64,000 bases of DNA, from the NCBI GenBank assembly GCA_028866655.1, contig JAGWHQ010000002.1, positions 62,001 through 126,000 of the forward strand, in the 5' to 3' direction. The stretch comes from Nitrososphaerota archaeon. GTDB taxonomy: Archaea; Thermoproteota; Nitrososphaeria; Nitrososphaerales; Nitrosopumilaceae. Under the pieces are notes generated by a model. That model saw only the letters and a program-made list of their open reading frames with translations, did not search any database and was not told the DNA's origin. Below, in pieces: positions 1 through 64,000 of the stretch. How positions within the stretch are numbered: the first letter of the stretch is position 1; every line of letters starts with the position of its first letter. Both the position numbers and the translations under genes were made by a program.

Positions 1-1
1 T

Positions 2-352
2 CTGTGGACTGGAATTTTTTGTCAAGCATATGATTGCCCAGACTGGGAAAACCCAGTGAAATCTATATTGGAAAATACACTAGATTCAGTTGATTACATG
101 GTTGATAAATCAAAGAGTTCATGCATGGCTTTGTATGAAAAAGACTCTATCTTGGGACTTTATTGTCTTGGCACTGTTCCATCTAAGAGGCACCATGGTA
201 CTGCCACCTCGTTGATTGATTTTGCGTCATATCATGCCGTTTCCAAAAACTTGACTTTGATTTTGGAAACATATGGGAAAGACAATCTTTTAGGGTTTTA
301 TTCAAAATTAGGGTTTGTGAAAGTCTATTACAAAAAAGTTTACACTATTTGA
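2..352 (+). CDS. GNAT-family N-acetyltransferase, 5'-truncated by window edge
   Basis: The frame is open to the left edge; codons before the first in-frame GTG (position 56) still read as protein (LWTGIFCQAYDCPDW), so the true start lies outside the window. The visible part has the end of a GNAT fold: a beta strand (SILGLYCLG), a degenerate acetyl-CoA loop (SKRHHGTATSLI) where R/Q-x-x-G-x-G/A is usual, and the C-terminal GFYSKLGFVK block typical of the family. Substrate unknown. It converges on the deoxyhypusine synthase gene, overlapping its stop by 8 bp. Confidence 0.75.
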   Translation: MWTGIFCQAYDCPDWENPVKSILENTLDSVDYMVDKSKSSCMALYEKDSILGLYCLGTVPSKRHHGTATSLIDFASYHAVSKNLTLILETYGKDNLLGFYSKLGFVKVYYKKVYTI

Positions 353-1283
353 GTTTGGCAAGTAGTGCCAAATAGAGAAATGGTAGAATTGTTGTGGCCT
401 CTGCATGAATTGTAGTCTGCTTGGCATTCTTTGTAACTTTGCCCCATGATATTGCTTCTCTGACAAGTGCTCCGCTCAAACTTCCATCAAACTCCTGAGC
501 TGTTGTGATGTACACTGCATAATCTAGTCCCTCACGGTACTGGTTCCACCACAAGGTGTGGTGTTTTGATATTCCTCCACCTATCATCAATGCACCTGAT
601 TTTTTTGCCTTGAAGATTAATCCTGATAATAAATCTGCGTCTGCTATGACATTTAATCTAAAATCATTATGGCCTTGTGAAAACATCCAGATTTGGCTTC
701 CCACTGCGCCGTCCATTATTCCTGGAACAATTACTGGGATGTTGTTCTTGTTTGCCCAGTAGAGAAACGAATCTTCACCAAGATTCTCGCCAATCAATTT
801 TGTTACATCATAAGTTGACATTTCTTTTTTACCTTCACTGTATGCCTTTTGTAGAAAACTTTGCATTTTTTCCTCAATTAATGGTCCATAGCTTTTCAAT
901 GGGACCAAAACATTTCCTAATCGGTGAATCTCTTTTTCTAAAAGTTCACTATCATCCATGGTAAACGATCCTTCTAAATAATTAGAATAATGTCTTGCAA
1001 TGTCGTGATCTAAAGCGCCACATGTGGTTATCACCACATCACACATCTTGTTTTTTATCATGTCAGTTATCACACCTCTAAGTCCAGTTGAAACAACTGC
1101 ACCAACAAATGACATGAACTTTAGACATTCCTTGTCTTTTATCATGTCAGTCATAATGTTGAGGCCGTCAACAAGATTTTTTGATTCAAAGCCGCCTGAC
1201 TTTGACATTTGATCAAATATTGAATCAATGGTATCATCTTTTTTGATGTGAATATCCTTGACTGGTTTGCCAGGCTCTACCAT
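345..1283 (-). CDS. dys: Deoxyhypusine synthase
   Basis: Makes the aminobutyl modification of the eIF5A/aIF5A lysine, the first step to hypusine. About 312 aa, normal for the family. The C-terminal half carries the family blocks GGGISKHH (with the lysine that forms the enzyme-substrate imine) and TAQEFDGSLSGA followed by SWGK. ATG at 1283 was chosen over an upstream TTG because a box A (TTTATAG, about 1305-1313) is centred 27 nt before it, giving a leaderless mRNA. It is divergent from ino1. A second, more distant DHS-family gene lies at 24.1 kb, so this copy is the better candidate for true aIF5A modification. Confidence 0.9.
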   Translation of the reverse strand: MVEPGKPVKDIHIKKDDTIDSIFDQMSKSGGFESKNLVDGLNIMTDMIKDKECLKFMSFVGAVVSTGLRGVITDMIKNKMCDVVITTCGALDHDIARHYSNYLEGSFTMDDSELLEKEIHRLGNVLVPLKSYGPLIEEKMQSFLQKAYSEGKKEMSTYDVTKLIGENLGEDSFLYWANKNNIPVIVPGIMDGAVGSQIWMFSQGHNDFRLNVIADADLLSGLIFKAKKSGALMIGGGISKHHTLWWNQYREGLDYAVYITTAQEFDGSLSGALVREAISWGKVTKNAKQTTIHAEATTILPFLYLALLAKLK

Positions 1284-1304
1284 GAAACCCAAATCGGCTC
1301 TGGG

Positions 1305-1346
1305 CTATAAAATCCTCTGTTCCCGATCACAAGTAATTAATATAAT
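1305..1346. promoter_or_regulatory. Divergent promoter region, dys / ino1
   Basis: The gap between the two divergent starts holds two back-to-back box A elements. The minus-strand TTTATAG at about 1305-1313 serves dys (ATG 1283). The plus-strand TTAATATAAT at about 1337-1346 serves ino1 (TTG 1370). Each is centred 27-28 nt from its start codon. Confidence 0.6.
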
Positions 1347-1369
1347 GGATTATTTGGTAGCTATCTAAG

Positions 1370-2437
1370 TTGGGTAAGAAAATAAAAATTGCAATTGCTG
1401 GTGTTGGCAACTGTGCTTCTGCAATTATTCAAGGCGGAAAATACTATACTGAAAATACTCATGATACTATAGGTCTGACCGATTTTAACATTGGAGGATA
1501 TGTACCAGGCGACATTGAAGTGGTTGCTGCATTTGATGTTGCAGATACCAAAGTGGGAAAAGATGTCTCAGAAGCAATCTATGCTAGACCAAACAATACC
1601 ATTACTATAGCTGAGGTACCTCACATGGGTGTAACCGTGCAAAAAGGTCCTACCTTGGATGGAATAGGTAGGCATTTGAGCCGAGTCGTAACCGTTTCTC
1701 AGGAACCAGATGTTAACGTCAAAAAGGTTCTCCAAGATACTGGTGCTGAGATGCTTGTAAATTATCTACCTGTGGGAAGTACTAATGCAGTAAAACACTA
1801 TGCAAGTCAAGCCCTTGAGGCAGGAATAGGATTTCTTAATGCAATTCCTGTGTTCATAGCATCAGAACCAAAATGGCAACAGGCCTTTGCTGACAAAAAA
1901 ATTCCTCTTGCAGGCGATGATGTAATGAGTCAGCTTGGAGCTACAGTTGTTCACAAGACTCTTGTGAAACTCTTTGTAGATAGAGGTGTACAGATTGATG
2001 GAACATATCAGCTAAACATTGGTGGTGACATGGACTTTTTCAACATGCTTGATGAAGAAAGACTAGAAGACAAGAGAATAAGCAAGACAAGTGCAGTCAA
2101 GGCAATGGCAGACTATGACATTCCAATGAGGATTGGTCCTAGTGATTATGTTGACTTTATTGATAATGAGAAGATCTGTTACATTAACTTGGAAGGAAAA
2201 TATTTTGGAAAGATCCCAGTCAAGGTAGATCTAAAACTAAAAGTAATTGATGCATACAATAGTGCAGGAATTATGATCGATGCAATTAGGGGATTAAAGA
2301 TTGCACTTGATAGAAAACTGTATGGACCGATGACAAGCATCTCATCTTATTGCTTCAAACATCCTCCTATTCAGATGCCATACAATGAGGCAAAGAAGGC
2401 ATTTGGAGAGTTTGTGGAAGGCAAGCGCGATAGCTAA
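1370..2437 (+). CDS. ino1: myo-Inositol-1-phosphate synthase
   Basis: Converts glucose-6-phosphate to L-myo-inositol-1-phosphate with NAD as internal redox cofactor. The N-terminus IAIAGVGNCASAIIQGG is the NAD-binding Rossmann motif of the archaeal/actinobacterial short form; 355 aa fits that form. Conserved blocks include NYLPVGSTNA, GDDVMSQLGAT and LNIGGDMDFFNM. The start is TTG, supported by a box A 28 nt upstream. In archaea the product feeds archaetidylinositol-phosphate synthesis; a candidate AIP synthase is at 25573-26145. Confidence 0.93.
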   Translation: MGKKIKIAIAGVGNCASAIIQGGKYYTENTHDTIGLTDFNIGGYVPGDIEVVAAFDVADTKVGKDVSEAIYARPNNTITIAEVPHMGVTVQKGPTLDGIGRHLSRVVTVSQEPDVNVKKVLQDTGAEMLVNYLPVGSTNAVKHYASQALEAGIGFLNAIPVFIASEPKWQQAFADKKIPLAGDDVMSQLGATVVHKTLVKLFVDRGVQIDGTYQLNIGGDMDFFNMLDEERLEDKRISKTSAVKAMADYDIPMRIGPSDYVDFIDNEKICYINLEGKYFGKIPVKVDLKLKVIDAYNSAGIMIDAIRGLKIALDRKLYGPMTSISSYCFKHPPIQMPYNEAKKAFGEFVEGKRDS

Positions 2438-2520
2438 GATCTCACATTATAATTTTTATTCAGCAGCTCAAGGAAACTTGTCAATAATCGGTTATCTCGG
2501 TTCAGACATTATCGGATACA

Positions 2521-5500
2521 TTGGTTCACATACGTAAACTGGAGATATTTGGGTTCAAGTCGTTTGGATACAAAAACACGATAGTGAATTTTGAGCAAGG
2601 ATTGGTTGCAATCTCTGGTGCAAATGGATCTGGGAAGAGTAACATACTTGATGCTATCTCATTTTCTCTTGGAGAGAATTCTCCTAAGGTGATGAGAGTG
2701 GACAAACTTCGTTCCCTGTTACATGATGTTGATAATGCAAAACATGGTGCCAAGATTGCACGTGTAAGTTGTCATTTTGACAACTCTGATAGAAAGATTC
2801 CAGTAGATTCCAATACTGTTACTATAACTCGAGAAATGGATGAGAACGGCGAGAATATTTACTATTTAAACCAAAAAAAGGTGCTCCGAAACCATATTTT
2901 GGACATATTGGAGGTAGCCAATTGTGGCATTCACAAACTCAACATTGTTCAACAGGGAACTATCACTAGAATATCTGAATTTAATGCAGAAGAGAGACGA
3001 AAGATAATTGAGGATATAATTGGTCTAGCATATTTTGACGAAAAAAAGGTTGAATCACTAAAACAACTTGATGAAGCAGACAGGAGACTAGAGATTGCAC
3101 TTGCTAGAATGGATGAAATAAAAAAACGCATTGACGAACTTGAGCTTGAAAGAAATAATCAACTCAGATTTGATATTTTGGATAGGGAAATAAAACGATT
3201 TTACGCAATCCAGTCTTCTAACAAACTACGAGATATAGAATCTAACAAGATATCAAAAGAGCGAAACCTAAATGCGATCCAGTCTGAAGCCAAAAAATTT
3301 GATGAACAACGTGGCCAACTCCGAGATGAAATTAAAAAACTTGAAGAAGAAAAACAAAAGTTCATGGACGAAGTAAATGTGTACAACCAGACAAAAGCTA
3401 CTATTGATTCTGAACTTGCAAGTGCAATGCACCAGTTCGAGTCTGCAAACAGCAAAATTGCAACAAATACCAGACGGCTATCACAAATAGATCTACGACT
3501 TCCAGAAATTCAATCCGAACTTGCAGCATTAGGCGAGAGGCGCTCATTACTAGAAAATCAAATCACAGAACTGAAAAATTCTATTAACATGATTAATGAA
3601 ACAAGAAAGACTGCAAATGCAGAACTTGCATCTGTTGATTCAGAAATAAGTCAAGTGTTAAGACAACAATCTCAGATTGCTACAAACAAACTGCGTGTTG
3701 ATGAAACTGTGCGAAAACTTACAGACCAGCTAAATGAAACAAAACTTTCATTGTCAAAGTTTGAACAAGAACGTGCTGACATTCAAAATAAGATTGAACA
3801 AAACTCATTGAGAGTAAAATCAATACTTGATGAAAAAGAAAACCTGTTGAGTCTTGAGAGAAAACTCAGACATGTAAGATCTGGGCATGAATCTGTGATT
3901 ACTGACCTAAAATCAAGACTTGGAAATCTTCGTGAGAGACGCATCAAGATAGAAAAAGACATTGAAGAAACTACGATAATTTTTGAAAAGGCAAGCAAAG
4001 CTGCTGCACAATATGAAGCAAAAATAAAAGTAGTCAAAGAAGTAATGCATGAAGACTATTCTATTGCAAAACTCAAAGAAGACTCTAAGAGACTTGGAAT
4101 CCAAGGTCTTGTATTTGAAATCTTAACTTGGGACAAACAATATGAACGACCACTGCTTGCAGCTGGTTCGGATTGGCTCAAGGGATTGGTTGTAAATGAC
4201 TTTGCAACATTACTTGGACTTGCTGAATTTGCACAAGAGAAAAAATTACCAAAGATAAGGATAATCCCACTAGATGCAATATCAAACTCTAAGATATCTA
4301 TCAATAAGGAAGATGGTATCCTTGGAGTCTTGTCTGAATTTGTCAAGTGTGACGAAAAATTTGAATCACTAAAGAACTTTATTTTCGGAAATATTGTTTT
4401 GGTTGATTCAAAGAACAAGGCATACGAGTTGTCTAAAAAAGGCTACAAGGCAGTAACACTTGACGGACAGTTCTTTGAAGCAGATGCTAATGCTGTAATA
4501 GTTGATGTTAACTCTAAGGTATCTCATTTGACCAAAATCATTTTACTGAGTACGTCAGTAGATGGATTGGTACAATCACTTGAACTTTTGCGAAGGTTTA
4601 TCCAAAACAAAAAAGGTCAACTAAAAAAACTTGATAGGATAACTGACAGCCTTGAAAATAGATACAATTCATCTGAAACTGGTTTTGCAAACGTCGGGCT
4701 TGGTCTTGCAGACATCAAGGCCAAACTAAAGAACTTGAGCATGTCAGAAGATCAACTAACATCAAGAATTTCACAATTGAGGAAAAGAGAAGAAAGCATT
4801 TTGGTCAACATGTCAAAACTACAATCCTACGAGTCATCTTTGGATGAACGTATCTCGCTTACAAGGGAGAATTATGCTGATGAAGGTCAAACAAGGATAG
4901 CAAGCTTGCTATCATCATTAAATGAAAAGCGTGCTAGTCTGCTTGGCTCACACAGTACCATATCGACCCAATTTAGGGAATTGACCGGAAACCTAACTAA
5001 CTTGAGCAACGAAGAAAACTCGTTCAAGGCTAATGTCCGACTTTTATCGCAAGAACAATCCTCGATAAACCATGAAAAATATGACATTGAGGTCCAGTCA
5101 AGGGCTCTTGAAAAAGAAAAAGAGAGTGCAGAAGCGCTACTTGTAACACTAAGAGAGAAAGAACAGCAACTAATCTCAACTTCTGGAACCTCGGTATCTA
5201 CACTAAAAGAATATGATTCCAAGCTAAAGGGCTTGTATGAATCTGAAAGGACACTAAGTAAAGAAGTAAACAGTCTTGAAAGACAGTCTGATTCCATAGC
5301 AAGAGATGTTAGAGATTTGGTTGAAAACGAAGAAAGAATTCGTAAAACCTTACATTCGTATGGGTATGACATACTTTTAGAATCATTTGATGTTGACCGC
5401 ATTCTTGTAGAGTTGGAGTCTGAAAAACGAAATCTATCTGGTTCACTAAATACTAGGGCTCCTGAGGCATACCTTGAGATATCAAATGGATATCGGTCCA

Positions 5501-6045
5501 TGTCGTCACGAAAGAATGAACTTGAAGAAGAAAGAAACTCTATTGTAAAATTCATTGAAGAGATTGACAAAGGCAAACGCCAGACCTTTTTGGAATCATA
5601 TGATAAAGTAGACAAGGACATTCGTGAAATATTTAGCAAGATGACTGGAGGAAATGCATGGCTTGAAATTCAAAACGAGGACAACATATTTTCATCTGGA
5701 ATATCGTATCTTGTACAATTTCCAAACAAACCGAAAAGAGAATCGACATCAATCAGTGGTGGAGAAAAGACACTTGCAGCAATTACATTTTTGCTAGCAC
5801 TTCAAAAACTAAAACCATCTCCATTTTATTTGCTTGATGAAGTTGATGCACATCTTGATGCATTAAACACTGAAAGACTCTCTACTATACTTGAAGACAG
5901 GGCAAAAGGAGGTCAGATGATAATGGTATCATTAAAAGACTCGGTAGTGAAAAAAGCAACTTTGATCTATGGAGTTTTCCCAAGAAATGGTGTATCGCAT
6001 GTTGTGTCACATAGAATTTCTAATGTGGCAGAAGTTGCAAACTAG
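2521..6045 (+). CDS. smc: Chromosome segregation protein SMC
   Basis: 1174 aa, full length for SMC. The N-terminal ATPase half has Walker A GANGSGKS at residues 33-40. It is followed by a long coiled coil, a flexible hinge at roughly 510-660 (LGIQGLVFEIL through the glycine-rich region), and a second coiled coil. The C-terminal head carries the ABC signature SISGGEKTLAAI near 1077 and Walker B FYLLDEVDAHLDA near 1103. It organises and segregates chromosomes. Start is TTG at MVHIRKLEIFGFKSFG, the normal SMC N-terminus. No scpA/scpB partner is in the window. The 3' end overlaps the convergent oppF gene by 4 bp. Confidence 0.96.
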   Translation: MVHIRKLEIFGFKSFGYKNTIVNFEQGLVAISGANGSGKSNILDAISFSLGENSPKVMRVDKLRSLLHDVDNAKHGAKIARVSCHFDNSDRKIPVDSNTVTITREMDENGENIYYLNQKKVLRNHILDILEVANCGIHKLNIVQQGTITRISEFNAEERRKIIEDIIGLAYFDEKKVESLKQLDEADRRLEIALARMDEIKKRIDELELERNNQLRFDILDREIKRFYAIQSSNKLRDIESNKISKERNLNAIQSEAKKFDEQRGQLRDEIKKLEEEKQKFMDEVNVYNQTKATIDSELASAMHQFESANSKIATNTRRLSQIDLRLPEIQSELAALGERRSLLENQITELKNSINMINETRKTANAELASVDSEISQVLRQQSQIATNKLRVDETVRKLTDQLNETKLSLSKFEQERADIQNKIEQNSLRVKSILDEKENLLSLERKLRHVRSGHESVITDLKSRLGNLRERRIKIEKDIEETTIIFEKASKAAAQYEAKIKVVKEVMHEDYSIAKLKEDSKRLGIQGLVFEILTWDKQYERPLLAAGSDWLKGLVVNDFATLLGLAEFAQEKKLPKIRIIPLDAISNSKISINKEDGILGVLSEFVKCDEKFESLKNFIFGNIVLVDSKNKAYELSKKGYKAVTLDGQFFEADANAVIVDVNSKVSHLTKIILLSTSVDGLVQSLELLRRFIQNKKGQLKKLDRITDSLENRYNSSETGFANVGLGLADIKAKLKNLSMSEDQLTSRISQLRKREESILVNMSKLQSYESSLDERISLTRENYADEGQTRIASLLSSLNEKRASLLGSHSTISTQFRELTGNLTNLSNEENSFKANVRLLSQEQSSINHEKYDIEVQSRALEKEKESAEALLVTLREKEQQLISTSGTSVSTLKEYDSKLKGLYESERTLSKEVNSLERQSDSIARDVRDLVENEERIRKTLHSYGYDILLESFDVDRILVELESEKRNLSGSLNTRAPEAYLEISNGYRSMSSRKNELEEERNSIVKFIEEIDKGKRQTFLESYDKVDKDIREIFSKMTGGNAWLEIQNEDNIFSSGISYLVQFPNKPKRESTSISGGEKTLAAITFLLALQKLKPSPFYLLDEVDAHLDALNTERLSTILEDRAKGGQMIMVSLKDSVVKKATLIYGVFPRNGVSHVVSHRISNVAEVAN

Positions 6046-7007
6046 TTTATCTTGACAAAACATGCAACTTGTCTTGTATCTGAAATTTTCTCAAGTGTAG
6101 GTTCTTGTTTGCATTTTTCTATTGCATAAGGACACTTTGCCATAAATCTGCAGCCTTGATACGTAACGAGACCTGAAGATTCGTTGATACGTATCTTTCT
6201 ATCAATGTGTAAATTATTTGGATCTGGGTCTGCAATAGAATCTAAGAGTGCTTGAGTGTATGGGTGGTGCGGTGTGGATAGAACTTCATTGATTGGTCCT
6301 GTCTCAACAATTTTTCCAAGGTATAAAATTGCAATTCTATGACCAATGTAGCTTGCAGTGGACAAGTCATGTGTTATGTAAAGAAAAGAAATACCATATT
6401 TTTCTTGCAATTCTTTTATGAGTTCTAATATTCCAATTCTTACTGATACATCAAGCATGGACACAGGTTCATCTGCTATGACAAGTTTTGGATTTGTGAC
6501 AATGGCACGAGCGATAGCAACTCTTTGTCGTTGTCCTCCTGATAACATGTGTGGATATTTTGATGCAATGTCTTCAACTGGTTCTAGTTTTACTTGACTG
6601 AGTGCTTGTAATGCAATGCGATTTCTTTCTTCATTGTTTCCGATATTGTGAATTTCAAGTGACTCTTTTACTATGTCCAAAATAGTCATTCTGGGATTGA
6701 TTGATGCGTACGGGTCTTGGTGAACCATTTGGCAACCAAGTCTTATCTTTTTGAGGCTATCTGCATGATTTGTTATTTCTTGTCCAGAAAACGTGATGGT
6801 ACCAGAATCTTGCTCTAACGCTCCCAATATGATGCGTGCAATGGTAGTCTTGCCTGACCCTGATTCACCTGCAAGTACAAATGTCTCGGACTTTTTAATT
6901 GAAAATGAAACTCCGTCTGCTACTCGAATAGTCTCTTTGTCATTTCCAGTAAATCCCTTTTTGACAAAGTATTTCTTCAAATCCTTGACTGAAAGGATCT
7001 CTTCCAT
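6042..7007 (-). CDS. oppF: Oligopeptide/dipeptide ABC transporter ATP-binding protein (OppF/DppF type)
   Basis: Cytoplasmic ATPase of a peptide/nickel-type ABC importer. Walker A AGESGSGKTT, signature LSGGQRQRVAIARA, Walker B LVIADEPVSMLDV. The C-terminal oligo_HPY region has the four-cysteine pattern (CRFMAKCPYAIEKC, later AC). ATG at 7007 (MEEILSVKDLKKYF) was chosen: a box A, ATATATTTG, at 7029-7037 lies 26 nt upstream and would cover a more distal TTG. The partner ATPase is at 8072-9019. No permease or binding-protein gene is in the window. Confidence 0.88.
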   Translation of the reverse strand: MEEILSVKDLKKYFVKKGFTGNDKETIRVADGVSFSIKKSETFVLAGESGSGKTTIARIILGALEQDSGTITFSGQEITNHADSLKKIRLGCQMVHQDPYASINPRMTILDIVKESLEIHNIGNNEERNRIALQALSQVKLEPVEDIASKYPHMLSGGQRQRVAIARAIVTNPKLVIADEPVSMLDVSVRIGILELIKELQEKYGISFLYITHDLSTASYIGHRIAILYLGKIVETGPINEVLSTPHHPYTQALLDSIADPDPNNLHIDRKIRINESSGLVTYQGCRFMAKCPYAIEKCKQEPTLEKISDTRQVACFVKIN

Positions 7008-7101
7008 TACTTTTTGATGTGATCGCAAATATATCAAGCGATCAATGGGTCAAAAACTGATCATCGCAAAGTTTTAAAAGGCTAAGATATGAGGGAAATT
7101 C

Positions 7102-8031
7102 GTGAAGTCTCAGTTACTCGCATTTGTAATGATTACAGGTCTTTTGTTAAGTGCAGGTTCGGTCTTTCTAAATCACGTAGTTTTTGCAGATGATCCTTGG
7201 TCAGATATTGCTGCCAGACAACAAGCAGCAGAACAAAAGGCCATGGCAACATACATGAGCTACTACCAGTTTGCAGACTTGGATCAATCCAAGAGAAACT
7301 GGTCTGGTCTTACTAGTGTAACAACTGATGAAACCAGCAGAGGTAGAAACATTGATGCACAATCACAAGTTTCAATGCAAAACGCAATTTCACAATTTGA
7401 CAATATGCATGTTAGACAATTATCAGCAATCGCATCAGACGGATATGCTGGATTAAACAGCACTTCAACTGATACAGAAGGTAGAGATAGAAATGCTATG
7501 ATTGGTGCAGCAACATCAACTTCACTTGCACAAGCCCAAAATATTATCGACCAATTAATCAAGATTAGACAAAACTATGCAAACTTCCAAGCAGGTCCAA
7601 CAACTGACTCTGTTGCAACTTATGATAGACAAACTCAAATTGAACAAAATATGAATGACAGTGAAACTGAAGCGGCATCACTAGTTAGCCAACTTGCACA
7701 AACTGACAAAGTATACATTGACTTGAGCCAATATGTAGACCCAAGCCAGTTTACTTACAAACCAAACTCTGTAACAAATGAACAAGGTGGCGGTAGTGTC
7801 AACTTGACTCCAGAGCAATCCTATGCATTAACCAAGGCAGTAATGATATTCGACCAAATTCATGACAAACATCTTGCATTGCTTCAATCAAACTATTATG
7901 GTTTGAACAGTGTAACAACTGATGAAACCAATCACGATGATAGAAATACTCTAATTGCACAAGCAAAACAAACCTCAATGGATAATGCACTTAGAGTGTA
8001 CAACTCATACTATAACGGCACAGGTCAGTAA
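7102..8031 (+). CDS. Secreted repeat protein of unknown function
   Basis: 309 aa with a signal peptide (hydrophobic stretch about residues 5-27, likely cleavage after VVFA at 29) and no other membrane segment. Three copies of a motif GLxSxxTDxxxxxRN occur at residues 69-83, 117-131 and 267-282, each followed by an Ala/Gln-rich helix (SMQNAISQFD and SMDNALRVYN are the closest pair). The rest is Gln/Asn/Ser/Thr-rich and helical. GTG start with box A TTTTAAAA at 7072-7079, 26 nt upstream. It lies, in opposite orientation, between the two peptide-ABC ATPases. Function not recognised; a periplasmic or cell-surface role is inferred from the signal peptide only. Confidence 0.8.
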   Translation: MKSQLLAFVMITGLLLSAGSVFLNHVVFADDPWSDIAARQQAAEQKAMATYMSYYQFADLDQSKRNWSGLTSVTTDETSRGRNIDAQSQVSMQNAISQFDNMHVRQLSAIASDGYAGLNSTSTDTEGRDRNAMIGAATSTSLAQAQNIIDQLIKIRQNYANFQAGPTTDSVATYDRQTQIEQNMNDSETEAASLVSQLAQTDKVYIDLSQYVDPSQFTYKPNSVTNEQGGGSVNLTPEQSYALTKAVMIFDQIHDKHLALLQSNYYGLNSVTTDETNHDDRNTLIAQAKQTSMDNALRVYNSYYNGTGQ

Positions 8032-8071
8032 AAATACCGTAAAATCTCTTTATCTGAAATTTTCTAGTAGA

Positions 8072-9019
8072 TTATTGTTCGTGTAGCCAACACATTACAA
8101 AACCTGATGCGGTCTTGATTTTAGGCGGTTCTTTTTTGCATTTTTCCATAGCTTGCGGACATCTATCATAAAACCTGCATCCACTTGGAGGGTTTACAAG
8201 GCTGGGTGGATTGCCTTTCAAAGGTATGATTTTCTTTGTTTCACCTAGTTTTGGTATGGATTCTAACAAGGCAATCGTGTAAGGGTGCTTTGGATTTTTG
8301 TAAATGTCTTGCATGTTGCCAAACTCTACAATTTGACCAGCATACATGATCCCAATTTTTTCGGCAATCTCTGAAATTATGCCCAAATCATGAGATATCA
8401 ACATGATTGACAATCCATCTTTTTTGAGTTTTTTCAATAAAATCATTATCTGAGCCTGGACCAAGACATCTAGTGCAGTGGTGGGCTCGTCTGCAATCAC
8501 CATTTTGGGTTTTAAAACAAGCGCCATGGCAATGATTACTCTTTGTTTCATTCCTCCACTGATCTCATGTGGATACTTGTCCAAGATAGAATGTGTCAGC
8601 CCTACAGACAAAATCGCAGATTCAATTGTTTGCTTGTAATCTCCTTCGAAATTATGTTTTCTTAGAATTTCTTCAAACTGTTTCTTGATTGTAAAAACTG
8701 GATCTAGTGAATTCATTGCCCCTTGGAAAACCATTGATATCTGCTTCCATCGAATATTTTTTGTAAATTCAGGCTCTGACATTGACAGTATGGATTTGTC
8801 TCCTAAAAGAATCTCGCCTGACACACTGGCATTTTCCTGAAGGGTTTTCATGATTGCAAGACCAAGTGTACTCTTACCACAACCGCTCTCTCCTGCTATC
8901 CCGATTGACTCATTCTCCTTGTATGAAAATGATATATGATCCACTGCATGTACTTTCTTTTTTTGGCTTTGGTACTGGACCACTAGATCATTTACAGATA
9001 GGGCAACCATGATTGTCAT
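8072..9019 (-). CDS. oppD: Oligopeptide/dipeptide ABC transporter ATP-binding protein (OppD/DppD type)
   Basis: Partner ATPase of the OppF-type protein. Walker A AGESGCGKST, signature ISGGMKQRVIIAMAL, Walker B MVIADEPTTALDV, and the C-terminal four-Cys segment (CRFYDRCPQAMEKC, then CW) found in Opp/Dpp ATPases. 315 aa is standard. Two in-frame ATGs (9019, 9010) are possible; the second gives MVALSVNDLVVQY. The gene converges with the secreted repeat protein gene, which separates it from oppF although both ATPases face the same way. Confidence 0.88.
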   Translation of the reverse strand: MTIMVALSVNDLVVQYQSQKKKVHAVDHISFSYKENESIGIAGESGCGKSTLGLAIMKTLQENASVSGEILLGDKSILSMSEPEFTKNIRWKQISMVFQGAMNSLDPVFTIKKQFEEILRKHNFEGDYKQTIESAILSVGLTHSILDKYPHEISGGMKQRVIIAMALVLKPKMVIADEPTTALDVLVQAQIMILLKKLKKDGLSIMLISHDLGIISEIAEKIGIMYAGQIVEFGNMQDIYKNPKHPYTIALLESIPKLGETKKIIPLKGNPPSLVNPPSGCRFYDRCPQAMEKCKKEPPKIKTASGFVMCWLHEQ

Positions 9020-9142
9020 ATGAAACAGTAGTACATTTGAGTTTTGAACTGCGATCTGGTTTGATCCAACTATTGCGTTAAACGATGATGTTAATTTCGC
9101 ATGGTTTATCTTCTAGTTTTTGCAAGCAAAAAACCGATTTCC

Positions 9143-9652
9143 TTGAGGACGCCAATATGCAGTTTTGATGCGATGAATGGTATACTGTGTCCTCAATGCG
9201 AATCAAAACTAGACAGAGGCACTCTGACCAAGGCAGATGTTGATGCATCAATAAAACTTGTAAAACTTTCCCAAAAAATACCTCTCATAGACAAGTTTAC
9301 GCTAATCTCATGTAGGGAATCTCATGGGAATTATGTTCTGTATCTTAGCAGCCAAGATATAATGACAATTAGGCAGAGCAGGGAGCTTTACAGGATACTC
9401 CAAGGAGAATTTGATGGAAAGATTTGGTTAATTCACCAAGATTCTGATGACAAGAAACTCATTGAAGACATATTTTTCCCAATCAAAATACTTGGCATAA
9501 ATCAGGTTTGGGCTCCTGGCGGCCTACAAAAAACCAAGGTCATTGTATCGGGAAAAAAGACACCGCGTTTTCCAATAGATGTTGACAAGATAATTGCAAT
9601 AGTGCACGATCTTCGAAAGATAGAACTAGTAGTGGAATTTGAAAGAAAGTAA
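9143..9652 (+). CDS. KH-domain, NusA-like archaeal RNA-binding protein
   Basis: About 169 aa. The N-terminus RTPICSFDAMNGILCPQCESKL contains a CxxC pair typical of archaeal proteins annotated as NusA-like or transcription elongation KH proteins. The C-terminal part (KILGINQVWAPGG, then KVIVSGKK) looks like KH-type repeats. TTG at 9143 is preferred because it keeps the PICSFDA block at the N-terminus; ATG 9173 (MNGILCPQC) and an upstream ATG 9101 are alternatives. It lies 10 bp upstream of the AspRS gene, so they are probably co-transcribed. Family assignment is from memory of motifs. Confidence 0.65.
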   Translation: MRTPICSFDAMNGILCPQCESKLDRGTLTKADVDASIKLVKLSQKIPLIDKFTLISCRESHGNYVLYLSSQDIMTIRQSRELYRILQGEFDGKIWLIHQDSDDKKLIEDIFFPIKILGINQVWAPGGLQKTKVIVSGKKTPRFPIDVDKIIAIVHDLRKIELVVEFERK

Positions 9653-9662
9653 GGATGATTTG

Positions 9663-10952
9663 ATGGACATAAAAAAAACCCATGACATTGGTGCACTTGG
9701 TCCTTCCATGAAAGGACAAAAAGTTGTGGTTGGAGGATGGGTGGAAGACTTGCGAGAGTTAGGAAAACTGACTTTTCTTACTTTACGAGATGTAACGGGC
9801 GTATCACAAATTGTGGTTGCAGGTCCTGAAAACTTACAACAAGTAAAAGATCTCACAAGACAAAGTGTGGTGCTGATAACTGGAGCAGTACAAGAATCCA
9901 AAGCCAGAGATTTTGCATATGAAATCAAGGCTGAAAAAGTTGAGATTCTATCAAGGGCTGTTCATCCATTACCCATTGACCCGTTGGGCAGACTGGAAAG
10001 TGGAATCGATAATAGACTAAATGCTAGAGCACTTGATCTTCGCAATCAAAAAACTGCTTCAATATTTAAAATACGACACCATGTTCTTCTTTGTATCCGT
10101 AAAGTATTGACCGAACGTGGATTTCTTGAAGTAAATACTCCTAAAATTATTGGTAGCGCAAGTGAAGGTGGAGCGAATTTATTTTCTCTAAAATATTTTG
10201 ACAAGCAAGCATATCTTGCACAGAGTCCGCAACTTTACAAGGAACAATTGACATTAGGTCTTGAAAGAGTATTTGAAATCTCGTCATTTTATAGAGCAGA
10301 AAAATCTCATACTGTAAGACACTTGACAGAATTCACAAGTGTTGACATTGAATCTGCATTTATGGATTATACTGATGTCATGGAAATCTTAGAGCAGTTG
10401 GTAGTTTCTGTCTTTGAACATGTGGAAAAAACATGCATGCAAGAACAAAAGAATCTAGGAGTTGAAATTAAAAAACCAAATACGCCTTTTGAGCGAGTCA
10501 CATACAAACAAGCAATTGAAGAACTTGGAAAACAAGGACTTGCTCTTTCATTTGGCGATGACTTGCTTGACTCACATTTGAGAAAACTCGGAGAGATTCA
10601 TCCTGGATTTTACTTTTTGACTGAATGGCCGCTGAAACTAAAGCCGTTTTACATACATGAAAAAGATGATGATCCTGAAGTTTCAAAATCATTTGATCTC
10701 CAGTACGGCTACCTGGAATTATCATCTGGTGGACGAAGGCTTCATGACCCGGCCAAGATTAAAGCAAGACTGGCAGAGCAAGGGCTAGATCCTACACAAT
10801 TTGAAGACCACTTGCGTGCATTTGACTGGGGTATGCCTCCTCACTCTGGATGGGGATTGGGATTGGATAGGCTGATGACGGTACTTACACAAATTGATAA
10901 TGTGAGAGAGGTAGTCTTGTATCCTCGTGACCCAGAACGGTTATTTCCATAA
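9663..10952 (+). CDS. aspS: Aspartyl-tRNA synthetase (paralogue 1)
   Basis: Class IIb synthetase of archaeal type, about 429 aa: N-terminal OB anticodon-binding fold (VVVGGWVEDLRELG), motif 2 YRAEKSHTVRHL, motif 3 GWGLGLDRLM and the C-terminal YPRDPERLFP. Aspartate-type features (SVDIESAF, LELSSGGRR) argue against AsnRS. ATG at 9663 is preferred over TTG 9639 because it is preceded at a good distance by AAGGATGAT. A second AspRS is at 47.9 kb next to gatCAB. At the OB-fold positions used to separate discriminating from non-discriminating AspRS, this copy has Glu (GWVED) and Arg (SKARD), unlike the second copy. Confidence 0.88.
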   Translation: MDIKKTHDIGALGPSMKGQKVVVGGWVEDLRELGKLTFLTLRDVTGVSQIVVAGPENLQQVKDLTRQSVVLITGAVQESKARDFAYEIKAEKVEILSRAVHPLPIDPLGRLESGIDNRLNARALDLRNQKTASIFKIRHHVLLCIRKVLTERGFLEVNTPKIIGSASEGGANLFSLKYFDKQAYLAQSPQLYKEQLTLGLERVFEISSFYRAEKSHTVRHLTEFTSVDIESAFMDYTDVMEILEQLVVSVFEHVEKTCMQEQKNLGVEIKKPNTPFERVTYKQAIEELGKQGLALSFGDDLLDSHLRKLGEIHPGFYFLTEWPLKLKPFYIHEKDDDPEVSKSFDLQYGYLELSSGGRRLHDPAKIKARLAEQGLDPTQFEDHLRAFDWGMPPHSGWGLGLDRLMTVLTQIDNVREVVLYPRDPERLFP

Positions 10953-10985
10953 AAAGATAAATTTTGACGAAATTCACGATAACTT

Positions 10986-11327
10986 GTGCGACACTGTGAT
11001 TTTTGCGGCTCAGAATTTGGAGATAGGACCTGTTACTTTTGTGACAAACATTGCTGCACTTCATGCATGACAGATGACAGGACTCGATGCAAGCGTTGCT
11101 ATATTGCAAAAAGAAAACTTGGATGGAGAATTTTCAAGAAAAACAAGGTCTTGCTTGGGTTTATTGCATTTGTATGGGCCTATACTGTATTTCCGGTTCC
11201 TTTGATAAAGGGAATTGATCCTACCTTTTACTGGATTTCATTTGGAGTTGCAATAATGATTATGATTCCAATCAGTCTTGCTATGTTCTTTTGGTCAAGA
11301 GAACCTCCTGTATCTGATCTCAAATAA
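10986..11327 (+). CDS. Small zinc-finger membrane protein
   Basis: 113 aa. The first 40 residues are packed with cysteines (CDFCGSEFG, CYFCDKHCC, CTSCM, CKRC), resembling a B-box/FYVE-like double zinc site. Then come a basic stretch (RKLGWRIFKKNK) and two membrane segments (about 52-70 and 78-100). GTG start; the AT-rich AAGATAAATT just after the aspS stop is centred about 26 nt upstream and could be its box A. It overlaps the convergent leuB 3' end by 8 bp. Function unknown; topology suggests a cytoplasmic zinc domain anchored by a hairpin. Confidence 0.7.
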   Translation: MRHCDFCGSEFGDRTCYFCDKHCCTSCMTDDRTRCKRCYIAKRKLGWRIFKKNKVLLGFIAFVWAYTVFPVPLIKGIDPTFYWISFGVAIMIMIPISLAMFFWSREPPVSDLK

Positions 11328-12336
11328 TGCGCGATATCACATTTTGAGTAAATTCTTTTGTGCTCTTGTCGCCACCAATGTCTCGTGTTTTTATTCCATC
11401 TTTTACTATGCCGTAAACTGCATTCTCTATTTTTTTTGCAACATCTTGGCATGACTTGTCATTATTTTTTATTCCAAGCCATTCAAACATCATCTTTGCA
11501 GACAAGATAAATGAGGATGGGTTTGCCACCTGTTTTCCTGCAATGTCAAATGCTGCACCATGGACTGGCTCAAACAATGCAAATCTGTCTCCAATGTTTG
11601 CAGCGGGGGCCATTCCAAGTCCTCCAACCACTTGAGATGCTTCATCTGATAATATGTCACCAAACAAATTTGTTGTTACAATGACATCAAAAGACTCGGG
11701 TTGTCTTATTAGATTCATGGCACAGGCATCAACATACATGTGTTCAAATGTAATTTTTGGATAATTCTTTGCTACTTGTTCGCATGTCTTTGCAAATAGA
11801 CCGTCTGTCTTTCTCATTACATTTGACTTGTGCACACAAGTTACCTTTCTTTTTCCATTTCGTTGTTCTGCTGTAGCAAATGCATGTTTTGCAATCCTCT
11901 CTGATGCACCCTTTGAGATTGAACGCAACGCAATGATGGTCTCACCGACCTCAAACTCCATGCCTGTGTATAGATCCTCTGTATTTTCTCTTACTATGAC
12001 CATGTCGATATTTTCCTTCAATGCTGGCATGTTTGGATATGATTTGGCAGGCCTGATGTTTGCATAAAGGTCTAACAATCTTCGTAAAACTACAATGACA
12101 TCTGCTGCACTCTCTCCAACTGGGGCCTTGAGACATGCATCAGAATTTTTTATCTGTTCTACTGTTTCATCAGGTAATGCCTTACCTGTTTTTTTGAGTG
12201 CGGCATCTCCTGCTTGTAGTTTTGTAACTTCAACTTTGACTCCAAGTTTGTCATTTATGATATCTAGTACATCGATTACTGATTCTGATAATTCCGGGCC
12301 TATGCCGTCACCCGTGATGAGTGCTATCTTGTACAT
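11320..12336 (-). CDS. leuB: 3-Isopropylmalate dehydrogenase
   Basis: 338 aa beta-decarboxylating dehydrogenase (IPMDH/ICDH family): ALITGDGIGPEL at the N-terminus, the arginine-rich substrate loop (VVLRRLLDLYANIRP), VRENTEDLYTGME, KSNVMRKTDGLF, and DILSDEASQVVGGLGMAPAANIG with metal-binding aspartates. It begins directly after the leuA stop with no gap, fixing it in the leucine operon. A homoisocitrate or isocitrate dehydrogenase cannot be excluded by sequence alone, but context supports leuB. Confidence 0.9.
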   Translation of the reverse strand: MYKIALITGDGIGPELSESVIDVLDIINDKLGVKVEVTKLQAGDAALKKTGKALPDETVEQIKNSDACLKAPVGESAADVIVVLRRLLDLYANIRPAKSYPNMPALKENIDMVIVRENTEDLYTGMEFEVGETIIALRSISKGASERIAKHAFATAEQRNGKRKVTCVHKSNVMRKTDGLFAKTCEQVAKNYPKITFEHMYVDACAMNLIRQPESFDVIVTTNLFGDILSDEASQVVGGLGMAPAANIGDRFALFEPVHGAAFDIAGKQVANPSSFILSAKMMFEWLGIKNNDKSCQDVAKKIENAVYGIVKDGIKTRDIGGDKSTKEFTQNVISRII

Positions 12337-13860
12337 TTACTGTCCCAGATTTTTTTGTTTGAGTATTTTTTTGAGCATGATTCTGTTTATTCCATCTATC
12401 ATTGCCTGTACGCTTGTGATGACGATGTCTTCGCCTACTGATTTTGCAGAAGCTTGGTTACCATATGGATCCTCTACCTTGATTGTGACTTCACACAAGG
12501 CCTCTGAGCCGCCAGAGATTGAATCAAGCTTGTAATCTTTTATTCTTACCTTTGATATTTCTCCCGTAATTTTCTGTATTGCATTAATTGATGCATCTAC
12601 TGGGCCTACACCGTAATCTGTACTGGTAAAGTCTTTTCCTTCTATGTTTAATTTAACAAATGCATATGGCATGTTTCCAATTCCTGTTGATACTGAAAAA
12701 CCAACTAGGTGAACAAGTCTTTTCAATCCTGGTTGCTGCATGACCTCACCTGTTATTCCGAGAAGTTCAACATCTGTTACGTGTTTTCCAAGGTCTCCGA
12801 GTTTCTTGACTCTCTCTAATATCTCATGAGTCTGATCCTTTGAAGGCTGGATGCCATATTCTTCAAGCATTGCAGAGATTCCATGTGCTCCTGCATGTTT
12901 TCCTACTTGGAACCATCTTGTTCTGCCAACTAGTTCTGGGCTGATTGGTTCGTATGTCAATGGATTGCTTAGAACACCGTGGGTGTGAATTCCGGATTCA
13001 TGACCAAATGCATTTTCTCCAACAATTGCCTTGTTTGGCTGGACCTGTACTCCTACTATCTTTGAAATGTATCGCGATGTTTCGTAGATGAGTTTGGTGT
13101 TGATGTTTGTTTCATATTTTTTATCAAATTGTAGACATTGTAATCCCATGACTAGTTCTTCTAGTGATGCATTACCTGCGCGTTCACCAATTCCGTTTAT
13201 TGTTACATGTGCACATTGTGCGCCTGCCTGTATTGCAGATATTGCATTTGCTACTGCTAGTCCAAAATCATTATGGCAGTGAACGCTCACTGGTAGATGT
13301 GTTGCATCAATTGTATCCTTTGTAATTGATGCAATGTATTGTGGTGTGGAATATCCTACAGTATCTGGAATGTCTAATCTGTCAGCACCTGCCTCTGTTA
13401 CTGCTTTGAATACTTTTTTTAGAAATTCTCTATCTGTTCTTGTAGCGTCCTCTGCTGAAAATTCAACCTTCAAACCAAGTGATTTGGCATATTGGACTGC
13501 ATCAACTGCTTTAGCTAATGCTTGCTCTCTTGTTAGTTTTAGTTTGTATTGGAGATGTATGTCCGATGTTGCAATGAATGTGTGTATGTAATTCAAACCA
13601 ACTGCAGCAGCTGCATCAATGTCTTTTTTTTCAGTTCTTGCTAGACCACAGATTTCTGCCTTTAGCCCAGCACCTGTTATTGATTTTATTGCTAGTCTTT
13701 CACCATCTGATATGATTGGAAATCCTGCTTCGATTGCATCCACTCCAAGCTCGTCAAGTTTCTGCGCAATTGCAATCTTTTGGTCTGGAGTCAAGGCTAC
13801 GCCTGGTGTCTGCTCTCCATCTCTTAGTGTAGTATCAAAAATTCTAATCTTCATTTCCAT
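12337..13860 (-). CDS. leuA: 2-Isopropylmalate synthase
   Basis: 507 aa. Catalytic TIM barrel of the DRE-TIM family (FDTTLRDGEQTPG; HCHNDFGLAVAN with the metal-binding histidines; GIGERAGN) and a C-terminal LeuA allosteric domain (YGVGPVDASINAI). Condenses 2-oxoisovalerate with acetyl-CoA. Citramalate synthase is the main alternative for archaeal members, but the neighbours ilvB, ilvH and leuB fit leucine synthesis. Start overlaps the end of ilvH by 17 bp. Confidence 0.9.
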   Translation of the reverse strand: MEMKIRIFDTTLRDGEQTPGVALTPDQKIAIAQKLDELGVDAIEAGFPIISDGERLAIKSITGAGLKAEICGLARTEKKDIDAAAAVGLNYIHTFIATSDIHLQYKLKLTREQALAKAVDAVQYAKSLGLKVEFSAEDATRTDREFLKKVFKAVTEAGADRLDIPDTVGYSTPQYIASITKDTIDATHLPVSVHCHNDFGLAVANAISAIQAGAQCAHVTINGIGERAGNASLEELVMGLQCLQFDKKYETNINTKLIYETSRYISKIVGVQVQPNKAIVGENAFGHESGIHTHGVLSNPLTYEPISPELVGRTRWFQVGKHAGAHGISAMLEEYGIQPSKDQTHEILERVKKLGDLGKHVTDVELLGITGEVMQQPGLKRLVHLVGFSVSTGIGNMPYAFVKLNIEGKDFTSTDYGVGPVDASINAIQKITGEISKVRIKDYKLDSISGGSEALCEVTIKVEDPYGNQASAKSVGEDIVITSVQAMIDGINRIMLKKILKQKNLGQ

Positions 13861-14344
13861 GTCCTCTTGCTAGTGCGCATATTCCAGTTCGTGCCATTTC
13901 TAAAATTCCGTATCCTTTGACAAGATCTTCTAGTGCATTAATTCTGTCTGGGGTTGCAGTAATTTCTATTATGATTGAAGATTTTCTGACATCGTGTACA
14001 TCACACTTGAATGCATTTGCAAGGTCTGTTATTTCTTTAATGTCAGTTGGTTTTGATACTTTAAGTTTCATCATGACAAGCTCTCTGTATATGCTCTTCT
14101 TCTCTTCTAATACTTTTACTTCTAATGTGTCAATTAATTTGTCTAACTGCTTTACTATTTGATTGAGTTGCTTTTCATCTGCTTCTGTAGTGATTGTCAT
14201 TCTTGATACTTCGGGATTCTCAGTTATCCCTACTGATATACTATCGATGTTATAGTTTCTTGATCTAAACAAGTTTGTAATCTTGAACAAGACTCCTGGC
14301 TTGTTTTCAACTAAAACGGAAATTATTGACCACATGATACTCAC
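13844..14344 (-). CDS. ilvH: Acetolactate synthase small (regulatory) subunit
   Basis: 166 aa. N-terminal ACT domain (SIISVLVENKPGVLFKITNLF, then NIDSISVG) and the C-terminal ALS_ss domain (IVKQLDKLIDTLEVK; MARTGICALARG). It binds branched-chain amino acids for feedback control of IlvB. GTG at 14344 shares bases with the ilvB stop (TAGTG); ATG 14335 is an equally plausible start. Translationally coupled between ilvB and leuA. Confidence 0.92.
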   Translation of the reverse strand: MSIMWSIISVLVENKPGVLFKITNLFRSRNYNIDSISVGITENPEVSRMTITTEADEKQLNQIVKQLDKLIDTLEVKVLEEKKSIYRELVMMKLKVSKPTDIKEITDLANAFKCDVHDVRKSSIIIEITATPDRINALEDLVKGYGILEMARTGICALARGHGNED

Positions 14345-16032
14345 TAGGATGGTAATATCATATCCTTGAGAGATGTTCCAGGAGCTACAAATGGCAATAC
14401 GTCTTCTTGTGGGTCGATTGGTATGTCTATGACTGTAGCAACATTGCTCTTCAATGCTGTCTGGACTGCTTTACCAATCTCATCAATTGTTGTTGCTCGT
14501 ATTCCTTGTGCACCATATGCTTCTGCTACTTTGACATAATCTGGACAGTTTTTGAGGTCTACTCCTATCATTCTTCTATCGTAAAATGTTCTCTGCCATT
14601 GGGCTACCATTCCAAGTGTGAAATTATTTAACAATAGGACAATGACTGGCAAGTCTTCTAGTACTGATACTGCAAGTGAGTTCTCTGTCATGTTGAAACT
14701 TCCTTCTCCTGCGATATCGAGCACTGGGACGTCTGGCTTTGCAGCTTTTGCACCTATTGCAGCTGGGAATCCCCAACCCATAGTTCCAAGACCTGTTGAG
14801 CTGAAAAATGTACCTGGATGTATTACATCAAAGAATAATGATGCCCACATTTGATGCTGACCTACTTCGGTAGTTACAATTGATTGTGCAGGTAATACTT
14901 CTCTTAATTTTTTGAGAACTTTGGATGCTGCAAGTGGATGTGGATGAATCTTGAGATTTTCTCTATAGTATTCTTTTGTTTCCTGTACTCTTTTTTGCCA
15001 TGCACTCTCTCCGTTTCGCTTGATTGCTTTTTGGATTAGCATCTTTACCATGATTCTAAGTGATGTCTTGACATCTCCTACTACGGCTACATTTGTAGTC
15101 TGGTTCTTTCCTATCTCTGCAGGGTCTACATCCATGTGTATGATCTTCAAGTTTTTCTCAAATTCTTCAAATGTTCCAACTGACCTGTCTGAAAATCTAG
15201 AACCGCATGCAAGAACACAGTCTGCTTCTGTCATCATCTTGTTTGCTTCTGCATGACCGTGCATTCCTATTGGTCCAAGTGAGAGCGGATGGTTTTCTGG
15301 AAATGATCCTTTTCCTTTGAATGTTGTTACAACTGGTATCATGAGCAACTCTGCAATTGATTGAAGTTCTGCAAATGCACTTGATATTATCACTCCACCG
15401 CCTGCAAGAATTATTGGTCTTTCTGCAGATAGTAACATCTCTGTTGCTCTCTCAATTGCTGTTATGTCTGGGTCAACCCATGGATGATATCCTCTAATCT
15501 TTACTTCTGAAGGAAAATGAATCTCTGCTTCGTTTTGCTGTACGTCCTTTGGAATATCTATCAAAACTGGACCTGGCCTTCCTGTTGCTGCAATGTAAAA
15601 TGCTTTTTTCACAACCTCTGGAATCTCTGTTGGACTCATTGGCTGGAATGCATATTTTACAATAGGGTTTGTAATTCCGATAATGTCACTTTCTTGAAAT
15701 GCGTCACGGCCTATCATTTTTGATGGAACTTGGCCAGTGATTGCAACCATTGGCGCCGAATCAGCTTGGGCAGTTGCAATTCCTGTAACAATGTTTGTTG
15801 CACCTGGGCCTGATGTTGCAAAACATACTCCTGGTCTTCTGCTTACTCTACCAAAACCGTCTGCCATGTGGGACGCAGACTGTTCATGTCTTACTAGTAC
15901 GTGACGGATATTACTCTTGTAGAGTTCATCATAAATTGGCAAGTTTGCACCTCCCGGTAACCCAAAGGCAATCTCTACGCCTTCTTTTTCCAAAGCGATC
16001 ATCAAAGACCTAGCACCAGATATTTTTTCCAT
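14344..16032 (-). CDS. ilvB: Acetolactate synthase large (catalytic) subunit
   Basis: 562 aa ThDP enzyme making acetolactate and acetohydroxybutyrate. The catalytic glutamate is Glu50 (VRHEQSASHMADGFGR). The ThDP/metal-binding motif near residue 441 reads GEGSFNM rather than the usual GDG, with the downstream NN retained (LLLNN). ATG at 16032 has a clear ribosome-binding site (AGGAGAT, 8-nt spacer), unusual in this window where first genes are mostly leaderless, and fits a position behind a translated leader ORF. First structural gene of ilvB-ilvH-leuA-leuB. Confidence 0.95.
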   Translation of the reverse strand: MEKISGARSLMIALEKEGVEIAFGLPGGANLPIYDELYKSNIRHVLVRHEQSASHMADGFGRVSRRPGVCFATSGPGATNIVTGIATAQADSAPMVAITGQVPSKMIGRDAFQESDIIGITNPIVKYAFQPMSPTEIPEVVKKAFYIAATGRPGPVLIDIPKDVQQNEAEIHFPSEVKIRGYHPWVDPDITAIERATEMLLSAERPIILAGGGVIISSAFAELQSIAELLMIPVVTTFKGKGSFPENHPLSLGPIGMHGHAEANKMMTEADCVLACGSRFSDRSVGTFEEFEKNLKIIHMDVDPAEIGKNQTTNVAVVGDVKTSLRIMVKMLIQKAIKRNGESAWQKRVQETKEYYRENLKIHPHPLAASKVLKKLREVLPAQSIVTTEVGQHQMWASLFFDVIHPGTFFSSTGLGTMGWGFPAAIGAKAAKPDVPVLDIAGEGSFNMTENSLAVSVLEDLPVIVLLLNNFTLGMVAQWQRTFYDRRMIGVDLKNCPDYVKVAEAYGAQGIRATTIDEIGKAVQTALKSNVATVIDIPIDPQEDVLPFVAPGTSLKDMILPS

Positions 16033-16040
16033 AATTTTCT

Positions 16041-16047
16041 ATCTCCT
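16041..16047 (-). promoter_or_regulatory. Shine-Dalgarno site of ilvB
   Basis: On the minus strand AGGAGAT, 8 nt before the ilvB ATG. It sits just after the 3' arm of a small hairpin (16053-16069) and a run of four T, so access to it could be affected by the leader structure. Confidence 0.7.
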
Positions 16048-16052
16048 AAAAC

Positions 16053-16069
16053 TGCTGTATCTTACAGCA
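16053..16069 (-). promoter_or_regulatory. Leader hairpin before ilvB
   Basis: Perfect 7-bp inverted repeat with 3-nt loop (minus strand TGCTGTA-AGA-TACAGCA) followed by GTTTT. It overlaps the last codon and stop of the leader ORF and precedes the ilvB ribosome-binding site. A second possible stem pairs CTCGAC (16105-16110 on minus) with GTCGAG (16074-16079). It could be an attenuator or a translation-control element; this is inference. Confidence 0.45.
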
Positions 16070-16130
16070 CAAGCTCGACTGGCAACAAAATACTTGAAAT
16101 GCTTGTCGAGTCTACTTTTGTCATACTCAT
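16062..16130 (-). CDS. Candidate leader peptide of the ilv-leu operon (22 aa)
   Basis: A 22-codon ORF lies between the promoter and ilvB. Its last nine residues are ILLPVELVL, so seven of nine are Ile, Leu or Val; nine of all 22 are. It starts with ATG at 16130; the box A (TATATTTATTA, 16151-16163) is centred 27 nt upstream, so the mRNA should begin at or next to this ATG. It ends 29 nt before ilvB, which has its own Shine-Dalgarno site. The layout resembles bacterial branched-chain leader peptides. No homologue comparison was possible. Confidence 0.5.
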   Translation of the reverse strand: MSMTKVDSTSISSILLPVELVL

Positions 16131-16150
16131 AATTTTTCCTCTAAAATTGT

Positions 16151-16163
16151 TAATAAATATATT
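16151..16163 (-). promoter_or_regulatory. Box A promoter of the ilv-leu operon
   Basis: Minus-strand AATATATTTATTA, centred 27 nt before the leader ORF start. Just upstream is an imperfect TTGGCA-N5-TGCCTA element (16165-16181) that could be a regulator site. Confidence 0.6.
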
Positions 16164-16267
16164 GTTGGCAAAAAGTGCCTAAAACCGTAAAAACATAGAT
16201 TTTGTTCCCAATGCCAGTTATCTAGGCATGATATCAGGCATGGCATGTCATAAGACTTAAACTAGAT

Positions 16268-16693
16268 TTGTCTCAAGCAATACCGATTTTGAGCGATAAA
16301 GAAGAGATTATTGATATTGTGACGACATTTTTCAATGCAGGCAAAACAAAGAATGTTGCACCATTGGGTGTTATCCAACTTGATGATCCCAGATTTTCTG
16401 CATACAGTGATGTACCGCCTTTTGATCTAAAGGACTTTGCCACCACTTCTGCACTTGAACAGTTACGGTTTGTTAGCATATCTGATTATGATTTTGAATT
16501 AAAAAACATGCGAGTTGACATGTTTGAAAATTTTGCAGTAGTGACTTTTATTGTGAGGCAAACAGGTATGATTGTAGACAATTATAGTTTCAGAGGCCAA
16601 CACATGACAATGGAAAGTCGTGCTACCTTTGTAATGGGAAAGTTTGTCAAGTGGAAGATAGTACATTTGCATCTGACAAAAATTTCTGATTAG
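16268..16693 (+). CDS. NTF2/SnoaL-like fold protein
   Basis: 141 aa with the pattern of small NTF2-like domains: an N-terminal helix (KEEIIDIVTTFFNAGK), then strands ending in FVMGKFVKWKIVHLHLTKIS, a typical final strand of DUF4440/SnoaL-like proteins. The TTG start is the only good in-frame option and the promoter is weak, so the start is uncertain. It converges with the LsrF-like gene 5 bp away. Function unknown. Confidence 0.6.
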   Translation: MSQAIPILSDKEEIIDIVTTFFNAGKTKNVAPLGVIQLDDPRFSAYSDVPPFDLKDFATTSALEQLRFVSISDYDFELKNMRVDMFENFAVVTFIVRQTGMIVDNYSFRGQHMTMESRATFVMGKFVKWKIVHLHLTKISD

Positions 16694-16697
16694 ATAT

Positions 16698-17534
16698 TTA
16701 CTTTTTTGGCTTGCTTTTTTTAGCAGGCTGGCTTGTCTGTGGGGATTCACTTTTTATCTTTTTGAAAAGATCATGGGCTTCTTTGACTGTGGCTCTCTGG
16801 TGAACAATGGCGCGTACTGCCTTTATCATTGCTACTGGGTGATCGTTTTGCCAGATGTTTCGTCCCATGTCGACTCCTGATGCACCGGCATGTAATGCGT
16901 CATATGTCAAGTTGAACACATCAAGTTCTGTTGCAAGTTTTGGACCACCTGCAATGATTACTGGTACTGGACATGATGTTACAACTTTTTCAAAGTTTTC
17001 ACAATAGTATGTCTTGACTAGGTGTGCACCAAACTCTGCAGCCATTCTGCATGCAAGTGACAAGTATCTGGCATCTCGTTTTTCTAGTTCTTTTCCTACT
17101 GCAGTAACTGCAAGTACTGGTATTCCATATTCTTCACCTTCGTTTACGAGATTGCCCAAGCTGACAAGTGATTCATGTTCATGTGCGGCTCCAACAAATA
17201 TTGACATTGCAAGTGCTGAAGCATTTAGTCTGATTGCTTCTTTTACTGAGGTTGTAATTTTTTCATTTGAGAGGTCTTTTCCTATGATGCTTGCACCTCC
17301 TGACACTCTAAGCACTACTGGTACTGGAAAGTTTGCATCAACAGATGTTCTTAAAACTCCTCTGGTAAGCATGAGAGAATCAGCATATGGTAATAGTGGG
17401 GCAATTGTCTTTTTTGGTACCTCAAGTCTTTCTGTTGGTCCAAGGAAATATCCGTGGTCAACTGCAAGCATAACACCGCGCCTATTTTGTGGCTTGATTA
17501 TTTTTGCCAGTCTGTTTTTGAGTCCCCAGTCCAT
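16698..17534 (-). CDS. Class I aldolase of the DeoC/LsrF family
   Basis: 278 aa. It reads like LsrF (3-hydroxy-5-phosphonooxypentane-2,4-dione thiolase): MDWGLKNRLAKII, MLAVDHGYFLGPTE, ADSLMLTRGVLR, GAHLVKTYYCENFE (Schiff-base lysine) and GASGVDMGRNIWQ are family blocks. Archaeal relatives include ADH synthase of the alternative shikimate entry and fructose-bisphosphate aldolase class I, so the substrate is open. The C-terminus carries a Lys/Pro/Ser tail (QPAKKSKPKK) absent from typical members. 22 bp downstream of a zinc-dependent dehydrogenase gene, probably one operon. Confidence 0.75.
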   Translation of the reverse strand: MDWGLKNRLAKIIKPQNRRGVMLAVDHGYFLGPTERLEVPKKTIAPLLPYADSLMLTRGVLRTSVDANFPVPVVLRVSGGASIIGKDLSNEKITTSVKEAIRLNASALAMSIFVGAAHEHESLVSLGNLVNEGEEYGIPVLAVTAVGKELEKRDARYLSLACRMAAEFGAHLVKTYYCENFEKVVTSCPVPVIIAGGPKLATELDVFNLTYDALHAGASGVDMGRNIWQNDHPVAMIKAVRAIVHQRATVKEAHDLFKKIKSESPQTSQPAKKSKPKK

Positions 17535-17556
17535 ATCTTCATCGAAAAAATTTGCC

Positions 17557-18600
17557 TTAGTTAAGCGTTTCTGAATTTATGATTATTATTTTCATGGAAT
17601 CATTTCCTTGGTGGGCATAATCCAAAGCTTTTGCAGAATCTACAAGATCAAACTTGTGAGTGATCAATTTTTGTACGTTGATTATGCCTTGCTCTATCAT
17701 TCTAAATGCCTCGTTTGTATCATTTTCAGAAGCAGCATAACTTGGTGTAATTGTAATCTCTTTAGAGTAAACTTTGCTCATCTCAAGTGACATCTTGACA
17801 TCTTTTGTTGGAACTCCAAATAACATAACGGTGCCACCCTTTCTTACAAAATCAATTGCTTGTGCAATGGCATTTACATTTCCAGTTGCAACCATCGCAA
17901 TGTCTACTCCGCGGTTCTGCGTCTTTGCAAGAATTTTTTGATATGCGTTTGGATCATCTGATCTTATTGACTCTGTTATGCCAAATTTTTTGGCAAACTC
18001 TAACCTGAAATCATTAACATCTAGACAGAATATGTCTTCAACTCCATATGCTTTGCTTAGCATCAGATGCATCAGACCAGTTGGACCTGCACCTAAAATT
18101 GCAATCGAGTCTCCTTTCTTGAATTTTATTTTATTCCATGCTCTAACACAGCATGCAAGTGGTTCGATCATTGATGCCTCTTCAAAACTTACATGTTCTG
18201 GCAGTTTTATTACTCCACCATGTGATACGTTCCACTCAGGTACGATGAATTTTTCGGCTAGTCCACATGGTGAGAGGTTTGTCTCTGAATATTTCTGGCA
18301 CATGGTCTCATTTCCATGTGTGCAATAATGGCATGAATAGCATGGGACATGATGGTGCGTAAAGACCCTGTCACCTTTTTTGAAATTTGTTACACCCTCG
18401 CCTGTGGCAGAGACTATGCCTGACGGCTCGTGGCCAAGTCTCATGGATGGTTGGCTGTATTTTCCATAAATTTTTTCCAAGTCTGAACCGCATACTCCGC
18501 AGGCTTTCATGGATACTAGAATCTCGCCTTTGCCAACCAGGGGCTTTTCTACATTTTTTATCTGGACATCTGATGGTCCTGAAATATATGCTGCCTTCAT
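17557..18600 (-). CDS. Zinc-dependent MDR alcohol/polyol dehydrogenase
   Basis: 347 aa medium-chain dehydrogenase. Catalytic zinc site ACGVCGSDLE and GHEPSGIV; structural zinc site CYSCHYCTHGNETMC; NAD(P)-binding Rossmann motif ILGAGPTGLMHL. Closest in feel to threonine/sorbitol/galactitol dehydrogenases; substrate unknown. It sits upstream of the LsrF-like aldolase on the same strand, which suggests a joint sugar- or polyol-phosphate pathway. Confidence 0.82.
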   Translation of the reverse strand: MKAAYISGPSDVQIKNVEKPLVGKGEILVSMKACGVCGSDLEKIYGKYSQPSMRLGHEPSGIVSATGEGVTNFKKGDRVFTHHHVPCYSCHYCTHGNETMCQKYSETNLSPCGLAEKFIVPEWNVSHGGVIKLPEHVSFEEASMIEPLACCVRAWNKIKFKKGDSIAILGAGPTGLMHLMLSKAYGVEDIFCLDVNDFRLEFAKKFGITESIRSDDPNAYQKILAKTQNRGVDIAMVATGNVNAIAQAIDFVRKGGTVMLFGVPTKDVKMSLEMSKVYSKEITITPSYAASENDTNEAFRMIEQGIINVQKLITHKFDLVDSAKALDYAHQGNDSMKIIIINSETLN

Positions 18601-18742
18601 GATATGCCTGAAATAGAAATGACGTTTTATCTTTTCCGTAGTCTTGGTTTTTGATCTTATATGATCTGAAAAACAGAAAATGTGCTAGAATTTTCTACTC
18701 ACATGATTTCAATTAAATAGGACTTGTTTGTGAGTCACCAAC

Positions 18743-19273
18743 ATGGATTTGTGGCGCGATATAGAGACTGGACCGGAAGTACCATCTGTGATAAATGTCA
18801 TAGTGGAAATTCCAAAAGGTTCTCAAAATAAATATGAATATGATAAAAAAAGAGGAGTCATAAAATTAGACCGAGTTTTGTTTTCACCATTCTTCTATCC
18901 TGGAGAATACGGTATAATCCCACAAACATTTGCAGAAGATGGTGATCCAATGGATGCACTTGTACTTGTTACAAATCCAACTTATCCTGGTGTTCTAATT
19001 GAAGCACGTCCAATTGGTATGCTTAAGATGAAAGATGGTGGTGAAATGGATAACAAGATCTTGTGTGTTGCAAAAGATGATGTTAGATTTAACAATCTAA
19101 AAGACATTTCAGGACTTGACAAGCATTATCTCAAAGAAATCGGTCATTTTTTTGAAGTATACAAGCAACTTGAAGGTAAAAAAGTAGAGATACTTGGATG
19201 GGCAAATGCAGCAAGTGCAAAGAAAGAAGTGCTTGCTGGAATAAAACTATACCAAAAGACCTTCAAAAAGTAA
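18743..19273 (+). CDS. ppa: Inorganic pyrophosphatase, family I
   Basis: 176 aa soluble enzyme hydrolysing PPi to phosphate with Mg. The signature EDGDPMDALVL carries the metal-binding aspartates; YGIIPQTF and VCVAKDD-type blocks (LCVAKDDVRFN) are present. Preceded by box A CAATTAAATAGG about 27 nt before the ATG, so leaderless. Stand-alone gene. Confidence 0.95.
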   Translation: MDLWRDIETGPEVPSVINVIVEIPKGSQNKYEYDKKRGVIKLDRVLFSPFFYPGEYGIIPQTFAEDGDPMDALVLVTNPTYPGVLIEARPIGMLKMKDGGEMDNKILCVAKDDVRFNNLKDISGLDKHYLKEIGHFFEVYKQLEGKKVEILGWANAASAKKEVLAGIKLYQKTFKK

Positions 19274-19344
19274 CTATCTTCTAGTTCTCTGATAAATAAA
19301 ATCTAACAAAAATTGTATTAACTAGTGATTGGAAATGTCATATC

Positions 19345-19803
19345 ATGAATGAGGGTGACACTGCTCCGGATTTTGAACTTGCTGCAAGTGATGGCAGCCA
19401 AGTAAAACTAGGCTCATTTCGAGGAAAGAAAAGTGTCGTTTTGTGCTTTTATCCCAAGAACCACTTGTTTGCATGTCCATCAAAAAGAGTATTCCAGATG
19501 GCGCAAGCAACAATTGCAGCATATCCACAGATAAAAGAGCAAAATGCTGAACTCTTTGCCATATCTATCGATACGGTACCAGATCAGAAAAAATTTGTTG
19601 AAGAGTATGGTGTACCATATCTTCATCTCAGTGATGTTACCAAGGCTACCTGCAAGGTCTATGCTGGATTGAACATTGCTGGGCTTGCAAAACGTTCTAC
19701 TTTTATCATTGACAAAAATGGCAAAGTTTCAAAAATTTTCAGAGAAACCAGTCCTGAAAAACATGGTCAAGAAATAATTTTGGCATTGCAGAACTTGAAA
19801 TAA
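19345..19803 (+). CDS. Peroxiredoxin, Bcp/PrxQ-like, altered active-site motif
   Basis: 152 aa thioredoxin-fold peroxidase: [54 protein letters not shown]. The peroxidatic cysteine is Cys44, but the usual PxxxT/SxxC reads P-K-N-H-L-F-A-C, with Leu41 at the Thr/Ser position that normally hydrogen-bonds the peroxide. A second cysteine ([10 protein letters not shown]) may be the resolving residue. Box A 28 nt upstream of ATG. Confidence 0.85.
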
Positions 19804-19857
19804 TTTCATTTTTGTAAATTCAATATATTTTTAAAGATGTGAGTTAAGACTTGATTT

Positions 19858-20409
19858 GTGCTAGATCTAGTAGCAAAGAAAATTTTCCTTACTAAAGGTA
19901 AGGGTGTACATCCTGACAGACTAACAAGTTTTGAGTATGCACTAAGAGATGCAGGAATTGCAGGAACAAATTTAGTTTTAATTTCTAGTATATTTCCACC
20001 AGGTTGCAAAGTAATCTCAAAAGCTGAAGGGTTGAAATTGATAAGGCCTGGAAGCGTAACTTTTGCAATATATTCTAGACAAGAGAGCAATGAGCCTCAC
20101 AGGTTGATGGCTGCTTCTGTTGGAATAGCAGAGCCAAAGGACAATACAAAATATGGATATCTTTCAGAATATGTCTCCTTTGGAGAGACTGAAAAAGAAG
20201 CAGGTGATTATGCTGAAGATATAGCAGCACAAATGCTTGCATCATCACTTGGAATATCTTTTGATGTAAACAAGAGCTGGGATGTAAAAAGACAACAGTG
20301 GAAGATATCTGGACAGATTTACAAGACTAGAAACATAACCCAGAGTGCTGTGGGAGATGCAAAGGGTCATTGGACTACAGTATTTACAGCAGCAGTGTTG
20401 ATTCTCTAA
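19858..20409 (+). CDS. pdaD: Pyruvoyl-dependent arginine decarboxylase
   Basis: 183 aa proenzyme that self-cleaves at the Ser-Ser bond in LVLISSIFPPG (Ser43/Ser44) to make the pyruvoyl cofactor, then converts arginine to agmatine. C-terminal half has GYLSEYVSFGETEKEAGDYAE and the usual end. GTG start with box A (ATATATTTTTAAA) about 27 nt upstream. Agmatine is the entry to polyamines and, in some archaea, to hypusine; two DHS-family genes are in the window. Confidence 0.92.
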   Translation: MLDLVAKKIFLTKGKGVHPDRLTSFEYALRDAGIAGTNLVLISSIFPPGCKVISKAEGLKLIRPGSVTFAIYSRQESNEPHRLMAASVGIAEPKDNTKYGYLSEYVSFGETEKEAGDYAEDIAAQMLASSLGISFDVNKSWDVKRQQWKISGQIYKTRNITQSAVGDAKGHWTTVFTAAVLIL

Positions 20410-20412
20410 ATT

Positions 20413-21600
20413 TTATCTTCTTTTCATGAATAGGTATACTGCAGCTCCACCTGCTGCAACTATGCCAATCAATGCATAAATGGAATAATCAGTAGGTGTG
20501 CTAGGGCTTGGTGATGTGATTGTTGTGTTACCTTGTCCTGATGATATGTCATTTGGAACACTAGAACCCAATGTCAGTGATGCTTGATCATTTGTAATTG
20601 ATGTGGTCTTTCCAAATAGGTATATTGCAGTAATTTGTTGTCCGTACTCTGGGTCTATTATCCAACCTGCTTTTGTCAGGTCTGCTGGAAGCTTTTGACC
20701 ATCCTTGAATGTAGTTGGTGCCAAATCTCCACCATGGCTTTCTACTCCCATTGTCTTGTTTGATATCACTGTGACATCTAGTATTGAATTCAAAGGAAAG
20801 AACCCTACGTCAAAGTAGCTTGATCTTTGAAGACTGCTGATACCAAGTAATTCAAGTGGTTTGACTGTGGTGACTTGGGTTTTGATTGGAATTTGTTTAG
20901 AGACTTGAAGTTGATATAATAATGCATTCTGTGCTGGTGTGATTGCAAATGTCACTGTAGAATTGGAATCTTGAGCAAGTGTTTGCGCTGCATTGAAAAA
21001 TCCACCATCATCACGAATCTGTTTTGGTATCAAAATGGCAGTTAGTCCATCAAATAGATATGAAGAGTCTTGTCTTGACATTGTATATACTACAGATATT
21101 GTCCTGTTACCTGATACAATACCTGATGTGCCAAGAGCATTGTTTAGCGCTCCTTTTGGATTTACGTATACGTTGTTAAATTGTGCATCTGTTGCAAATG
21201 CCTTGTTTATGTGATCAATGAGGTTGTCTCCAATCTGTTTTGCACTTGACTGGATTACTGTGATATTATAGCTTTCAATAAGTGCTGGTGAAATGATGTT
21301 AACCAAGATACATCCTTGGTCTTGAACTCCTTCAACACAGTTTTGTGCATTTGTAATGATGACTGATGATACATTTGTGGTATTTTGTATTCTTTCACTA
21401 AGATCTGCTGGTACTCGCATCTCAACTGGACTTGTTGATGCTAGTGTGATAAATGCAGTAGTCTTGTTCTGTACTTTTTCATCAACTAGTATGTGTGCTG
21501 TTTCACGATATGATGCAAGCTGTGGTTGCTGTGCATATGCTGAAACAAACGAAGTAATCAACAATGCAAAAATCATGGACAAAACAAGAAGGTTTTTCAA
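20413..21600 (-). CDS. Secreted, C-terminally membrane-anchored protein of unknown function
   Basis: 395 aa. Signal peptide (LLVLSMIFALLITSFVSAYA), a large extracytoplasmic region with two cysteines (NAQNCVEG and DQGCILV), a Ser/Thr/Pro-rich linker, and a final membrane helix (YALIGIVAAGGAAVYLFM) ending in KRR. No PEFG motif precedes the helix. TTG start at MKNLLVLSM, with CTTAATAG about 28 nt upstream. No enzyme motif recognised; probably a cell-surface protein. Confidence 0.75.
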   Translation of the reverse strand: MKNLLVLSMIFALLITSFVSAYAQQPQLASYRETAHILVDEKVQNKTTAFITLASTSPVEMRVPADLSERIQNTTNVSSVIITNAQNCVEGVQDQGCILVNIISPALIESYNITVIQSSAKQIGDNLIDHINKAFATDAQFNNVYVNPKGALNNALGTSGIVSGNRTISVVYTMSRQDSSYLFDGLTAILIPKQIRDDGGFFNAAQTLAQDSNSTVTFAITPAQNALLYQLQVSKQIPIKTQVTTVKPLELLGISSLQRSSYFDVGFFPLNSILDVTVISNKTMGVESHGGDLAPTTFKDGQKLPADLTKAGWIIDPEYGQQITAIYLFGKTTSITNDQASLTLGSSVPNDISSGQGNTTITSPSPSTPTDYSIYALIGIVAAGGAAVYLFMKRR

Positions 21601-21632
21601 TTATAGCAATTTTTTGAAATCTAACTATTAAG

Positions 21633-21809
21633 TTATTCTCTCAATTTTTCTATCTTTATTGCAAATCTCTGGAATGGCTCTTCCTTAAAGTGGTTCTTGC
21701 AGACAAGCATGGTCTGTTGTGGATCAGGTCCGCAATCATAAGTAATCAAATACGCTGGTTCTCTAGTGCAACATCTTGGGTATTTCACTTGGCAAGTAAT
21801 GGTCGTCAT
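21633..21809 (-). CDS. Small cysteine-rich protein, likely zinc-binding (58 aa)
   Basis: ATG ORF of 58 codons reading MTTITCQVKYPRCC at the start and MLVCKNHFKEEPF near the end. Six cysteines and a C-x2-H pair suggest one treble-clef-like zinc site. The C-terminal VCKNHFKE matches the ILCKEHYKEW of the protein at 25236 and the FLCAHH/LFCQYH ends of other small proteins in the window. TTTAGAT at 21830-21836 is a possible box A 25 nt upstream. Confidence 0.6.
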   Translation of the reverse strand: MTTITCQVKYPRCCTREPAYLITYDCGPDPQQTMLVCKNHFKEEPFQRFAIKIEKLRE

Positions 21810-21842
21810 AAAATAAAATAGTTCTCGATCTAAACTCTAGGT

Positions 21843-21935
21843 TTAAATTATAATGTAAACATAATGTCACTGACATCGGTTCAAACCGTAGGGGAACATT
21901 GCCTGGCAGTTGGGGGCGCTTGACTGCCAGGCGCT
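21843..21935 (+). ncRNA. Candidate structured RNA: GC-rich triple-hairpin segment
   Basis: Between pepF and the small cysteine-rich gene. Contains three adjacent inverted repeats: ATGTCA-C-TGACAT (21864-21876), CGGTT-CA-AACCG (21877-21888) and a perfect 10-bp stem GCCTGGCAGT/ACTGCCAGGC (21901-21910 with 21923-21932) enclosing a G-rich loop. On the plus strand a box A-like TTTAAATTATAA (21842-21853) lies about 27 nt before the second hairpin and T-rich sequence follows the last. GC content is far above the flanks. It could instead be a terminator for pepF on the minus strand. Confidence 0.35.
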
Positions 21936-23708
21936 TTAATTAATTACTTTACCAAGTCTTTCTGTTTGGTTTTTGATGTATTCAAAACCTTCTTGCCAGA
22001 AACTCTCTGATGTAATGTCAATTCCATGTTCTTTGAGAAGTTCTTCTGGTTTTTTGGAGCCTCCTGCAGCCAGGATATTGATATATGTTGAAGCAAATGA
22101 TCTTCCTTCCTTTCTATATCTCTGGTATAGGGACAGTGATAACAGGTTACCAAAAGAGTATGAATAGCAGTAAAATGGAGAGTGATAGAAGTGCGGAATA
22201 CACGTCCATTCTGTTCCAAAGTCTGGTGTCACATCCACAGAATTTCCAAACTGATCCTTTAGTGTCTTCATGTACTCTGATGTAATATCTTGAACCATGG
22301 CACCGCTACCAATTTTTTCATGTGCAGCTATCTCGAAGAGTGTAAAGTATGCCTGTCGCCCTACTGTGGCATACAAGTCATCCATGTGTTCTACCAGTAG
22401 GGATTGTTGTTCATTGTTTGAAGTCTGGTCTAGAATTTTATTGAATAGTAGCATCTCAGAAAATGTAGATGCTGTCTCAGCAAGAGGCAGTGGTGCTTCT
22501 GCAATAAATATTGATTTTTTTGATGCCGCAATGCTATGTATTGCATGTCCAAGCTCATGGGCTAAAGTGAATAAATCATTGGTTCTACCCTTGAAATTTA
22601 CTAGCACGTATGGCGTTATTTTCGGGGATATGGTACTACAAAATGCACCGCTTCTTTTCCCTGGTCTTATGGTAGAATCAACATGTCTTTGGACAAATAC
22701 TCTTTTTGCATATTCACTTAGCTGTGGACTGAAATCATTTAGTGTATCAAGGACAAGTTTCACAGCCTTGTCATAGTTGTATTTTTTTTCTTCTCTCTTC
22801 TGAATTGGTGCATAGATGTCATATCGGCGCAGTTTTTTCATCTTGAGAATACGTGCCTTTAACAAAAAGAATCTACGAAACACATCCGAGTTTTTCTTAC
22901 AGACAGAAAGAAGAGCATTAACTGTCTTATCATCTGTATCATTTCCAATGTTTCTGACTGATATTGGGGATGAATACCCACGTATCTGGATGCATTCATC
23001 TTTCCAGTTTGAAACTATGTTTTGATAAATCTCTCCGAGTACACCCTTGTTTTTGTCAAACTCTGATAATAGTGCCTTGTATGCAATCTCTCTTGTTTTT
23101 GGTTTGGGATTTCGGATTAGAACTGATAATTCTTCCCTGTTGTATCTTTTTGTCTTACCATCAATTTTTACCTCAAATGTGAATGCGTTTGTTATCTTGT
23201 CATAGATCTTGACAAGGGCAGAATGGCCTGTAACATCTAGTGTATTGATTATTCTCTCTTCTGGTTCGGTAAGGGAATATTTTGCAAGTAATCTTTTATA
23301 TCTTAAAAATTCGTACAGTTCTCCTGATGATTTCATCAGTCTCTGGGCATTTTTCTCGTCTAGCTGTTTTTTCCACCATTGGTCAAAAAACAGGGTCTGG
23401 TTTTCTAACTGTGCGCCTAACTTGCGCATCTTTGAAACCAATGATGTAGCCTTGTCTGACTGGGTATCTGATGAATACTCTAATGATGCGTAACCTGAAA
23501 CTCGACCAAATTGCTCTGTAATTTCCTCCAAGGTGTGAAGCATGGACATGAATTTTTTCTCAGATATTGTGGGCTTGAGTATTTTCTTGTTCTTTTCAAA
23601 GTTTTTGACGTCTTTTTGAATTGCCTCAAGTCGTTTGGTAAACTGGGGTGATTCTGGATCCTTTACAAGTTCGCTTAAATCCCATTTTTCTTCTCTGAAA
23701 AGTTGCAT
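21936..23708 (-). CDS. pepF: Oligoendopeptidase F-like M3 metallopeptidase
   Basis: 590 aa cytoplasmic peptidase of family M3. Zinc motif HELGHAIH with a downstream glutamate in the PLPLAETASTFSE block; KRSGAFCSTI and the C-terminal YCYSYSFGNLLSLSLY substrate region match PepF. ATG at 23708 (MQLFREEKWDLSELV) was chosen: box A GTATTTTAAG about 28 nt upstream; a longer in-frame extension to 23846 looks untranslated. Cleaves short peptides, perhaps products of the proteasome or of the peptide importer. Confidence 0.92.
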   Translation of the reverse strand: MQLFREEKWDLSELVKDPESPQFTKRLEAIQKDVKNFEKNKKILKPTISEKKFMSMLHTLEEITEQFGRVSGYASLEYSSDTQSDKATSLVSKMRKLGAQLENQTLFFDQWWKKQLDEKNAQRLMKSSGELYEFLRYKRLLAKYSLTEPEERIINTLDVTGHSALVKIYDKITNAFTFEVKIDGKTKRYNREELSVLIRNPKPKTREIAYKALLSEFDKNKGVLGEIYQNIVSNWKDECIQIRGYSSPISVRNIGNDTDDKTVNALLSVCKKNSDVFRRFFLLKARILKMKKLRRYDIYAPIQKREEKKYNYDKAVKLVLDTLNDFSPQLSEYAKRVFVQRHVDSTIRPGKRSGAFCSTISPKITPYVLVNFKGRTNDLFTLAHELGHAIHSIAASKKSIFIAEAPLPLAETASTFSEMLLFNKILDQTSNNEQQSLLVEHMDDLYATVGRQAYFTLFEIAAHEKIGSGAMVQDITSEYMKTLKDQFGNSVDVTPDFGTEWTCIPHFYHSPFYCYSYSFGNLLSLSLYQRYRKEGRSFASTYINILAAGGSKKPEELLKEHGIDITSESFWQEGFEYIKNQTERLGKVIN

Positions 23709-23878
23709 CTGGTTCAAACTTGGGTTTCTTCTTAAAATACTATGTGAAAAGTATTGTTTTGGTTTTACAATTGTGTATTGTTTGGTAATCCAATATTTGT
23801 TCTGAAACAATTGTAGTAGATTATCAAATGTACAAATCATGCACACGTCTTAAATATTAAAAATGTGTAATAGATGCC

Positions 23879-23998
23879 ATGAGCATGACAGCATGGCATT
23901 GTTATAGATGTAACCTGACCTTCAAAGAAAAGTCACATGTTGTTATGCATAAAGAAATTTCAAGACATGATGCACGGGAAGTAGAAATTCCAGAATAG
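23879..23998 (+). CDS. Single C2H2 zinc-finger micro-protein (39 aa)
   Basis: A 39-codon ATG ORF whose centre, CYRCNLTFKEKSHVVMH then KEISRH, fits C-x2-C-x3-F-x5-(V)-x2-H-x5-H, i.e. a textbook classical C2H2 finger (Cys8, Cys11, His24, His30). A box A TAAATATTA at 23851-23859 lies 24-30 nt before the two possible ATGs (23879, 23885). It is free-standing between divergent pepF and the DHS-like gene. Function unknown; nucleic-acid binding is plausible but unproven. Confidence 0.65.
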   Translation: MSMTAWHCYRCNLTFKEKSHVVMHKEISRHDAREVEIPE

Positions 23999-24090
23999 AG
24001 TTTCTACTTTTTATTTTTGTCCTGAAATTTTCGAGTTTTTACAAGTAAATCCTTGCAAGTATTTATAACCCAAAATTGAGTTAGTCGTTC

Positions 24091-25161
24091 GTGGACCATC
24101 ATAATTTCAAGGGAAAAGACATTCCACATTTGAAGATAAAACCCAATATGGGTATTGATGATCTAGTAGAAATTTTTGCAAGTACAGGTTATAACGCAAG
24201 ACAGCTTGGAGATGCTGCAAAATTATACTGTAAGATGATTGAAGATGATGCCACCATATGTCTCACAGTTGCTGGTGCAATGACTCCGGTGGGGTTTGGA
24301 GGCTTGTTCAAATCATTGATAGAGCGTGGTTTTGTTGATTGGATAGTCTCAACTGGTGCAAATGTATACCATGAGGATCACTTTGCATGGAATTTGCCTG
24401 TGAAACAAGGACACTTTGAGGTGGATGACATGGTACTATACGAGAAAGATATAGTCAGAATTCGTGATGTATACATCAAAGGAGAGGAAACCCTCAAGGC
24501 TGAAGACCAGATTGTCCAGAAAATGTTTACAAAAAGCCTGGTTGACAAACCGTTTACTACTGCTGAATTCTGTAATGAAATGGGCAAGTATTCCAAGCAG
24601 CATTCTAAAAATCCAGAACGTAGCTTTGTTGTAACCGCGTATGATTATGATGTTCCTGTTTACATATCTACGCTGAAGGACTCTTCACTTGCACTAGACT
24701 TGGCTCCATTACGACTTGAAAATAAAATGTATAATCTTGATTTTGTACGAGAAATAATTGAGCAAGCTGCAATATTATATAATTCAAAAAAGTCGGGAAT
24801 TTTGGAGTTGGGTGGAGGTGTACCAAAGAACACTGCACAACAAACAGGTCCTCTACTAGATCAGATACTTGGTTTGGGGCACGGCGGTCAAAATTATATT
24901 ATTCAAATCACTGATGCACGACCTGATACTGGTGGTCTCTCTGGAGCAACATTGCAAGAGGGAAAGAGTTGGGGTAAGGTAAAAGATGCACATGAAGATG
25001 TAATAATGGTATACACTGATGCAACTATCGCATTTCCAATACTCTGTCTTTATGCACTAAGCAATGAAAAACCACGAAAACCAAAGAGATTGTATAAAAA
25101 ATTACCAGCGTACTATGAAGGTCTATCTAAAGCATACTTCGACAAAAAACGCAAGATCTAG
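24091..25161 (+). CDS. Deoxyhypusine synthase-family protein, SpeY/homospermidine-type
   Basis: 356 aa. Shares the DHS fold and imine lysine (GGGVPKN) but replaces the true-DHS block TAQEFDGSxSGA by ITDARPDTGGLSGATLQEGKSW, a pattern I associate with the bacterial and archaeal DHS-like polyamine enzymes rather than eIF5A-modifying DHS. Likely transfers an aminobutyl group from a polyamine to another amine; substrate unproven. GTG start; box A TTTATAA centred 27 nt upstream. Paralogue of the gene at 345-1283. Confidence 0.8.
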   Translation: MDHHNFKGKDIPHLKIKPNMGIDDLVEIFASTGYNARQLGDAAKLYCKMIEDDATICLTVAGAMTPVGFGGLFKSLIERGFVDWIVSTGANVYHEDHFAWNLPVKQGHFEVDDMVLYEKDIVRIRDVYIKGEETLKAEDQIVQKMFTKSLVDKPFTTAEFCNEMGKYSKQHSKNPERSFVVTAYDYDVPVYISTLKDSSLALDLAPLRLENKMYNLDFVREIIEQAAILYNSKKSGILELGGGVPKNTAQQTGPLLDQILGLGHGGQNYIIQITDARPDTGGLSGATLQEGKSWGKVKDAHEDVIMVYTDATIAFPILCLYALSNEKPRKPKRLYKKLPAYYEGLSKAYFDKKRKI

Positions 25162-25235
25162 TATTTTTTTCACGTAAATTAATCACATCAGACCTAAAAG
25201 AATGTTTAAAATAAAATCAAAAGATAGTTGCCTAT

Positions 25236-25448
25236 CTAGAATCTGCTGAATCTTGCTTTTTCTGTATCTCTATCGTCCTTTGTTGCCTTTTTCCATTCTT
25301 TGTAATGTTCCTTACAAAGGATTGCCTTTTTCAAACCGTGTGGTATGTCCACTCCAGTCCCATCTACCTTTGAGGCAGTAAGAGAACGAACACCGTCATT
25401 GTCACAGCCCGTGACACTACATTTTGCACCTTTTGATATGAGGCCCAT
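25236..25448 (-). CDS. Small zinc-binding protein (70 aa)
   Basis: Reads MGLISKGAKCSVTGCDNDG and, near the end, AILCKEHYKEWKK: C-x4-C plus C-x2-H, a treble-clef-like arrangement. Charged C-terminus (DDRDTEKARF). ATG 25448 is preferred over the distal GTG 25466 because the box A TATAAT on the minus strand (25468-25475) is centred about 24 nt upstream of it. One of several small C..C/CxxH proteins here; function unknown. Confidence 0.75.
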   Translation of the reverse strand: MGLISKGAKCSVTGCDNDGVRSLTASKVDGTGVDIPHGLKKAILCKEHYKEWKKATKDDRDTEKARFSRF

Positions 25449-25572
25449 GAGAGTTCTAAAACGCACTATTATATCAGATTTTTTGATATTTTGTTAAAAA
25501 TATGCAAAATCTTGTCAGGCATGCTCTTAGATACATGGTATAAATTATTGTTAGATATGTGGCTGATATCGT

Positions 25573-26145
25573 ATGCTTAACAACTTTAGAGAAGGTCTAA
25601 AACCTGCACTGCAAAACATTGGTAAAGTTTTTGCTTCAACAGGTCTATCTGCAAATTTCTGGACTGCTGTAGGATTGTGTTTTGCATTTGCATCTGCGAT
25701 AGTTTATGCAATTCATCTTGATTATTCTTTTATTTTGGGTGGAGTCTTGTTGCTTGTTTCTGGATTTTTTGATATTGTTGATGGTCAAGTTGCTCGCATT
25801 ACTGGAAAGACCTCTAAAAAAGGAGCATTCCTTGATTCTGTATTTGATAAGATTGCTGAAGTTGCAATATTTATTGGAATTTTAATTGGCGGATATCAAC
25901 AAGGATATCTTGTACTGCTTGCAATAGGTCTCTCTTTGCTTGTTAGTTATACAAGAGCAAGAGCTGAATCACTTGGAGTTCAACTCCAAGGCATTGGCAT
26001 AGGTGAGCGTGCAGAAAGATTACTTGTGATTGCAATAATTGGAATGATTGGTTTTCTCAATTATGCTGTAGTAATTGTCGCAATAATTGCAGGAATTACA
26101 TTTGTTCAGAGAATAATAACAACAGCTCGTGGAATAAAAGACTAG
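25573..26145 (+). CDS. CDP-alcohol phosphatidyltransferase, probable archaetidylinositol-phosphate synthase
   Basis: 190 aa integral membrane enzyme. The family motif DGQVARITGKTSKKGAFLDS then VFDK fits DGxxAR(x8)Gx3Dx3D, with all metal/catalytic aspartates present. Several hydrophobic helices flank it. In archaea this family joins CDP-archaeol and inositol-1-phosphate; ino1 in the same window supports that role. Ends 1 bp before the convergent rps26e stop. Box A GGTATAAATTA about 30 nt upstream. Confidence 0.85.
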   Translation: MLNNFREGLKPALQNIGKVFASTGLSANFWTAVGLCFAFASAIVYAIHLDYSFILGGVLLLVSGFFDIVDGQVARITGKTSKKGAFLDSVFDKIAEVAIFIGILIGGYQQGYLVLLAIGLSLLVSYTRARAESLGVQLQGIGIGERAERLLVIAIIGMIGFLNYAVVIVAIIAGITFVQRIITTARGIKD

Positions 26146-26146
26146 A

Positions 26147-26434
26147 TTATCTGAGTCTGCCGGTTTGACGTCTTGAATCAGCTGATCTGATTTTTAGAAT
26201 TCCAAAGTGGATTGCGCATGAAATACAATACCATTTTAGTACTGTTGGTGCTGCAATGTATGCACCTTGAGCTCGCAATTCTTTTGCCAAAGTGTGTTCT
26301 ACAAGATTTAATCTTGATGTTACTTTCTTTGCCTTGTCTCGTGGAACTGTGGCACCGCAGTTTGTACACTGGATACGATCTGAGGAACCCTTTCCTCCCT
26401 TCTTTCTTCCACGACTAGCGCGCTTTAGTGGCAT
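26147..26434 (-). CDS. rps26e: Ribosomal protein S26e
   Basis: 95 aa small-subunit protein found in eukaryotes and some archaeal phyla. Basic N-terminus (LKRASRGRKKGGKG), zinc ribbon cysteines CTNCGA and CISCA, and the block VPRDKAKK. Box A GTTATAAAG centred 26 nt before the ATG; leaderless. Confidence 0.92.
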   Translation of the reverse strand: MPLKRASRGRKKGGKGSSDRIQCTNCGATVPRDKAKKVTSRLNLVEHTLAKELRAQGAYIAAPTVLKWYCISCAIHFGILKIRSADSRRQTGRLR

Positions 26435-26747
26435 GTTTTACCTGTATAGAGCCTCTTTATAACGATATTTGACGGTCTGGTTTTGTCAAATTTCTGCTCT
26501 ACCTAACAAATTTTTGTCCGTTATCGGGTCCTTCAAAAATCTGAATGTGTAAAGTTGATGAAATATCTTGGTTTGATTTGTTAAAATTTAAATTTCGTAT
26601 GATTATAGATTGAAATGTGCGCGGCCTTTGCAATGTCTGCCTAAGCTCTAATGTTGAGATTGTTATAGTAAAGGGCAATACAATCTGCCAAGCCTGCCTG
26701 GATAGTCAGAAAAAGGCCTAAATGGAAAGGTATAGGCATCAAATCAA
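26435..26747. other. 313-bp intergenic stretch, divergent promoters and possible small RNA
   Basis: Contains the rps26e box A at 26456-26463 and, at the other end, the pfkB promoter region. In the middle a box A-like TTAAAATTTAAATTT (about 26580-26594) precedes a segment richer in GC with a 7-bp inverted repeat (AGATTGT 26657-26663 / ACAATCT 26680-26686). No convincing ORF or tRNA. Confidence 0.3.
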
Positions 26748-27623
26748 ATGAAGGTTGCAATATTTTCACATTGTACAATAGATGAGATATCGCAAAATGG
26801 AACAGTAGTTGAAACTGCTGGCGGCCCTGCATGCTATTGTGGACTGACTGCAAAAAACATGAAGTTTGAAATTGATATTCATACCAAAGTGGGTACTGAT
26901 TTTACATTCAAATCTGAACTTGAAAAAAAAGGAATTTTTCTTTCACAGAATTCCATATCTGAAACACCAACCACTAGATTCTTGCTGAATGTATTTGGAA
27001 CCGAGCGCGATCTTTATCTTAAAGCAAAATGCGACCCAATTGAATCAATAAAGTCTGATGCAGATGGTGCTATTGTAAGCCCTGTCTTTGATGAAGTATC
27101 TGAAGATACGTTGGATAACATCAAAGAAAACTTTGACTTTACGTTACTTGACCCTCAAGGATATCTGCGTCGCGTAGCAAGTGATAACAAAGTTTTTTTT
27201 GAAAAAACCCTACTTGATTTGTCTCACATAACTGCAATCAAGGCAGATCCTGATGAAGCGTTTTATCTTACTGGCCTGAAGGAAAAAGAAGCAATGCTTG
27301 CATTGCAAAAAAAAGGCGTCAAACATGTGCTTTACACCAACAAACAAAACATCACAATGCTTGTAAAAGACAGAATGTATCACTTGAAAATTCCAAATAT
27401 GACAATAGCAGACACTACGGGTGTTGGAGATATTTTCTGTGCATCCTTTACTTGCTCTTATTTGAAAGAAAATGATCCTATCTGGGCAATCTGTTTTGCA
27501 GTGGGTGCAGCACAAGCAGCTCTTGAGGCTCGTACAACTGGTCTTGACAAGGTTCCAGCCGGAGGAGATACTGAGAGAAACGCAGCATATCTTTACAATC
27601 TAATGCAGTTCTCAAGTGTCTAA
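26748..27623 (+). CDS. PfkB-family carbohydrate/nucleoside kinase
   Basis: 291 aa. The PfkB signature 2 reads DTTGVGDIFCASF, giving the anion hole and catalytic Asp; the N-terminal GGPACYCGLTA is the substrate-side glycine motif. Substrate not determinable (ribokinase, inositol or nucleoside kinases all possible). First gene of a two-gene unit with the NAD kinase (31-bp gap). Confidence 0.85.
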   Translation: MKVAIFSHCTIDEISQNGTVVETAGGPACYCGLTAKNMKFEIDIHTKVGTDFTFKSELEKKGIFLSQNSISETPTTRFLLNVFGTERDLYLKAKCDPIESIKSDADGAIVSPVFDEVSEDTLDNIKENFDFTLLDPQGYLRRVASDNKVFFEKTLLDLSHITAIKADPDEAFYLTGLKEKEAMLALQKKGVKHVLYTNKQNITMLVKDRMYHLKIPNMTIADTTGVGDIFCASFTCSYLKENDPIWAICFAVGAAQAALEARTTGLDKVPAGGDTERNAAYLYNLMQFSSV

Positions 27624-27638
27624 GCTTTTATTGTGTAA

Positions 27639-27645
27639 GGGGTGA
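27639..27645 (+). promoter_or_regulatory. Shine-Dalgarno site of nadK
   Basis: GGGGTGA, 9 nt before the GTG start of the NAD kinase gene. An internal gene with a Shine-Dalgarno site fits co-transcription with the upstream PfkB kinase. Confidence 0.55.
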
Positions 27646-27654
27646 ATCAAATCT

Positions 27655-28647
27655 GTGAAAGTTGCAATCTACAGTCAAGACCAAGAACAGACTGTAAAAT
27701 CAATAAAGCTCTCACTTGAAAGCCATGGTATCGAGTCTGTAAATGTCGGGAAAAAACCTCTTGGTAAAGACATTGACTATGTAATAGTGACTGGTGGAGA
27801 CCGTGGAGTTCGAAAATATTTTCATCATGTCACAGATTCTACAATTCCAGTTCTTGGAATAAATGAATACGAGTCTAGTGGATTTTTAGCCCAGACTGAT
27901 CTTAAACAATTTCCAACATACCTTAACAGATTAAAGAAAGGTGATTTTTCAATTGAGGCTTTGCCACGAGTTGGTGTAAAAATTGATGGAAAACAAATCT
28001 ATCCTGCACTAAATGATGTTGCAATATTTTCTTCAAAGAGTGCTACATTAGTAGAACATGTCATGCGCGTAAATGGGGAAGAGCTGTGGCATGACAGCAG
28101 TGATGGTCTTATCATATCTACTCCAATTGGATCTTCAGCATATTCCATGTCTGCAGGTGGCCCTACAATATATCAAAACTCAAAGGTTTTTTGCATCGTT
28201 TCAGTAAACTCGCTTGATATCACAAGACGTCCACTCATAGTTCCAGAAGATGCTTTTATTGAAATCGATGACATTTCCTCCAGTCTCCGTTGTGAAGTTG
28301 TAATTGATGGAAAGGACAGATTCAAAGTTGACAAGACTGTAGTCTGTACAAAGTTTCCATTGCCTGCAAGTGTAATTCGTATGAAAAAAGATTCTGCTAC
28401 AGTATCTGCTTTGGCTAAAAAAGTAAAACTTGCAGACGAGCTCTTGAACATGCCTCCAAGCTCCAAGTTGTTGCTCAAAACTCTAGAGTATGAAGGCTCT
28501 CTTACTCAAAAAGAGTTGGCAGAAAAGACACTACTTCCAGACAGAACTGTCAGACTAGCACTAAGCCATTTGCTTGAAAAGGGATATGTCAAAAGAAGAG
28601 TGTCACTTCGTGATACTCGACAGAGAATATACGAAATTCCAAAATAA
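27655..28647 (+). CDS. nadK: NAD kinase with C-terminal winged-helix domain
   Basis: 330 aa. Residues 1-255 are an ATP-NAD kinase: the NAD-binding segments ALNDVAIF and DGLIISTPIGSSAYSMSAGGP are intact, but the usual GGDGT motif reads GGDRG at 47-51. Residues about 265-330 form a winged helix-turn-helix (SLTQKELAEKTLLPDRTVRLAL, then a wing with RVSLRDTRQR), not part of standard NAD kinases. It phosphorylates NAD to NADP; the extra domain could bind DNA or just mediate oligomerisation. Ends 3 bp from convergent pyrG. Confidence 0.88.
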   Translation: MKVAIYSQDQEQTVKSIKLSLESHGIESVNVGKKPLGKDIDYVIVTGGDRGVRKYFHHVTDSTIPVLGINEYESSGFLAQTDLKQFPTYLNRLKKGDFSIEALPRVGVKIDGKQIYPALNDVAIFSSKSATLVEHVMRVNGEELWHDSSDGLIISTPIGSSAYSMSAGGPTIYQNSKVFCIVSVNSLDITRRPLIVPEDAFIEIDDISSSLRCEVVIDGKDRFKVDKTVVCTKFPLPASVIRMKKDSATVSALAKKVKLADELLNMPPSSKLLLKTLEYEGSLTQKELAEKTLLPDRTVRLALSHLLEKGYVKRRVSLRDTRQRIYEIPK

Positions 28648-28650
28648 ATT

Positions 28651-30267
28651 CTAGGCACTAGAGGATGCCCTAATGAATGCCTCGAATGACTCTTCAGGGT
28701 ATCCTGGCCTGCTGCTAAATTCTGGGTGGTATTGTACTCCTAGATAGAATTTGTGATTTGGAATCTCTAATACTTCCATGCGTTTTTTGTTGTCACTATA
28801 TCCTGAAAACTTCATGCCTTTTGAAGAGAACATTTCCAAGTATTTCTGATTAAACTCAAATCGATGTCTGTGTCTTTTGTGAATCTTTGTGGATTTGTAA
28901 AGTTTGAATGCAATGGTATTTTCCTCAACTGTAATCTCATGTGATCCTAGACGCAGTGAACCACCCATGTTTTCAACTGATTTTTGTTCTGGTAAGAGGT
29001 CAATTATGGGATTTTCTGTATTTGGAGCAATCTCTGTAGAGTTGGCATTTGTCAGCCCACAGACATATCTTCCAAATGCTACTGCTGCAAGCTGGAAACC
29101 AAAACAGATTCCAAGATATGGAATATTTTTCTCTCTTGCATAGTTTGCAGTACTGATTATGCCTTCAGAGCCTCTATTTCCAAATCCTCCTGGAACAATT
29201 ATTCCATTATATGCCGCAAGTCTATTCACATCACCGTTTAATTCTTCAGAATCAATCCAATCAATTATCACATCTTTTCCAATTTTGGCACCGGCGTGTT
29301 TTAGTGCATGGTTAACACTTACATAACTATCTGCAAGTTTTACATATTTTCCAATCATTGCAATTCGTACTGATTCTTTTGCGTTTTGAAATGAATTTAT
29401 GATTGCATTCCACTTGTCCCAGTTTGCTGAAGTGTTTACAAGACCAACCTTGCCAAATTTTTTGAATATTACATCAATTATACCCTGATCATACAACATT
29501 TGAGGAACCAAAAGAATAGACTCTGCATCATGACATGAAAATACATCTCGCTCTGTAACGTTTGAAAATAGTGAAATCTTTTTTCTTGCAGCAGTCTCAA
29601 GTGGTCTTGTACATCTTACTGCTAGTAAGTCTGGCTGGATACCGATTCTTCGTAATTCCTGGACACTGTGTTGTGTTGGTTTTGTCTTTTGCTCTCCTAC
29701 TACTTCAAGAGATGGGGCAAGTGTGACATGTACAAAAATTACATTTTCTGGTCCTTCCTCAAGTCTCATCTGTCTTAGGGCCTCAAGAAATGGGAGGCTC
29801 TCAATATCTCCAACTGTTCCTCCACACTCTATTACAAGCATGTCAAGATTCTCACTTTTTACTATCTTTCTTATTCTTTCCTTGATTGCATCTGTAACAT
29901 GAGGGATGATCTGAACACAAGCCCCCAGGTATTCTCCTCGTCTTTCGGCATCTATCACACTAGAGTAAATTTGAGCAGTAGTAATGTTGTGGGTCTTTAG
30001 CATGTTTTGATTGAGAAACCTTTCATAGTTTCCAATATCCATGTCGCATTCTCCACCGTCCTCAGTAACATAGACCTCACCATGTGCTATGGGGTTCATT
30101 GTACCTGCATCATAGTTCAGATATGGATCAAATTTTACACAAGAGACTTTTTGGTTAGAAAGTTGAAGTAACTTTGCAATAGATGATGAAACAACACCTT
30201 TTCCAAGACCAGACATGACTCCGCCTGTCACAAAAATGTATTTTGTAGATTCTGTCTGCATATCCAT
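28651..30267 (-). CDS. pyrG: CTP synthase
   Basis: 538 aa. N-terminal synthase domain (YIFVTGGVMSGLGKGV, KFDPYLNYDAGTMNP, HGEVYVTEDGGE) and C-terminal glutaminase (nucleophile in LGICFGFQLAA; His/Glu in QYHPEFSSRP). Makes CTP from UTP. Lies 25 bp downstream of trpA on the same strand and may be read from the trp operon. Confidence 0.96.
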   Translation of the reverse strand: MDMQTESTKYIFVTGGVMSGLGKGVVSSSIAKLLQLSNQKVSCVKFDPYLNYDAGTMNPIAHGEVYVTEDGGECDMDIGNYERFLNQNMLKTHNITTAQIYSSVIDAERRGEYLGACVQIIPHVTDAIKERIRKIVKSENLDMLVIECGGTVGDIESLPFLEALRQMRLEEGPENVIFVHVTLAPSLEVVGEQKTKPTQHSVQELRRIGIQPDLLAVRCTRPLETAARKKISLFSNVTERDVFSCHDAESILLVPQMLYDQGIIDVIFKKFGKVGLVNTSANWDKWNAIINSFQNAKESVRIAMIGKYVKLADSYVSVNHALKHAGAKIGKDVIIDWIDSEELNGDVNRLAAYNGIIVPGGFGNRGSEGIISTANYAREKNIPYLGICFGFQLAAVAFGRYVCGLTNANSTEIAPNTENPIIDLLPEQKSVENMGGSLRLGSHEITVEENTIAFKLYKSTKIHKRHRHRFEFNQKYLEMFSSKGMKFSGYSDNKKRMEVLEIPNHKFYLGVQYHPEFSSRPGYPEESFEAFIRASSSA

Positions 30268-30292
30268 GATGGATTTGAGATCCTTTTATTTC

Positions 30293-31099
30293 TTATTCTG
30301 CAATTGTAGATTTCTTTAGGCTTGAGGTAAACTGTCCGATCTTATTTTCGATCTTTTCTGCAAGTGTGTTTTCCATCAACCTCAAAAATGCACTTCCTAC
30401 AATTATTGCGTCAGCTCCTGATTTTATTATGAATCTTGCTTGGTCTGGGTTGCTGACTCCAAATCCAACTCCTAGTGGAATTTTTCCACCCAGTAACTTT
30501 TTCGTATTTTTAATTGCATGTGTTGTATAGTTTTGAAATTGTTGCTGTCCTCCAGTGGTCCCAAATATCGATACTAGATATAGAAAACCTGATGACGAAT
30601 CTGCAATTTTTTTTATTCTATCTGGAGAAGTGTTTGGAGAGATTAAGAATATGACATCCATCTTGTTTTTCTTGGCTGCTTGCAAGAACTCTTTTGATTC
30701 ATTGATTGACATGTCAGGAAGTATCAATCCGTCAATTCCTGCATTTTTTACTGTGGATATGAATTTGTCATATCCGTGTCTATACAAGATATTTGTATAT
30801 GTCATCAAAATTAGCGGAAGGTCTGTCTCCTTGCGAATTTTTTTTACTAGTGACAGAAACTTGTCAAGATTCATGCCTTTTTGTAATGCCTGAAATCCTG
30901 CATGCTGAATTACAGGTCCGTCTGCCAAGGGGTCTGAAAATGGCATCCCAAGTTCAATGATATCAGCACCCCCTTTTACAAATCCTCTTACTGCAGAAAG
31001 CGTATCTTTCTCACTTGGAAAACCTGCCATGACATATGTAATCAGGGCTTTTTGGTTCTTTGACCTGAGGTCTTGGAACTTAATTTTTATTCTTGACAT
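30293..31099 (-). CDS. trpA: Tryptophan synthase alpha subunit
   Basis: 268 aa TIM barrel that cleaves indole-glycerol phosphate. Conserved [18 protein letters not shown] (catalytic Glu and Asp), [30 protein letters not shown]. Overlaps trpB by 20 bp; last trp gene of the operon. Confidence 0.96.
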
Positions 31100-32282
31100 T
31101 TTTACTCAAATATCTCCCAACTTCTTCAACATCCTTGTCTCCTCTGCCTGATAGTGTTACAACAATACTTTCACTCTTTGGCATGTTTCTTGCAATCTTT
31201 ATTGCATATGCAATTGCATGAGCAGATTCTAGTGCTGGTATAATTCCTTCATGTTTTGAGAGCAAGAGAAATGCTTCTATTGCTTCCTTGTCATTTACTG
31301 CATCATACTTGACTCTCTTTGCATCTTTTAGATACGAGTGCTCTGGACCTACTCCTGGATAATCTAGTCCTGCTGATACACTATGTGTCTCACTAATTTG
31401 TCCTTCTTTATCTTGTAAAAGATATGTTAGCATGCCATGGAGAACTCCTTTTGATCCACCAACTAGAGTTGCAGAGTGGTGACCACTCTTAATTCCTTCA
31501 CCACCTGCTTCAACACCAAACATTTTAGTATCTTCATCAATTAGTGGATAAAATGTTCCAATTGCATTTGACCCTCCCCCTACACAAGCTACAACGGAAT
31601 CAGGAGATTTCTTTTCAAGTTTTTTCATCTGGACAAGAATTTCATCTCCAATGACTGATTGGAAATCTCTTACCATTACGGGGTATGGGTGTGGACCTAC
31701 TGCAGATCCTAAAAGATAGTATGTTGATTTTACATTTGTAATCCAATCTCGTATTGCTTCATTGATTGCGTCTTTCAAAGTCTGAGTTCCTTCTTTTACT
31801 GGGTGGACTTTGGAGCCAAGCAAGTTCATTCTAAATACATTTAGCTTTTGCCTCTGGGTGTCTTTGTAACCCATGTATACTTCCCCATTCATTCCAAGTA
31901 CCGAGCATGCCATGGCAGTTGCAACCCCGTGTTGCCCTGCTCCAGTTTCTGCAATGATCCTCTTCTTTTTCATTCTCTTTGCAAGAAGGCCCTGGCCTAG
32001 AGTATTGTTGATCTTGTGAGCCCCTCCGTGCAACAAGTCTTCTCTTTTGAGATAGATCTTTGCACCCCCTGCAAATTTTGTTAAATTCTTGGCCAAGTAT
32101 AGTGGTGTAGGCCTTCCGGCATACTGGGTCAGGTAATATTGTAATTCTTTTTTAAATTCTACATCATCTTTGTATTTTAGGTATGCTTGCTCTAATTCTT
32201 CCACTGCGGGAACTAGGGTCTCAGGAATGTATCTTCCGCCAAACTCTCCGAATTTGCCATTCTTGGGATATTTGAGTTTCAT
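31080..32282 (-). CDS. trpB: Tryptophan synthase beta subunit
   Basis: 400 aa PLP enzyme of TrpB1 type. PLP lysine in [15 protein letters not shown]; phosphate loop [28 protein letters not shown] at the N-terminus. Start overlaps the trpC stop by 4 bp (ATGA). Confidence 0.97.
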
Positions 32283-33052
32283 ATTGCTGACACCAACTCT
32301 GACACTAGTCCCTTGATATCTTTACTCTTCATTATGCTACTGCCAACCAAGAAAGCATCTGCACCACACTTGTCCAGAAACTTGATGTCTTTTGGAGATT
32401 CTACCCCGCTTTCAGATATCACGATTCGTTTTTCATCTCTATCTTTCAATATGGATTTGGTTGTGTCAAGGTCAATCTCAAGAGTATCTAGGTTACGGTT
32501 GTTTATGCCAAGTATGTCTGCGTGTGTCTTTGTAGACTCTGTAAATTCTTTTTTTGTGTGCGATTCAAGTAATACTAGCAAGTTCTTTTTGTGTGCATAT
32601 GATACAAATTCGTCAATGTCTTTTGCAAATTTCTTGTCAAATATTGCTTGAATCAAAAGAATGACATCTGCACCAAGTTTTTCAGCAGCATCGATTTGTA
32701 TCTTGTCAACTATGATATCTTTCATCAATAATGGGACCTTGATCTTTTTTCTAATCTTTGTAAAATAATCGGGTGAGCCGTTAAACAAGTATGGTTGTGT
32801 CAAAACTGACAACCCGACTGCACCTCCCTCTACCATTTGGTTTGCAATGGTAACAGGATCTGATACATCTCTTATATTTCCAAGTGACGGTGATGAAAAC
32901 TTTACTTCGGTAATCAATGATGCATGTTTGTTGTTTTTGATTTGATTGATCAGATTTTGTTTTGACTTGGGGGTATTGTAATTGATCTCATACGTTCCAT
33001 CGTTTATTGCCTTTTGTGAATTCTTGGCAAGTTTTTCTAGCATGTCTTTCAT
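32279..33052 (-). CDS. trpC: Indole-3-glycerol phosphate synthase
   Basis: 257 aa TIM barrel. Family blocks [42 protein letters not shown] and [13 protein letters not shown] carry the catalytic Lys and Glu residues. Overlaps trpD by 4 bp. No separate or fused trpF is seen between trpC and trpB. Confidence 0.95.
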
Positions 33053-34095
33053 TTTTTCTCAAAAGTCTCCAACTTTGTCACATCTCCGCAATGTTTTACA
33101 AAGTCTTTGAAGAGATTGTATGCCTTGCCATTTTTAATTGATTGCAGTGAAATCTCTAATGCTTCGTCAAATTTCTCTGAAAATCCTCCTACAATCAATC
33201 CTGCTGCAGCATTGAGTGCGGTTATCTCAATCATTGTCTTCTTGGCAGTTCCATCCAAGACTGTAACAAAGGCGTTTATTGCATCATCTTTTGTTGAGAT
33301 CTGAAAATCAGAAAGTTTTGCCTTGACTAGACCAAGTTCTGCAGGGTCAAGTACAGAGCTTGTGACTTCGCCCTTGTTTAGTTGGTAAATGTAATTTTTG
33401 GACGTGGTGGACAATTCATCAAGACCATCTTCAGAGATTACAGTCATCACGTTTGTAGATCCTCTTGATTCTAAAAGGGATACCACACGATTGAGATACT
33501 CTTTTGAATATACTCCTACAAGTTGGTGTTTTACTTGGGCTGGATTGCACAAGGGACCAAGCAAATTAAATGCGGTTCTCTTGCCTAGACGTTTTCTTGC
33601 CTCTGAAACATTTTTCATAGCAGGATGAAACTTGGGGGCAAACATGAATCCAATTCCAAACTTTTCAATTATTTCTTGAACTTGGTTTGGTTCCATGTTA
33701 AGGTCGTATCCAAAATATTCGAAAATATCAGCACTTCCACTTGTACCAGAAACTGACCTGTTTCCATGCTTGGCAACTACAACTCCTGATGCTGCAATGA
33801 CAAATGATGCAGTGGTTGAAATGTTGAATGTGTGCATCCGGTCTCCCCCAGTACCGCAGACATCGATGATGTTTTGATCTATTTTTGGATGTATGTGCAC
33901 CGAATTTTGCTGCATCTTGTCAAGCATTGCAGCAAGTTCTTGATCAGTCTCTCCCTTTTCTGTCAATGCTTCAAGAAAACTTGTAGTCTCGTCAACAGAA
34001 ACTTTTCCAGTCAATATTTCATCCATGACTTGGGACATTTCGTCATGAATGAGGTTCTTGCTTGAAGACATTTTTGTGATATATTCTGTGATCAT
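33049..34095 (-). CDS. trpD: Anthranilate phosphoribosyltransferase
   Basis: 348 aa. PRPP-binding CGTGGDRMHTFNIST, KHGNRSVSGTSGSAD, GPLCNPAQVKHQLVGVYS; all typical. Overlaps trpG by 4 bp. The first possible start (MITEYITKM) is used; Met9 is an alternative. Confidence 0.96.
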   Translation of the reverse strand: MITEYITKMSSSKNLIHDEMSQVMDEILTGKVSVDETTSFLEALTEKGETDQELAAMLDKMQQNSVHIHPKIDQNIIDVCGTGGDRMHTFNISTTASFVIAASGVVVAKHGNRSVSGTSGSADIFEYFGYDLNMEPNQVQEIIEKFGIGFMFAPKFHPAMKNVSEARKRLGKRTAFNLLGPLCNPAQVKHQLVGVYSKEYLNRVVSLLESRGSTNVMTVISEDGLDELSTTSKNYIYQLNKGEVTSSVLDPAELGLVKAKLSDFQISTKDDAINAFVTVLDGTAKKTMIEITALNAAAGLIVGGFSEKFDEALEISLQSIKNGKAYNLFKDFVKHCGDVTKLETFEKK

Positions 34096-34679
34096 TTTTG
34101 CACCAATTTGATAAAGTTACTTAGAATCTTTTTGCCTTCACTAGTCATTATTGACTCGGGGTGGAACTGGACTCCCTCGATTAGATATTTTTTATGACTA
34201 ATTGCCATTATCTCCTTGTCATCTTGTGCTATGGCAGTAACCTGAAGGTCGTCTGGAATTATTGTCTTGTCTCCTACAAGTGAATGATATCGTGTTGCTC
34301 TAAATGGATTCTGTACTCCCTCAAAGAGTGGTGATTTGATGTGCTCTACGGGACTTGTCTTTCCATGTCTTACATTTCCTGCGTTGACAACTTTGCCACC
34401 AAATGCATGTATGATTCCTTGATGACCAAGACACACTCCAAGTATTGGTTTTGTAGGACCAAGTTCCTTGATTACCTTGGTACATATTCCAAAATATTTT
34501 TCATCTTCTGGCGTTCCAGGTCCTGGGGAAATTATTATTGCATCGTAGTTTCCTTTCTTGATATCATCAATTGTTACCTTGTCATTTCTGATTACATCTG
34601 ATTCAACATTTAGTTCGCCAAGTAATTGTGCAATGTTGTACACAAATGAATCATAATTGTCAATTATCAAGAATTTCAT
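34092..34679 (-). CDS. trpG: Anthranilate synthase glutaminase subunit
   Basis: 195 aa class I glutamine amidotransferase. Nucleophile in ILGVCLGHQGI, His/Glu in GVQFHPESIM, oxyanion region ISPGPGTPED. ATG 34679 (MKFLIIDNYDSFVYN) overlaps the trpE stop by 4 bp; an upstream in-frame extension into trpE looks spurious. Confidence 0.95.
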   Translation of the reverse strand: MKFLIIDNYDSFVYNIAQLLGELNVESDVIRNDKVTIDDIKKGNYDAIIISPGPGTPEDEKYFGICTKVIKELGPTKPILGVCLGHQGIIHAFGGKVVNAGNVRHGKTSPVEHIKSPLFEGVQNPFRATRYHSLVGDKTIIPDDLQVTAIAQDDKEIMAISHKKYLIEGVQFHPESIMTSEGKKILSNFIKLVQK

Positions 34680-36043
34680 CTTGTTGCCTCCTTTAGGGCT
34701 GTTATCATTGCATTTGCCTTGTGCTCTGTCTCCATCCATTCATTTTGTGCTATTGAATCTGTAACGATACCTGCTCCTGTCTGGACAAAACCCTTTGAGC
34801 CGTTCATGAAGATGCTTCTTATTCCAATTGCAAAATCACAGCAGCCATTGAATGAAAAATATCCTATTGCTCCAGCATAAGGTCCTCTTGCATCTGGCTC
34901 CAACTCATCAATTATCTCCATTGCTCGTATCTTTGGTGCACCTGATACTGTTCCTGCTGGAAAGACTGCCTTCATGGCATCATACATGTCGTATTTTTTA
35001 TCCAAGGTTCCAACAACATGAGTCACAATGTGTTGTACATGGCTGAATTTTTTTACAGCCATCAATTCTTTGACATGTACAGAACCGTATTTGCACACTC
35101 TGCCAATGTCGTTTCTGCCAAGGTCTACTAGCATAGTATGCTCTGCAAGTTCTTTTTCATCATGCAACAGTTCATTTTTTAGTTCTTCATTTCTTTTCTC
35201 ATCATTTGTAATTGGTCTTGTACCTGCAATGGGAAATGTCTCAACTTGACTTCCTGTAATACGTAACAACATTTCCGGGCTAGAGCCAATTATGGTTCTT
35301 TTTCCTAGTTTCATGTGGTAAAGATATGGCGATGGATTTATCTGGCGCAGAATTTTGTATACTTTGAGATAATCACCATCTGCATCAAAATTAAATTTCC
35401 TTGAGAGTACTACTTGGAAAATATCTCCATCATGAATGTATTTTTTTGCTTGTTTTATCATCTCTGTAAATTGTTCTTGATTTAAATTCTCAGAAATTTC
35501 TGAAACAGAAAACTTGCCACAATCTACATTAACATATGATATTTGATCAATTCTATTTTTATCATAGTAAAAATAAAATGATTTCTTTTCTTTGTTGTCA
35601 TAAAGAATTCCATCTGTATAGATTCCAAACTCCATCAGTGGTTCGTCTGAACCCTTGTGGGCATCTGGAATGTTTTCCCATAGTCTAATTGCATCATAAT
35701 TGATAATTCCGACTGCACCTCCAACGTACCTGTATTTCTGATCAGACACTTGGTATACCAACTTCTTGATCTCAGCCAAGGGATCTCTTGTCTGAATGGT
35801 CATAGAACCTCCGCTCTTGTAATGGAGTACAACTTTGTCAAAATACCCCTTGATGATTATTGATGGGTCAAACCCAATAAGCGATGTCTCTGCTAATTCT
35901 TCTGGACCTGTTAGTGATTCAAAGAAGAAAGAATGTTCGAATTCACGTGATATCTTGTTGTACAGATCAAATTGGGAGCCAGTATAGTCTAGGGATATTA
36001 TCTTAAGGCTTGAATGCCCAAATGTGGCCACCCATGAACACAC
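34676..36043 (-). CDS. trpE: Anthranilate synthase component I
   Basis: 455 aa chorismate-binding enzyme: C-terminal blocks RTIIGSSPEMLLRI, PIAGTRPITNDEKRNEEL, LVDLGRNDIGRVCKYG, FPAGTVSGAPKIRAMEIIDELE. First gene of trpEGDCBA. The start is uncertain: GTG 36043 (MCSWVATFG) or GTG 36031; a box A TTTTAAAT at about 36058-36065 would put the mRNA start near 36036 and favour 36031, while CTATATC at 36080-36087 would favour 36043. Confidence 0.95.
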   Translation of the reverse strand: MCSWVATFGHSSLKIISLDYTGSQFDLYNKISREFEHSFFFESLTGPEELAETSLIGFDPSIIIKGYFDKVVLHYKSGGSMTIQTRDPLAEIKKLVYQVSDQKYRYVGGAVGIINYDAIRLWENIPDAHKGSDEPLMEFGIYTDGILYDNKEKKSFYFYYDKNRIDQISYVNVDCGKFSVSEISENLNQEQFTEMIKQAKKYIHDGDIFQVVLSRKFNFDADGDYLKVYKILRQINPSPYLYHMKLGKRTIIGSSPEMLLRITGSQVETFPIAGTRPITNDEKRNEELKNELLHDEKELAEHTMLVDLGRNDIGRVCKYGSVHVKELMAVKKFSHVQHIVTHVVGTLDKKYDMYDAMKAVFPAGTVSGAPKIRAMEIIDELEPDARGPYAGAIGYFSFNGCCDFAIGIRSIFMNGSKGFVQTGAGIVTDSIAQNEWMETEHKANAMITALKEATR

Positions 36044-36092
36044 TCATCCTATATCTCTATTTAAAATTAAGCCACATCTGATATAGGTATGT

Positions 36093-36120
36093 TACGGTAT
36101 AGTACGGTACCTTTATATGC
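36093..36120 (+). promoter_or_regulatory. Direct repeat and box A before the 36142 small gene
   Basis: Two TACGGTA copies exactly 10 bp apart (36093-36099, 36103-36109), followed at once by box A CTTTATATGC centred 26 nt before the ATG at 36142. The repeat sits where a transcription activator or BRE-adjacent regulator would bind, and between this gene and divergent trpE. Confidence 0.45.
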
Positions 36121-36141
36121 GATCAGTGTGTATACTTATTC

Positions 36142-36357
36142 ATGTCTCAGATCCTAATTCCAGACTTTGGCAGGAGTACATCGCTACTGTTCCAAGACCT
36201 GTATTTTGCAAAGAAAAAGCCACTAGTGCACACAACTGCGGCCGAAGCCGTTTGTACTGTATGTCAAAAGGGTTTGGATGATGGGATGTCAATTACTGCA
36301 AAAAGAATTGGCTTGAACATGAGACTCTTCTGTCAATATCACATGCCACAAGAATAA
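36142..36357 (+). CDS. Small CxxC...CxxH zinc protein (71 aa)
   Basis: Contains LFQDLYFAKKK, VCTVCQKGL, SITAKRIG and LFCQYH. The same order LIQDLY, CHVCKKEL, SITAKT, FLCAHH occurs in the protein at 54531, so they are paralogues. The C-x2-C and C-x2-H pairs predict one zinc site. Leaderless, box A 26 nt upstream. Function unknown. Confidence 0.75.
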   Translation: MSQILIPDFGRSTSLLFQDLYFAKKKPLVHTTAAEAVCTVCQKGLDDGMSITAKRIGLNMRLFCQYHMPQE

Positions 36358-36376
36358 TTTTTTAAAATCTGTACTT

Positions 36377-38053
36377 TTACCAGATTGGTCTTGTTATTGC
36401 ACCCTCTGCAGCAGAAGATACAAGTGATGCAAATTTTGCAAGAGCTCCTGTTTCATAATTTGGTTTTCTTGGTTTCCATTCTTTTCTTCTTTGTACCATC
36501 TCGTTTTCTGGAACCATCATGTCAATGGAATTTTTCTCAAGGTTGATGATAATTTCATCGCCCTCTTTTACAAGTGCAATGTTTCCTCCCACTGCTGCCT
36601 CTGGTGCAACATGGCCTATCATGAATCCTCTTGTAGCACCTGAAAATCTTCCATCTGTTATCAGCGCAACTTTTTCACCCAAGTTTTGTCCAACAAGTGC
36701 TGCAGTAACACCTAGCATCTCTCGCATTCCTGGTCCGCCCTTTGGACCTTCGTATCTTATTATAACAATATCATGTTCTTTTATTTGTCGTTTGGATATT
36801 GCATCAAATGCATCTTCTTCTCTGTCAAACACTTTGGCCTTGCCTCTGAATTCTTTTGTGTGGACACCTGCAACTTTTACTACTGCACCATCTGGAGCAA
36901 GTGAGCCGCGAAGTATTGTAAGAGTTCCAACCTCATGAATTGGAGATTCGATTGATTTTAACACTTTTTGATTTGCGTCAAATGGTAATTGCATTGAATC
37001 AAGATTTTGTTTGACCGTTTTACCTGTCACAGTCATGGCATTTTCATGAATGAGATTTTTCTTTTGTAAACTCTTCATTAACAATGGAATTCCACCTATC
37101 TTGTCAAGATCTAGCATAACATATGTTCCTCCTGGTCTCATGTCTGCAATATGCGGTGTCTTTCTTCTGATTCTTTCAAAATCATCTAGTGTAAGTTTTA
37201 CTCCAATCTCACGAGATAGCGCAAGCAAGTGCAATACTGCATTTGTTGACCCACCTGTGGCATTTGCTACAACGATTGCATTCTCAAATGCCTCATATGT
37301 CAAAATATCTTTTGGCCTAATTCCTATCTCGAGTAAATTCATCACGGCCTTGCCGCTTTCGTATACCATCTTTTCTCTTCTTGGATCTTCTGCTGGTGGA
37401 GATGCATTTCCTGGAAGTGCTATTCCAATTGCTTCGCTGATTGAAGCCATTGTGTTTGCGGTATACATTCCACCACAAGAACCTGAATTTGGGCAAGCGA
37501 CATTTTCTAAATTCTTTAAAGCTTCTAGTGTTAGATTTCCTGCATCATATGCTCCAACTGCTTCATAAACATCCTGAACTGTAACTTGCTTTCCTTCAAA
37601 AATTCCTGGCATGATTGTGCCACCGTATACAAAGACTGATGGCAAGTTAAGACGAGCCATTCCCATCATTGTACCTGGGAGACTCTTGTCACAACCTGCA
37701 ATTCCCACTAGTCCATCATACTGATGTGCTCTAACCATTAATTCAATTGAATCTGCAATAATTTCTCTACTAACAAGAGATGATTTCATACCTTCATGTC
37801 CCATTGCAATACCATCACTTACTGCGATGGTAGAAAATTCTCTGGGTGTACCACCTGCTGATTCTACTCCTGCTTTAGCATGAGTTGCTAACCTTCCAAG
37901 ATGTATGTTACATGGGGTTGCCTCATTTCCGCTATGGGATACTCCAACGAATGGTTTTCCTAAATCATTATCGTCTAAACCCATTGCTTTGTACATGGCT
38001 CTGTGGGGTGCCCTTGAAGGACCTTCTACTACATTTCTGCTGGATATCTCCAT
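36377..38053 (-). CDS. ilvD: Dihydroxy-acid dehydratase
   Basis: 558 aa Fe-S enzyme dehydrating dihydroxyisovalerate/methylvalerate. Cluster and metal residues in [15 protein letters not shown] and [28 protein letters not shown] and [12 protein letters not shown] near the C-terminus. ATG 38053 is preferred: box A TGTATAAAAT (38078-38087 minus strand) lies 29 nt upstream; GTG 38062 would be too close. Completes, apart from ilvC which is not here, the pathway begun by ilvBH. Confidence 0.95.
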
Positions 38054-38262
38054 GATTGTCACTATGTTTTGTTCCCTATTTTATACATACTAGATAATTT
38101 CATACATGAAAACACTCTAAATTTGCCAATTCTTCATGCAGATGGAAAAAACGATCATTTGTAGGAAAACGATGTATTGTATTTTATGAATAAATTGAAC
38201 TTAAAAGTCGACAAGTGTGAATTCTACTGAGTTTTTAATAATTAGAATACTAGATTTCTGAT

Positions 38263-39501
38263 ATGAACAAGTCCGGATTGTATATTTTGGCATTGTTGTC
38301 TGTAATTGTTGTATCTATTATCACTATTCCTGCTTATGCCGAAGTGACTTCGCTTAAAACTGATGCATCATTTTACAAAGGGGGAGGCCAAATCACATTT
38401 TCTGGTACTGTTCTTCCTACTGATCCAAGAACTATTACGATATTGATCTTTGATCCTCAAAATAACTATCTTGTACGATCTGGAATCGCAGACAGCAACG
38501 ATCATTTTCAAATAATTATTGATACTGGCAGTACTGATTCCAGTATACAACAAGAGTTCAAACTCAAAGGAACATACAATGCAACCGCCTTTGTTGCAAA
38601 CAAGGCAAATGGAATAACTGTAAACTTTGTATTCTCACCAGATGGGTCACCAGTACTGCCATCCTCACCTACTTCTTTGACTGCAACAGCTGTCTCTTCA
38701 ACAGAAATTGATCTTAATTGGATTGCCCCTGTAAACACTGGAGGTGTACAATCTCTTGGATATCAAATTGGACGTTCTACTGATGGGGGTACCACTTGGT
38801 CTACTTCTGTTACTACTATCACATCTACAACATTTGCTGACGTTGGTCTTACTCCAAACACTTCGTACATGTACAAGGTATATGCTGTAAATCAAGCTGG
38901 GTCGAGTCCTCCGTCTAATGTTACAACTGCTTCTACCTTGCCAACTCCTGGTCAAACTGTAACTTCGGGTACAACCAATACTACCAACTCATCTACTCCT
39001 TCTCTTGCTGAACTCCTTCAACAAAGATTAGCTGATGCACAAAGATTACAACAATTACTTAGTGGTGGCAATCCTACTCAGCCAACTACTGGTAGTAATC
39101 CTGCTACCTCGAATAATGGTAATTCTCAAACTGTTCATCTAAATGAAACCATGAATGTAAATGATGTATCCTCAAGTCATGGAGTGCAACAAACTGCCAG
39201 TCCGTCTGGAAATAATTCTACGCAAAATAATGATGCTAACTTTAATGCCAGTCTTGTAATATATCCAATAATTTCTCTTGCTGGAGTTGGCATTGTTGTT
39301 TACATTATGTATATTCGAAAGAAACGAAACCCATCGGTAGATGCTGTCAAGGTAAAGAAAGAGACCATCATACCGCATGAGGCACCCTCAAATCAAAACG
39401 ATGATGATAATGCAATGATGATTCTCAAAAATAGATTGGCAAAAGGGGAAATTACTGTAGATGAATTCAAAGAACTACGAGACGAACTCTCAGAGCCCTA
39501 A
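38263..39501 (+). CDS. Secreted fibronectin type III protein with C-terminal SHOCT-like domain
   Basis: 412 aa. Signal peptide (LALLSVIVVSIITIPAYA), a beta domain on 25-115, an FN3 domain at about 133-225 (SPTSLTATAVSSTEIDLNW to YKVYAVNQAGSSPPSNVT), a Ser/Thr/Asn/Gln-rich linker, one membrane helix (YPIISLAGVGIVVYIMYI), and a cytoplasmic tail ending in LKNRLAKGEITVDEFKELRDEL, a SHOCT-type motif. Likely a cell-surface protein with a cytosolic interaction motif. Box A about 26 nt upstream. Overlaps the next gene's 3' end by 4 bp. Confidence 0.8.
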   Translation: MNKSGLYILALLSVIVVSIITIPAYAEVTSLKTDASFYKGGGQITFSGTVLPTDPRTITILIFDPQNNYLVRSGIADSNDHFQIIIDTGSTDSSIQQEFKLKGTYNATAFVANKANGITVNFVFSPDGSPVLPSSPTSLTATAVSSTEIDLNWIAPVNTGGVQSLGYQIGRSTDGGTTWSTSVTTITSTTFADVGLTPNTSYMYKVYAVNQAGSSPPSNVTTASTLPTPGQTVTSGTTNTTNSSTPSLAELLQQRLADAQRLQQLLSGGNPTQPTTGSNPATSNNGNSQTVHLNETMNVNDVSSSHGVQQTASPSGNNSTQNNDANFNASLVIYPIISLAGVGIVVYIMYIRKKRNPSVDAVKVKKETIIPHEAPSNQNDDDNAMMILKNRLAKGEITVDEFKELRDELSEP

Positions 39502-40100
39502 GTGATTAACTGGAATCCATCTAGTCTTGCTAGTTGTGCGTTGATTTGTGTATCGTTTTCGTTACCATATGATATCAAGAGTCTGTCTTGATCTTTGAAG
39601 ACATAGTTTCTCATGTCTGGAACTTGGTGGTGATTGACATAGAACTTTAGTGTGTAATTATCATTTGTACAAAATGCTCGCTTGTCAGGGAATGTGAAAC
39701 ACTTGTCATCTAACCCGATGTGTAACGAGTCAAATAGAAATCCCATGGTTACATTGGTTGCCATTGCATGTATTGTTTGACCATTTCCTTTCTGGAAGCT
39801 GATGTATGGACTCTTGATCTGATAAGCTGTAGATGAATAATCAAACTGTTGGCCGTAAATCATTGTCAAAATTCCTGCATGGATGTGAATTTTTCCAAGA
39901 GGGCCTGCACCTGGTGGTTCTCCACTTGGTGTTACAGTTGATGATAATACGTAGAAATTGTAACTTGAAATTCCAAGGACTGCTATAATTCCTGCTAGTA
40001 TGCCAATGGCTATTGCCTTGTTCTTAAATTGGGTTTTTTGTCGTTTTTGATAAAAAGTCTCTCGCTCTTGTACTCGCTCTTCTCTATCTTTTTTTCCCAT
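39498..40100 (-). CDS. Single-pass membrane protein, thaumarchaeal, unknown function
   Basis: 200 aa. Very basic cytosolic N-terminus (GKKDREERVQERETFYQKRQK), a membrane helix (AIAIGILAGIIAVLGISSY), and an extracytoplasmic domain with HIHAGILTMIYGQQFDYS and two cysteines (DDKCFTFP, AFCTN) that could form a disulfide, and several histidines (KIHIHAG, NHHQV). ATG 40100 is preferred over TTG 40112 by box A position (GTAAAATT, about 24 nt). Metal binding by the histidines is a guess. Confidence 0.7.
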   Translation of the reverse strand: MGKKDREERVQERETFYQKRQKTQFKNKAIAIGILAGIIAVLGISSYNFYVLSSTVTPSGEPPGAGPLGKIHIHAGILTMIYGQQFDYSSTAYQIKSPYISFQKGNGQTIHAMATNVTMGFLFDSLHIGLDDKCFTFPDKRAFCTNDNYTLKFYVNHHQVPDMRNYVFKDQDRLLISYGNENDTQINAQLARLDGFQLIT

Positions 40101-40201
40101 TTGACAATCCAAGTCAAAATTTTACCCTAAATAACAGTATCTGAGATGACCAGAGGTAATCTTGAAGGTGAGTATAAATAAAATATGTATTAGGAAAAGA
40201 C

Positions 40202-40615
40202 ATGGATTGTCTTTTTTGTAACATTATCAATAAAAAAGAAGATGCCTATGTTGTATTCGAAGATGATTCGCATATTGCAATCATGGATAAGTATCCAATA
40301 CAAAAAGGCCATTCGCTAGTGATGCCAAAGACACATCATGAAAAAGTCACAGATATGACTGATGATGCAGTTGGCAAGTTATTTTCCAGAGTGCCTATTG
40401 TGGCACGTGCAATAATTGCCGCAACAGGGGCAAATGGATTTAACATTGGTCAAAACAATGGCAGATCTGCAAACCAAATAATCCCACACGTGCATGTACA
40501 TATCATTCCACGATATGGCCAAGTAGGAAACTTGTGGGCAAAAAGAATGATTTCAAATCAAAATGATCTTGATGCATTAGCAAAAAAGATTCAAAATCAT
40601 ATAAAATCAGGCTAG
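40202..40615 (+). CDS. HIT-family nucleotide hydrolase
   Basis: 137 aa. The histidine triad HVHVHIIPR and the N-terminal CLFCNIINKKEDAYVVFEDD (with two zinc-type cysteines) mark a Hint/Fhit-type protein acting on nucleoside phosphoramidates or AMP-linked substrates. Box A GTATAAATAAAA about 25 nt before ATG. It converges with the thioredoxin gene, overlapping by 9 bp. Confidence 0.9.
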   Translation: MDCLFCNIINKKEDAYVVFEDDSHIAIMDKYPIQKGHSLVMPKTHHEKVTDMTDDAVGKLFSRVPIVARAIIAATGANGFNIGQNNGRSANQIIPHVHVHIIPRYGQVGNLWAKRMISNQNDLDALAKKIQNHIKSG

Positions 40616-40924
40616 TTCTGCAACGATAGAATCCATGTCTGATTTTGTCAGACCTATACTCTTTCTAGCATCTCTTCTTGAAATTATCTTGCCATCTTGA
40701 AATACAATCATCGTGGGCACTGCTTGAATATTGAATCTGTCCCAAAGTGGATTCTCATCTTCATCGATAATTGAGCCTACCTTGTTTGCAGTCTCAATTT
40801 TTGCAGACTCGAATGTTGGTTTGAAATTTGTACAGTATGGACACCATGTTGCATAGAAAAGAACAACTGTCTTCTTGTTTCCAAGCACCTTTGAATCAAA
40901 TTCTTCTGGTTTTACATGTTCCAT
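40607..40924 (-). CDS. Thioredoxin
   Basis: 105 aa single domain. Active site ATWCPYCTNFKP (CPYC, more glutaredoxin-like than the CGPC of classic thioredoxin) and the cis-proline loop AVPTMIVF. Cytosolic disulfide reductase. Downstream of aRF1 and the DsbA-like gene on the same strand. Confidence 0.9.
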   Translation of the reverse strand: MEHVKPEEFDSKVLGNKKTVVLFYATWCPYCTNFKPTFESAKIETANKVGSIIDEDENPLWDRFNIQAVPTMIVFQDGKIISRRDARKSIGLTKSDMDSIVAELA

Positions 40925-40970
40925 GATATCAAATGGAGTTTTAAATTATTTAGAGTTATGTTTTAGAAAA

Positions 40971-42245
40971 TCACTGGTTTGGATTGTATCTCAAAAATGC
41001 TCCAACTTTTCCTATGCTTGAAAGCATTGCACCGTATTCTGTTGCACCTGTGATGACTTCGACTTTTGCACCTGTCTGACCTGCAACTAGATCCAAATAA
41101 TCCACAATGTCTCGTTCAGTTGATTCTAGATCCATGCTTTTGCAGCTAGGACATGGTTGACTGAGCAACTCTTGCAATCTAGGAATCACTTTGGGACGTT
41201 CAAGTATCTCACTTTGTACATTCTGACATCGTCTACAAGTGATATCTATTTTTCTTAAATTGGTGTCATCTGTGATGAGTATGATGGATACGACATTTCT
41301 TTTTAGTAAATCAATAATTTCGTTGAGGCCATAAGTTGCAAGTCCTCTTGAGAAATGTATGTCATTGAACAACTTGTCTACAAGTTTCTTTTCTTCTACC
41401 ATTCTGTAATCTGTAAGAACATCATGAGCTTTGACAAATGCTTCACGTACACCTTCAGAGCCTGCGTATGAACAATCAAGTGTTGCAAGAATGTTGTTTT
41501 GTAGTCTGTATTCCAAATAATTTTCTTTGATAAAGTTCTCTTTTGTAGGTCCTGGACCTGAAACTATGAGGCCTTTAACGGGGTAGATATCTATGAAATA
41601 TTCTCGTGTTGTATGTGCAACTCTGTTATAATATTCGTTGAGTTCCATCTCTCGTAGTCTTTCAAATCTTCTTGCAGACTGACCTCCTTGTCTGTGTTTT
41701 CCAGCTACTCCTGATGATGTCTCTGATAATACATCTAGCTTGTCACCACGTAACAATCCCCATCCTGCATCTTTTGCATCAATTGCCAAAAAGCCAATCA
41801 TGTTGTCATCTTTTAGCATGTCTTTGAGAATGTCTACATGAAAATGATCATCGCATCTGTAAAGAAATGTCTGCAATTCCTTTGGCGGCTCTATCTCAAA
41901 CAATTTTATCACTTCACTTCCGATTGGTCCTCCTCCTGCTGGTGGTAGTGCACCACAAAACATGACTAGACCTTTGTCAGGTGACGCCTTGTATAGCTTT
42001 AGTCTCTGAATTACTCTGGATAATGCATCTACTACATGAGTTCTTGTAAGATCAGACTTGATGTTGTCAGCAGTTCCTTGTTCTTCACGAAGTGTGTTTA
42101 TGACTTCGTGCAGTGCTTTTTTCGGAGGGACATAAAGTGTGATTAGTTCGGTTCCTCGCCCAGAATGATCAGACAACTCTTCTAACATCTTTCGTAGTTT
42201 GTATAACTTTACAGAATCTTGTTTTTCTATCTTGGGCTTGACCAT
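40971..42245 (-). CDS. prf1: Peptide chain release factor aRF1
   Basis: 424 aa. Stop-codon-recognition motif NIKS in domain 1 (GTADNIKSDL), catalytic GGQ in domain 2 (GKHRQGGQSARRF), and a zinc-ribbon-like domain 3 (CRRCQN, CPSCKS). Archaeal/eukaryotic type terminator of translation. 13 bp downstream of the DsbA-like gene. Confidence 0.97.
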   Translation of the reverse strand: MVKPKIEKQDSVKLYKLRKMLEELSDHSGRGTELITLYVPPKKALHEVINTLREEQGTADNIKSDLTRTHVVDALSRVIQRLKLYKASPDKGLVMFCGALPPAGGGPIGSEVIKLFEIEPPKELQTFLYRCDDHFHVDILKDMLKDDNMIGFLAIDAKDAGWGLLRGDKLDVLSETSSGVAGKHRQGGQSARRFERLREMELNEYYNRVAHTTREYFIDIYPVKGLIVSGPGPTKENFIKENYLEYRLQNNILATLDCSYAGSEGVREAFVKAHDVLTDYRMVEEKKLVDKLFNDIHFSRGLATYGLNEIIDLLKRNVVSIILITDDTNLRKIDITCRRCQNVQSEILERPKVIPRLQELLSQPCPSCKSMDLESTERDIVDYLDLVAGQTGAKVEVITGATEYGAMLSSIGKVGAFLRYNPNQ

Positions 42246-42258
42246 TGTTCAACTACCT

Positions 42259-42909
42259 TTAGCTATTTTGAAATTTGTCTATGACTTGTTGGAATTGTGA
42301 TAATGGTTGTGCGCCTACTATCTTTGTAATCTGTTTGCCGCTAAATATGATAAACGATGGAGTGCCATCTATGCCGATATTTTCACCAAATTTTTGATTA
42401 TCTAACACTTTTTGCTCATACGTATTATTTGACATGCATTTATCAAACTTGCCTAAATCTAGGCCTACTGTTGTGGCAAACGTATCAAGTGATTTTTGAT
42501 TTACCCATCCTGTCTTTTCTCCTGCCCAGTTTTTGTATAATTCATCATGGTACTGCCAATATTCATTTTGGTCGCCAGCACAATATGCTGCCTCTGCAGC
42601 TAATACTGAATCAGGTCCATTTAGAGGAAAGTCTCGAAATACAAAGTTGACCTTGCCAGTGTCAACATATTGTTGTAATAATGCAGCCTTGGTATTTTCA
42701 TGAAATAGGTGACAGTATGTACACTGGTAATCTCCAAACTCTACAATCGTTACATTTGCATTAGGATCGCCCAAAATTGGTGAGCCATTCTCCATTATCA
42801 TCTGTGGGGTCAATTCGGTAGCAGCCTTGTTTTCATGTGGCGATGCCATGTATGCTGCTGCAGCTATTGTAATTATGATTGGAATAATAACGAAATAGTA
42901 TCTTTTCAC
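42259..42909 (-). CDS. DsbA-like extracytoplasmic thiol oxidoreductase
   Basis: 216 aa. N-terminal signal anchor (YYFVIIPIIITIAAAAYMA), then a DsbA/thioredoxin_4 domain: VEFGDYQCTYCHLFHE with active-site CTYC, RDFPLNG, an inserted helical domain with cysteines AAYCAGDQ and FDKCMSNN, and cis-Pro GTPSFIIF. Promotes disulfide formation or exchange outside the membrane. Lies 47 bp downstream of an HTH regulator and just ahead of prf1. Confidence 0.88.
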   Translation of the reverse strand: MKRYYFVIIPIIITIAAAAYMASPHENKAATELTPQMIMENGSPILGDPNANVTIVEFGDYQCTYCHLFHENTKAALLQQYVDTGKVNFVFRDFPLNGPDSVLAAEAAYCAGDQNEYWQYHDELYKNWAGEKTGWVNQKSLDTFATTVGLDLGKFDKCMSNNTYEQKVLDNQKFGENIGIDGTPSFIIFSGKQITKIVGAQPLSQFQQVIDKFQNS

Positions 42910-42956
42910 TTTTCTTCAATGGATTTTCTTTGAATATTAACTATTTGACCCGTGTT

Positions 42957-43286
42957 TTAATTGGGACTCAATGTTATGATGGGTTCTGGTTTTCTTATGC
43001 TTACTTCGGCTCTGCTTATTCTGCTCTTATACACCTTGAATTTTTTTCCACTCTCAGATAATATCCACTTGTCTACTTTGACAAGTGTCAACTCTTCTAA
43101 ATCTGAAATCTTTTTGTAGACTGAGCTTAATGGAATTCTATATTTTTCTGATAATTCTAGAGCAGTCATTCCTTCCTTGATGATTGAAAACAATATTGAT
43201 CTTGACTGGGCATCAGCCAGTGCCTCAAGAATTTTTTGATTTACATCATACTTTTTGAGTTGCGATAACGGTACTTTCTTTTTCAA
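42957..43286 (-). CDS. Winged HTH transcriptional regulator
   Basis: 109 aa ArsR/Trm-like helix-turn-helix: ILEALADAQSRSILFSII, recognition region LSEKYRIPLSSVYKKISDLEE, wing LVKVDKWILSESGKKF. No obvious metal-binding cysteines. Divergent from the ZIP transporter gene with three palindromes in between, so autoregulation and control of the transporter are likely. Box A (GTTTAAATAG) 30 nt upstream of ATG. Confidence 0.8.
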   Translation of the reverse strand: MKKKVPLSQLKKYDVNQKILEALADAQSRSILFSIIKEGMTALELSEKYRIPLSSVYKKISDLEELTLVKVDKWILSESGKKFKVYKSRISRAEVSIRKPEPIITLSPN

Positions 43287-43297
43287 TATTTTTTGAA

Positions 43298-43385
43298 TTA
43301 GGCAAGCCTAACTATTTAAACGACGCGAGTTATTCTAAGAACTTAGAACAAGTTTGTAATTTAAATAAGTTAGCTAATCCTAACT
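43298..43385. promoter_or_regulatory. Divergent promoter with three palindromic operator candidates
   Basis: TTAGGC-AA-GCCTAA (43298-43311) lies between the HTH gene's box A (about 43312-43320) and its start. TTCTAAG-AA-CTTAGAA (43333-43348) is central. AGTTAG-N6-CTAACT (43368-43385) lies between the ZIP gene's box A (TAATTTAAATA, about 43357-43367) and its GTG. The two outer sites cover each transcription start. The first resembles DtxR/IdeR-type TTAGG...CCTAA boxes. Confidence 0.6.
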
Positions 43386-43391
43386 GAATCA

Positions 43392-44240
43392 GTGATTGAT
43401 TACTGGCAGCTTTTGTTACTTGGAGCAATAGCTGGATTTACAATATTTCTTGGTCTTCCGGTTGCAGCACTACAAAATCTTAGCCATAAAAGAAAAGGAT
43501 TCCTTAACGCGTTTGCACTTGGAATTCTAGTATTTCTAATAATAGATGTATTTAGTCATGGATGGGATACTGCATCAACAGCTGCAACTAGCGCGGCTGC
43601 TGGAAAAGGCTCTGTTGAAAACGCGGTAATTGATATTGCTGCACTGTTTGGCGGTATTGCAATAGGTCTACTGGGATTGGTGTTTTATGAAACAAAATTC
43701 ATGACAAAAAGTTTCCCCCAGATATTGTCCATTGATAACATCAAGGAAGGTGATGATCATCTTCACAGATTATTCCATGAGGCAAATGCATACAAACTTG
43801 CAATGATGATTGCAGTTGGAATTGGCGCACATAATTTTAGTGAAGGTTTGGCAATTGGCCAATCTTATGTAGCAGGAGAAATTGGTCTTGCAATCATATT
43901 AATAATAGGATTTGGTGCACACAATACTACTGAAGGGTTTGGTATTGCAGGTCCTCTTACTGGAATATTGAAAAAACCTAACGCAAAATTCTTGGCCAAA
44001 GTGGGATTAATTGGAGGAGGTCCTACATTTGTTGGAACCATGATTGGTAGCTTGTGGATATCTGATGTTGCATACATTCTATTTTTATCAATGGCAGGAG
44101 GTGCTCTAATTTACGTGTCCCTGTTGATGTACAATTCAGGACGAAGGCAAACCACAAACAATGTTTTGATGGTGGGAATTTTTGTTGGTCTATGTGCCGG
44201 GTTCATCACTGATCTCATTGTGACACTTGGCGGAGCATAA
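43392..44240 (+). CDS. ZIP-family metal transporter
   Basis: 282 aa, about eight membrane helices. Metal-site helices GAHNFSEGLAIGQ and GAHNTTEGFGIAGP carry the ZIP H-N-x-x-E-G motifs; a His-containing loop (GDDHLHRLFHE) links helices 3 and 4. Imports Zn, Fe or Mn. GTG start at 43392, leaderless with box A 30 nt upstream. Metal type is not readable from sequence; the TTAGG-type operators hint at iron or manganese control. Confidence 0.9.
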   Translation: MIDYWQLLLLGAIAGFTIFLGLPVAALQNLSHKRKGFLNAFALGILVFLIIDVFSHGWDTASTAATSAAAGKGSVENAVIDIAALFGGIAIGLLGLVFYETKFMTKSFPQILSIDNIKEGDDHLHRLFHEANAYKLAMMIAVGIGAHNFSEGLAIGQSYVAGEIGLAIILIIGFGAHNTTEGFGIAGPLTGILKKPNAKFLAKVGLIGGGPTFVGTMIGSLWISDVAYILFLSMAGGALIYVSLLMYNSGRRQTTNNVLMVGIFVGLCAGFITDLIVTLGGA

Positions 44241-44271
44241 ATCCGAATTATTTTATTTTGTTATCGTACCC

Positions 44272-45297
44272 TTATGTAACTATCTTTGATAGATTGTTCT
44301 TGCTTGTTGCGTTTTTGATCTCACGAGCTATTCTTCTTCCCATGCTCATTGGTTCATCATAAATTAATGATGAGTATGGGGAACCGTCCACATAGAGATT
44401 TGTTCCAGCTACTATTCTTGCTGAGAACTCAAACGTAGTGAATTTACCGTCTGCATCGTATACGCCTTCAAGACAAAATGGTCCTGCCATACCTGGGGCA
44501 ACAAGTCTCTTTGCTGCTTCAACAAATCTTTCTCCCATGGCATAAACGTCTTCAAGTAAAGATTCGCGTAATACTAGAGGACTGTTGCCAACTACGTTAA
44601 ACGACGGAATCAATTCAACATCAATTTGTTCTTGTGCCGGAATTCTTCCCAAGCCGTCAATGTCTGACTCGTATCTTCTATCAACTCCAAAAAATTCCAA
44701 CTCTTCTTTTAATTCAGAATAAAAGTATTGCAAATATGCAGAAACTCCTAATGCATATTCTTGCAAGTACAAGTCTTGGTCTCCTTTGATTATTCCTTCT
44801 CTGACAAGCTTGTCTCGTTTTTTCATGTACTCTTCTTCATTTGTTGCAAGAAAGTATCCTTTGCCGCCTGCCGCACCATGTCTTTTTGCAATTGTTAATC
44901 CTTTGATATCGCTTGGTCCTTGCAAAGATCTTGGAATCTTTAGGTTTGATTCTACCATGAGTTTTTCTTTCATGTTCCTGTCAGATTCCCATCGTAGAAT
45001 CCACTTGTTTCCAAAAATTGGTGTCTTGATTGATTCTATTTCAGATGAACTCATCTGAGCAATTAGTGTACCATGTGGTATTATCACAGAATTATTTTCT
45101 TGGAGTATTTTGGAGCATCTCTGGTCCATTATCTCCTTGAAAGAATCCACAAGCACAAACTCGTCTATGAATTGAAATCTTCGATAAAGTTTTTCACGTT
45201 TTTTCTCACAAACTAGTATTGTCTTAAAGCCTTCATCTTTTGCCCCTTTGAGAACCTGGAGGGCACAATGCGAGCCAAGGGTAGCAATCGAGGTCAT
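44272..45297 (-). CDS. purP: FAICAR synthetase PurP (ATP-grasp)
   Basis: 341 aa archaeal purine enzyme making FAICAR from AICAR, formate and ATP. Blocks ATLGSHCALQVLKGAKDEGF, IFGNKWILRWESDR, KRHGAAGGKGYF (ATP-grasp loop), GPFCLEG and FEFSARIVAGTNLY. ATG 45297 (MTSIATLGSHC) is preferred over distal starts that would overlap the upstream gene. Confidence 0.92.
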   Translation of the reverse strand: MTSIATLGSHCALQVLKGAKDEGFKTILVCEKKREKLYRRFQFIDEFVLVDSFKEIMDQRCSKILQENNSVIIPHGTLIAQMSSSEIESIKTPIFGNKWILRWESDRNMKEKLMVESNLKIPRSLQGPSDIKGLTIAKRHGAAGGKGYFLATNEEEYMKKRDKLVREGIIKGDQDLYLQEYALGVSAYLQYFYSELKEELEFFGVDRRYESDIDGLGRIPAQEQIDVELIPSFNVVGNSPLVLRESLLEDVYAMGERFVEAAKRLVAPGMAGPFCLEGVYDADGKFTTFEFSARIVAGTNLYVDGSPYSSLIYDEPMSMGRRIAREIKNATSKNNLSKIVT

Positions 45298-45322
45298 GAC
45301 ATGTTCTCTATTTTTTGGGGGT

Positions 45323-45538
45323 TTATGAAAGTTCCATGGGTCTACTTGAGATAAAAGTAAACACATCATCGATCAAATCTATTGAAATTTCTGATTTGTA
45401 TTCTTGAGGAATATTTTTCATCAAAAAGTCTATGACTGACTGGCTCTGCGGAATCTTTCCATCTTCAATCATTTGTGAATAAAGTGATATCAAGTGGGAC
45501 GTAATTATCAGTGTTTTTTCTCGATTTGAAAGCGTCAT
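45323..45538 (-). CDS. Small helical protein of unknown function (71 aa)
   Basis: Reads MTLSNREKTLIITSHLISLY and ends SSRPMELS; acidic, predicted all-helical, no cysteines. It sits 25 bp upstream of purP on the same strand, so probably co-transcribed. No family recognised. Confidence 0.6.
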   Translation of the reverse strand: MTLSNREKTLIITSHLISLYSQMIEDGKIPQSQSVIDFLMKNIPQEYKSEISIDLIDDVFTFISSRPMELS

Positions 45539-45598
45539 ATGGTTAAATCACATTCTTTTTTATTTAGACGTTTGCAGACTATTTTTCCAGGGTATCTT

Positions 45599-46663
45599 CT
45601 AGCGAATTTTTTCTATCATGTCTGTTCGTAACTGGCCACAAGCTGCTGAGATCTCTGCTCCTTTTTCAACACGTACTGTACAGTTTACATCTCCATTGCG
45701 AAGTATCTGCTGAAATGCTAGTACCCTTTTTCTTTCAGGACGCTTGAATCCTCCAGCTGTTGGATTCATAGGAATGAGGTTTACGTGTGCACCATTGCCT
45801 TTCAAAATGTATGCCAGTTCTAATGCTACTTTGGTAGAATCATTGATGCCATCAATTAACGCATATTCAAAAGTAACACGTCTTCCTGTCTTTTTGAAAT
45901 AACGTTTTGCAGCCGCAATCAAATCTCCAACTGAATGTGGTCCTGCAGTTGGAACAAGTTTCTTACGCAATTCATCATTTGGGGCATGAAGTGAAATTGC
46001 AAGTTTGACCTGGATGTTCTCATCTGCAAGACGGTCCATTCCAGGTATTACGCCAACTGTAGAAATTGTAATACTTCGTTGTCCTAGTCCGAATGCACGA
46101 GGATGTGTCAATAGTTTGATTGCTCTTATGGTTTCATCATAATTTGCAAGTGGTTCTCCCATTCCCATGAATACTAGATTTGTGACATGCTCTCCTCTTT
46201 GTCTGAGAATGTTTGCAAAATGGAGTACCTGTGACACAATCTCTTCAGCTTTGAGATTTTTTTCAAAACCCATCTGTCCTGTTGCACAAAACACACAACC
46301 CATTGGACAACCAACTTGGGTAGATACACATACTGTTGACCTTGGATGGGTCTTGTCTTGTGTTGGGCTGTATTGCATGAGAACTGTCTCAATGAGTGTC
46401 TTCTCATCGAACTTTAACAATAATTTTGTAGTGTGACCGTCTTCACTTACAACTCGATGAACTTCATCTTCAGAACCTATTGTGTATCCATCTTTAACAA
46501 GCGCATCTCTCATGGCTGATGGAATTTGATGCAAATCTGACATTTTTTTTGGAGATTCGTGGTATAATGCTTGAAGTAATTGGTCTGCTCTGTATCGTGG
46601 TTGACCAAGTTTGATGACAAGATCATCCATCTCCTCTGGTAAAACTCGGTATAGGTCAGTCAT
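45599..46663 (-). CDS. rlmN: Radical SAM rRNA/tRNA adenine-C2 methyltransferase RlmN
   Basis: 354 aa. Radical SAM cluster motif GCPMGCVFCATGQMGF (CxxxCxxC), the methyl-carrier cysteine region SAACGQL near the C-terminus and TVCVSTQVGC with the second catalytic-type cysteine region. Full RlmN length. Methylates A2503 of 23S rRNA and A37 of tRNA in bacteria. Start ATG 46663 (MTDLYRVLPEEM). RlmN is mainly bacterial, so the archaeal copy suggests transfer. Confidence 0.92.
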   Translation of the reverse strand: MTDLYRVLPEEMDDLVIKLGQPRYRADQLLQALYHESPKKMSDLHQIPSAMRDALVKDGYTIGSEDEVHRVVSEDGHTTKLLLKFDEKTLIETVLMQYSPTQDKTHPRSTVCVSTQVGCPMGCVFCATGQMGFEKNLKAEEIVSQVLHFANILRQRGEHVTNLVFMGMGEPLANYDETIRAIKLLTHPRAFGLGQRSITISTVGVIPGMDRLADENIQVKLAISLHAPNDELRKKLVPTAGPHSVGDLIAAAKRYFKKTGRRVTFEYALIDGINDSTKVALELAYILKGNGAHVNLIPMNPTAGGFKRPERKRVLAFQQILRNGDVNCTVRVEKGAEISAACGQLRTDMIEKIR

Positions 46664-46800
46664 GTTTGATATCTTTTTGTTATATTCTTCTGAAAATATG
46701 ACTCTTATGCAACTCACAATTATAGGTCATTCTGTTTTCAAATAACATGAGGTATCATTTTTTTTAAATGTGGACAGAGACAATTTGAGAAATGTATCTG

Positions 46801-47637
46801 TTATTTACTAATAGTAAAACCAGATTTGTTTATTAATTTTACAGAAAATATGATTGCAATCATTGAAACTAGAAAGACAATTGTTACCACAGGACCAAAT
46901 TCTGGAACTGTTGATGCTATCGTCTTTTGTGACATGTCTATGACTGGGTATTGTGTAGTGTAGGAATTTTGTACGGAGGAGGTACTTCCTACAATAACTT
47001 GGCCCATCATCCAGGGATGTATAGTACAGAAATAATTATACATTCCTGCATTTGAAAATGTAAATTCAAATGTCTTTCCTGGTTGAATGGTTCCACTGTC
47101 AAATACTGAACCGACGCTGCATCCATCTACTTGTACTGTTTTCTGTACCGAAAATGTGTTATGACCAATTCCTTCCAATACAACTATCTCAAATGATTTT
47201 GCTGCAGGTGATACATATGCTTCATACACTAGTCGTCTAACATCGGCGTTGACATTTTCTTCTTCATATGGTTGATCTTGTGCAAGTTTTGCATATGTTG
47301 TTTGTGTAAGTGAGGTACGAATCATTACGGTAGGATCTACTTGGCGTGTGTCAGTAGCTACTTGAATTGTAAGATGTGGCCCATTACATATGCTGTTTAC
47401 ACTAGTTACTGTATGAGTTGTAAGATCCGCATTATTCCAAGTTACTGTGGTTCCCAGTGGAACATCTATCGGATTTGGTGAAAAACAGTCATGTGTATTG
47501 ACACATGCCGAATTTACACCAGAGCCTGATCCTGCTTGGATGTTCACCTCTGGCGTGGCTTGTCCAAATGCTGGGCTAGCAAAAGATCCAATTGTTATCA
47601 TGAATAATGAAATCACGCCAATAGTCGGATAGTTCAA
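46801..47637 (-). CDS. Secreted blue (type 1) copper protein with PEFG-type C-terminal sorting signal
   Basis: 278 aa. Signal peptide (ISLFMITIGSFASPAFG), a cupredoxin domain split by an insertion: GTTVTWNNADLTTHTV gives the first copper His; YNYFCTIHPWMMGQVIVG gives Cys, His and Met. The C-terminus is VPEFGP, a hydrophobic helix and a short Lys tail, the PEFG-CTERM pattern of thaumarchaea. An electron carrier outside the membrane, as expected in copper-rich ammonia oxidisers. TTG start with box A GATATATC 27 nt upstream. Confidence 0.9.
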   Translation of the reverse strand: MNYPTIGVISLFMITIGSFASPAFGQATPEVNIQAGSGSGVNSACVNTHDCFSPNPIDVPLGTTVTWNNADLTTHTVTSVNSICNGPHLTIQVATDTRQVDPTVMIRTSLTQTTYAKLAQDQPYEEENVNADVRRLVYEAYVSPAAKSFEIVVLEGIGHNTFSVQKTVQVDGCSVGSVFDSGTIQPGKTFEFTFSNAGMYNYFCTIHPWMMGQVIVGSTSSVQNSYTTQYPVIDMSQKTIASTVPEFGPVVTIVFLVSMIAIIFSVKLINKSGFTISK

Positions 47638-47865
47638 TTCAAACTCTGTTTCATGTTGTGATATATCGCTTTATTGATGAAATGATATCTTGAATCAAAA
47701 TCTGCCATGATGTACCACAGGTTGAATGGATGAAATCGAGTTTGACCTTTTATTATGAATAAATTTAATATGCACAAAAAGGCACAAAAATTCAATAATG
47801 TTTTACACTTGTCTCATACAAATCATGTTAACAAACTATAATGAAGAAACACAATTGATAAAACC

Positions 47866-49176
47866 ATGATAGATACAGAACTTGGCAATTGGCGCAGGAC
47901 CATCTATTCTAATCAACTTGATCCATCTATGGATGGAAAAGAAGTTGTAGTGATGGGTTGGATCTCAAGTGTACGAGATCATGGAAATCTAGTATTCATT
48001 TTGTTAAATGACAAGGAAGGTCAGATGCAAATTACTGCCAAAGCAGGAGTCTGTCCAGATGATATTAAGGAGACCTTGGTAAAACTAAAGGAGCAATCGA
48101 CTATTGCAGTCAAGGGTACTGTGAAACCGTCTGCCAAGGCACCAAAGGGTGTAGAAATATCACCAAGTGAATTGCGTGTATTTTCAGTTGTTGAAAAGAT
48201 TGCACCATTTCAATGGCAAACAAAAACTGTTCCAAATATTGATACTAGATTGGAATTAAGGGCAATTGATCTTCGCAGAAATATCTTACAACATGTCTTT
48301 AAGATGCGTGGTCTCGTTCTAAAATCAATTCGTGATTACCTCTACGAAAAAGAATTTCTTGAAGTAAATACTCCAAAGATGATTGCAACTGCAACAGAGG
48401 GTGGTGCTGCACTATTTCCGATATTTTACTATAACAAGGAGGCATTTCTTGCACAAAGCCCTCAGCTTTACAAAGAACAACTTACACTAGGCTTTGAGAA
48501 AGTTTTTGAAATTGCTCCAATATTTAGGGCAGAAGCGTCTAGAACTAATCGACATCTTTCAGAGGCAATCTCAATAGACATTGAAGAGGCATTCTCAGAC
48601 TATGGTGATGTAATGACTCATGTTGAAAACATAATTAAAAAATCAATTAAAACCGTGAAAGACTATTGCGATTCTGCAAAAACTGGAGATTACAAAATCC
48701 CAGACATTCCGGATAAAATTCCACAATATACATACACCGAGCTAGTGGACAAAATGCAAAAAGCTGGAGCGACAACAAAGTGGGGTGATGATTTGTATCC
48801 ATCACAATTAAAGAAAATAAATCTTAGCGGATTTTACTTTATCAAGGATTGGCCACTTGCTCCAAAACCATTCTATGTTAAAGCCAAAAATGATGACCAA
48901 AAAATTTCTGAATCATTTGACCTGATGTTCGGAGATCTCGAATTGTCTTCTGGTAGTACTAGAATTGAAAAAAGAATGGAATTAGAAGAGAGGATGAAAA
49001 ACAAGGGATTCAAGATTGATGCATTTGATTATCACTTGCGTATCTTTGATTATGGAGTTCCACCTCATGCAGGTTGTGGTATAGGTCTTGAAAGACTGAT
49101 GATGGCACTAACAGGTACTGAAAACATTAGGGATGCTACCTTTTATCCTCGTGATGTAGATAGACTTACACCGTAG
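47866..49176 (+). CDS. aspS: Aspartyl-tRNA synthetase (paralogue 2), probably non-discriminating
   Basis: 436 aa class IIb synthetase: motif 2 FRAEASRTNRHL, motif 3 GCGIGLERLM, end YPRDVDRLTP. In the OB fold it has KAPKG where discriminating archaeal AspRS has Lys in place of the Pro; Pro there is associated with non-discriminating enzymes. Directly upstream of gatC-gatA-gatB, so Asp-tRNA(Asn) made here could be amidated. Box A ACTATAAT 27 nt upstream of ATG. Confidence 0.9.
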   Translation: MIDTELGNWRRTIYSNQLDPSMDGKEVVVMGWISSVRDHGNLVFILLNDKEGQMQITAKAGVCPDDIKETLVKLKEQSTIAVKGTVKPSAKAPKGVEISPSELRVFSVVEKIAPFQWQTKTVPNIDTRLELRAIDLRRNILQHVFKMRGLVLKSIRDYLYEKEFLEVNTPKMIATATEGGAALFPIFYYNKEAFLAQSPQLYKEQLTLGFEKVFEIAPIFRAEASRTNRHLSEAISIDIEEAFSDYGDVMTHVENIIKKSIKTVKDYCDSAKTGDYKIPDIPDKIPQYTYTELVDKMQKAGATTKWGDDLYPSQLKKINLSGFYFIKDWPLAPKPFYVKAKNDDQKISESFDLMFGDLELSSGSTRIEKRMELEERMKNKGFKIDAFDYHLRIFDYGVPPHAGCGIGLERLMMALTGTENIRDATFYPRDVDRLTP

Positions 49177-49186
49177 ATGAAGTAAC

Positions 49187-49453
49187 ATGGTAGAAAGAAA
49201 AGAGATTGAACATCTGGCAGATTTAGTCAAAGTTGATCTAAGTGAACCAGAAAAATACATCAAGCAAGTCGAACAGATTTTAAATTATTTTGATAGCCTT
49301 GACCATGTCGAATTTCATTCAGATGATACACTAGGAATTCAAATTGCTAAAGATGATCTAAGAGATGATGTCTATGAACCATATGGGGATTCTTTGATTG
49401 AGCATCTCAAAAAAGATCAAAACAACTTCATTCGTGCTCCAAAAATGGTTTAA
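49187..49453 (+). CDS. gatC: Asp/Glu-tRNA amidotransferase subunit C
   Basis: 88 aa. Typical GatC helices: EIEHLADLVKVDLSEPE, QVEQILNYFDSLDHVE, and DDVYEPYG; the C-terminal FIRAPKMV matches the usual F-x-V-P-x-V-like end. Stabilises the GatA/GatB complex. 10 bp after aspS; a GATGAAG element precedes its ATG. Confidence 0.92.
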   Translation: MVERKEIEHLADLVKVDLSEPEKYIKQVEQILNYFDSLDHVEFHSDDTLGIQIAKDDLRDDVYEPYGDSLIEHLKKDQNNFIRAPKMV

Positions 49454-50905
49454 ATGAATTTAGGAATTTCAGCCACCGAATTTGTGTCTCAGGTAAGGGA
49501 AGGTGCCATATCTGTAGAAGAATTTGTAGCAAAAACACTTGAGAGGATTGAAAAAGTAGATGGAAAAATACATGCTTTCATCACTGTTGATTCTCAAAAT
49601 GCACTTGAGAAAGCAAAGGCAATTGATAAAAAAATAAAGTCTAAAGAAAAAACAGGAATCTGTTTTGGAATGCCTGTGTCCATTAAAGATAACATTTGCA
49701 CAGCAGGCTTGAAAACAACATGTGCGTCAAAGATGCTTGAGAACTTTGTTGCACCATATGACGCAACTGTTACTTCTAGACTAAAATCAGAAGATGCCAT
49801 TATAATTGGCAAAGTAAATCTTGATGAATTTGCGATGGGTTCTACAACTGAACATAGCAACTTTGGTCCAACTAGAAACCCCTGGAATACTGACTATGTA
49901 CCAGGGGGATCATCTGGAGGAAGTGGTGCATCGGTAGCTGCACTAGAGTGTCTTGCTTCATTGGGTTCTGATACTGGAGGCTCGGTTCGAAGTCCTGCAA
50001 GTTTTTGTTCTGTTGTTGGTTTGAAACCCACATATGGTATGATAAGCAGGTATGGCCTAGTCTCTTATGCAAATAGCATAGAACAGATTGGTCCTATTGC
50101 AAAGACAGTGGAGGATGTGGCGTTTTTGCTAAATATCATATCTGGTCATGATGTACATGATAACACTACGGCAAAAAATCAAAATATTGATTATGTTAAG
50201 GACTTGAAATCTGGAATATCTGGAAAAAAGATTGGGATAATTTCACAGATGACTGGTGATGGAGTCGATAAGGAAGTAGCATCTGCAACAAATACTGCCA
50301 TATCAAAATTACAAGATCTTGGAGCGCAATGTGTTTCCATATCTCTTGATGCAGTAGAGCATTCTATTGCAGCCTACTATACAATAGCTGCTGCAGAAGC
50401 AAGCAGTAATCTCTCAAGATATGATAATCTAAGATATGGTTTTGATTTTGGCACAGAGGGGTATGAATTCAAGGCGTTTATCTCAAAGGCACGAAGCAAC
50501 TTTGGGCCTGAGGTGATACGAAGGATGTTGCTTGGAGCATTTGTCTTGTCTGCTGGATATTATGGCAAGTATTATCTCAAAGCTCAAAAAGTCAGGGCCA
50601 TGATAAAGGCTCAACTTGATGAGGCATTCAAAAAGGTAGATTATCTAATATCTCCTACCATGCCAATATTGCCGTTCAAGGTCGGAGAAAAAATTGACGA
50701 CCCATTGAAACTCTATCTTACTGACATCAATACAGTAACTGCAAACTTGTCTGGAATTCCAGCAATTTCAGTTCCGTTTGCAATGTCAAGTTCGGGATTG
50801 CCAATTGGCATCCAGTTGTTTGCAGATTCGTTTAAAGAAAAAGAATTACTCCAGGCAGCATATTCCTTACAAGAGACTACGAATCTTCCGGAGATGACAT
50901 TATGA
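49454..50905 (+). CDS. gatA: Asp/Glu-tRNA amidotransferase subunit A
   Basis: 483 aa amidase-signature enzyme that frees ammonia from glutamine. Ser-Ser-Lys triad: Lys in MPVSIKDNICT, Ser residues in PGGSSGGSGASV and LGSDTGGSVRSPA. The ATG follows the gatC stop without a gap, and the stop overlaps gatB by 4 bp. Confidence 0.96.
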   Translation: MNLGISATEFVSQVREGAISVEEFVAKTLERIEKVDGKIHAFITVDSQNALEKAKAIDKKIKSKEKTGICFGMPVSIKDNICTAGLKTTCASKMLENFVAPYDATVTSRLKSEDAIIIGKVNLDEFAMGSTTEHSNFGPTRNPWNTDYVPGGSSGGSGASVAALECLASLGSDTGGSVRSPASFCSVVGLKPTYGMISRYGLVSYANSIEQIGPIAKTVEDVAFLLNIISGHDVHDNTTAKNQNIDYVKDLKSGISGKKIGIISQMTGDGVDKEVASATNTAISKLQDLGAQCVSISLDAVEHSIAAYYTIAAAEASSNLSRYDNLRYGFDFGTEGYEFKAFISKARSNFGPEVIRRMLLGAFVLSAGYYGKYYLKAQKVRAMIKAQLDEAFKKVDYLISPTMPILPFKVGEKIDDPLKLYLTDINTVTANLSGIPAISVPFAMSSSGLPIGIQLFADSFKEKELLQAAYSLQETTNLPEMTL

Positions 50906-52308
50906 CAAGAATAGGACTAGAGATCCACTGTCAGCTTACAAAACTTGCAAGCAAGTTATTTTGTTCATGCAAGGCAGAGTATAGAAACACTACGCCAAAC
51001 TCTAACATCTGTCCTGTTTGTGTTGGCATTCCAGGCTCTCTTCCGCTGTTGAATAAAAAAGCGGTAGAAAAAGCTGCAATGATATCTCTTGCACTGGGAT
51101 GTACAATTCCAGAAAAAATAGGATTCTTTAGGAAAAATTACTTTTATCCTGACTTGCCAAAAAATTTCCAAATTACCCAGTATAACGCATATGGTCCCAC
51201 AAGCATTGGCTCTGATGGAAAAATTGAGATTGAAGGAAAAACAATTAGAATAAGACGAATACAGTTAGAAGAAGATCCTGGCAGGCTAGTCTACGAAGGC
51301 ACTTCTGAGAAAACTATGATTACATTAGTTGATTATAACAGGGCAGGTACACCGCTTGTTGAGATAGTGACCGAGCCAGACTTTGAGACACCAAAACAAG
51401 TCCGTGTGTTTTTGAATGTGCTTGCAGATTTGGTTGAAAACATTGGAGTTGCAGACCCATATCTAGAGGGTGCAATGAGAGTAGATGGTAACATTTCAGA
51501 GGGTGACGGAAACCGAGTCGAGATAAAAAACGTGGGCTCGTTTAGAGATGTGGAAAAAGCACTTCATTTTGAAATTACACGACAACAAAGCCTTGTTGAA
51601 AGGGGAATTACAGTACTTGCAGAAACAAGACATTGGGATGAGGCAAGAAGAATTACAGTTTCATCTAGATCAAAAGAGGATGAGCAAGATTATAGATACT
51701 TGCCAGAGGCAGACATACCAATTGTTTTGATTGGAAATAATTCTGTTGAGCAAATCAAAACACAGATGCCTGAAAGCATTGTTGCAAGAAGAGAAAGGTA
51801 CATTAAAAAATATGGCATGCCTGCTCAAGTGGCAGATGTTTTATCCTCTGACAGATTTTACTCTGACTTGTTTGATAAATCTCATAACGAAAAAAATGCA
51901 AAAGAAGTGTCAAATATCATTACAACTGATTTGATGGGTGTTGCAGATACTAGAGAAAAGAAACTTGAATTAAAAATTACACCAAAACACGTCTCTGAGC
52001 TTGCAGATGCTATCATGGAAAACAAACTAACAAGAAATTCTGGAAAATCTGCATTACACGAGATGGTAAAGTCTGGCAAATCACTTGCCGATGTCATGAC
52101 TAGTCTTGACTTGGGCCATGTTAGTGATGCAGGTTCAATTGAAAAAATAATTGATGAAGTGTTCAAAGAAGAAGAAAAAGCAGTAGCAGAAGCAAAACAA
52201 AATCCTGATACTATCAATTATTTGGTTGGCAAAGTCATGAGAAAGACAAAGGGAAAAGCAGACCCAACAACCACACTTGAGATTTTACGAAAAAAACTCG
52301 CTGGTTAA
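50902..52308 (+). CDS. gatB: Asp/Glu-tRNA amidotransferase subunit B
   Basis: 468 aa kinase/transamidase subunit: IGLEIHCQLTKLASKLFCSC, CPVCVGIPGSLP (zinc cysteines), FYPDLPKNFQITQYN, LEEDPGRLVYEG, DYNRAGTPLVEIVTEPD and a C-terminal YqeY-like tail. Activates the tRNA-bound Asp or Glu and adds the ammonia from GatA. Note that GatB rather than archaeal GatE is used. Confidence 0.96.
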   Translation: MTRIGLEIHCQLTKLASKLFCSCKAEYRNTTPNSNICPVCVGIPGSLPLLNKKAVEKAAMISLALGCTIPEKIGFFRKNYFYPDLPKNFQITQYNAYGPTSIGSDGKIEIEGKTIRIRRIQLEEDPGRLVYEGTSEKTMITLVDYNRAGTPLVEIVTEPDFETPKQVRVFLNVLADLVENIGVADPYLEGAMRVDGNISEGDGNRVEIKNVGSFRDVEKALHFEITRQQSLVERGITVLAETRHWDEARRITVSSRSKEDEQDYRYLPEADIPIVLIGNNSVEQIKTQMPESIVARRERYIKKYGMPAQVADVLSSDRFYSDLFDKSHNEKNAKEVSNIITTDLMGVADTREKKLELKITPKHVSELADAIMENKLTRNSGKSALHEMVKSGKSLADVMTSLDLGHVSDAGSIEKIIDEVFKEEEKAVAEAKQNPDTINYLVGKVMRKTKGKADPTTTLEILRKKLAG

Positions 52309-52344
52309 AAAATAAATTTTTACTAGTTTGATACTGGAACCAGT

Positions 52345-53595
52345 CTACATTTTGCCAAACTCGTCTTCATCAGAGTATGCACGCTCTGCATGCTCTTCAA
52401 TATCAAGGCCTGCTTCTTCGACTTTGGCTGATACTCTGACTCCGATTAGTTTGTCTATTACCTTCATTATGATAAACGTCCCAAAGAACCCCATCGCTCC
52501 TGCTACTCCGACACCCATGGCTTGAATGAGCAATTGTTGTGGATGGCCAAACAAGAGTCCATTTGGACCACTTGGATTTACCAATGTACTTGCAAATATT
52601 CCAATTCCAAGTGAACCGATTATTCCTGCAACACCGTGAACAGAGCTTACATCTAATGCATCGTCTATCTTGAGGTGTTCCTTGAAGAACAAGACTGCGA
52701 GATATGATCCTATTCCAATTGCAATTCCCAAAACAAATGCGTGTTCCACACTAATGTATCCTGATGCTGGCGTGATACCTGCAAGTCCTGCTATTGCTCC
52801 GTTGATTGCAGCAATTACACTTGGTTTGCCTGTTCGCATCCACGAAAGTCCTACCCAGATTAATGCAGAAATTGATGATGCAATGTGAGTGTTGATGATT
52901 GTATTGCCTGCTAAACTTCCTGATGCTAGTGCGCTGCCTGCATTAAATCCGAACCATCCTAGCCATAGTAATGATGAACCTAAAACTGCAATTGGTATAC
53001 TGTGTGGAATCATGATTGATGGGCCATAGTTGAGTCTTCTTCCAAGCACTAGGGCAGCTGCAAGTGCACCCATTCCCGCACTGGTATGTATTACAATGCC
53101 TCCGGCAAAATCTACAACACCCATCTGTCCAAGCCATCCGCCTCCCCAGATCCAGTGGACTAGAGGATAATAGATGAGTCCACTCCATGCTACGATAAAA
53201 ATAACATATGCGCTGAACTTCATCCTCTCTGCAATTGCACCAGTTAACAGCAGCGGCGTAATTACTGCAAACATCATCTGGAATTTTGCAAATAAGACTC
53301 CTGGAATTGTCGGCGCATAATGCAGGCCGGAATCATATGGCACATTATTGAGAAATGTCCAATCCATATTTCCAGTGAGGCCCATTCCGGTATCCGGACC
53401 AAATGATAAACTAAATCCAAATGTAAACCACATTACACTGAGAATTGCTAATCCGAAAAAGATCTGCATGAAAATTGAAACGGTATTCTTTCGTCGTAAT
53501 AGTCCTGCTTCAAATAATCCTAAAGCTGGGATCATTAATAGCACAAGACTGGAAGCTATGAGCATCCAGGCTGTATCACCTGTGTCAATTGGCAA
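52345..53595 (-). CDS. amt: Ammonium transporter Amt
   Basis: 416 aa, about eleven membrane helices. Family blocks DTAWMLIASSLVLLMIPALGLFEAGLLRRKN, FAGGIVIHTSAGMGAL, LLWLGWFGFNAGSAL and DVSSVHGVAGIIGSLG, with the two pore histidines. C-terminal cytosolic tail. TTG start; box A in TTTATACTTC about 26 nt upstream. Divergent from two P-II genes, the classical Amt/GlnK partnership; central to substrate supply in an ammonia oxidiser. Confidence 0.96.
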   Translation of the reverse strand: MPIDTGDTAWMLIASSLVLLMIPALGLFEAGLLRRKNTVSIFMQIFFGLAILSVMWFTFGFSLSFGPDTGMGLTGNMDWTFLNNVPYDSGLHYAPTIPGVLFAKFQMMFAVITPLLLTGAIAERMKFSAYVIFIVAWSGLIYYPLVHWIWGGGWLGQMGVVDFAGGIVIHTSAGMGALAAALVLGRRLNYGPSIMIPHSIPIAVLGSSLLWLGWFGFNAGSALASGSLAGNTIINTHIASSISALIWVGLSWMRTGKPSVIAAINGAIAGLAGITPASGYISVEHAFVLGIAIGIGSYLAVLFFKEHLKIDDALDVSSVHGVAGIIGSLGIGIFASTLVNPSGPNGLLFGHPQQLLIQAMGVGVAGAMGFFGTFIIMKVIDKLIGVRVSAKVEEAGLDIEEHAERAYSDEDEFGKM

Positions 53596-53708
53596 GATTT
53601 CTTTCTTAGAAAAGATGAAGTATAAAAAAATTTGTTTTTTCTAGGATTGTAATGGATCGGAAATCAATCCATAAGATTTTTTAATATGTTATTTCATTTC
53701 CTTACATC

Positions 53709-54038
53709 TTGCTAAAGATTGAAGTAGTACTCCCAGAAAATGAAATAAAATCAATTAGTGACGCACTAAAAAAATTATCAGTTGGTGGAATCACAGCATA
53801 CAAAGGGTGGGGTAGAGGAAAAACAGTCGCAAAAGAGATTCATGCGTCCAAGGGAACTGAGGTTTTTACTCCTGAATTTGGAGAACGATTCATTCTCGAA
53901 GTAATAGTGCCAGATGACAAGAAAAATGAGATAATTGCAGCTATTAGAGGCTCTTCCAAATTTGGTAAAATATTTGTCACCTCTATTTCAGAAGCATACG
54001 ATATACAAACTCCTAAAAAAGACGAACAAGCAATCTGA
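53709..54038 (+). CDS. P-II nitrogen regulatory protein (copy 1)
   Basis: 109 aa. N-terminal LKIEVVLPENEIKSISDALK and C-terminal GSSKFGKIFVTSISEA match the P-II ferredoxin-like fold. The T-loop segment (GRGKTVAKEIHASKGTEVF) lacks the Tyr51 used for uridylylation in bacteria, so control by nucleotide and 2-oxoglutarate binding alone is likely. Start TTG; box A TTTTAATATG 27 nt upstream. Divergent from amt. C-terminus ends EQAI, like copy 2 (EKAI). Confidence 0.92.
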   Translation: MLKIEVVLPENEIKSISDALKKLSVGGITAYKGWGRGKTVAKEIHASKGTEVFTPEFGERFILEVIVPDDKKNEIIAAIRGSSKFGKIFVTSISEAYDIQTPKKDEQAI

Positions 54039-54086
54039 GTCTTTTTTTAGAAAAAATATTATAGTATAAATTCTGTCATGATTTAC

Positions 54087-54416
54087 ATGATACGAATAGA
54101 TGCAATTGTTCCACAAAATGATATTCGAGCCATCAGTGATGGACTAAAAAAAATACATGTAGGTGGAATCACAATAATGAAAGTTCGTGGAAGGGGTAAA
54201 ACGGCAGGACCTACATTACATGCTGCAAAAGGTACTGAAACATTCATTCCCGAGTTTTCAGACAAGTATATTGTAACTGTAATTGTGGAAGAAAAAGATG
54301 AGGGTGAAGCAGTAGGCATTATTCGTGCAAATACCACGGTTGGCAAGATTTTCATGTACAAACTCTCACGTGCCATAGATATTGCTACTGGCGCAGAGAA
54401 TGAAAAAGCAATCTAG
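54087..54416 (+). CDS. P-II nitrogen regulatory protein (copy 2)
   Basis: 109 aa paralogue of the preceding gene: IRIDAIVPQNDIRAISDGLKK, VRGRGKTAGPTLHAAKG, TTVGKIFMYKLSRAIDI. No T-loop Tyr51. ATG 54087 (MIRIDAIVPQ) is preferred over 54078 because box A ATATTATAG is centred 27 nt upstream and the length then equals that of copy 1. It has its own promoter although only 48 bp follow copy 1. Confidence 0.92.
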   Translation: MIRIDAIVPQNDIRAISDGLKKIHVGGITIMKVRGRGKTAGPTLHAAKGTETFIPEFSDKYIVTVIVEEKDEGEAVGIIRANTTVGKIFMYKLSRAIDIATGAENEKAI

Positions 54417-54530
54417 AACTTTTCTGTGTCTATCCCATGTGATGTAGATTCAATCGCATTGCATGCCGATTGTGTCTGATAATCAGATCTGATAATTTGA
54501 ATTACTTTAATAATATTGGGATGCTTTCTC

Positions 54531-54743
54531 ATGGTTATGGCAGACGATTTTCTAATTCAAGATTTGTACATACCTCATCAAAAAAAGATAGTCCGATCTG
54601 ATGTCAAACCATTAACGTGCCATGTATGCAAAAAAGAATTAAACGGATTATCAATAACTGCTAAAACGTTAAAGGGAAAAACGATATTTTTGTGTGCTCA
54701 CCATTATTCTTCAAAACCATATCAAATAATCTTGGTGAACTAG
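54531..54743 (+). CDS. Small CxxC...CxxH zinc protein (70 aa)
   Basis: Contains LIQDLYIPHQKK, LTCHVCKKEL, LSITAKTLK and FLCAHHYSS, in the same order as the protein at 36142 (QDLY, CxxC, SITAK, CxxH), so the two are paralogues. ATG 54531 or 54537; box A TTTAATAATATT is centred 23-29 nt upstream. Immediately followed (no gap) by the 54744 gene. Function unknown. Confidence 0.72.
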   Translation: MVMADDFLIQDLYIPHQKKIVRSDVKPLTCHVCKKELNGLSITAKTLKGKTIFLCAHHYSSKPYQIILVN

Positions 54744-55013
54744 ATGGCAATTTCTGTAGATGTCAAGACTGCAATTGAACAAAACTTGGAACTGATGACA
54801 AATCAGACCAAGGTATACCTTCCGTTTCTAAAAGTGGCATTTCCTGGAGTGCATGACTTTTCTGAATTGGTTTTCAACATGATGGTCGGAAATGCATTGA
54901 CTGTCTTTATTTCTCAATGTGCTATGAGGCTACAAAGTCCTTCCGCAGATGATTTTGCAGAGTTTGGACAAATTGTTGAATCGTATAAAAGTAAAGTCAA
55001 GGACCTATTTTAA
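54744..55013 (+). CDS. Small helical protein of unknown function (89 aa)
   Basis: Starts directly after the stop of the zinc protein gene, so translationally coupled. Reads AISVDVKTAIEQNLELM and ends SYKSKVKDLF; all-helical, moderately hydrophobic centre (FSELVFNMMVGNALTVFIS). No family recognised. Coupling suggests it works with the zinc protein. Confidence 0.65.
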   Translation: MAISVDVKTAIEQNLELMTNQTKVYLPFLKVAFPGVHDFSELVFNMMVGNALTVFISQCAMRLQSPSADDFAEFGQIVESYKSKVKDLF

Positions 55014-55111
55014 CTGGTAGAAGTTACCACATTGTCTTGTATCTAGACAGAATCGCTAACAGACCATGCAATCTTACAAATATTAGGACCACAAATACAA
55101 GTGAGAACTAG

Positions 55112-55219
55112 ATGAAATTAAGAGAATGTGCTTGCAAATGTGGGTGTACGCGTGATATCTGGAGTAAATACTATCAACTCTGCATCTTTTGTACGCTTGG
55201 CACACACAAAACAAATTAA
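55112..55219 (+). CDS. Cysteine-rich micro-protein (35 aa)
   Basis: A 35-codon ATG ORF beginning MKLRECACKCGCTRD and containing LCIFCTLGTH: four cysteines spaced C-x-C-x-C-x-C, then C-x2-C and a His. A compact zinc-binding fold is likely. Box A TACAAATATTA (55075-55085) is centred about 30 nt upstream, arguing for transcription. It converges on the hsp20 gene, 5 bp apart. Confidence 0.55.
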   Translation: MKLRECACKCGCTRDIWSKYYQLCIFCTLGTHKTN

Positions 55220-55224
55220 AAAAA

Positions 55225-55614
55225 TTATTTGATTGGTATCTTTCTACCTTGTACAGGTTTTGGCATTGTAATCTTTAAAATGCCGTTCTTAAATGTTGCA
55301 GAAATTTGTTTCATATCTACACTATTTGGAATTTTTATGGTCTTTTTAAAATAATCAAACTCTGTAGCCACATTTCCCCTTGAGATACAAAAAGTCTTGG
55401 TCAGTTTTGCGTTTACTGTAAGATGATCATTTGACAATGTTACTTCAATATTTTTTTTATCTACAAATGGCAGGTCAATTTCTAAGATCAATCTAGAATG
55501 TTTCTCATTAAGGTGCGATAACGGAACCAATTCCTTGTGTATGAAATCGTTGAAAACACTGTCTTCAAGAAAGGAATTCATCTGTTTTTCTATGAACGAA
55601 CCAAAATCACTCAT
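55225..55614 (-). CDS. Hsp20/alpha-crystallin small heat-shock protein
   Basis: 129 aa. Alpha-crystallin domain with LILEIDLPFVDKKNIEVTLSNDHLTVNA and FKNGILKITMPKP (the G-x-L motif), short C-terminal I-P-I tail (RKIPIK) for oligomer contacts. Holds unfolding proteins. ATG 55614 is preferred (MSDFGSF) over GTG 55623, which overlaps the upstream stop. Second gene of an operon with the PAC2 protein. Confidence 0.88.
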   Translation of the reverse strand: MSDFGSFIEKQMNSFLEDSVFNDFIHKELVPLSHLNEKHSRLILEIDLPFVDKKNIEVTLSNDHLTVNAKLTKTFCISRGNVATEFDYFKKTIKIPNSVDMKQISATFKNGILKITMPKPVQGRKIPIK

Positions 55615-55619
55615 GCATA

Positions 55620-56351
55620 TCACTTGTATATCTGGGGCGGGATGGTAGAGGATTCCTTTTGTGTTTGCAATACATTTAGTGTATCTTCCATCAGTTGTCT
55701 ATTTTGTAATCGTAGATAGTCAGCCTGTTTTTTAAATTCCGTTAAATCAATTTCTGTCTTGATGATTTGCGAAATTATTTTGATGGTTTGTATGGCAGCA
55801 TCAGGATCAGGAAAAAAGTAATTACATTCAGTGTGAAAAGCAATAGTGGGTATTAATGAGTTTCTTAGCTGTGAAAGAATCGTGGCATCGGGACCACTTA
55901 TGACACCTGAAAGAAACTTTGGTATCGCATTGTCGTAAAGTAGTTTTTCAAGTTTCTCATGTGTAACTAGTCCGTATGTCTTGAGATTAGACATGTTTCT
56001 TTCCTGAACTTGAATGCCTGATAAGAACACAATAAAATCAATGTGGTTCCTTTTAGAAAAATCTATGACAGATTCTGTAAAACCTATCGCATTGTCGTAA
56101 TCTATTGGAATGTCTGATATTATTGCAAATATCTTGTCTTTTTTATAAATTCTAACAGGCCCTATCATCTGACCATTGTCTACAAAGATAACTGATGAAG
56201 GACTGCTTTCTATCTCTCCTATCAAATCCATCTTTAGCGCATGGATGATGTATGTCATGGACATGGTGCCTATCAATCCTGGCCCTGGTATGCCTAGAAA
56301 TAGTACTGATGGATCTTCTAATGACTCTTTTTTTATTTTAGATCTTTGCAT
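55620..56351 (-). CDS. PAC2-family protein (proteasome assembly chaperone-like)
   Basis: 243 aa. Reads LFLGIPGPGLIGTMSMTYII, FIVFLSGIQVQERN, GLVTHEKLEKLL, FLSGVISGPDATIL: the PAC2/DUF75 family, archaeal relatives of eukaryotic proteasome assembly chaperones. Upstream of hsp20 with adjoining ends; a palindrome lies between box A and its start. Proteostasis role inferred from family and neighbours. Confidence 0.85.
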   Translation of the reverse strand: MQRSKIKKESLEDPSVLFLGIPGPGLIGTMSMTYIIHALKMDLIGEIESSPSSVIFVDNGQMIGPVRIYKKDKIFAIISDIPIDYDNAIGFTESVIDFSKRNHIDFIVFLSGIQVQERNMSNLKTYGLVTHEKLEKLLYDNAIPKFLSGVISGPDATILSQLRNSLIPTIAFHTECNYFFPDPDAAIQTIKIISQIIKTEIDLTEFKKQADYLRLQNRQLMEDTLNVLQTQKESSTIPPQIYK

Positions 56352-56358
56352 TATACCT

Positions 56359-56390
56359 ACAACAGTCTGTTGTTATTATCTTATAAAAAT
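56359..56390 (-). promoter_or_regulatory. Promoter and palindromic operator candidate of PAC2-hsp20
   Basis: ACAACAG-T-CTGTTGT (56359-56373) is a perfect palindrome with a single central base. It lies directly downstream of a minus-strand box A (TTTTTATAAG, about 56380-56390) and 7 nt before the ATG, so a bound repressor would block initiation. A second palindrome, CTGATA-T-TATCAG, is at 56487-56499. Confidence 0.55.
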
Positions 56391-56542
56391 AATCATGTAA
56401 ATTTATCACAGGTGATTATCACTGTTGAAAATCTTCAATCATGCTATAAAATCAAAAACATGTGATAATGTGTAACAAGACGTTTTCTGATATTATCAGC
56501 CAAACTCTGAATCTAAATTTTGTCTAATTTTTACTAGATATT

Positions 56543-57451
56543 CTAGATGCCTAGTTTGTCTTGGTTTCGAAGTTCTTGTTCAATTCTCATCAAACGCTTT
56601 ACCCGTTCTGTAACTGGAGGGTGTGTGGAAAAGAATCGTGCTATGGTCTGGCCCGATATTGCAGGTATGATGAAAAATGCATTCATACCTTCCATCTTTT
56701 TGAGTTGTGGGACAGGTGCAGTCTTTACTTCTCCGCTTATCTTCATCAGTGCACGTGATAGGTTCATTGGTTTGCCTGTGAGATATGCGCCACCTCTGTC
56801 TGCTGCAAATTCTCTGTATCTTGATATTGCTCGGATTATCAAAAAACTCAGGAACCAGACTATGCCTGCAACTATGAGTATGAGAAATGTATTTCCACCC
56901 TGTTGTTGTCTACCGCCATATCCATAACCTCCCCACATTGTACTAAACATGGAAGATTGCATCAAATACCACGCAATTGTGGAAAACAAACTGGCAAGTG
57001 TGATAATTGTAACATCTCTGTTTTTAATGTGAGTCATTTCATGTGACAGGACACCCTCTAGTTCTTCCTTGTCAAGCATTTGCATTATTCTTGTACTGAC
57101 AACTACCACAGATCTTTTGGGACCTTTTCCAGTAGCAAATGCATTTGGGACATCACTTGTCATAACTCCAACTCGGGGTTTTGGAAGATTTGCTTTTTGG
57201 GCCAAGTTTTCTATTATTTGATGCAATGTAGGATATTCTTCTTTTGATATGATTTTGGTTCCTGTACTCCATAGTACTATTCTGTCAGAGAAGAACCACT
57301 GTGCTCCAATCATCAACCCTGCTATCATTGCAATCGGGATGATGCCTAATCCAAAATACATGGCAACAAAGCTCAAAAATGCTAGATAAATTATAGTAAG
57401 GACAAAAAAGCTAATTACCATTCTTATAGTTAATTGTAAATCACGTTGCAT
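56543..57451 (-). CDS. htpX: HtpX-like membrane zinc metalloprotease (M48)
   Basis: 302 aa. Two N-terminal membrane helices, zinc motif VLSHEMTHIKNRDV (HEMTH), third-ligand region FAADRGGAYLTG (Glu/Ala-Asp type), two further helices, a glycine-rich loop (GGYGYGGRQQQGG), and the C-terminal FFSTHPPVTERVKRL. Degrades damaged membrane proteins. Box A TTTTAAATT 30 nt upstream of ATG. Confidence 0.93.
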   Translation of the reverse strand: MQRDLQLTIRMVISFFVLTIIYLAFLSFVAMYFGLGIIPIAMIAGLMIGAQWFFSDRIVLWSTGTKIISKEEYPTLHQIIENLAQKANLPKPRVGVMTSDVPNAFATGKGPKRSVVVVSTRIMQMLDKEELEGVLSHEMTHIKNRDVTIITLASLFSTIAWYLMQSSMFSTMWGGYGYGGRQQQGGNTFLILIVAGIVWFLSFLIIRAISRYREFAADRGGAYLTGKPMNLSRALMKISGEVKTAPVPQLKKMEGMNAFFIIPAISGQTIARFFSTHPPVTERVKRLMRIEQELRNQDKLGI

Positions 57452-57548
57452 GTTGGCATATTATGGTCTTGATCATAATTTAAAACTTGAGAATTGCATC
57501 TGTTGATTTATTCAGACAATAAATCCCCACATTTGATTAATCTAATTT

Positions 57549-58049
57549 TTAAAATTTGGGTCTCATCTTTGTAGATATTACCACTGTTGATACTATAGCT
57601 AGTGAAAATATTATGACAGATAGCGAACCAAATTCTGGGACCGCTGGAATGGTACTATTGGTTTGTGGTGTTGTGTTTACAGGTGCTTGGCTGGCTGGTG
57701 TAAAGGCAAATGTAGTCTTGGCAGTTTTGTCAGCGCCTCCGTATGTTACGTCGATTTCATATGTGCCTGCATTTTTCCAGAGATTGCCTCCTGCAACTGC
57801 TTGGGCTGTGTAGGTATTACTTGCTCCAGGACTTGCTTGTGCAATATATACCGGAGTTTGAGAATTGTCTCTAATCACTATGGATACAGGTATGTTGAGC
57901 TGATCCGCTACGGTGCCTGATATGACAATTGTGTCACCATCAGAATAGGCTGTTTTATCAGTTGTTACAGTGATTGGAGCTTGTGCAGCTGCTGCCATAA
58001 ATGAGATTATTAAAAGTCCAATGGATGCAAGAGATATCTTTGAATTCAT
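57549..58049 (-). CDS. Secreted beta-sandwich protein with PEFG-type sorting signal
   Basis: 166 aa. Signal peptide, then one Ig-like/MG2-type domain (PITVTTDKTAYSDGDTIVISGTV ... YEIDVTYGG), a Pro/Thr linker, and VPEFGSLSVIIF...MRPKF: PEFG motif, helix, basic end. Probably processed by a thaumarchaeal archaeosortase-like enzyme and anchored at the cell surface. Box A TTAAATATTA 28 nt upstream. Confidence 0.8.
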   Translation of the reverse strand: MNSKISLASIGLLIISFMAAAAQAPITVTTDKTAYSDGDTIVISGTVADQLNIPVSIVIRDNSQTPVYIAQASPGASNTYTAQAVAGGNLWKNAGTYEIDVTYGGADKTAKTTFAFTPASQAPVNTTPQTNSTIPAVPEFGSLSVIIFSLAIVSTVVISTKMRPKF

Positions 58050-58113
58050 TGTTACTATGACTATCTTTATTGTTTAATATTTAAGATTTCATTCTCTTAG
58101 ATCTGACCTGTGC

Positions 58114-58162
58114 TGGTGATTTTTTCAACTATGTTCTATTGGATGCGATGAAAAAATCACCA
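58114..58162. repeat. 14-bp perfect inverted repeat (hairpin) in divergent intergenic region
   Basis: TGGTGATTTTTTCA (58114-58127) and its exact complement TGAAAAAATCACCA (58149-58162), loop 21 nt. It lies between divergent genes, so it is not a terminator for either neighbour. CACGCGTG palindrome follows at 58160-58167. Confidence 0.7.
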
Positions 58163-58233
58163 CGCGTGATCTTCTCCATATTTTCAGCCTTGGTGGGGTG
58201 AACTTAAAATAGAATATTATTTGAGGGTTATTC

Positions 58234-58590
58234 ATGCAAGGGTCAAACGCACTAGATAATTATGATGCAGCAAAAGCAAAAAAATCTCTAAAAATGTTGT
58301 TTACTGATAAGAGCAATGAATTTCGTGAATTGGCTGCAGGTATTGGATATCCGACATCTAACAGTGATTGGGAATCTATCATACTTAATTTCTGTCTAGA
58401 CTTTAACGACTGTTTCAAGGCTTGGTCAAGTGAAAGTCTTGATGCTGATCACATGCAAGTACACAAGTGTAATACCATGATGAGACAAATTGGTCTTGGT
58501 AAATCTAACATGACCGAAGTTACACATTTGGAAAATATTGCATATAGAATTGCTGAAGATTTTAAAGCAATTTACAAGAGAATCGAATAG
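58234..58590 (+). CDS. Helical protein of unknown function (118 aa)
   Basis: Reads QGSNALDNYDAAKAKKSL and DWESIILNFCLDFNDCFKAW; predicted helical bundle with three cysteines and no membrane segment. Box A TTAAAATAG 26 nt before ATG. No family recognised; probably lineage-specific. Confidence 0.65.
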   Translation: MQGSNALDNYDAAKAKKSLKMLFTDKSNEFRELAAGIGYPTSNSDWESIILNFCLDFNDCFKAWSSESLDADHMQVHKCNTMMRQIGLGKSNMTEVTHLENIAYRIAEDFKAIYKRIE

Positions 58591-58628
58591 ATTCTCTATG
58601 ATTACGAATTACTTCAAAACGCTTGACT

Positions 58629-59396
58629 TTATCCTTCTGATGCAGACTTTCCGCCGTCTACATTAAGGATTATTCCTGAAATCCATTTTGATTCATCAGA
58701 TGCTAGGTATGTTGCAGCATTTGCCACATCTTCTGGTTGTCCTATTCTGTTTAGTGGTTGTCTGTCTTCTAGTACTTTTCTTGCTTCTGGATAATCAAGA
58801 TATGGTTTTATCATTCCGGCATTTACTATTCCAGGATTAATGCAGTTGCATCGAATATTTCTTCTTGCATATTCTACTGCCAGTCCCTTGGTAAACATGT
58901 TTATCGCGGCTTTTGTTGTACAGTACACTGTTAGGTGAACTTTGGGTATTGCTCTCTCTGCTGAGATTGAACCTATGTTGATTATGCTTCCACCGTTTTT
59001 ATTTTCAAGCATTTTGATTATGACAGATTTTGTTATCCTAAATGTACCAAACATGTTGGTGTCAACTAATGCGTTCAAATCTTTTTCTTGCATCTCATGG
59101 AAATGTATTGGGTCAGTAATTGTTCCTGCATTGTTTACTAGAATGTCAATTCTTCCATAATGGTCCATTATCTGATTTACAGTTTGAATGACTTGGGCTT
59201 CATTTGTAAGATCACATGCGATTGCAACAGTTTTTGAAGAATAATCTTTAATGGATTTTTGTACCTGCTCTAGCTTATCGACCTGTCTTCCAAGCAGGAC
59301 AACTTTGGCTCCTTCTTCTACAAACTTCCTTGATATCTCTGATCCAATATCACTTGAAGCGCCTGTAACAATTGCAATCTTGTCTTTTAAACGCAT
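58629..59396 (-). CDS. Short-chain dehydrogenase/reductase, FabG-like
   Basis: 255 aa classical SDR. Cofactor motif [12 protein letters not shown] (Asp replaces the usual Gly in TGxxxGxG), NNAGTI, catalytic Ser (INIGSISAE) and YCTTK (Tyr and Lys), C-terminal [12 protein letters not shown]. Substrate unknown; 3-oxoacyl or alcohol reductases are the nearest types. Confidence 0.88.
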
Positions 59397-59443
59397 ATTG
59401 GGGGTATTGGCATTATACTATATGAATAATGAGTATGATCTCC

Positions 59444-60679
59444 TCAATTGGCTTTGGATATCTTCTGAATCTCTTGCGTGACTAGAGGTAAAAAGGCACC
59501 CACATCTGTTACTATGCCTAGTGCTTGCCATGTTCCCCTGTCCATGAGTTTTGTCACTGTTGGTTGACTGATGTCTACTACAATGACTTTAACATCAGCT
59601 GGCAGCATGTTTCCGGTTGCAATGGAATGAAGCATTGTTGAAACCATGATGACAAGTTTTGCGTCTTTTACAATCTCTTTGTATTTACGCTGTGCAATTG
59701 TCATGTCAGTTATTACATCTGGCAATGGACCGTCATCTCTTAGCGAGCCGGCTAGGACAAAAGGCACTTTATTTTTTACACATTCATACATTATGCCTTT
59801 TTTCAATACTTTTTTTTCTACCATTTTTGGAATCGAGCCTGCTTTGAAGACTGCATTTATTGCCTGCATGTGATTTCTATGTCCTCTTACTGCAAGTGTG
59901 CCGTCTTGTACATTCATTCCAAGTGATGTTCCTAGAGTGGAATATTCTATATCGTGAACAGCAAGTGCGTTTCCAGCAAGAACTGCATTGATGAATCCTA
60001 GTCTTATCAATAATGAAATTGAATCTGATGCCCCGGTGTGGACAATTGCAGGTCCTCCTACTAGAACAATTTTTCCACCTTGTTTTTTTATCTTGTAAAT
60101 GTCTTCTGCAACTTTTCTTGCAATGTGTTGTGTTGGTCTCTCACTTGAGCTTCCACTGCTCATAAATTGAAATAGGTTTACTCCTTCTCTTGGTCTCTCT
60201 GGTGGAGTGACACGTATTCCTTTTTCACCCACAATTATCTTGTCACCCTTTTTGATGTCTCTAATTGGAGTACAGAATGCTCTGTTTTCTTTAACAATGA
60301 TGCACTTGTCCATCATCATGTTTTCTACGCGGATCCATTTTCCTTTGTGGAAAATTTCAGTATGGTTATTAGTTGTACTGTAAAAATCGTCTGGCATCAC
60401 CATGTCTTTTTGTGCTTGTTTTAGTGAAATTTCTTGCTGGATCTTTGAAGTTGCGCCTTCACGGTATACTGCCTCGAGAATTTTATCTAAATGTTCTTGG
60501 GATTGACCTTGAATTGAAAGTTTTGCATGACTCTCATCTTTTTTGTGTTTGCCAACCCTGAACTCTTGAACTTGAAATTCGCCTTTTAGGTCCATGATTA
60601 CATCAAAAATCTTTGTTAAAATCATGGAATCAATGAGATGTCCACTGACTTCGATATCGTGAGAAAACTTTTTTGTCAT
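59444..60679 (-). CDS. LOR/SDH-family protein (TIGR00300 type)
   Basis: 411 aa. N-terminal LOR/SDH domain ([27 protein letters not shown]), middle domain [17 protein letters not shown] and a C-terminal Rossmann-like part ending with [15 protein letters not shown]. Archaeal members have been linked to ornithine cyclodeamination (ornithine to proline). Function here is inferred from family only. It lies 67 bp downstream of the 60747 gene on the same strand. Confidence 0.82.
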
Positions 60680-60746
60680 TTCCTAAAATGTATGGGTTGT
60701 ACTAATTTAATCTTGATGCTGTCAATCTTACTATGGTATGACACAA

Positions 60747-61094
60747 TTAAACTGGAAGGACTACGTCTCCCTTGTGTTCTTCTATGTTGTCTGCTTTTAA
60801 TCTTGCAACAATGGCTTCTTTTCGTTCTGCATCTACACTTCTGACAAGAGCTTTTGAGATTCCGTTTTTATCACAAATTACTATCATGTATCCTGTTGAA
60901 TCTGTAAGAACATATCCTCCAACGTCATTTAAAACCGCATAAAGATTTTCTTGACCGACCGGCTCCCATACATTGGTTTTGTTATCTCTTAATGCCAAGG
61001 CTGGCATGGCTTGATCATTGCATAATGTATTAAGATATTCTCTGGCCTCTTTTACTCGCTTTTCTCCCATCTTGAGTGCCACAAAATATTGCAT
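60747..61094 (-). CDS. Small soluble protein of unknown function (115 aa)
   Basis: Reads MQYFVALKMGEKRVKEARE, LYAVLNDVGGYVLTDSTGYMIVICDKNG, then a helical charged C-terminus. Alpha/beta, no cysteine motif or membrane segment. It lies between the HD-domain gene (20 bp) and the LOR/SDH gene on the same strand, possibly one operon. Not recognised. Confidence 0.65.
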   Translation of the reverse strand: MQYFVALKMGEKRVKEAREYLNTLCNDQAMPALALRDNKTNVWEPVGQENLYAVLNDVGGYVLTDSTGYMIVICDKNGISKALVRSVDAERKEAIVARLKADNIEEHKGDVVLPV

Positions 61095-61114
61095 GATTGA
61101 AAAACTGATTCTTG

Positions 61115-61645
61115 TTATTTATACGATAGTGTGTCCAGTATGTCTACAAGCTCTTTTGATTTGATCTCTTTTTTTGCAGAATCAATGAATGCTACAAGTT
61201 TTTCATTTGAAAAACCCTCTGAAGAATATTTTACAGCTTGAATAGCCATCTCAAACTTGTCAATCTCATGCAGTAAGATGGATTCTTTTGTACTTGCTTG
61301 TGTGTATTCATTCCATATGTTATTGTATTGTGGCGCAATATTTTCCGGCAATTTTGCAAGAATTTCTTTCATGGTCTCATCTTCTACTGTTTTCTTGTTC
61401 TCTTTTGAGATTTCACCTGGCATAAAGTCCCCGATGATTGATTCTGCCAAATCATGAAGCAGTGCCATCTTGAGAATCTTTCCGGTATCAAGATTTTGCA
61501 TGTCTGAGAGAATCATTGCCATGATTGCAGTTCCGTAAGAATGGTCTGCCACAGATTCTGGGCGCTCTATTCCTACCTTGCTTTTCCATCCCTTGCGCTG
61601 GACTTTTTTGAGCTCTAGTGCCAGATAGAAAAAATCAAACAGCAT
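61115..61645 (-). CDS. HD-domain phosphohydrolase (YfbR/HDDC2 type)
   Basis: 176 aa. Metal site from ADHSYGTAIMA (first His), LLHDLAESIIGDF (HD pair) and a later Asp in LHEIDKFEMAIQA. Fits dNMP 5'-nucleotidases of the YfbR/HDDC2 group. Cytosolic. First of a likely three-gene unit on the minus strand. Confidence 0.85.
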   Translation of the reverse strand: MLFDFFYLALELKKVQRKGWKSKVGIERPESVADHSYGTAIMAMILSDMQNLDTGKILKMALLHDLAESIIGDFMPGEISKENKKTVEDETMKEILAKLPENIAPQYNNIWNEYTQASTKESILLHEIDKFEMAIQAVKYSSEGFSNEKLVAFIDSAKKEIKSKELVDILDTLSYK

Positions 61646-61754
61646 TTGAGAGTTGTATGAAATGCGTCAGTTTTAATCTTTGAGTCTGATTTTTTTAGAT
61701 TGTATAACAAACCAAACAAGATTAAAATGGCAACTATGATGATATCATACATCT

Positions 61755-62291
61755 ATGAAGATTTACACTAAAACTGGTGATGATGGAACTACTGGCCTGA
61801 TTGGTAACAAACGCGTAAAGAAATCAAATCCTCGAATTGTATCCTATGGTATGGTGGATGAGCTAAATGCTTCTATTGGTATAATTTTATCATCAAAACT
61901 TGGAAAAGATATTCGTGCAATGCTAACAAAAATTCAAAATGATCTTTTTGTAATTGGTGCAGACCTTGCAAATACAAATCCTGAAAATAAATCAAATCGA
62001 GTTACATCTGAAATGGTATCTTATCTTGAAAAAGAGATAGACCGACTGGAAGAAAAATTGTCTCCGATAACATACTTTATTTTGCCTGGCGGGGATTTGA
62101 TTGCTTCACATGTTCATCTGGCTAGAGCAATCTGTAGAAGGGCGGAAACAAACATGGTACACTTGGCAGAATCTGAGAATGTCAACAATGAATGTTTAAT
62201 CTACATGAATAGATTATCTGATCTTCTTTTTGTTGTGGCACGAACAATTAACAAAAGAAAAAAAATTTCTGATGTTGCTTGGAAAAAGTAA
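61755..62291 (+). CDS. Cob(I)alamin adenosyltransferase, PduO type
   Basis: 178 aa. ATP-binding N-terminus IYTKTGDDGTTGLIGNKRV, VDELNASIG, and the C-terminal helix LARAICRRAETN with the conserved Arg/Glu. Makes adenosylcobalamin, needed by methylmalonyl-CoA mutase in the thaumarchaeal carbon-fixation cycle. Box A GATTAAAATGG about 32 nt upstream. Confidence 0.93.
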   Translation: MKIYTKTGDDGTTGLIGNKRVKKSNPRIVSYGMVDELNASIGIILSSKLGKDIRAMLTKIQNDLFVIGADLANTNPENKSNRVTSEMVSYLEKEIDRLEEKLSPITYFILPGGDLIASHVHLARAICRRAETNMVHLAESENVNNECLIYMNRLSDLLFVVARTINKRKKISDVAWKK

Positions 62292-62332
62292 GAGACACAC
62301 TTTAATTCCCCTCAAATTGGTTAATGAAATGT

Positions 62333-62406
62333 GCCGCCGTAGCTCAGCCCGGGAGAGCACTCGGCTGAAGACCGAGCTGTCGCATGTTCAAGTCTTGCCG
62401 GCGGCA
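62333..62406 (+). tRNA. tRNA-Phe (anticodon GAA)
   Basis: Seven-bp acceptor GCCGCCG/CGGCGGC (62333-62339 with 62399-62405), D stem GCTC/GAGC, anticodon stem CTCGG/CCGAG with loop CTGAAGA (anticodon GAA at 62367-62369), T loop TTCAAGT. The T stem has one T-T mismatch. Discriminator A at 62406; CCA is not fully encoded (CC then T). No intron. Confidence 0.95.
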
Positions 62407-62475
62407 CCTTCTAGTTCTGATATTTTGTGCCTAAAAATCCTAAATTTCTCACAAATAGTTGAGTAAGATGTTTTA

Positions 62476-62832
62476 TCAACGACTATTCTTGTACTGCTTG
62501 AGTGTTATTACATTTGTAACAAGCAACAGTGCTTGCAAGATATAACCTCCAACAATTAATACAATTCCGTTGTAAAACGGATGCAGTGTAGACATTATCT
62601 CCAAATGTTTTGGCGATACCGTGTTTCCAACTATTACAAGAACTGCAATGATAACATTTGGAATGTATGCATATCTGAAATTTTTTAATGATATTATAGC
62701 AAGTGCGATAAATGATGATTCTAGTGCAATGGCTTGAATGAAAAACTTTGGATCTCCTAATGGTATGCCAAAGGCTCCTACTATCGATATTGATACAAGA
62801 ACTGCAACTAGACCTTTTTTGGCATTACTCAT
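62476..62832 (-). CDS. Four-helix membrane protein of unknown function
   Basis: 118 aa, almost wholly hydrophobic with about four membrane helices (LVAVLVSISIVGAFGIPLG; FFIQAIALESSFIALAII; YIPNVIIAVLVIVGNTV; GIVLIVGGYILQALLLVT) and a short charged tail. No signature residues. Stand-alone. Confidence 0.7.
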   Translation of the reverse strand: MSNAKKGLVAVLVSISIVGAFGIPLGDPKFFIQAIALESSFIALAIISLKNFRYAYIPNVIIAVLVIVGNTVSPKHLEIMSTLHPFYNGIVLIVGGYILQALLLVTNVITLKQYKNSR

Positions 62833-62936
62833 TTTGATTTCAAGTTTGGTGACATGTTTATTAAAATTAATTGTACTGGTGGAAATTCAAAACATGTCTT
62901 AAATAGGGTATTTTACAAAGATGTCTTGAATACAAA

Positions 62937-63290
62937 ATGAGTTCCTCTGAAGATACAGTCAATTATTGCAAAAAAATATTGGCACTTGATACCAAGATTA
63001 GATTTGCAGGCAAGATTGTTGATGAAGAACTGGTGTCTACTGCAAGAAAAGATGGCGTTGTACCTTTACTTGACAAAGATCTTGCAGCATTGGCACATCA
63101 TCAGGTCTCTGTTAAAGCCATGATGGACAAGATGTTTACAGATAAACTTGGAAATACAGACTGGATCGTTGAATCTAAAGGCAAGGTAAAATTATTGACC
63201 ATATTCCAAAAAGATGGTATTCTGATTTTATCAACCGAGCCAACCTCAGATCATCATGCCATAATTGAAAAAATTAAGAATCTCAAGTAA
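62937..63290 (+). CDS. Small thaumarchaeal protein, unknown function (117 aa)
   Basis: Reads YCKKILALDTKIRFAGKIVDEE, ... LAALAHHQVSVKAMMDK and KVKLLTIFQKDGILILST. Resembles small roadblock/profilin-like proteins common in thaumarchaea (possibly DUF6659), but this is from memory. Cytosolic, alpha/beta. Confidence 0.7.
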   Translation: MSSSEDTVNYCKKILALDTKIRFAGKIVDEELVSTARKDGVVPLLDKDLAALAHHQVSVKAMMDKMFTDKLGNTDWIVESKGKVKLLTIFQKDGILILSTEPTSDHHAIIEKIKNLK

Positions 63291-63410
63291 TGGTATGATT
63301 GTACCATATACGAAATTCGGCTTTTTCTCTTATAATGTAGGAAAATTATTTGATATTGCTATAATGAGACAAGTTTAAAAGGACGATGTTACTTGTTGGA
63401 TAATCGTCTT

Positions 63411-63674
63411 ATGACAAAGGACAAGAAAAAAGAAACTAAAAAGCCTGCCAAGAAAGAGGCCCCGAAAAAGGAACCATCCAAAAAAGAAGTAACAAAAAAG
63501 GAAGTTCCAAAGGCAAAACCAAAAGAAAAGACCAAACTAAAAGAGGATCTAGTTCAAGAAGATGATGGCATAATTGTTGTTGAAGATGACACCAGTCTTG
63601 ACAAGGAAGCAGAACTAGAGGCAAGAAAAGCATACTTGGAAGAAGCACGCTCACAAGAAGCAAGCGACGATTAA
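63411..63674 (+). CDS. Lysine-rich, charged low-complexity protein (87 aa)
   Basis: N-terminal half is Lys/Pro/Glu repeats (KKETKKPAKKEAPKKEPSKK) like histone-H1-type tails; the C-terminal half is acidic (EDDGIIVVEDD, EARKAYLEEARSQE). Possibly nucleic-acid or ribosome-associated. ATG 63411 is used; TTG 63393 is an alternative. Box A GTTTAAAAGG is about 34 nt upstream of the ATG. Confidence 0.7.
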   Translation: MTKDKKKETKKPAKKEAPKKEPSKKEVTKKEVPKAKPKEKTKLKEDLVQEDDGIIVVEDDTSLDKEAELEARKAYLEEARSQEASDD

Positions 63675-63738
63675 ATTTTTCACAAGTTTCCTCTTTTGAT
63701 CAAAAAGACTTATCCATGATTATGTCAATACAGGTATC

Positions 63739-63987
63739 GTGAGATCTCTCTGTTTGATAACTGTAAAACCAGGCAAAGTTGATCCTGTCATTGCTTCTCT
63801 GAAAAAGGCAAGAAAAATAATACGTGAAATAATGGTCGTGACAGGAAGGGCAGACATTGCAGTTGTACTCCAGGGTACCATTGATGAAATCAACAACATT
63901 GTAATTGATTTTAAAAAGATCAAGGAAATTGTTTCAACAGAGACTCTAATTGAAGTGGAGGTAGATATGGGTTGGTCAAAGCCGTAG
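63739..63987 (+). CDS. Stand-alone Lrp/AsnC ligand-binding (RAM) domain protein
   Basis: 82 aa: SLCLITVKPGKVDPVIASLKK, VVTGRADIAVVLQGTIDEIN, TLIEVEVDMGW. This is the AsnC-type ligand/dimer domain without the usual N-terminal HTH; such proteins can pair with full-length Lrp regulators and sense amino acids. GTG start; box A ACTTATCC 28 nt upstream. Confidence 0.85.
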   Translation: MRSLCLITVKPGKVDPVIASLKKARKIIREIMVVTGRADIAVVLQGTIDEINNIVIDFKKIKEIVSTETLIEVEVDMGWSKP

Positions 63988-64000
63988 TACTAGTAAAATC

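Follow-up and report, generated by a model that had tools for sequence, protein, structure and literature searches.

The HTH/ZIP divergent promoter

The window analysed here (G000:C22:62001-126000, a 64-kb stretch of DNA) comes from the 1.42-Mb draft genome of a Nitrosotalea-type ammonia-oxidising soil archaeon, whose closest named relatives belong to Candidatus Nitrosotalea. It contains a gene for a small winged-helix protein, HTH109, divergent from a gene encoding a ZIP-family metal transporter, which passes the PF02535 cut-off (39.3 bits versus 35.1). The features of the locus are as follows:

42957..43286, minus strand: HTH109, 109-aa winged-helix protein; TTG start; weak HTH_20/ArsR-like match; no Cys or His
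43298..43311, no strand: box 1, TTAGGCAAGCCTAA; predicted single-dimer operator of the DtxR/IdeR type; just past the HTH109 TATA box, on its downstream side
43313..43320, minus strand: HTH109 TATA-like box, TTTAAATA; TATTTAAA is invariant across the alignment
43333..43348, no strand: middle palindrome, TTCTAAGAACTTAGAA; conserved as TTCyA-N6-TrGAA; probable operator of HTH109
43360..43367, plus strand: TATA-like box of the ZIP gene, TTTAAATA
43370..43383, no strand: box 2, TTAGCTAATCCTAA; second predicted TTAG-N6-CTAA operator; just past the ZIP TATA box, on its downstream side
43392..44240, plus strand: ZIP-family metal transporter, 282 aa; GTG start

The first-pass annotation of this DNA had described three palindromes in the promoter and all of them are present, namely box 1, the middle palindrome and AGTTAGCTAATCCTAACT at 43368-43385, in the region of box 2. 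Their centres (43304.5, 43340.5 and 43376.5) are spaced exactly 36 bp either side of the middle one, a TATA-like box is found between the middle palindrome and each outer one, and boxes 1 and 2 end 8–11 bp ahead of the predicted start codons. Palindromy by itself is modest evidence, since three perfect palindromes within 109 bp were reached in 68 of 5000 dinucleotide shuffles. Two copies of TTAG-N6-CTAA in the same stretch were reached in none (0/5000), and the 64-kb window holds no copies beyond boxes 1 and 2. The three-palindrome arrangement is confirmed as real and beyond chance. The two outer palindromes share one 14-bp element, TTAG-N6-CTAA. The CTAA/TTAG core formerly ascribed to all three does not extend to the middle palindrome, which runs in the reverse order (CTAA...TTAG) and is conserved as TTCyA-N6-TrGAA, i.e., as a separate element.

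The outer boxes and the DtxR-family proteins

When 28 HTH/ZIP intergenic regions were aligned, the two outer boxes and the two TATA boxes came out as conserved blocks. Box 2 reads TTAGCT-N2-[tc]CCTAA in 28/28 rows, box 1 keeps TTAG-N6-CTAA in every row except L048, and CTAA-CTATTTAAA is attached at box 1 in all 28. The palindromes are thus conserved in the orthologous intergenic regions, from which their absence had been named beforehand as a finding that would refute the proposed metal-responsive repression of both genes.

A search for the same box upstream of other metal genes, proposed in the first-pass annotation, showed that it recurs at the pentapeptide+ZIP2 operon, at multicopper oxidase genes and at NRAMP genes. 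The exact sequence TTAGGCNNGCCTAA occurs twice in the 1.42-Mb genome, both times at ZIP operons: once at the HTH/ZIP promoter and once at the start codon of the pentapeptide+ZIP2 operon. In 37 genomes of the genus, the looser TTAGGNNNNCCTAA is infrequent, at 0–4 sites per genome and mostly fewer than in the reversed control. Among 65 sites, classed by hand from the site table, 49 lie at HTH/ZIP promoters (25), HTH109/other-gene promoters (two), pentapeptide or other ZIP promoters (19) or multicopper oxidase promoters (three). One or two TTAG-N6-CTAA boxes, with a right half that is mostly GCTAA, are present at 16 of the 19 NRAMP promoters scored, versus 0.1 expected from shuffles, a figure which overstates significance because the compared sequences are related and not independent. 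The ZIPs of the G011 genus, which are distant (35–42% identity for the top matches), have no box at 25 of 30 loci and scattered variants at the rest. Upstream of the DtxR genes themselves no TTAG-N6-CTAA was seen at the 31 loci read, so there is no sign of DtxR autoregulation by the same box.

Several other occurrences were recorded. A TTAGGNNNNCCTAA site recurring in seven genomes (L006, L107, L116, L117, L120, L134 and L141) is a possible further target; it lies 51–53 bp upstream of a TFB-like gene in L006 and L117 and 80 bp upstream of an acetolactate-synthase-like gene in L107. In L098, L113 and L126, the protein neighbouring the box has the same box-plus-palindrome promoter; it is a multicopper oxidase by Pfam in L098 and similar in sequence in L126. 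In turn, G023 has 24 TTAGGCNNGCCTAA matches, of which those listed are all TTAGGCTGGCCTAA or its reverse complement; these look like a dispersed repeat with no relation to the HTH/ZIP promoter.

The sequence TTAGGNNNNCCTAA was proposed as the 14-bp single-dimer IdeR/DtxR consensus, with T3 plus C1 or C2 required in each quintet (PMC8464063). Box 1 matches it exactly and box 2, with one GCTAA and one CCTAA half-site, with one mismatch; both boxes carry the required bases, the GCTAA half of box 2 included. Unlike in known IdeR/DtxR operators, only the 14-bp form is found here, the 19-bp two-dimer consensus TTAGGTTAGSCTAACCTAA being absent from the HTH/ZIP intergenic region, and the boxes belong to an archaeal host and form a pair in a divergent promoter, each downstream of a TATA box. 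Two proteins encoded in the genome are DtxR-family members, with PF01325 and PF02742 above cut-off. The closest PDB sequences to DtxR-A are SloR/ScaR/DtxR. DtxR-B matches Bacillus subtilis MntR (5e-26), and all six MntR Mn ligands (D8, E11, H77, E99, E102 and H103; PMC6860424) are aligned; it scores 136.3 bits against the curated NCBIfam MntR model (NF003025), below the cut-off of 138, and is therefore named MntR-like only. DtxR-B adjoins NRAMP in several other genomes and is divergent from it in some relatives, which resembles the Bacillus MntR-mntH system; yet here the boxes are TTAG-N6-CTAA and the genes also include those for ZIP, the pentapeptide protein and multicopper oxidase. The published consensus, the recurrence at metal-uptake genes and the presence of two DtxR-family proteins make DtxR/IdeR-type recognition of the outer boxes a well-supported prediction, in agreement with the type originally assigned to TTAGG..CCTAA.

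Within this reading, the two proteins may divide the targets: DtxR-A (SloR/DtxR-like) would read TTAGG..CCTAA at the ZIP, pentapeptide and oxidase genes, DtxR-B (MntR-like) would read TTAGC..GCTAA at NRAMP, and the hybrid box 2 could be read by either. We regard this refinement, compatible with the main explanation, as tentative and slightly short of an even chance. It is consistent with the adjacency of DtxR-B and NRAMP, with G108, which keeps TTAGG boxes while neither DtxR-B nor an NRAMP box was detected, and with G097, which keeps the NRAMP box while neither DtxR-A nor TTAGGNNNNCCTAA was. Yet G028, 99% complete, keeps its TTAGG boxes and DtxR-A was not found in it; several of the genomes are incomplete drafts in which genes may fall in assembly gaps, and such absences are weak evidence.

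The middle palindrome and HTH109

HTH109 is matched in all 22 sampled genera of this ammonia-oxidising archaeal family. Its predicted fold (mean pLDDT 66; Foldseek gave no match below 1e-3) is too weak for classification, and it scores 19.8 bits against the ArsR/SmtB family model, for which the curated cut-off is 55. The window protein has no Cys and no His, nor do most orthologues, leaving none of the Cys/His metal ligands of ArsR/SmtB. A tandem HTH109 paralogue (about 45% identity) is directly adjacent in many genomes of other genera, e.g., G087:C8 and G011:C13.

The conserved form of the middle element, TTCyA-N6-TrGAA, reflects one position pair at which some sequences have C:G in place of T:A. 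We found that relatives of the HTH109 gene in other genera keep this palindrome where there is neither a ZIP gene nor a TTAGG box. Promoters of HTH109 in most other genera sampled lack TTAG-N6-CTAA and often retain TTCyA-N6-TrGAA, comparably far from the start codon. A perfect copy lies within 100 bp in 20 of 40 HTH109 promoters of other genera, almost all of them without a TTAGG box, versus 0.05 in shuffles. At pentapeptide/ZIP2 and oxidase promoters the element is found as well, some 70 bp upstream of the boxes: 19 of 21 have a copy at position -71 or -68 relative to the box, versus 0.03 in shuffles; relatedness of the sequences inflates the significance of both comparisons. Some distant HTH109 promoters have only an imperfect copy or none, and that of L271 has the TTAGG box and lacks the middle palindrome. 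Genome-wide, TTCyA-N6-TrGAA is not enriched in G000 (24 sites versus 17 in the reversed control), and 11 of the 15 loci examined fall inside ORFs; the argument is thus carried by its positions only.

In L105/L271 and L137/L264, the divergent neighbour of HTH109 is a 456-aa protein in place of ZIP, and the promoter has a TTAGG box. The L105 copy of this protein has no Pfam or NCBIfam match. L137/L264 retain the middle palindrome, which was not seen in L105/L271.

Since the middle palindrome goes with the HTH109 gene even in genera that have neither ZIP nor a TTAGG box there, the three palindromes are not supported as sites of one regulator. The middle one is most likely HTH109's own operator, and its distribution is most simply read as HTH109 binding there, controlling its own gene and acting on the pentapeptide/ZIP2/oxidase promoters. 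Alternatively, with the outer boxes still DtxR operators, the middle palindrome could be the site of another factor or a basal upstream element of HTH109-type promoters, as its AT-richness and closeness to both TATA boxes might suggest; we consider this unlikely, as the element is palindromic, accompanies the HTH109 gene from genus to genus and is found again, at a fixed distance, at other promoters. That HTH109 binds all three palindromes and is itself a metal-responsive repressor of both genes, as gene adjacency and the weak match to ArsR/SmtB-type models could imply, is very unlikely, given that the middle and outer motifs differ and vary independently, that HTH109 promoters of other genera keep the middle one only, that NRAMP promoters have TTAG-N6-CTAA with no middle-type palindrome seen in the stretch read, and that most orthologues lack Cys and His.

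The lack of Cys and His makes HTH109 an unlikely metal sensor, so that this role most likely falls to a DtxR protein. The first-pass annotation had offered either the adjacent winged-helix protein or a DtxR protein encoded elsewhere as the metal-dependent repressor of both genes; our data favour the latter for the outer boxes and speak against the former as the sensor.

A probable composite promoter and its setting

Taken together, the locus is quite probably a composite divergent promoter, in which the outer boxes would be operators of the DtxR family and the middle palindrome that of HTH109. The sequences, their conservation and positions, the recurrence at metal genes and the two DtxR-family proteins are shown directly, and the model's binding, metal, direction of control and acting DtxR protein are inferred by comparison. 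A DtxR-family metalloregulator encoded elsewhere in the genome would read the outer TTAG-N6-CTAA boxes as single-dimer operators. Under metal-replete conditions, a metal-bound dimer just downstream of each TATA box would keep RNA polymerase from engaging, and the ZIP importer and the HTH109 gene would be shut off together; under metal scarcity both would be released. The middle palindrome, midway between the TATA boxes, would let HTH109 regulate itself and add a second, non-metal input, and the TTCyA-N6-TrGAA element may connect HTH109 with the pentapeptide+ZIP2 and multicopper oxidase promoters, which boxes would likewise control.

In archaea, the metal-dependent repressor MDR1 blocks RNA polymerase from a site beyond BRE/TATA (PMC4158304, PMC2995911); since boxes 1 and 2 lie immediately downstream of the TATA boxes, a repressor bound there would be expected to act in the same way. 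The comparison with MDR1 of Archaeoglobus fulgidus is one of mechanism. We know of no second operator class for MDR1. A link between multicopper oxidase and ZIP permeases, as in the MCO/ZIP gene pairs of ammonia-oxidising archaea (PMC7785015), seems to exist here too, through common promoter elements; yet the Nitrosotalea ZIP was reported to be laterally acquired and MCO1 to be absent from four Nitrosotalea species (PMC5767755). Targeted searches of open-licence literature returned nothing on a Nitrosotalea metalloregulator or operator.

Ammonia-oxidising archaea are limited by metal supply, and at the HTH/ZIP promoter metal uptake is probably under two separate controls. The analysis supplies defined operator sequences, a small set of target genes and two candidate regulators, each of them open to testing in vitro. 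We put at even chances the broader proposal that HTH109 is a new autoregulated regulator with the operator TTCyA-N6-TrGAA, joined in the Nitrosotalea lineage to a DtxR-type metal regulon, with the result that both operators, at fixed spacing, are present in the promoters of ZIP, pentapeptide+ZIP2 and multicopper oxidase. If this is true, HTH109 would represent a previously undescribed regulator in ammonia-oxidising archaea.
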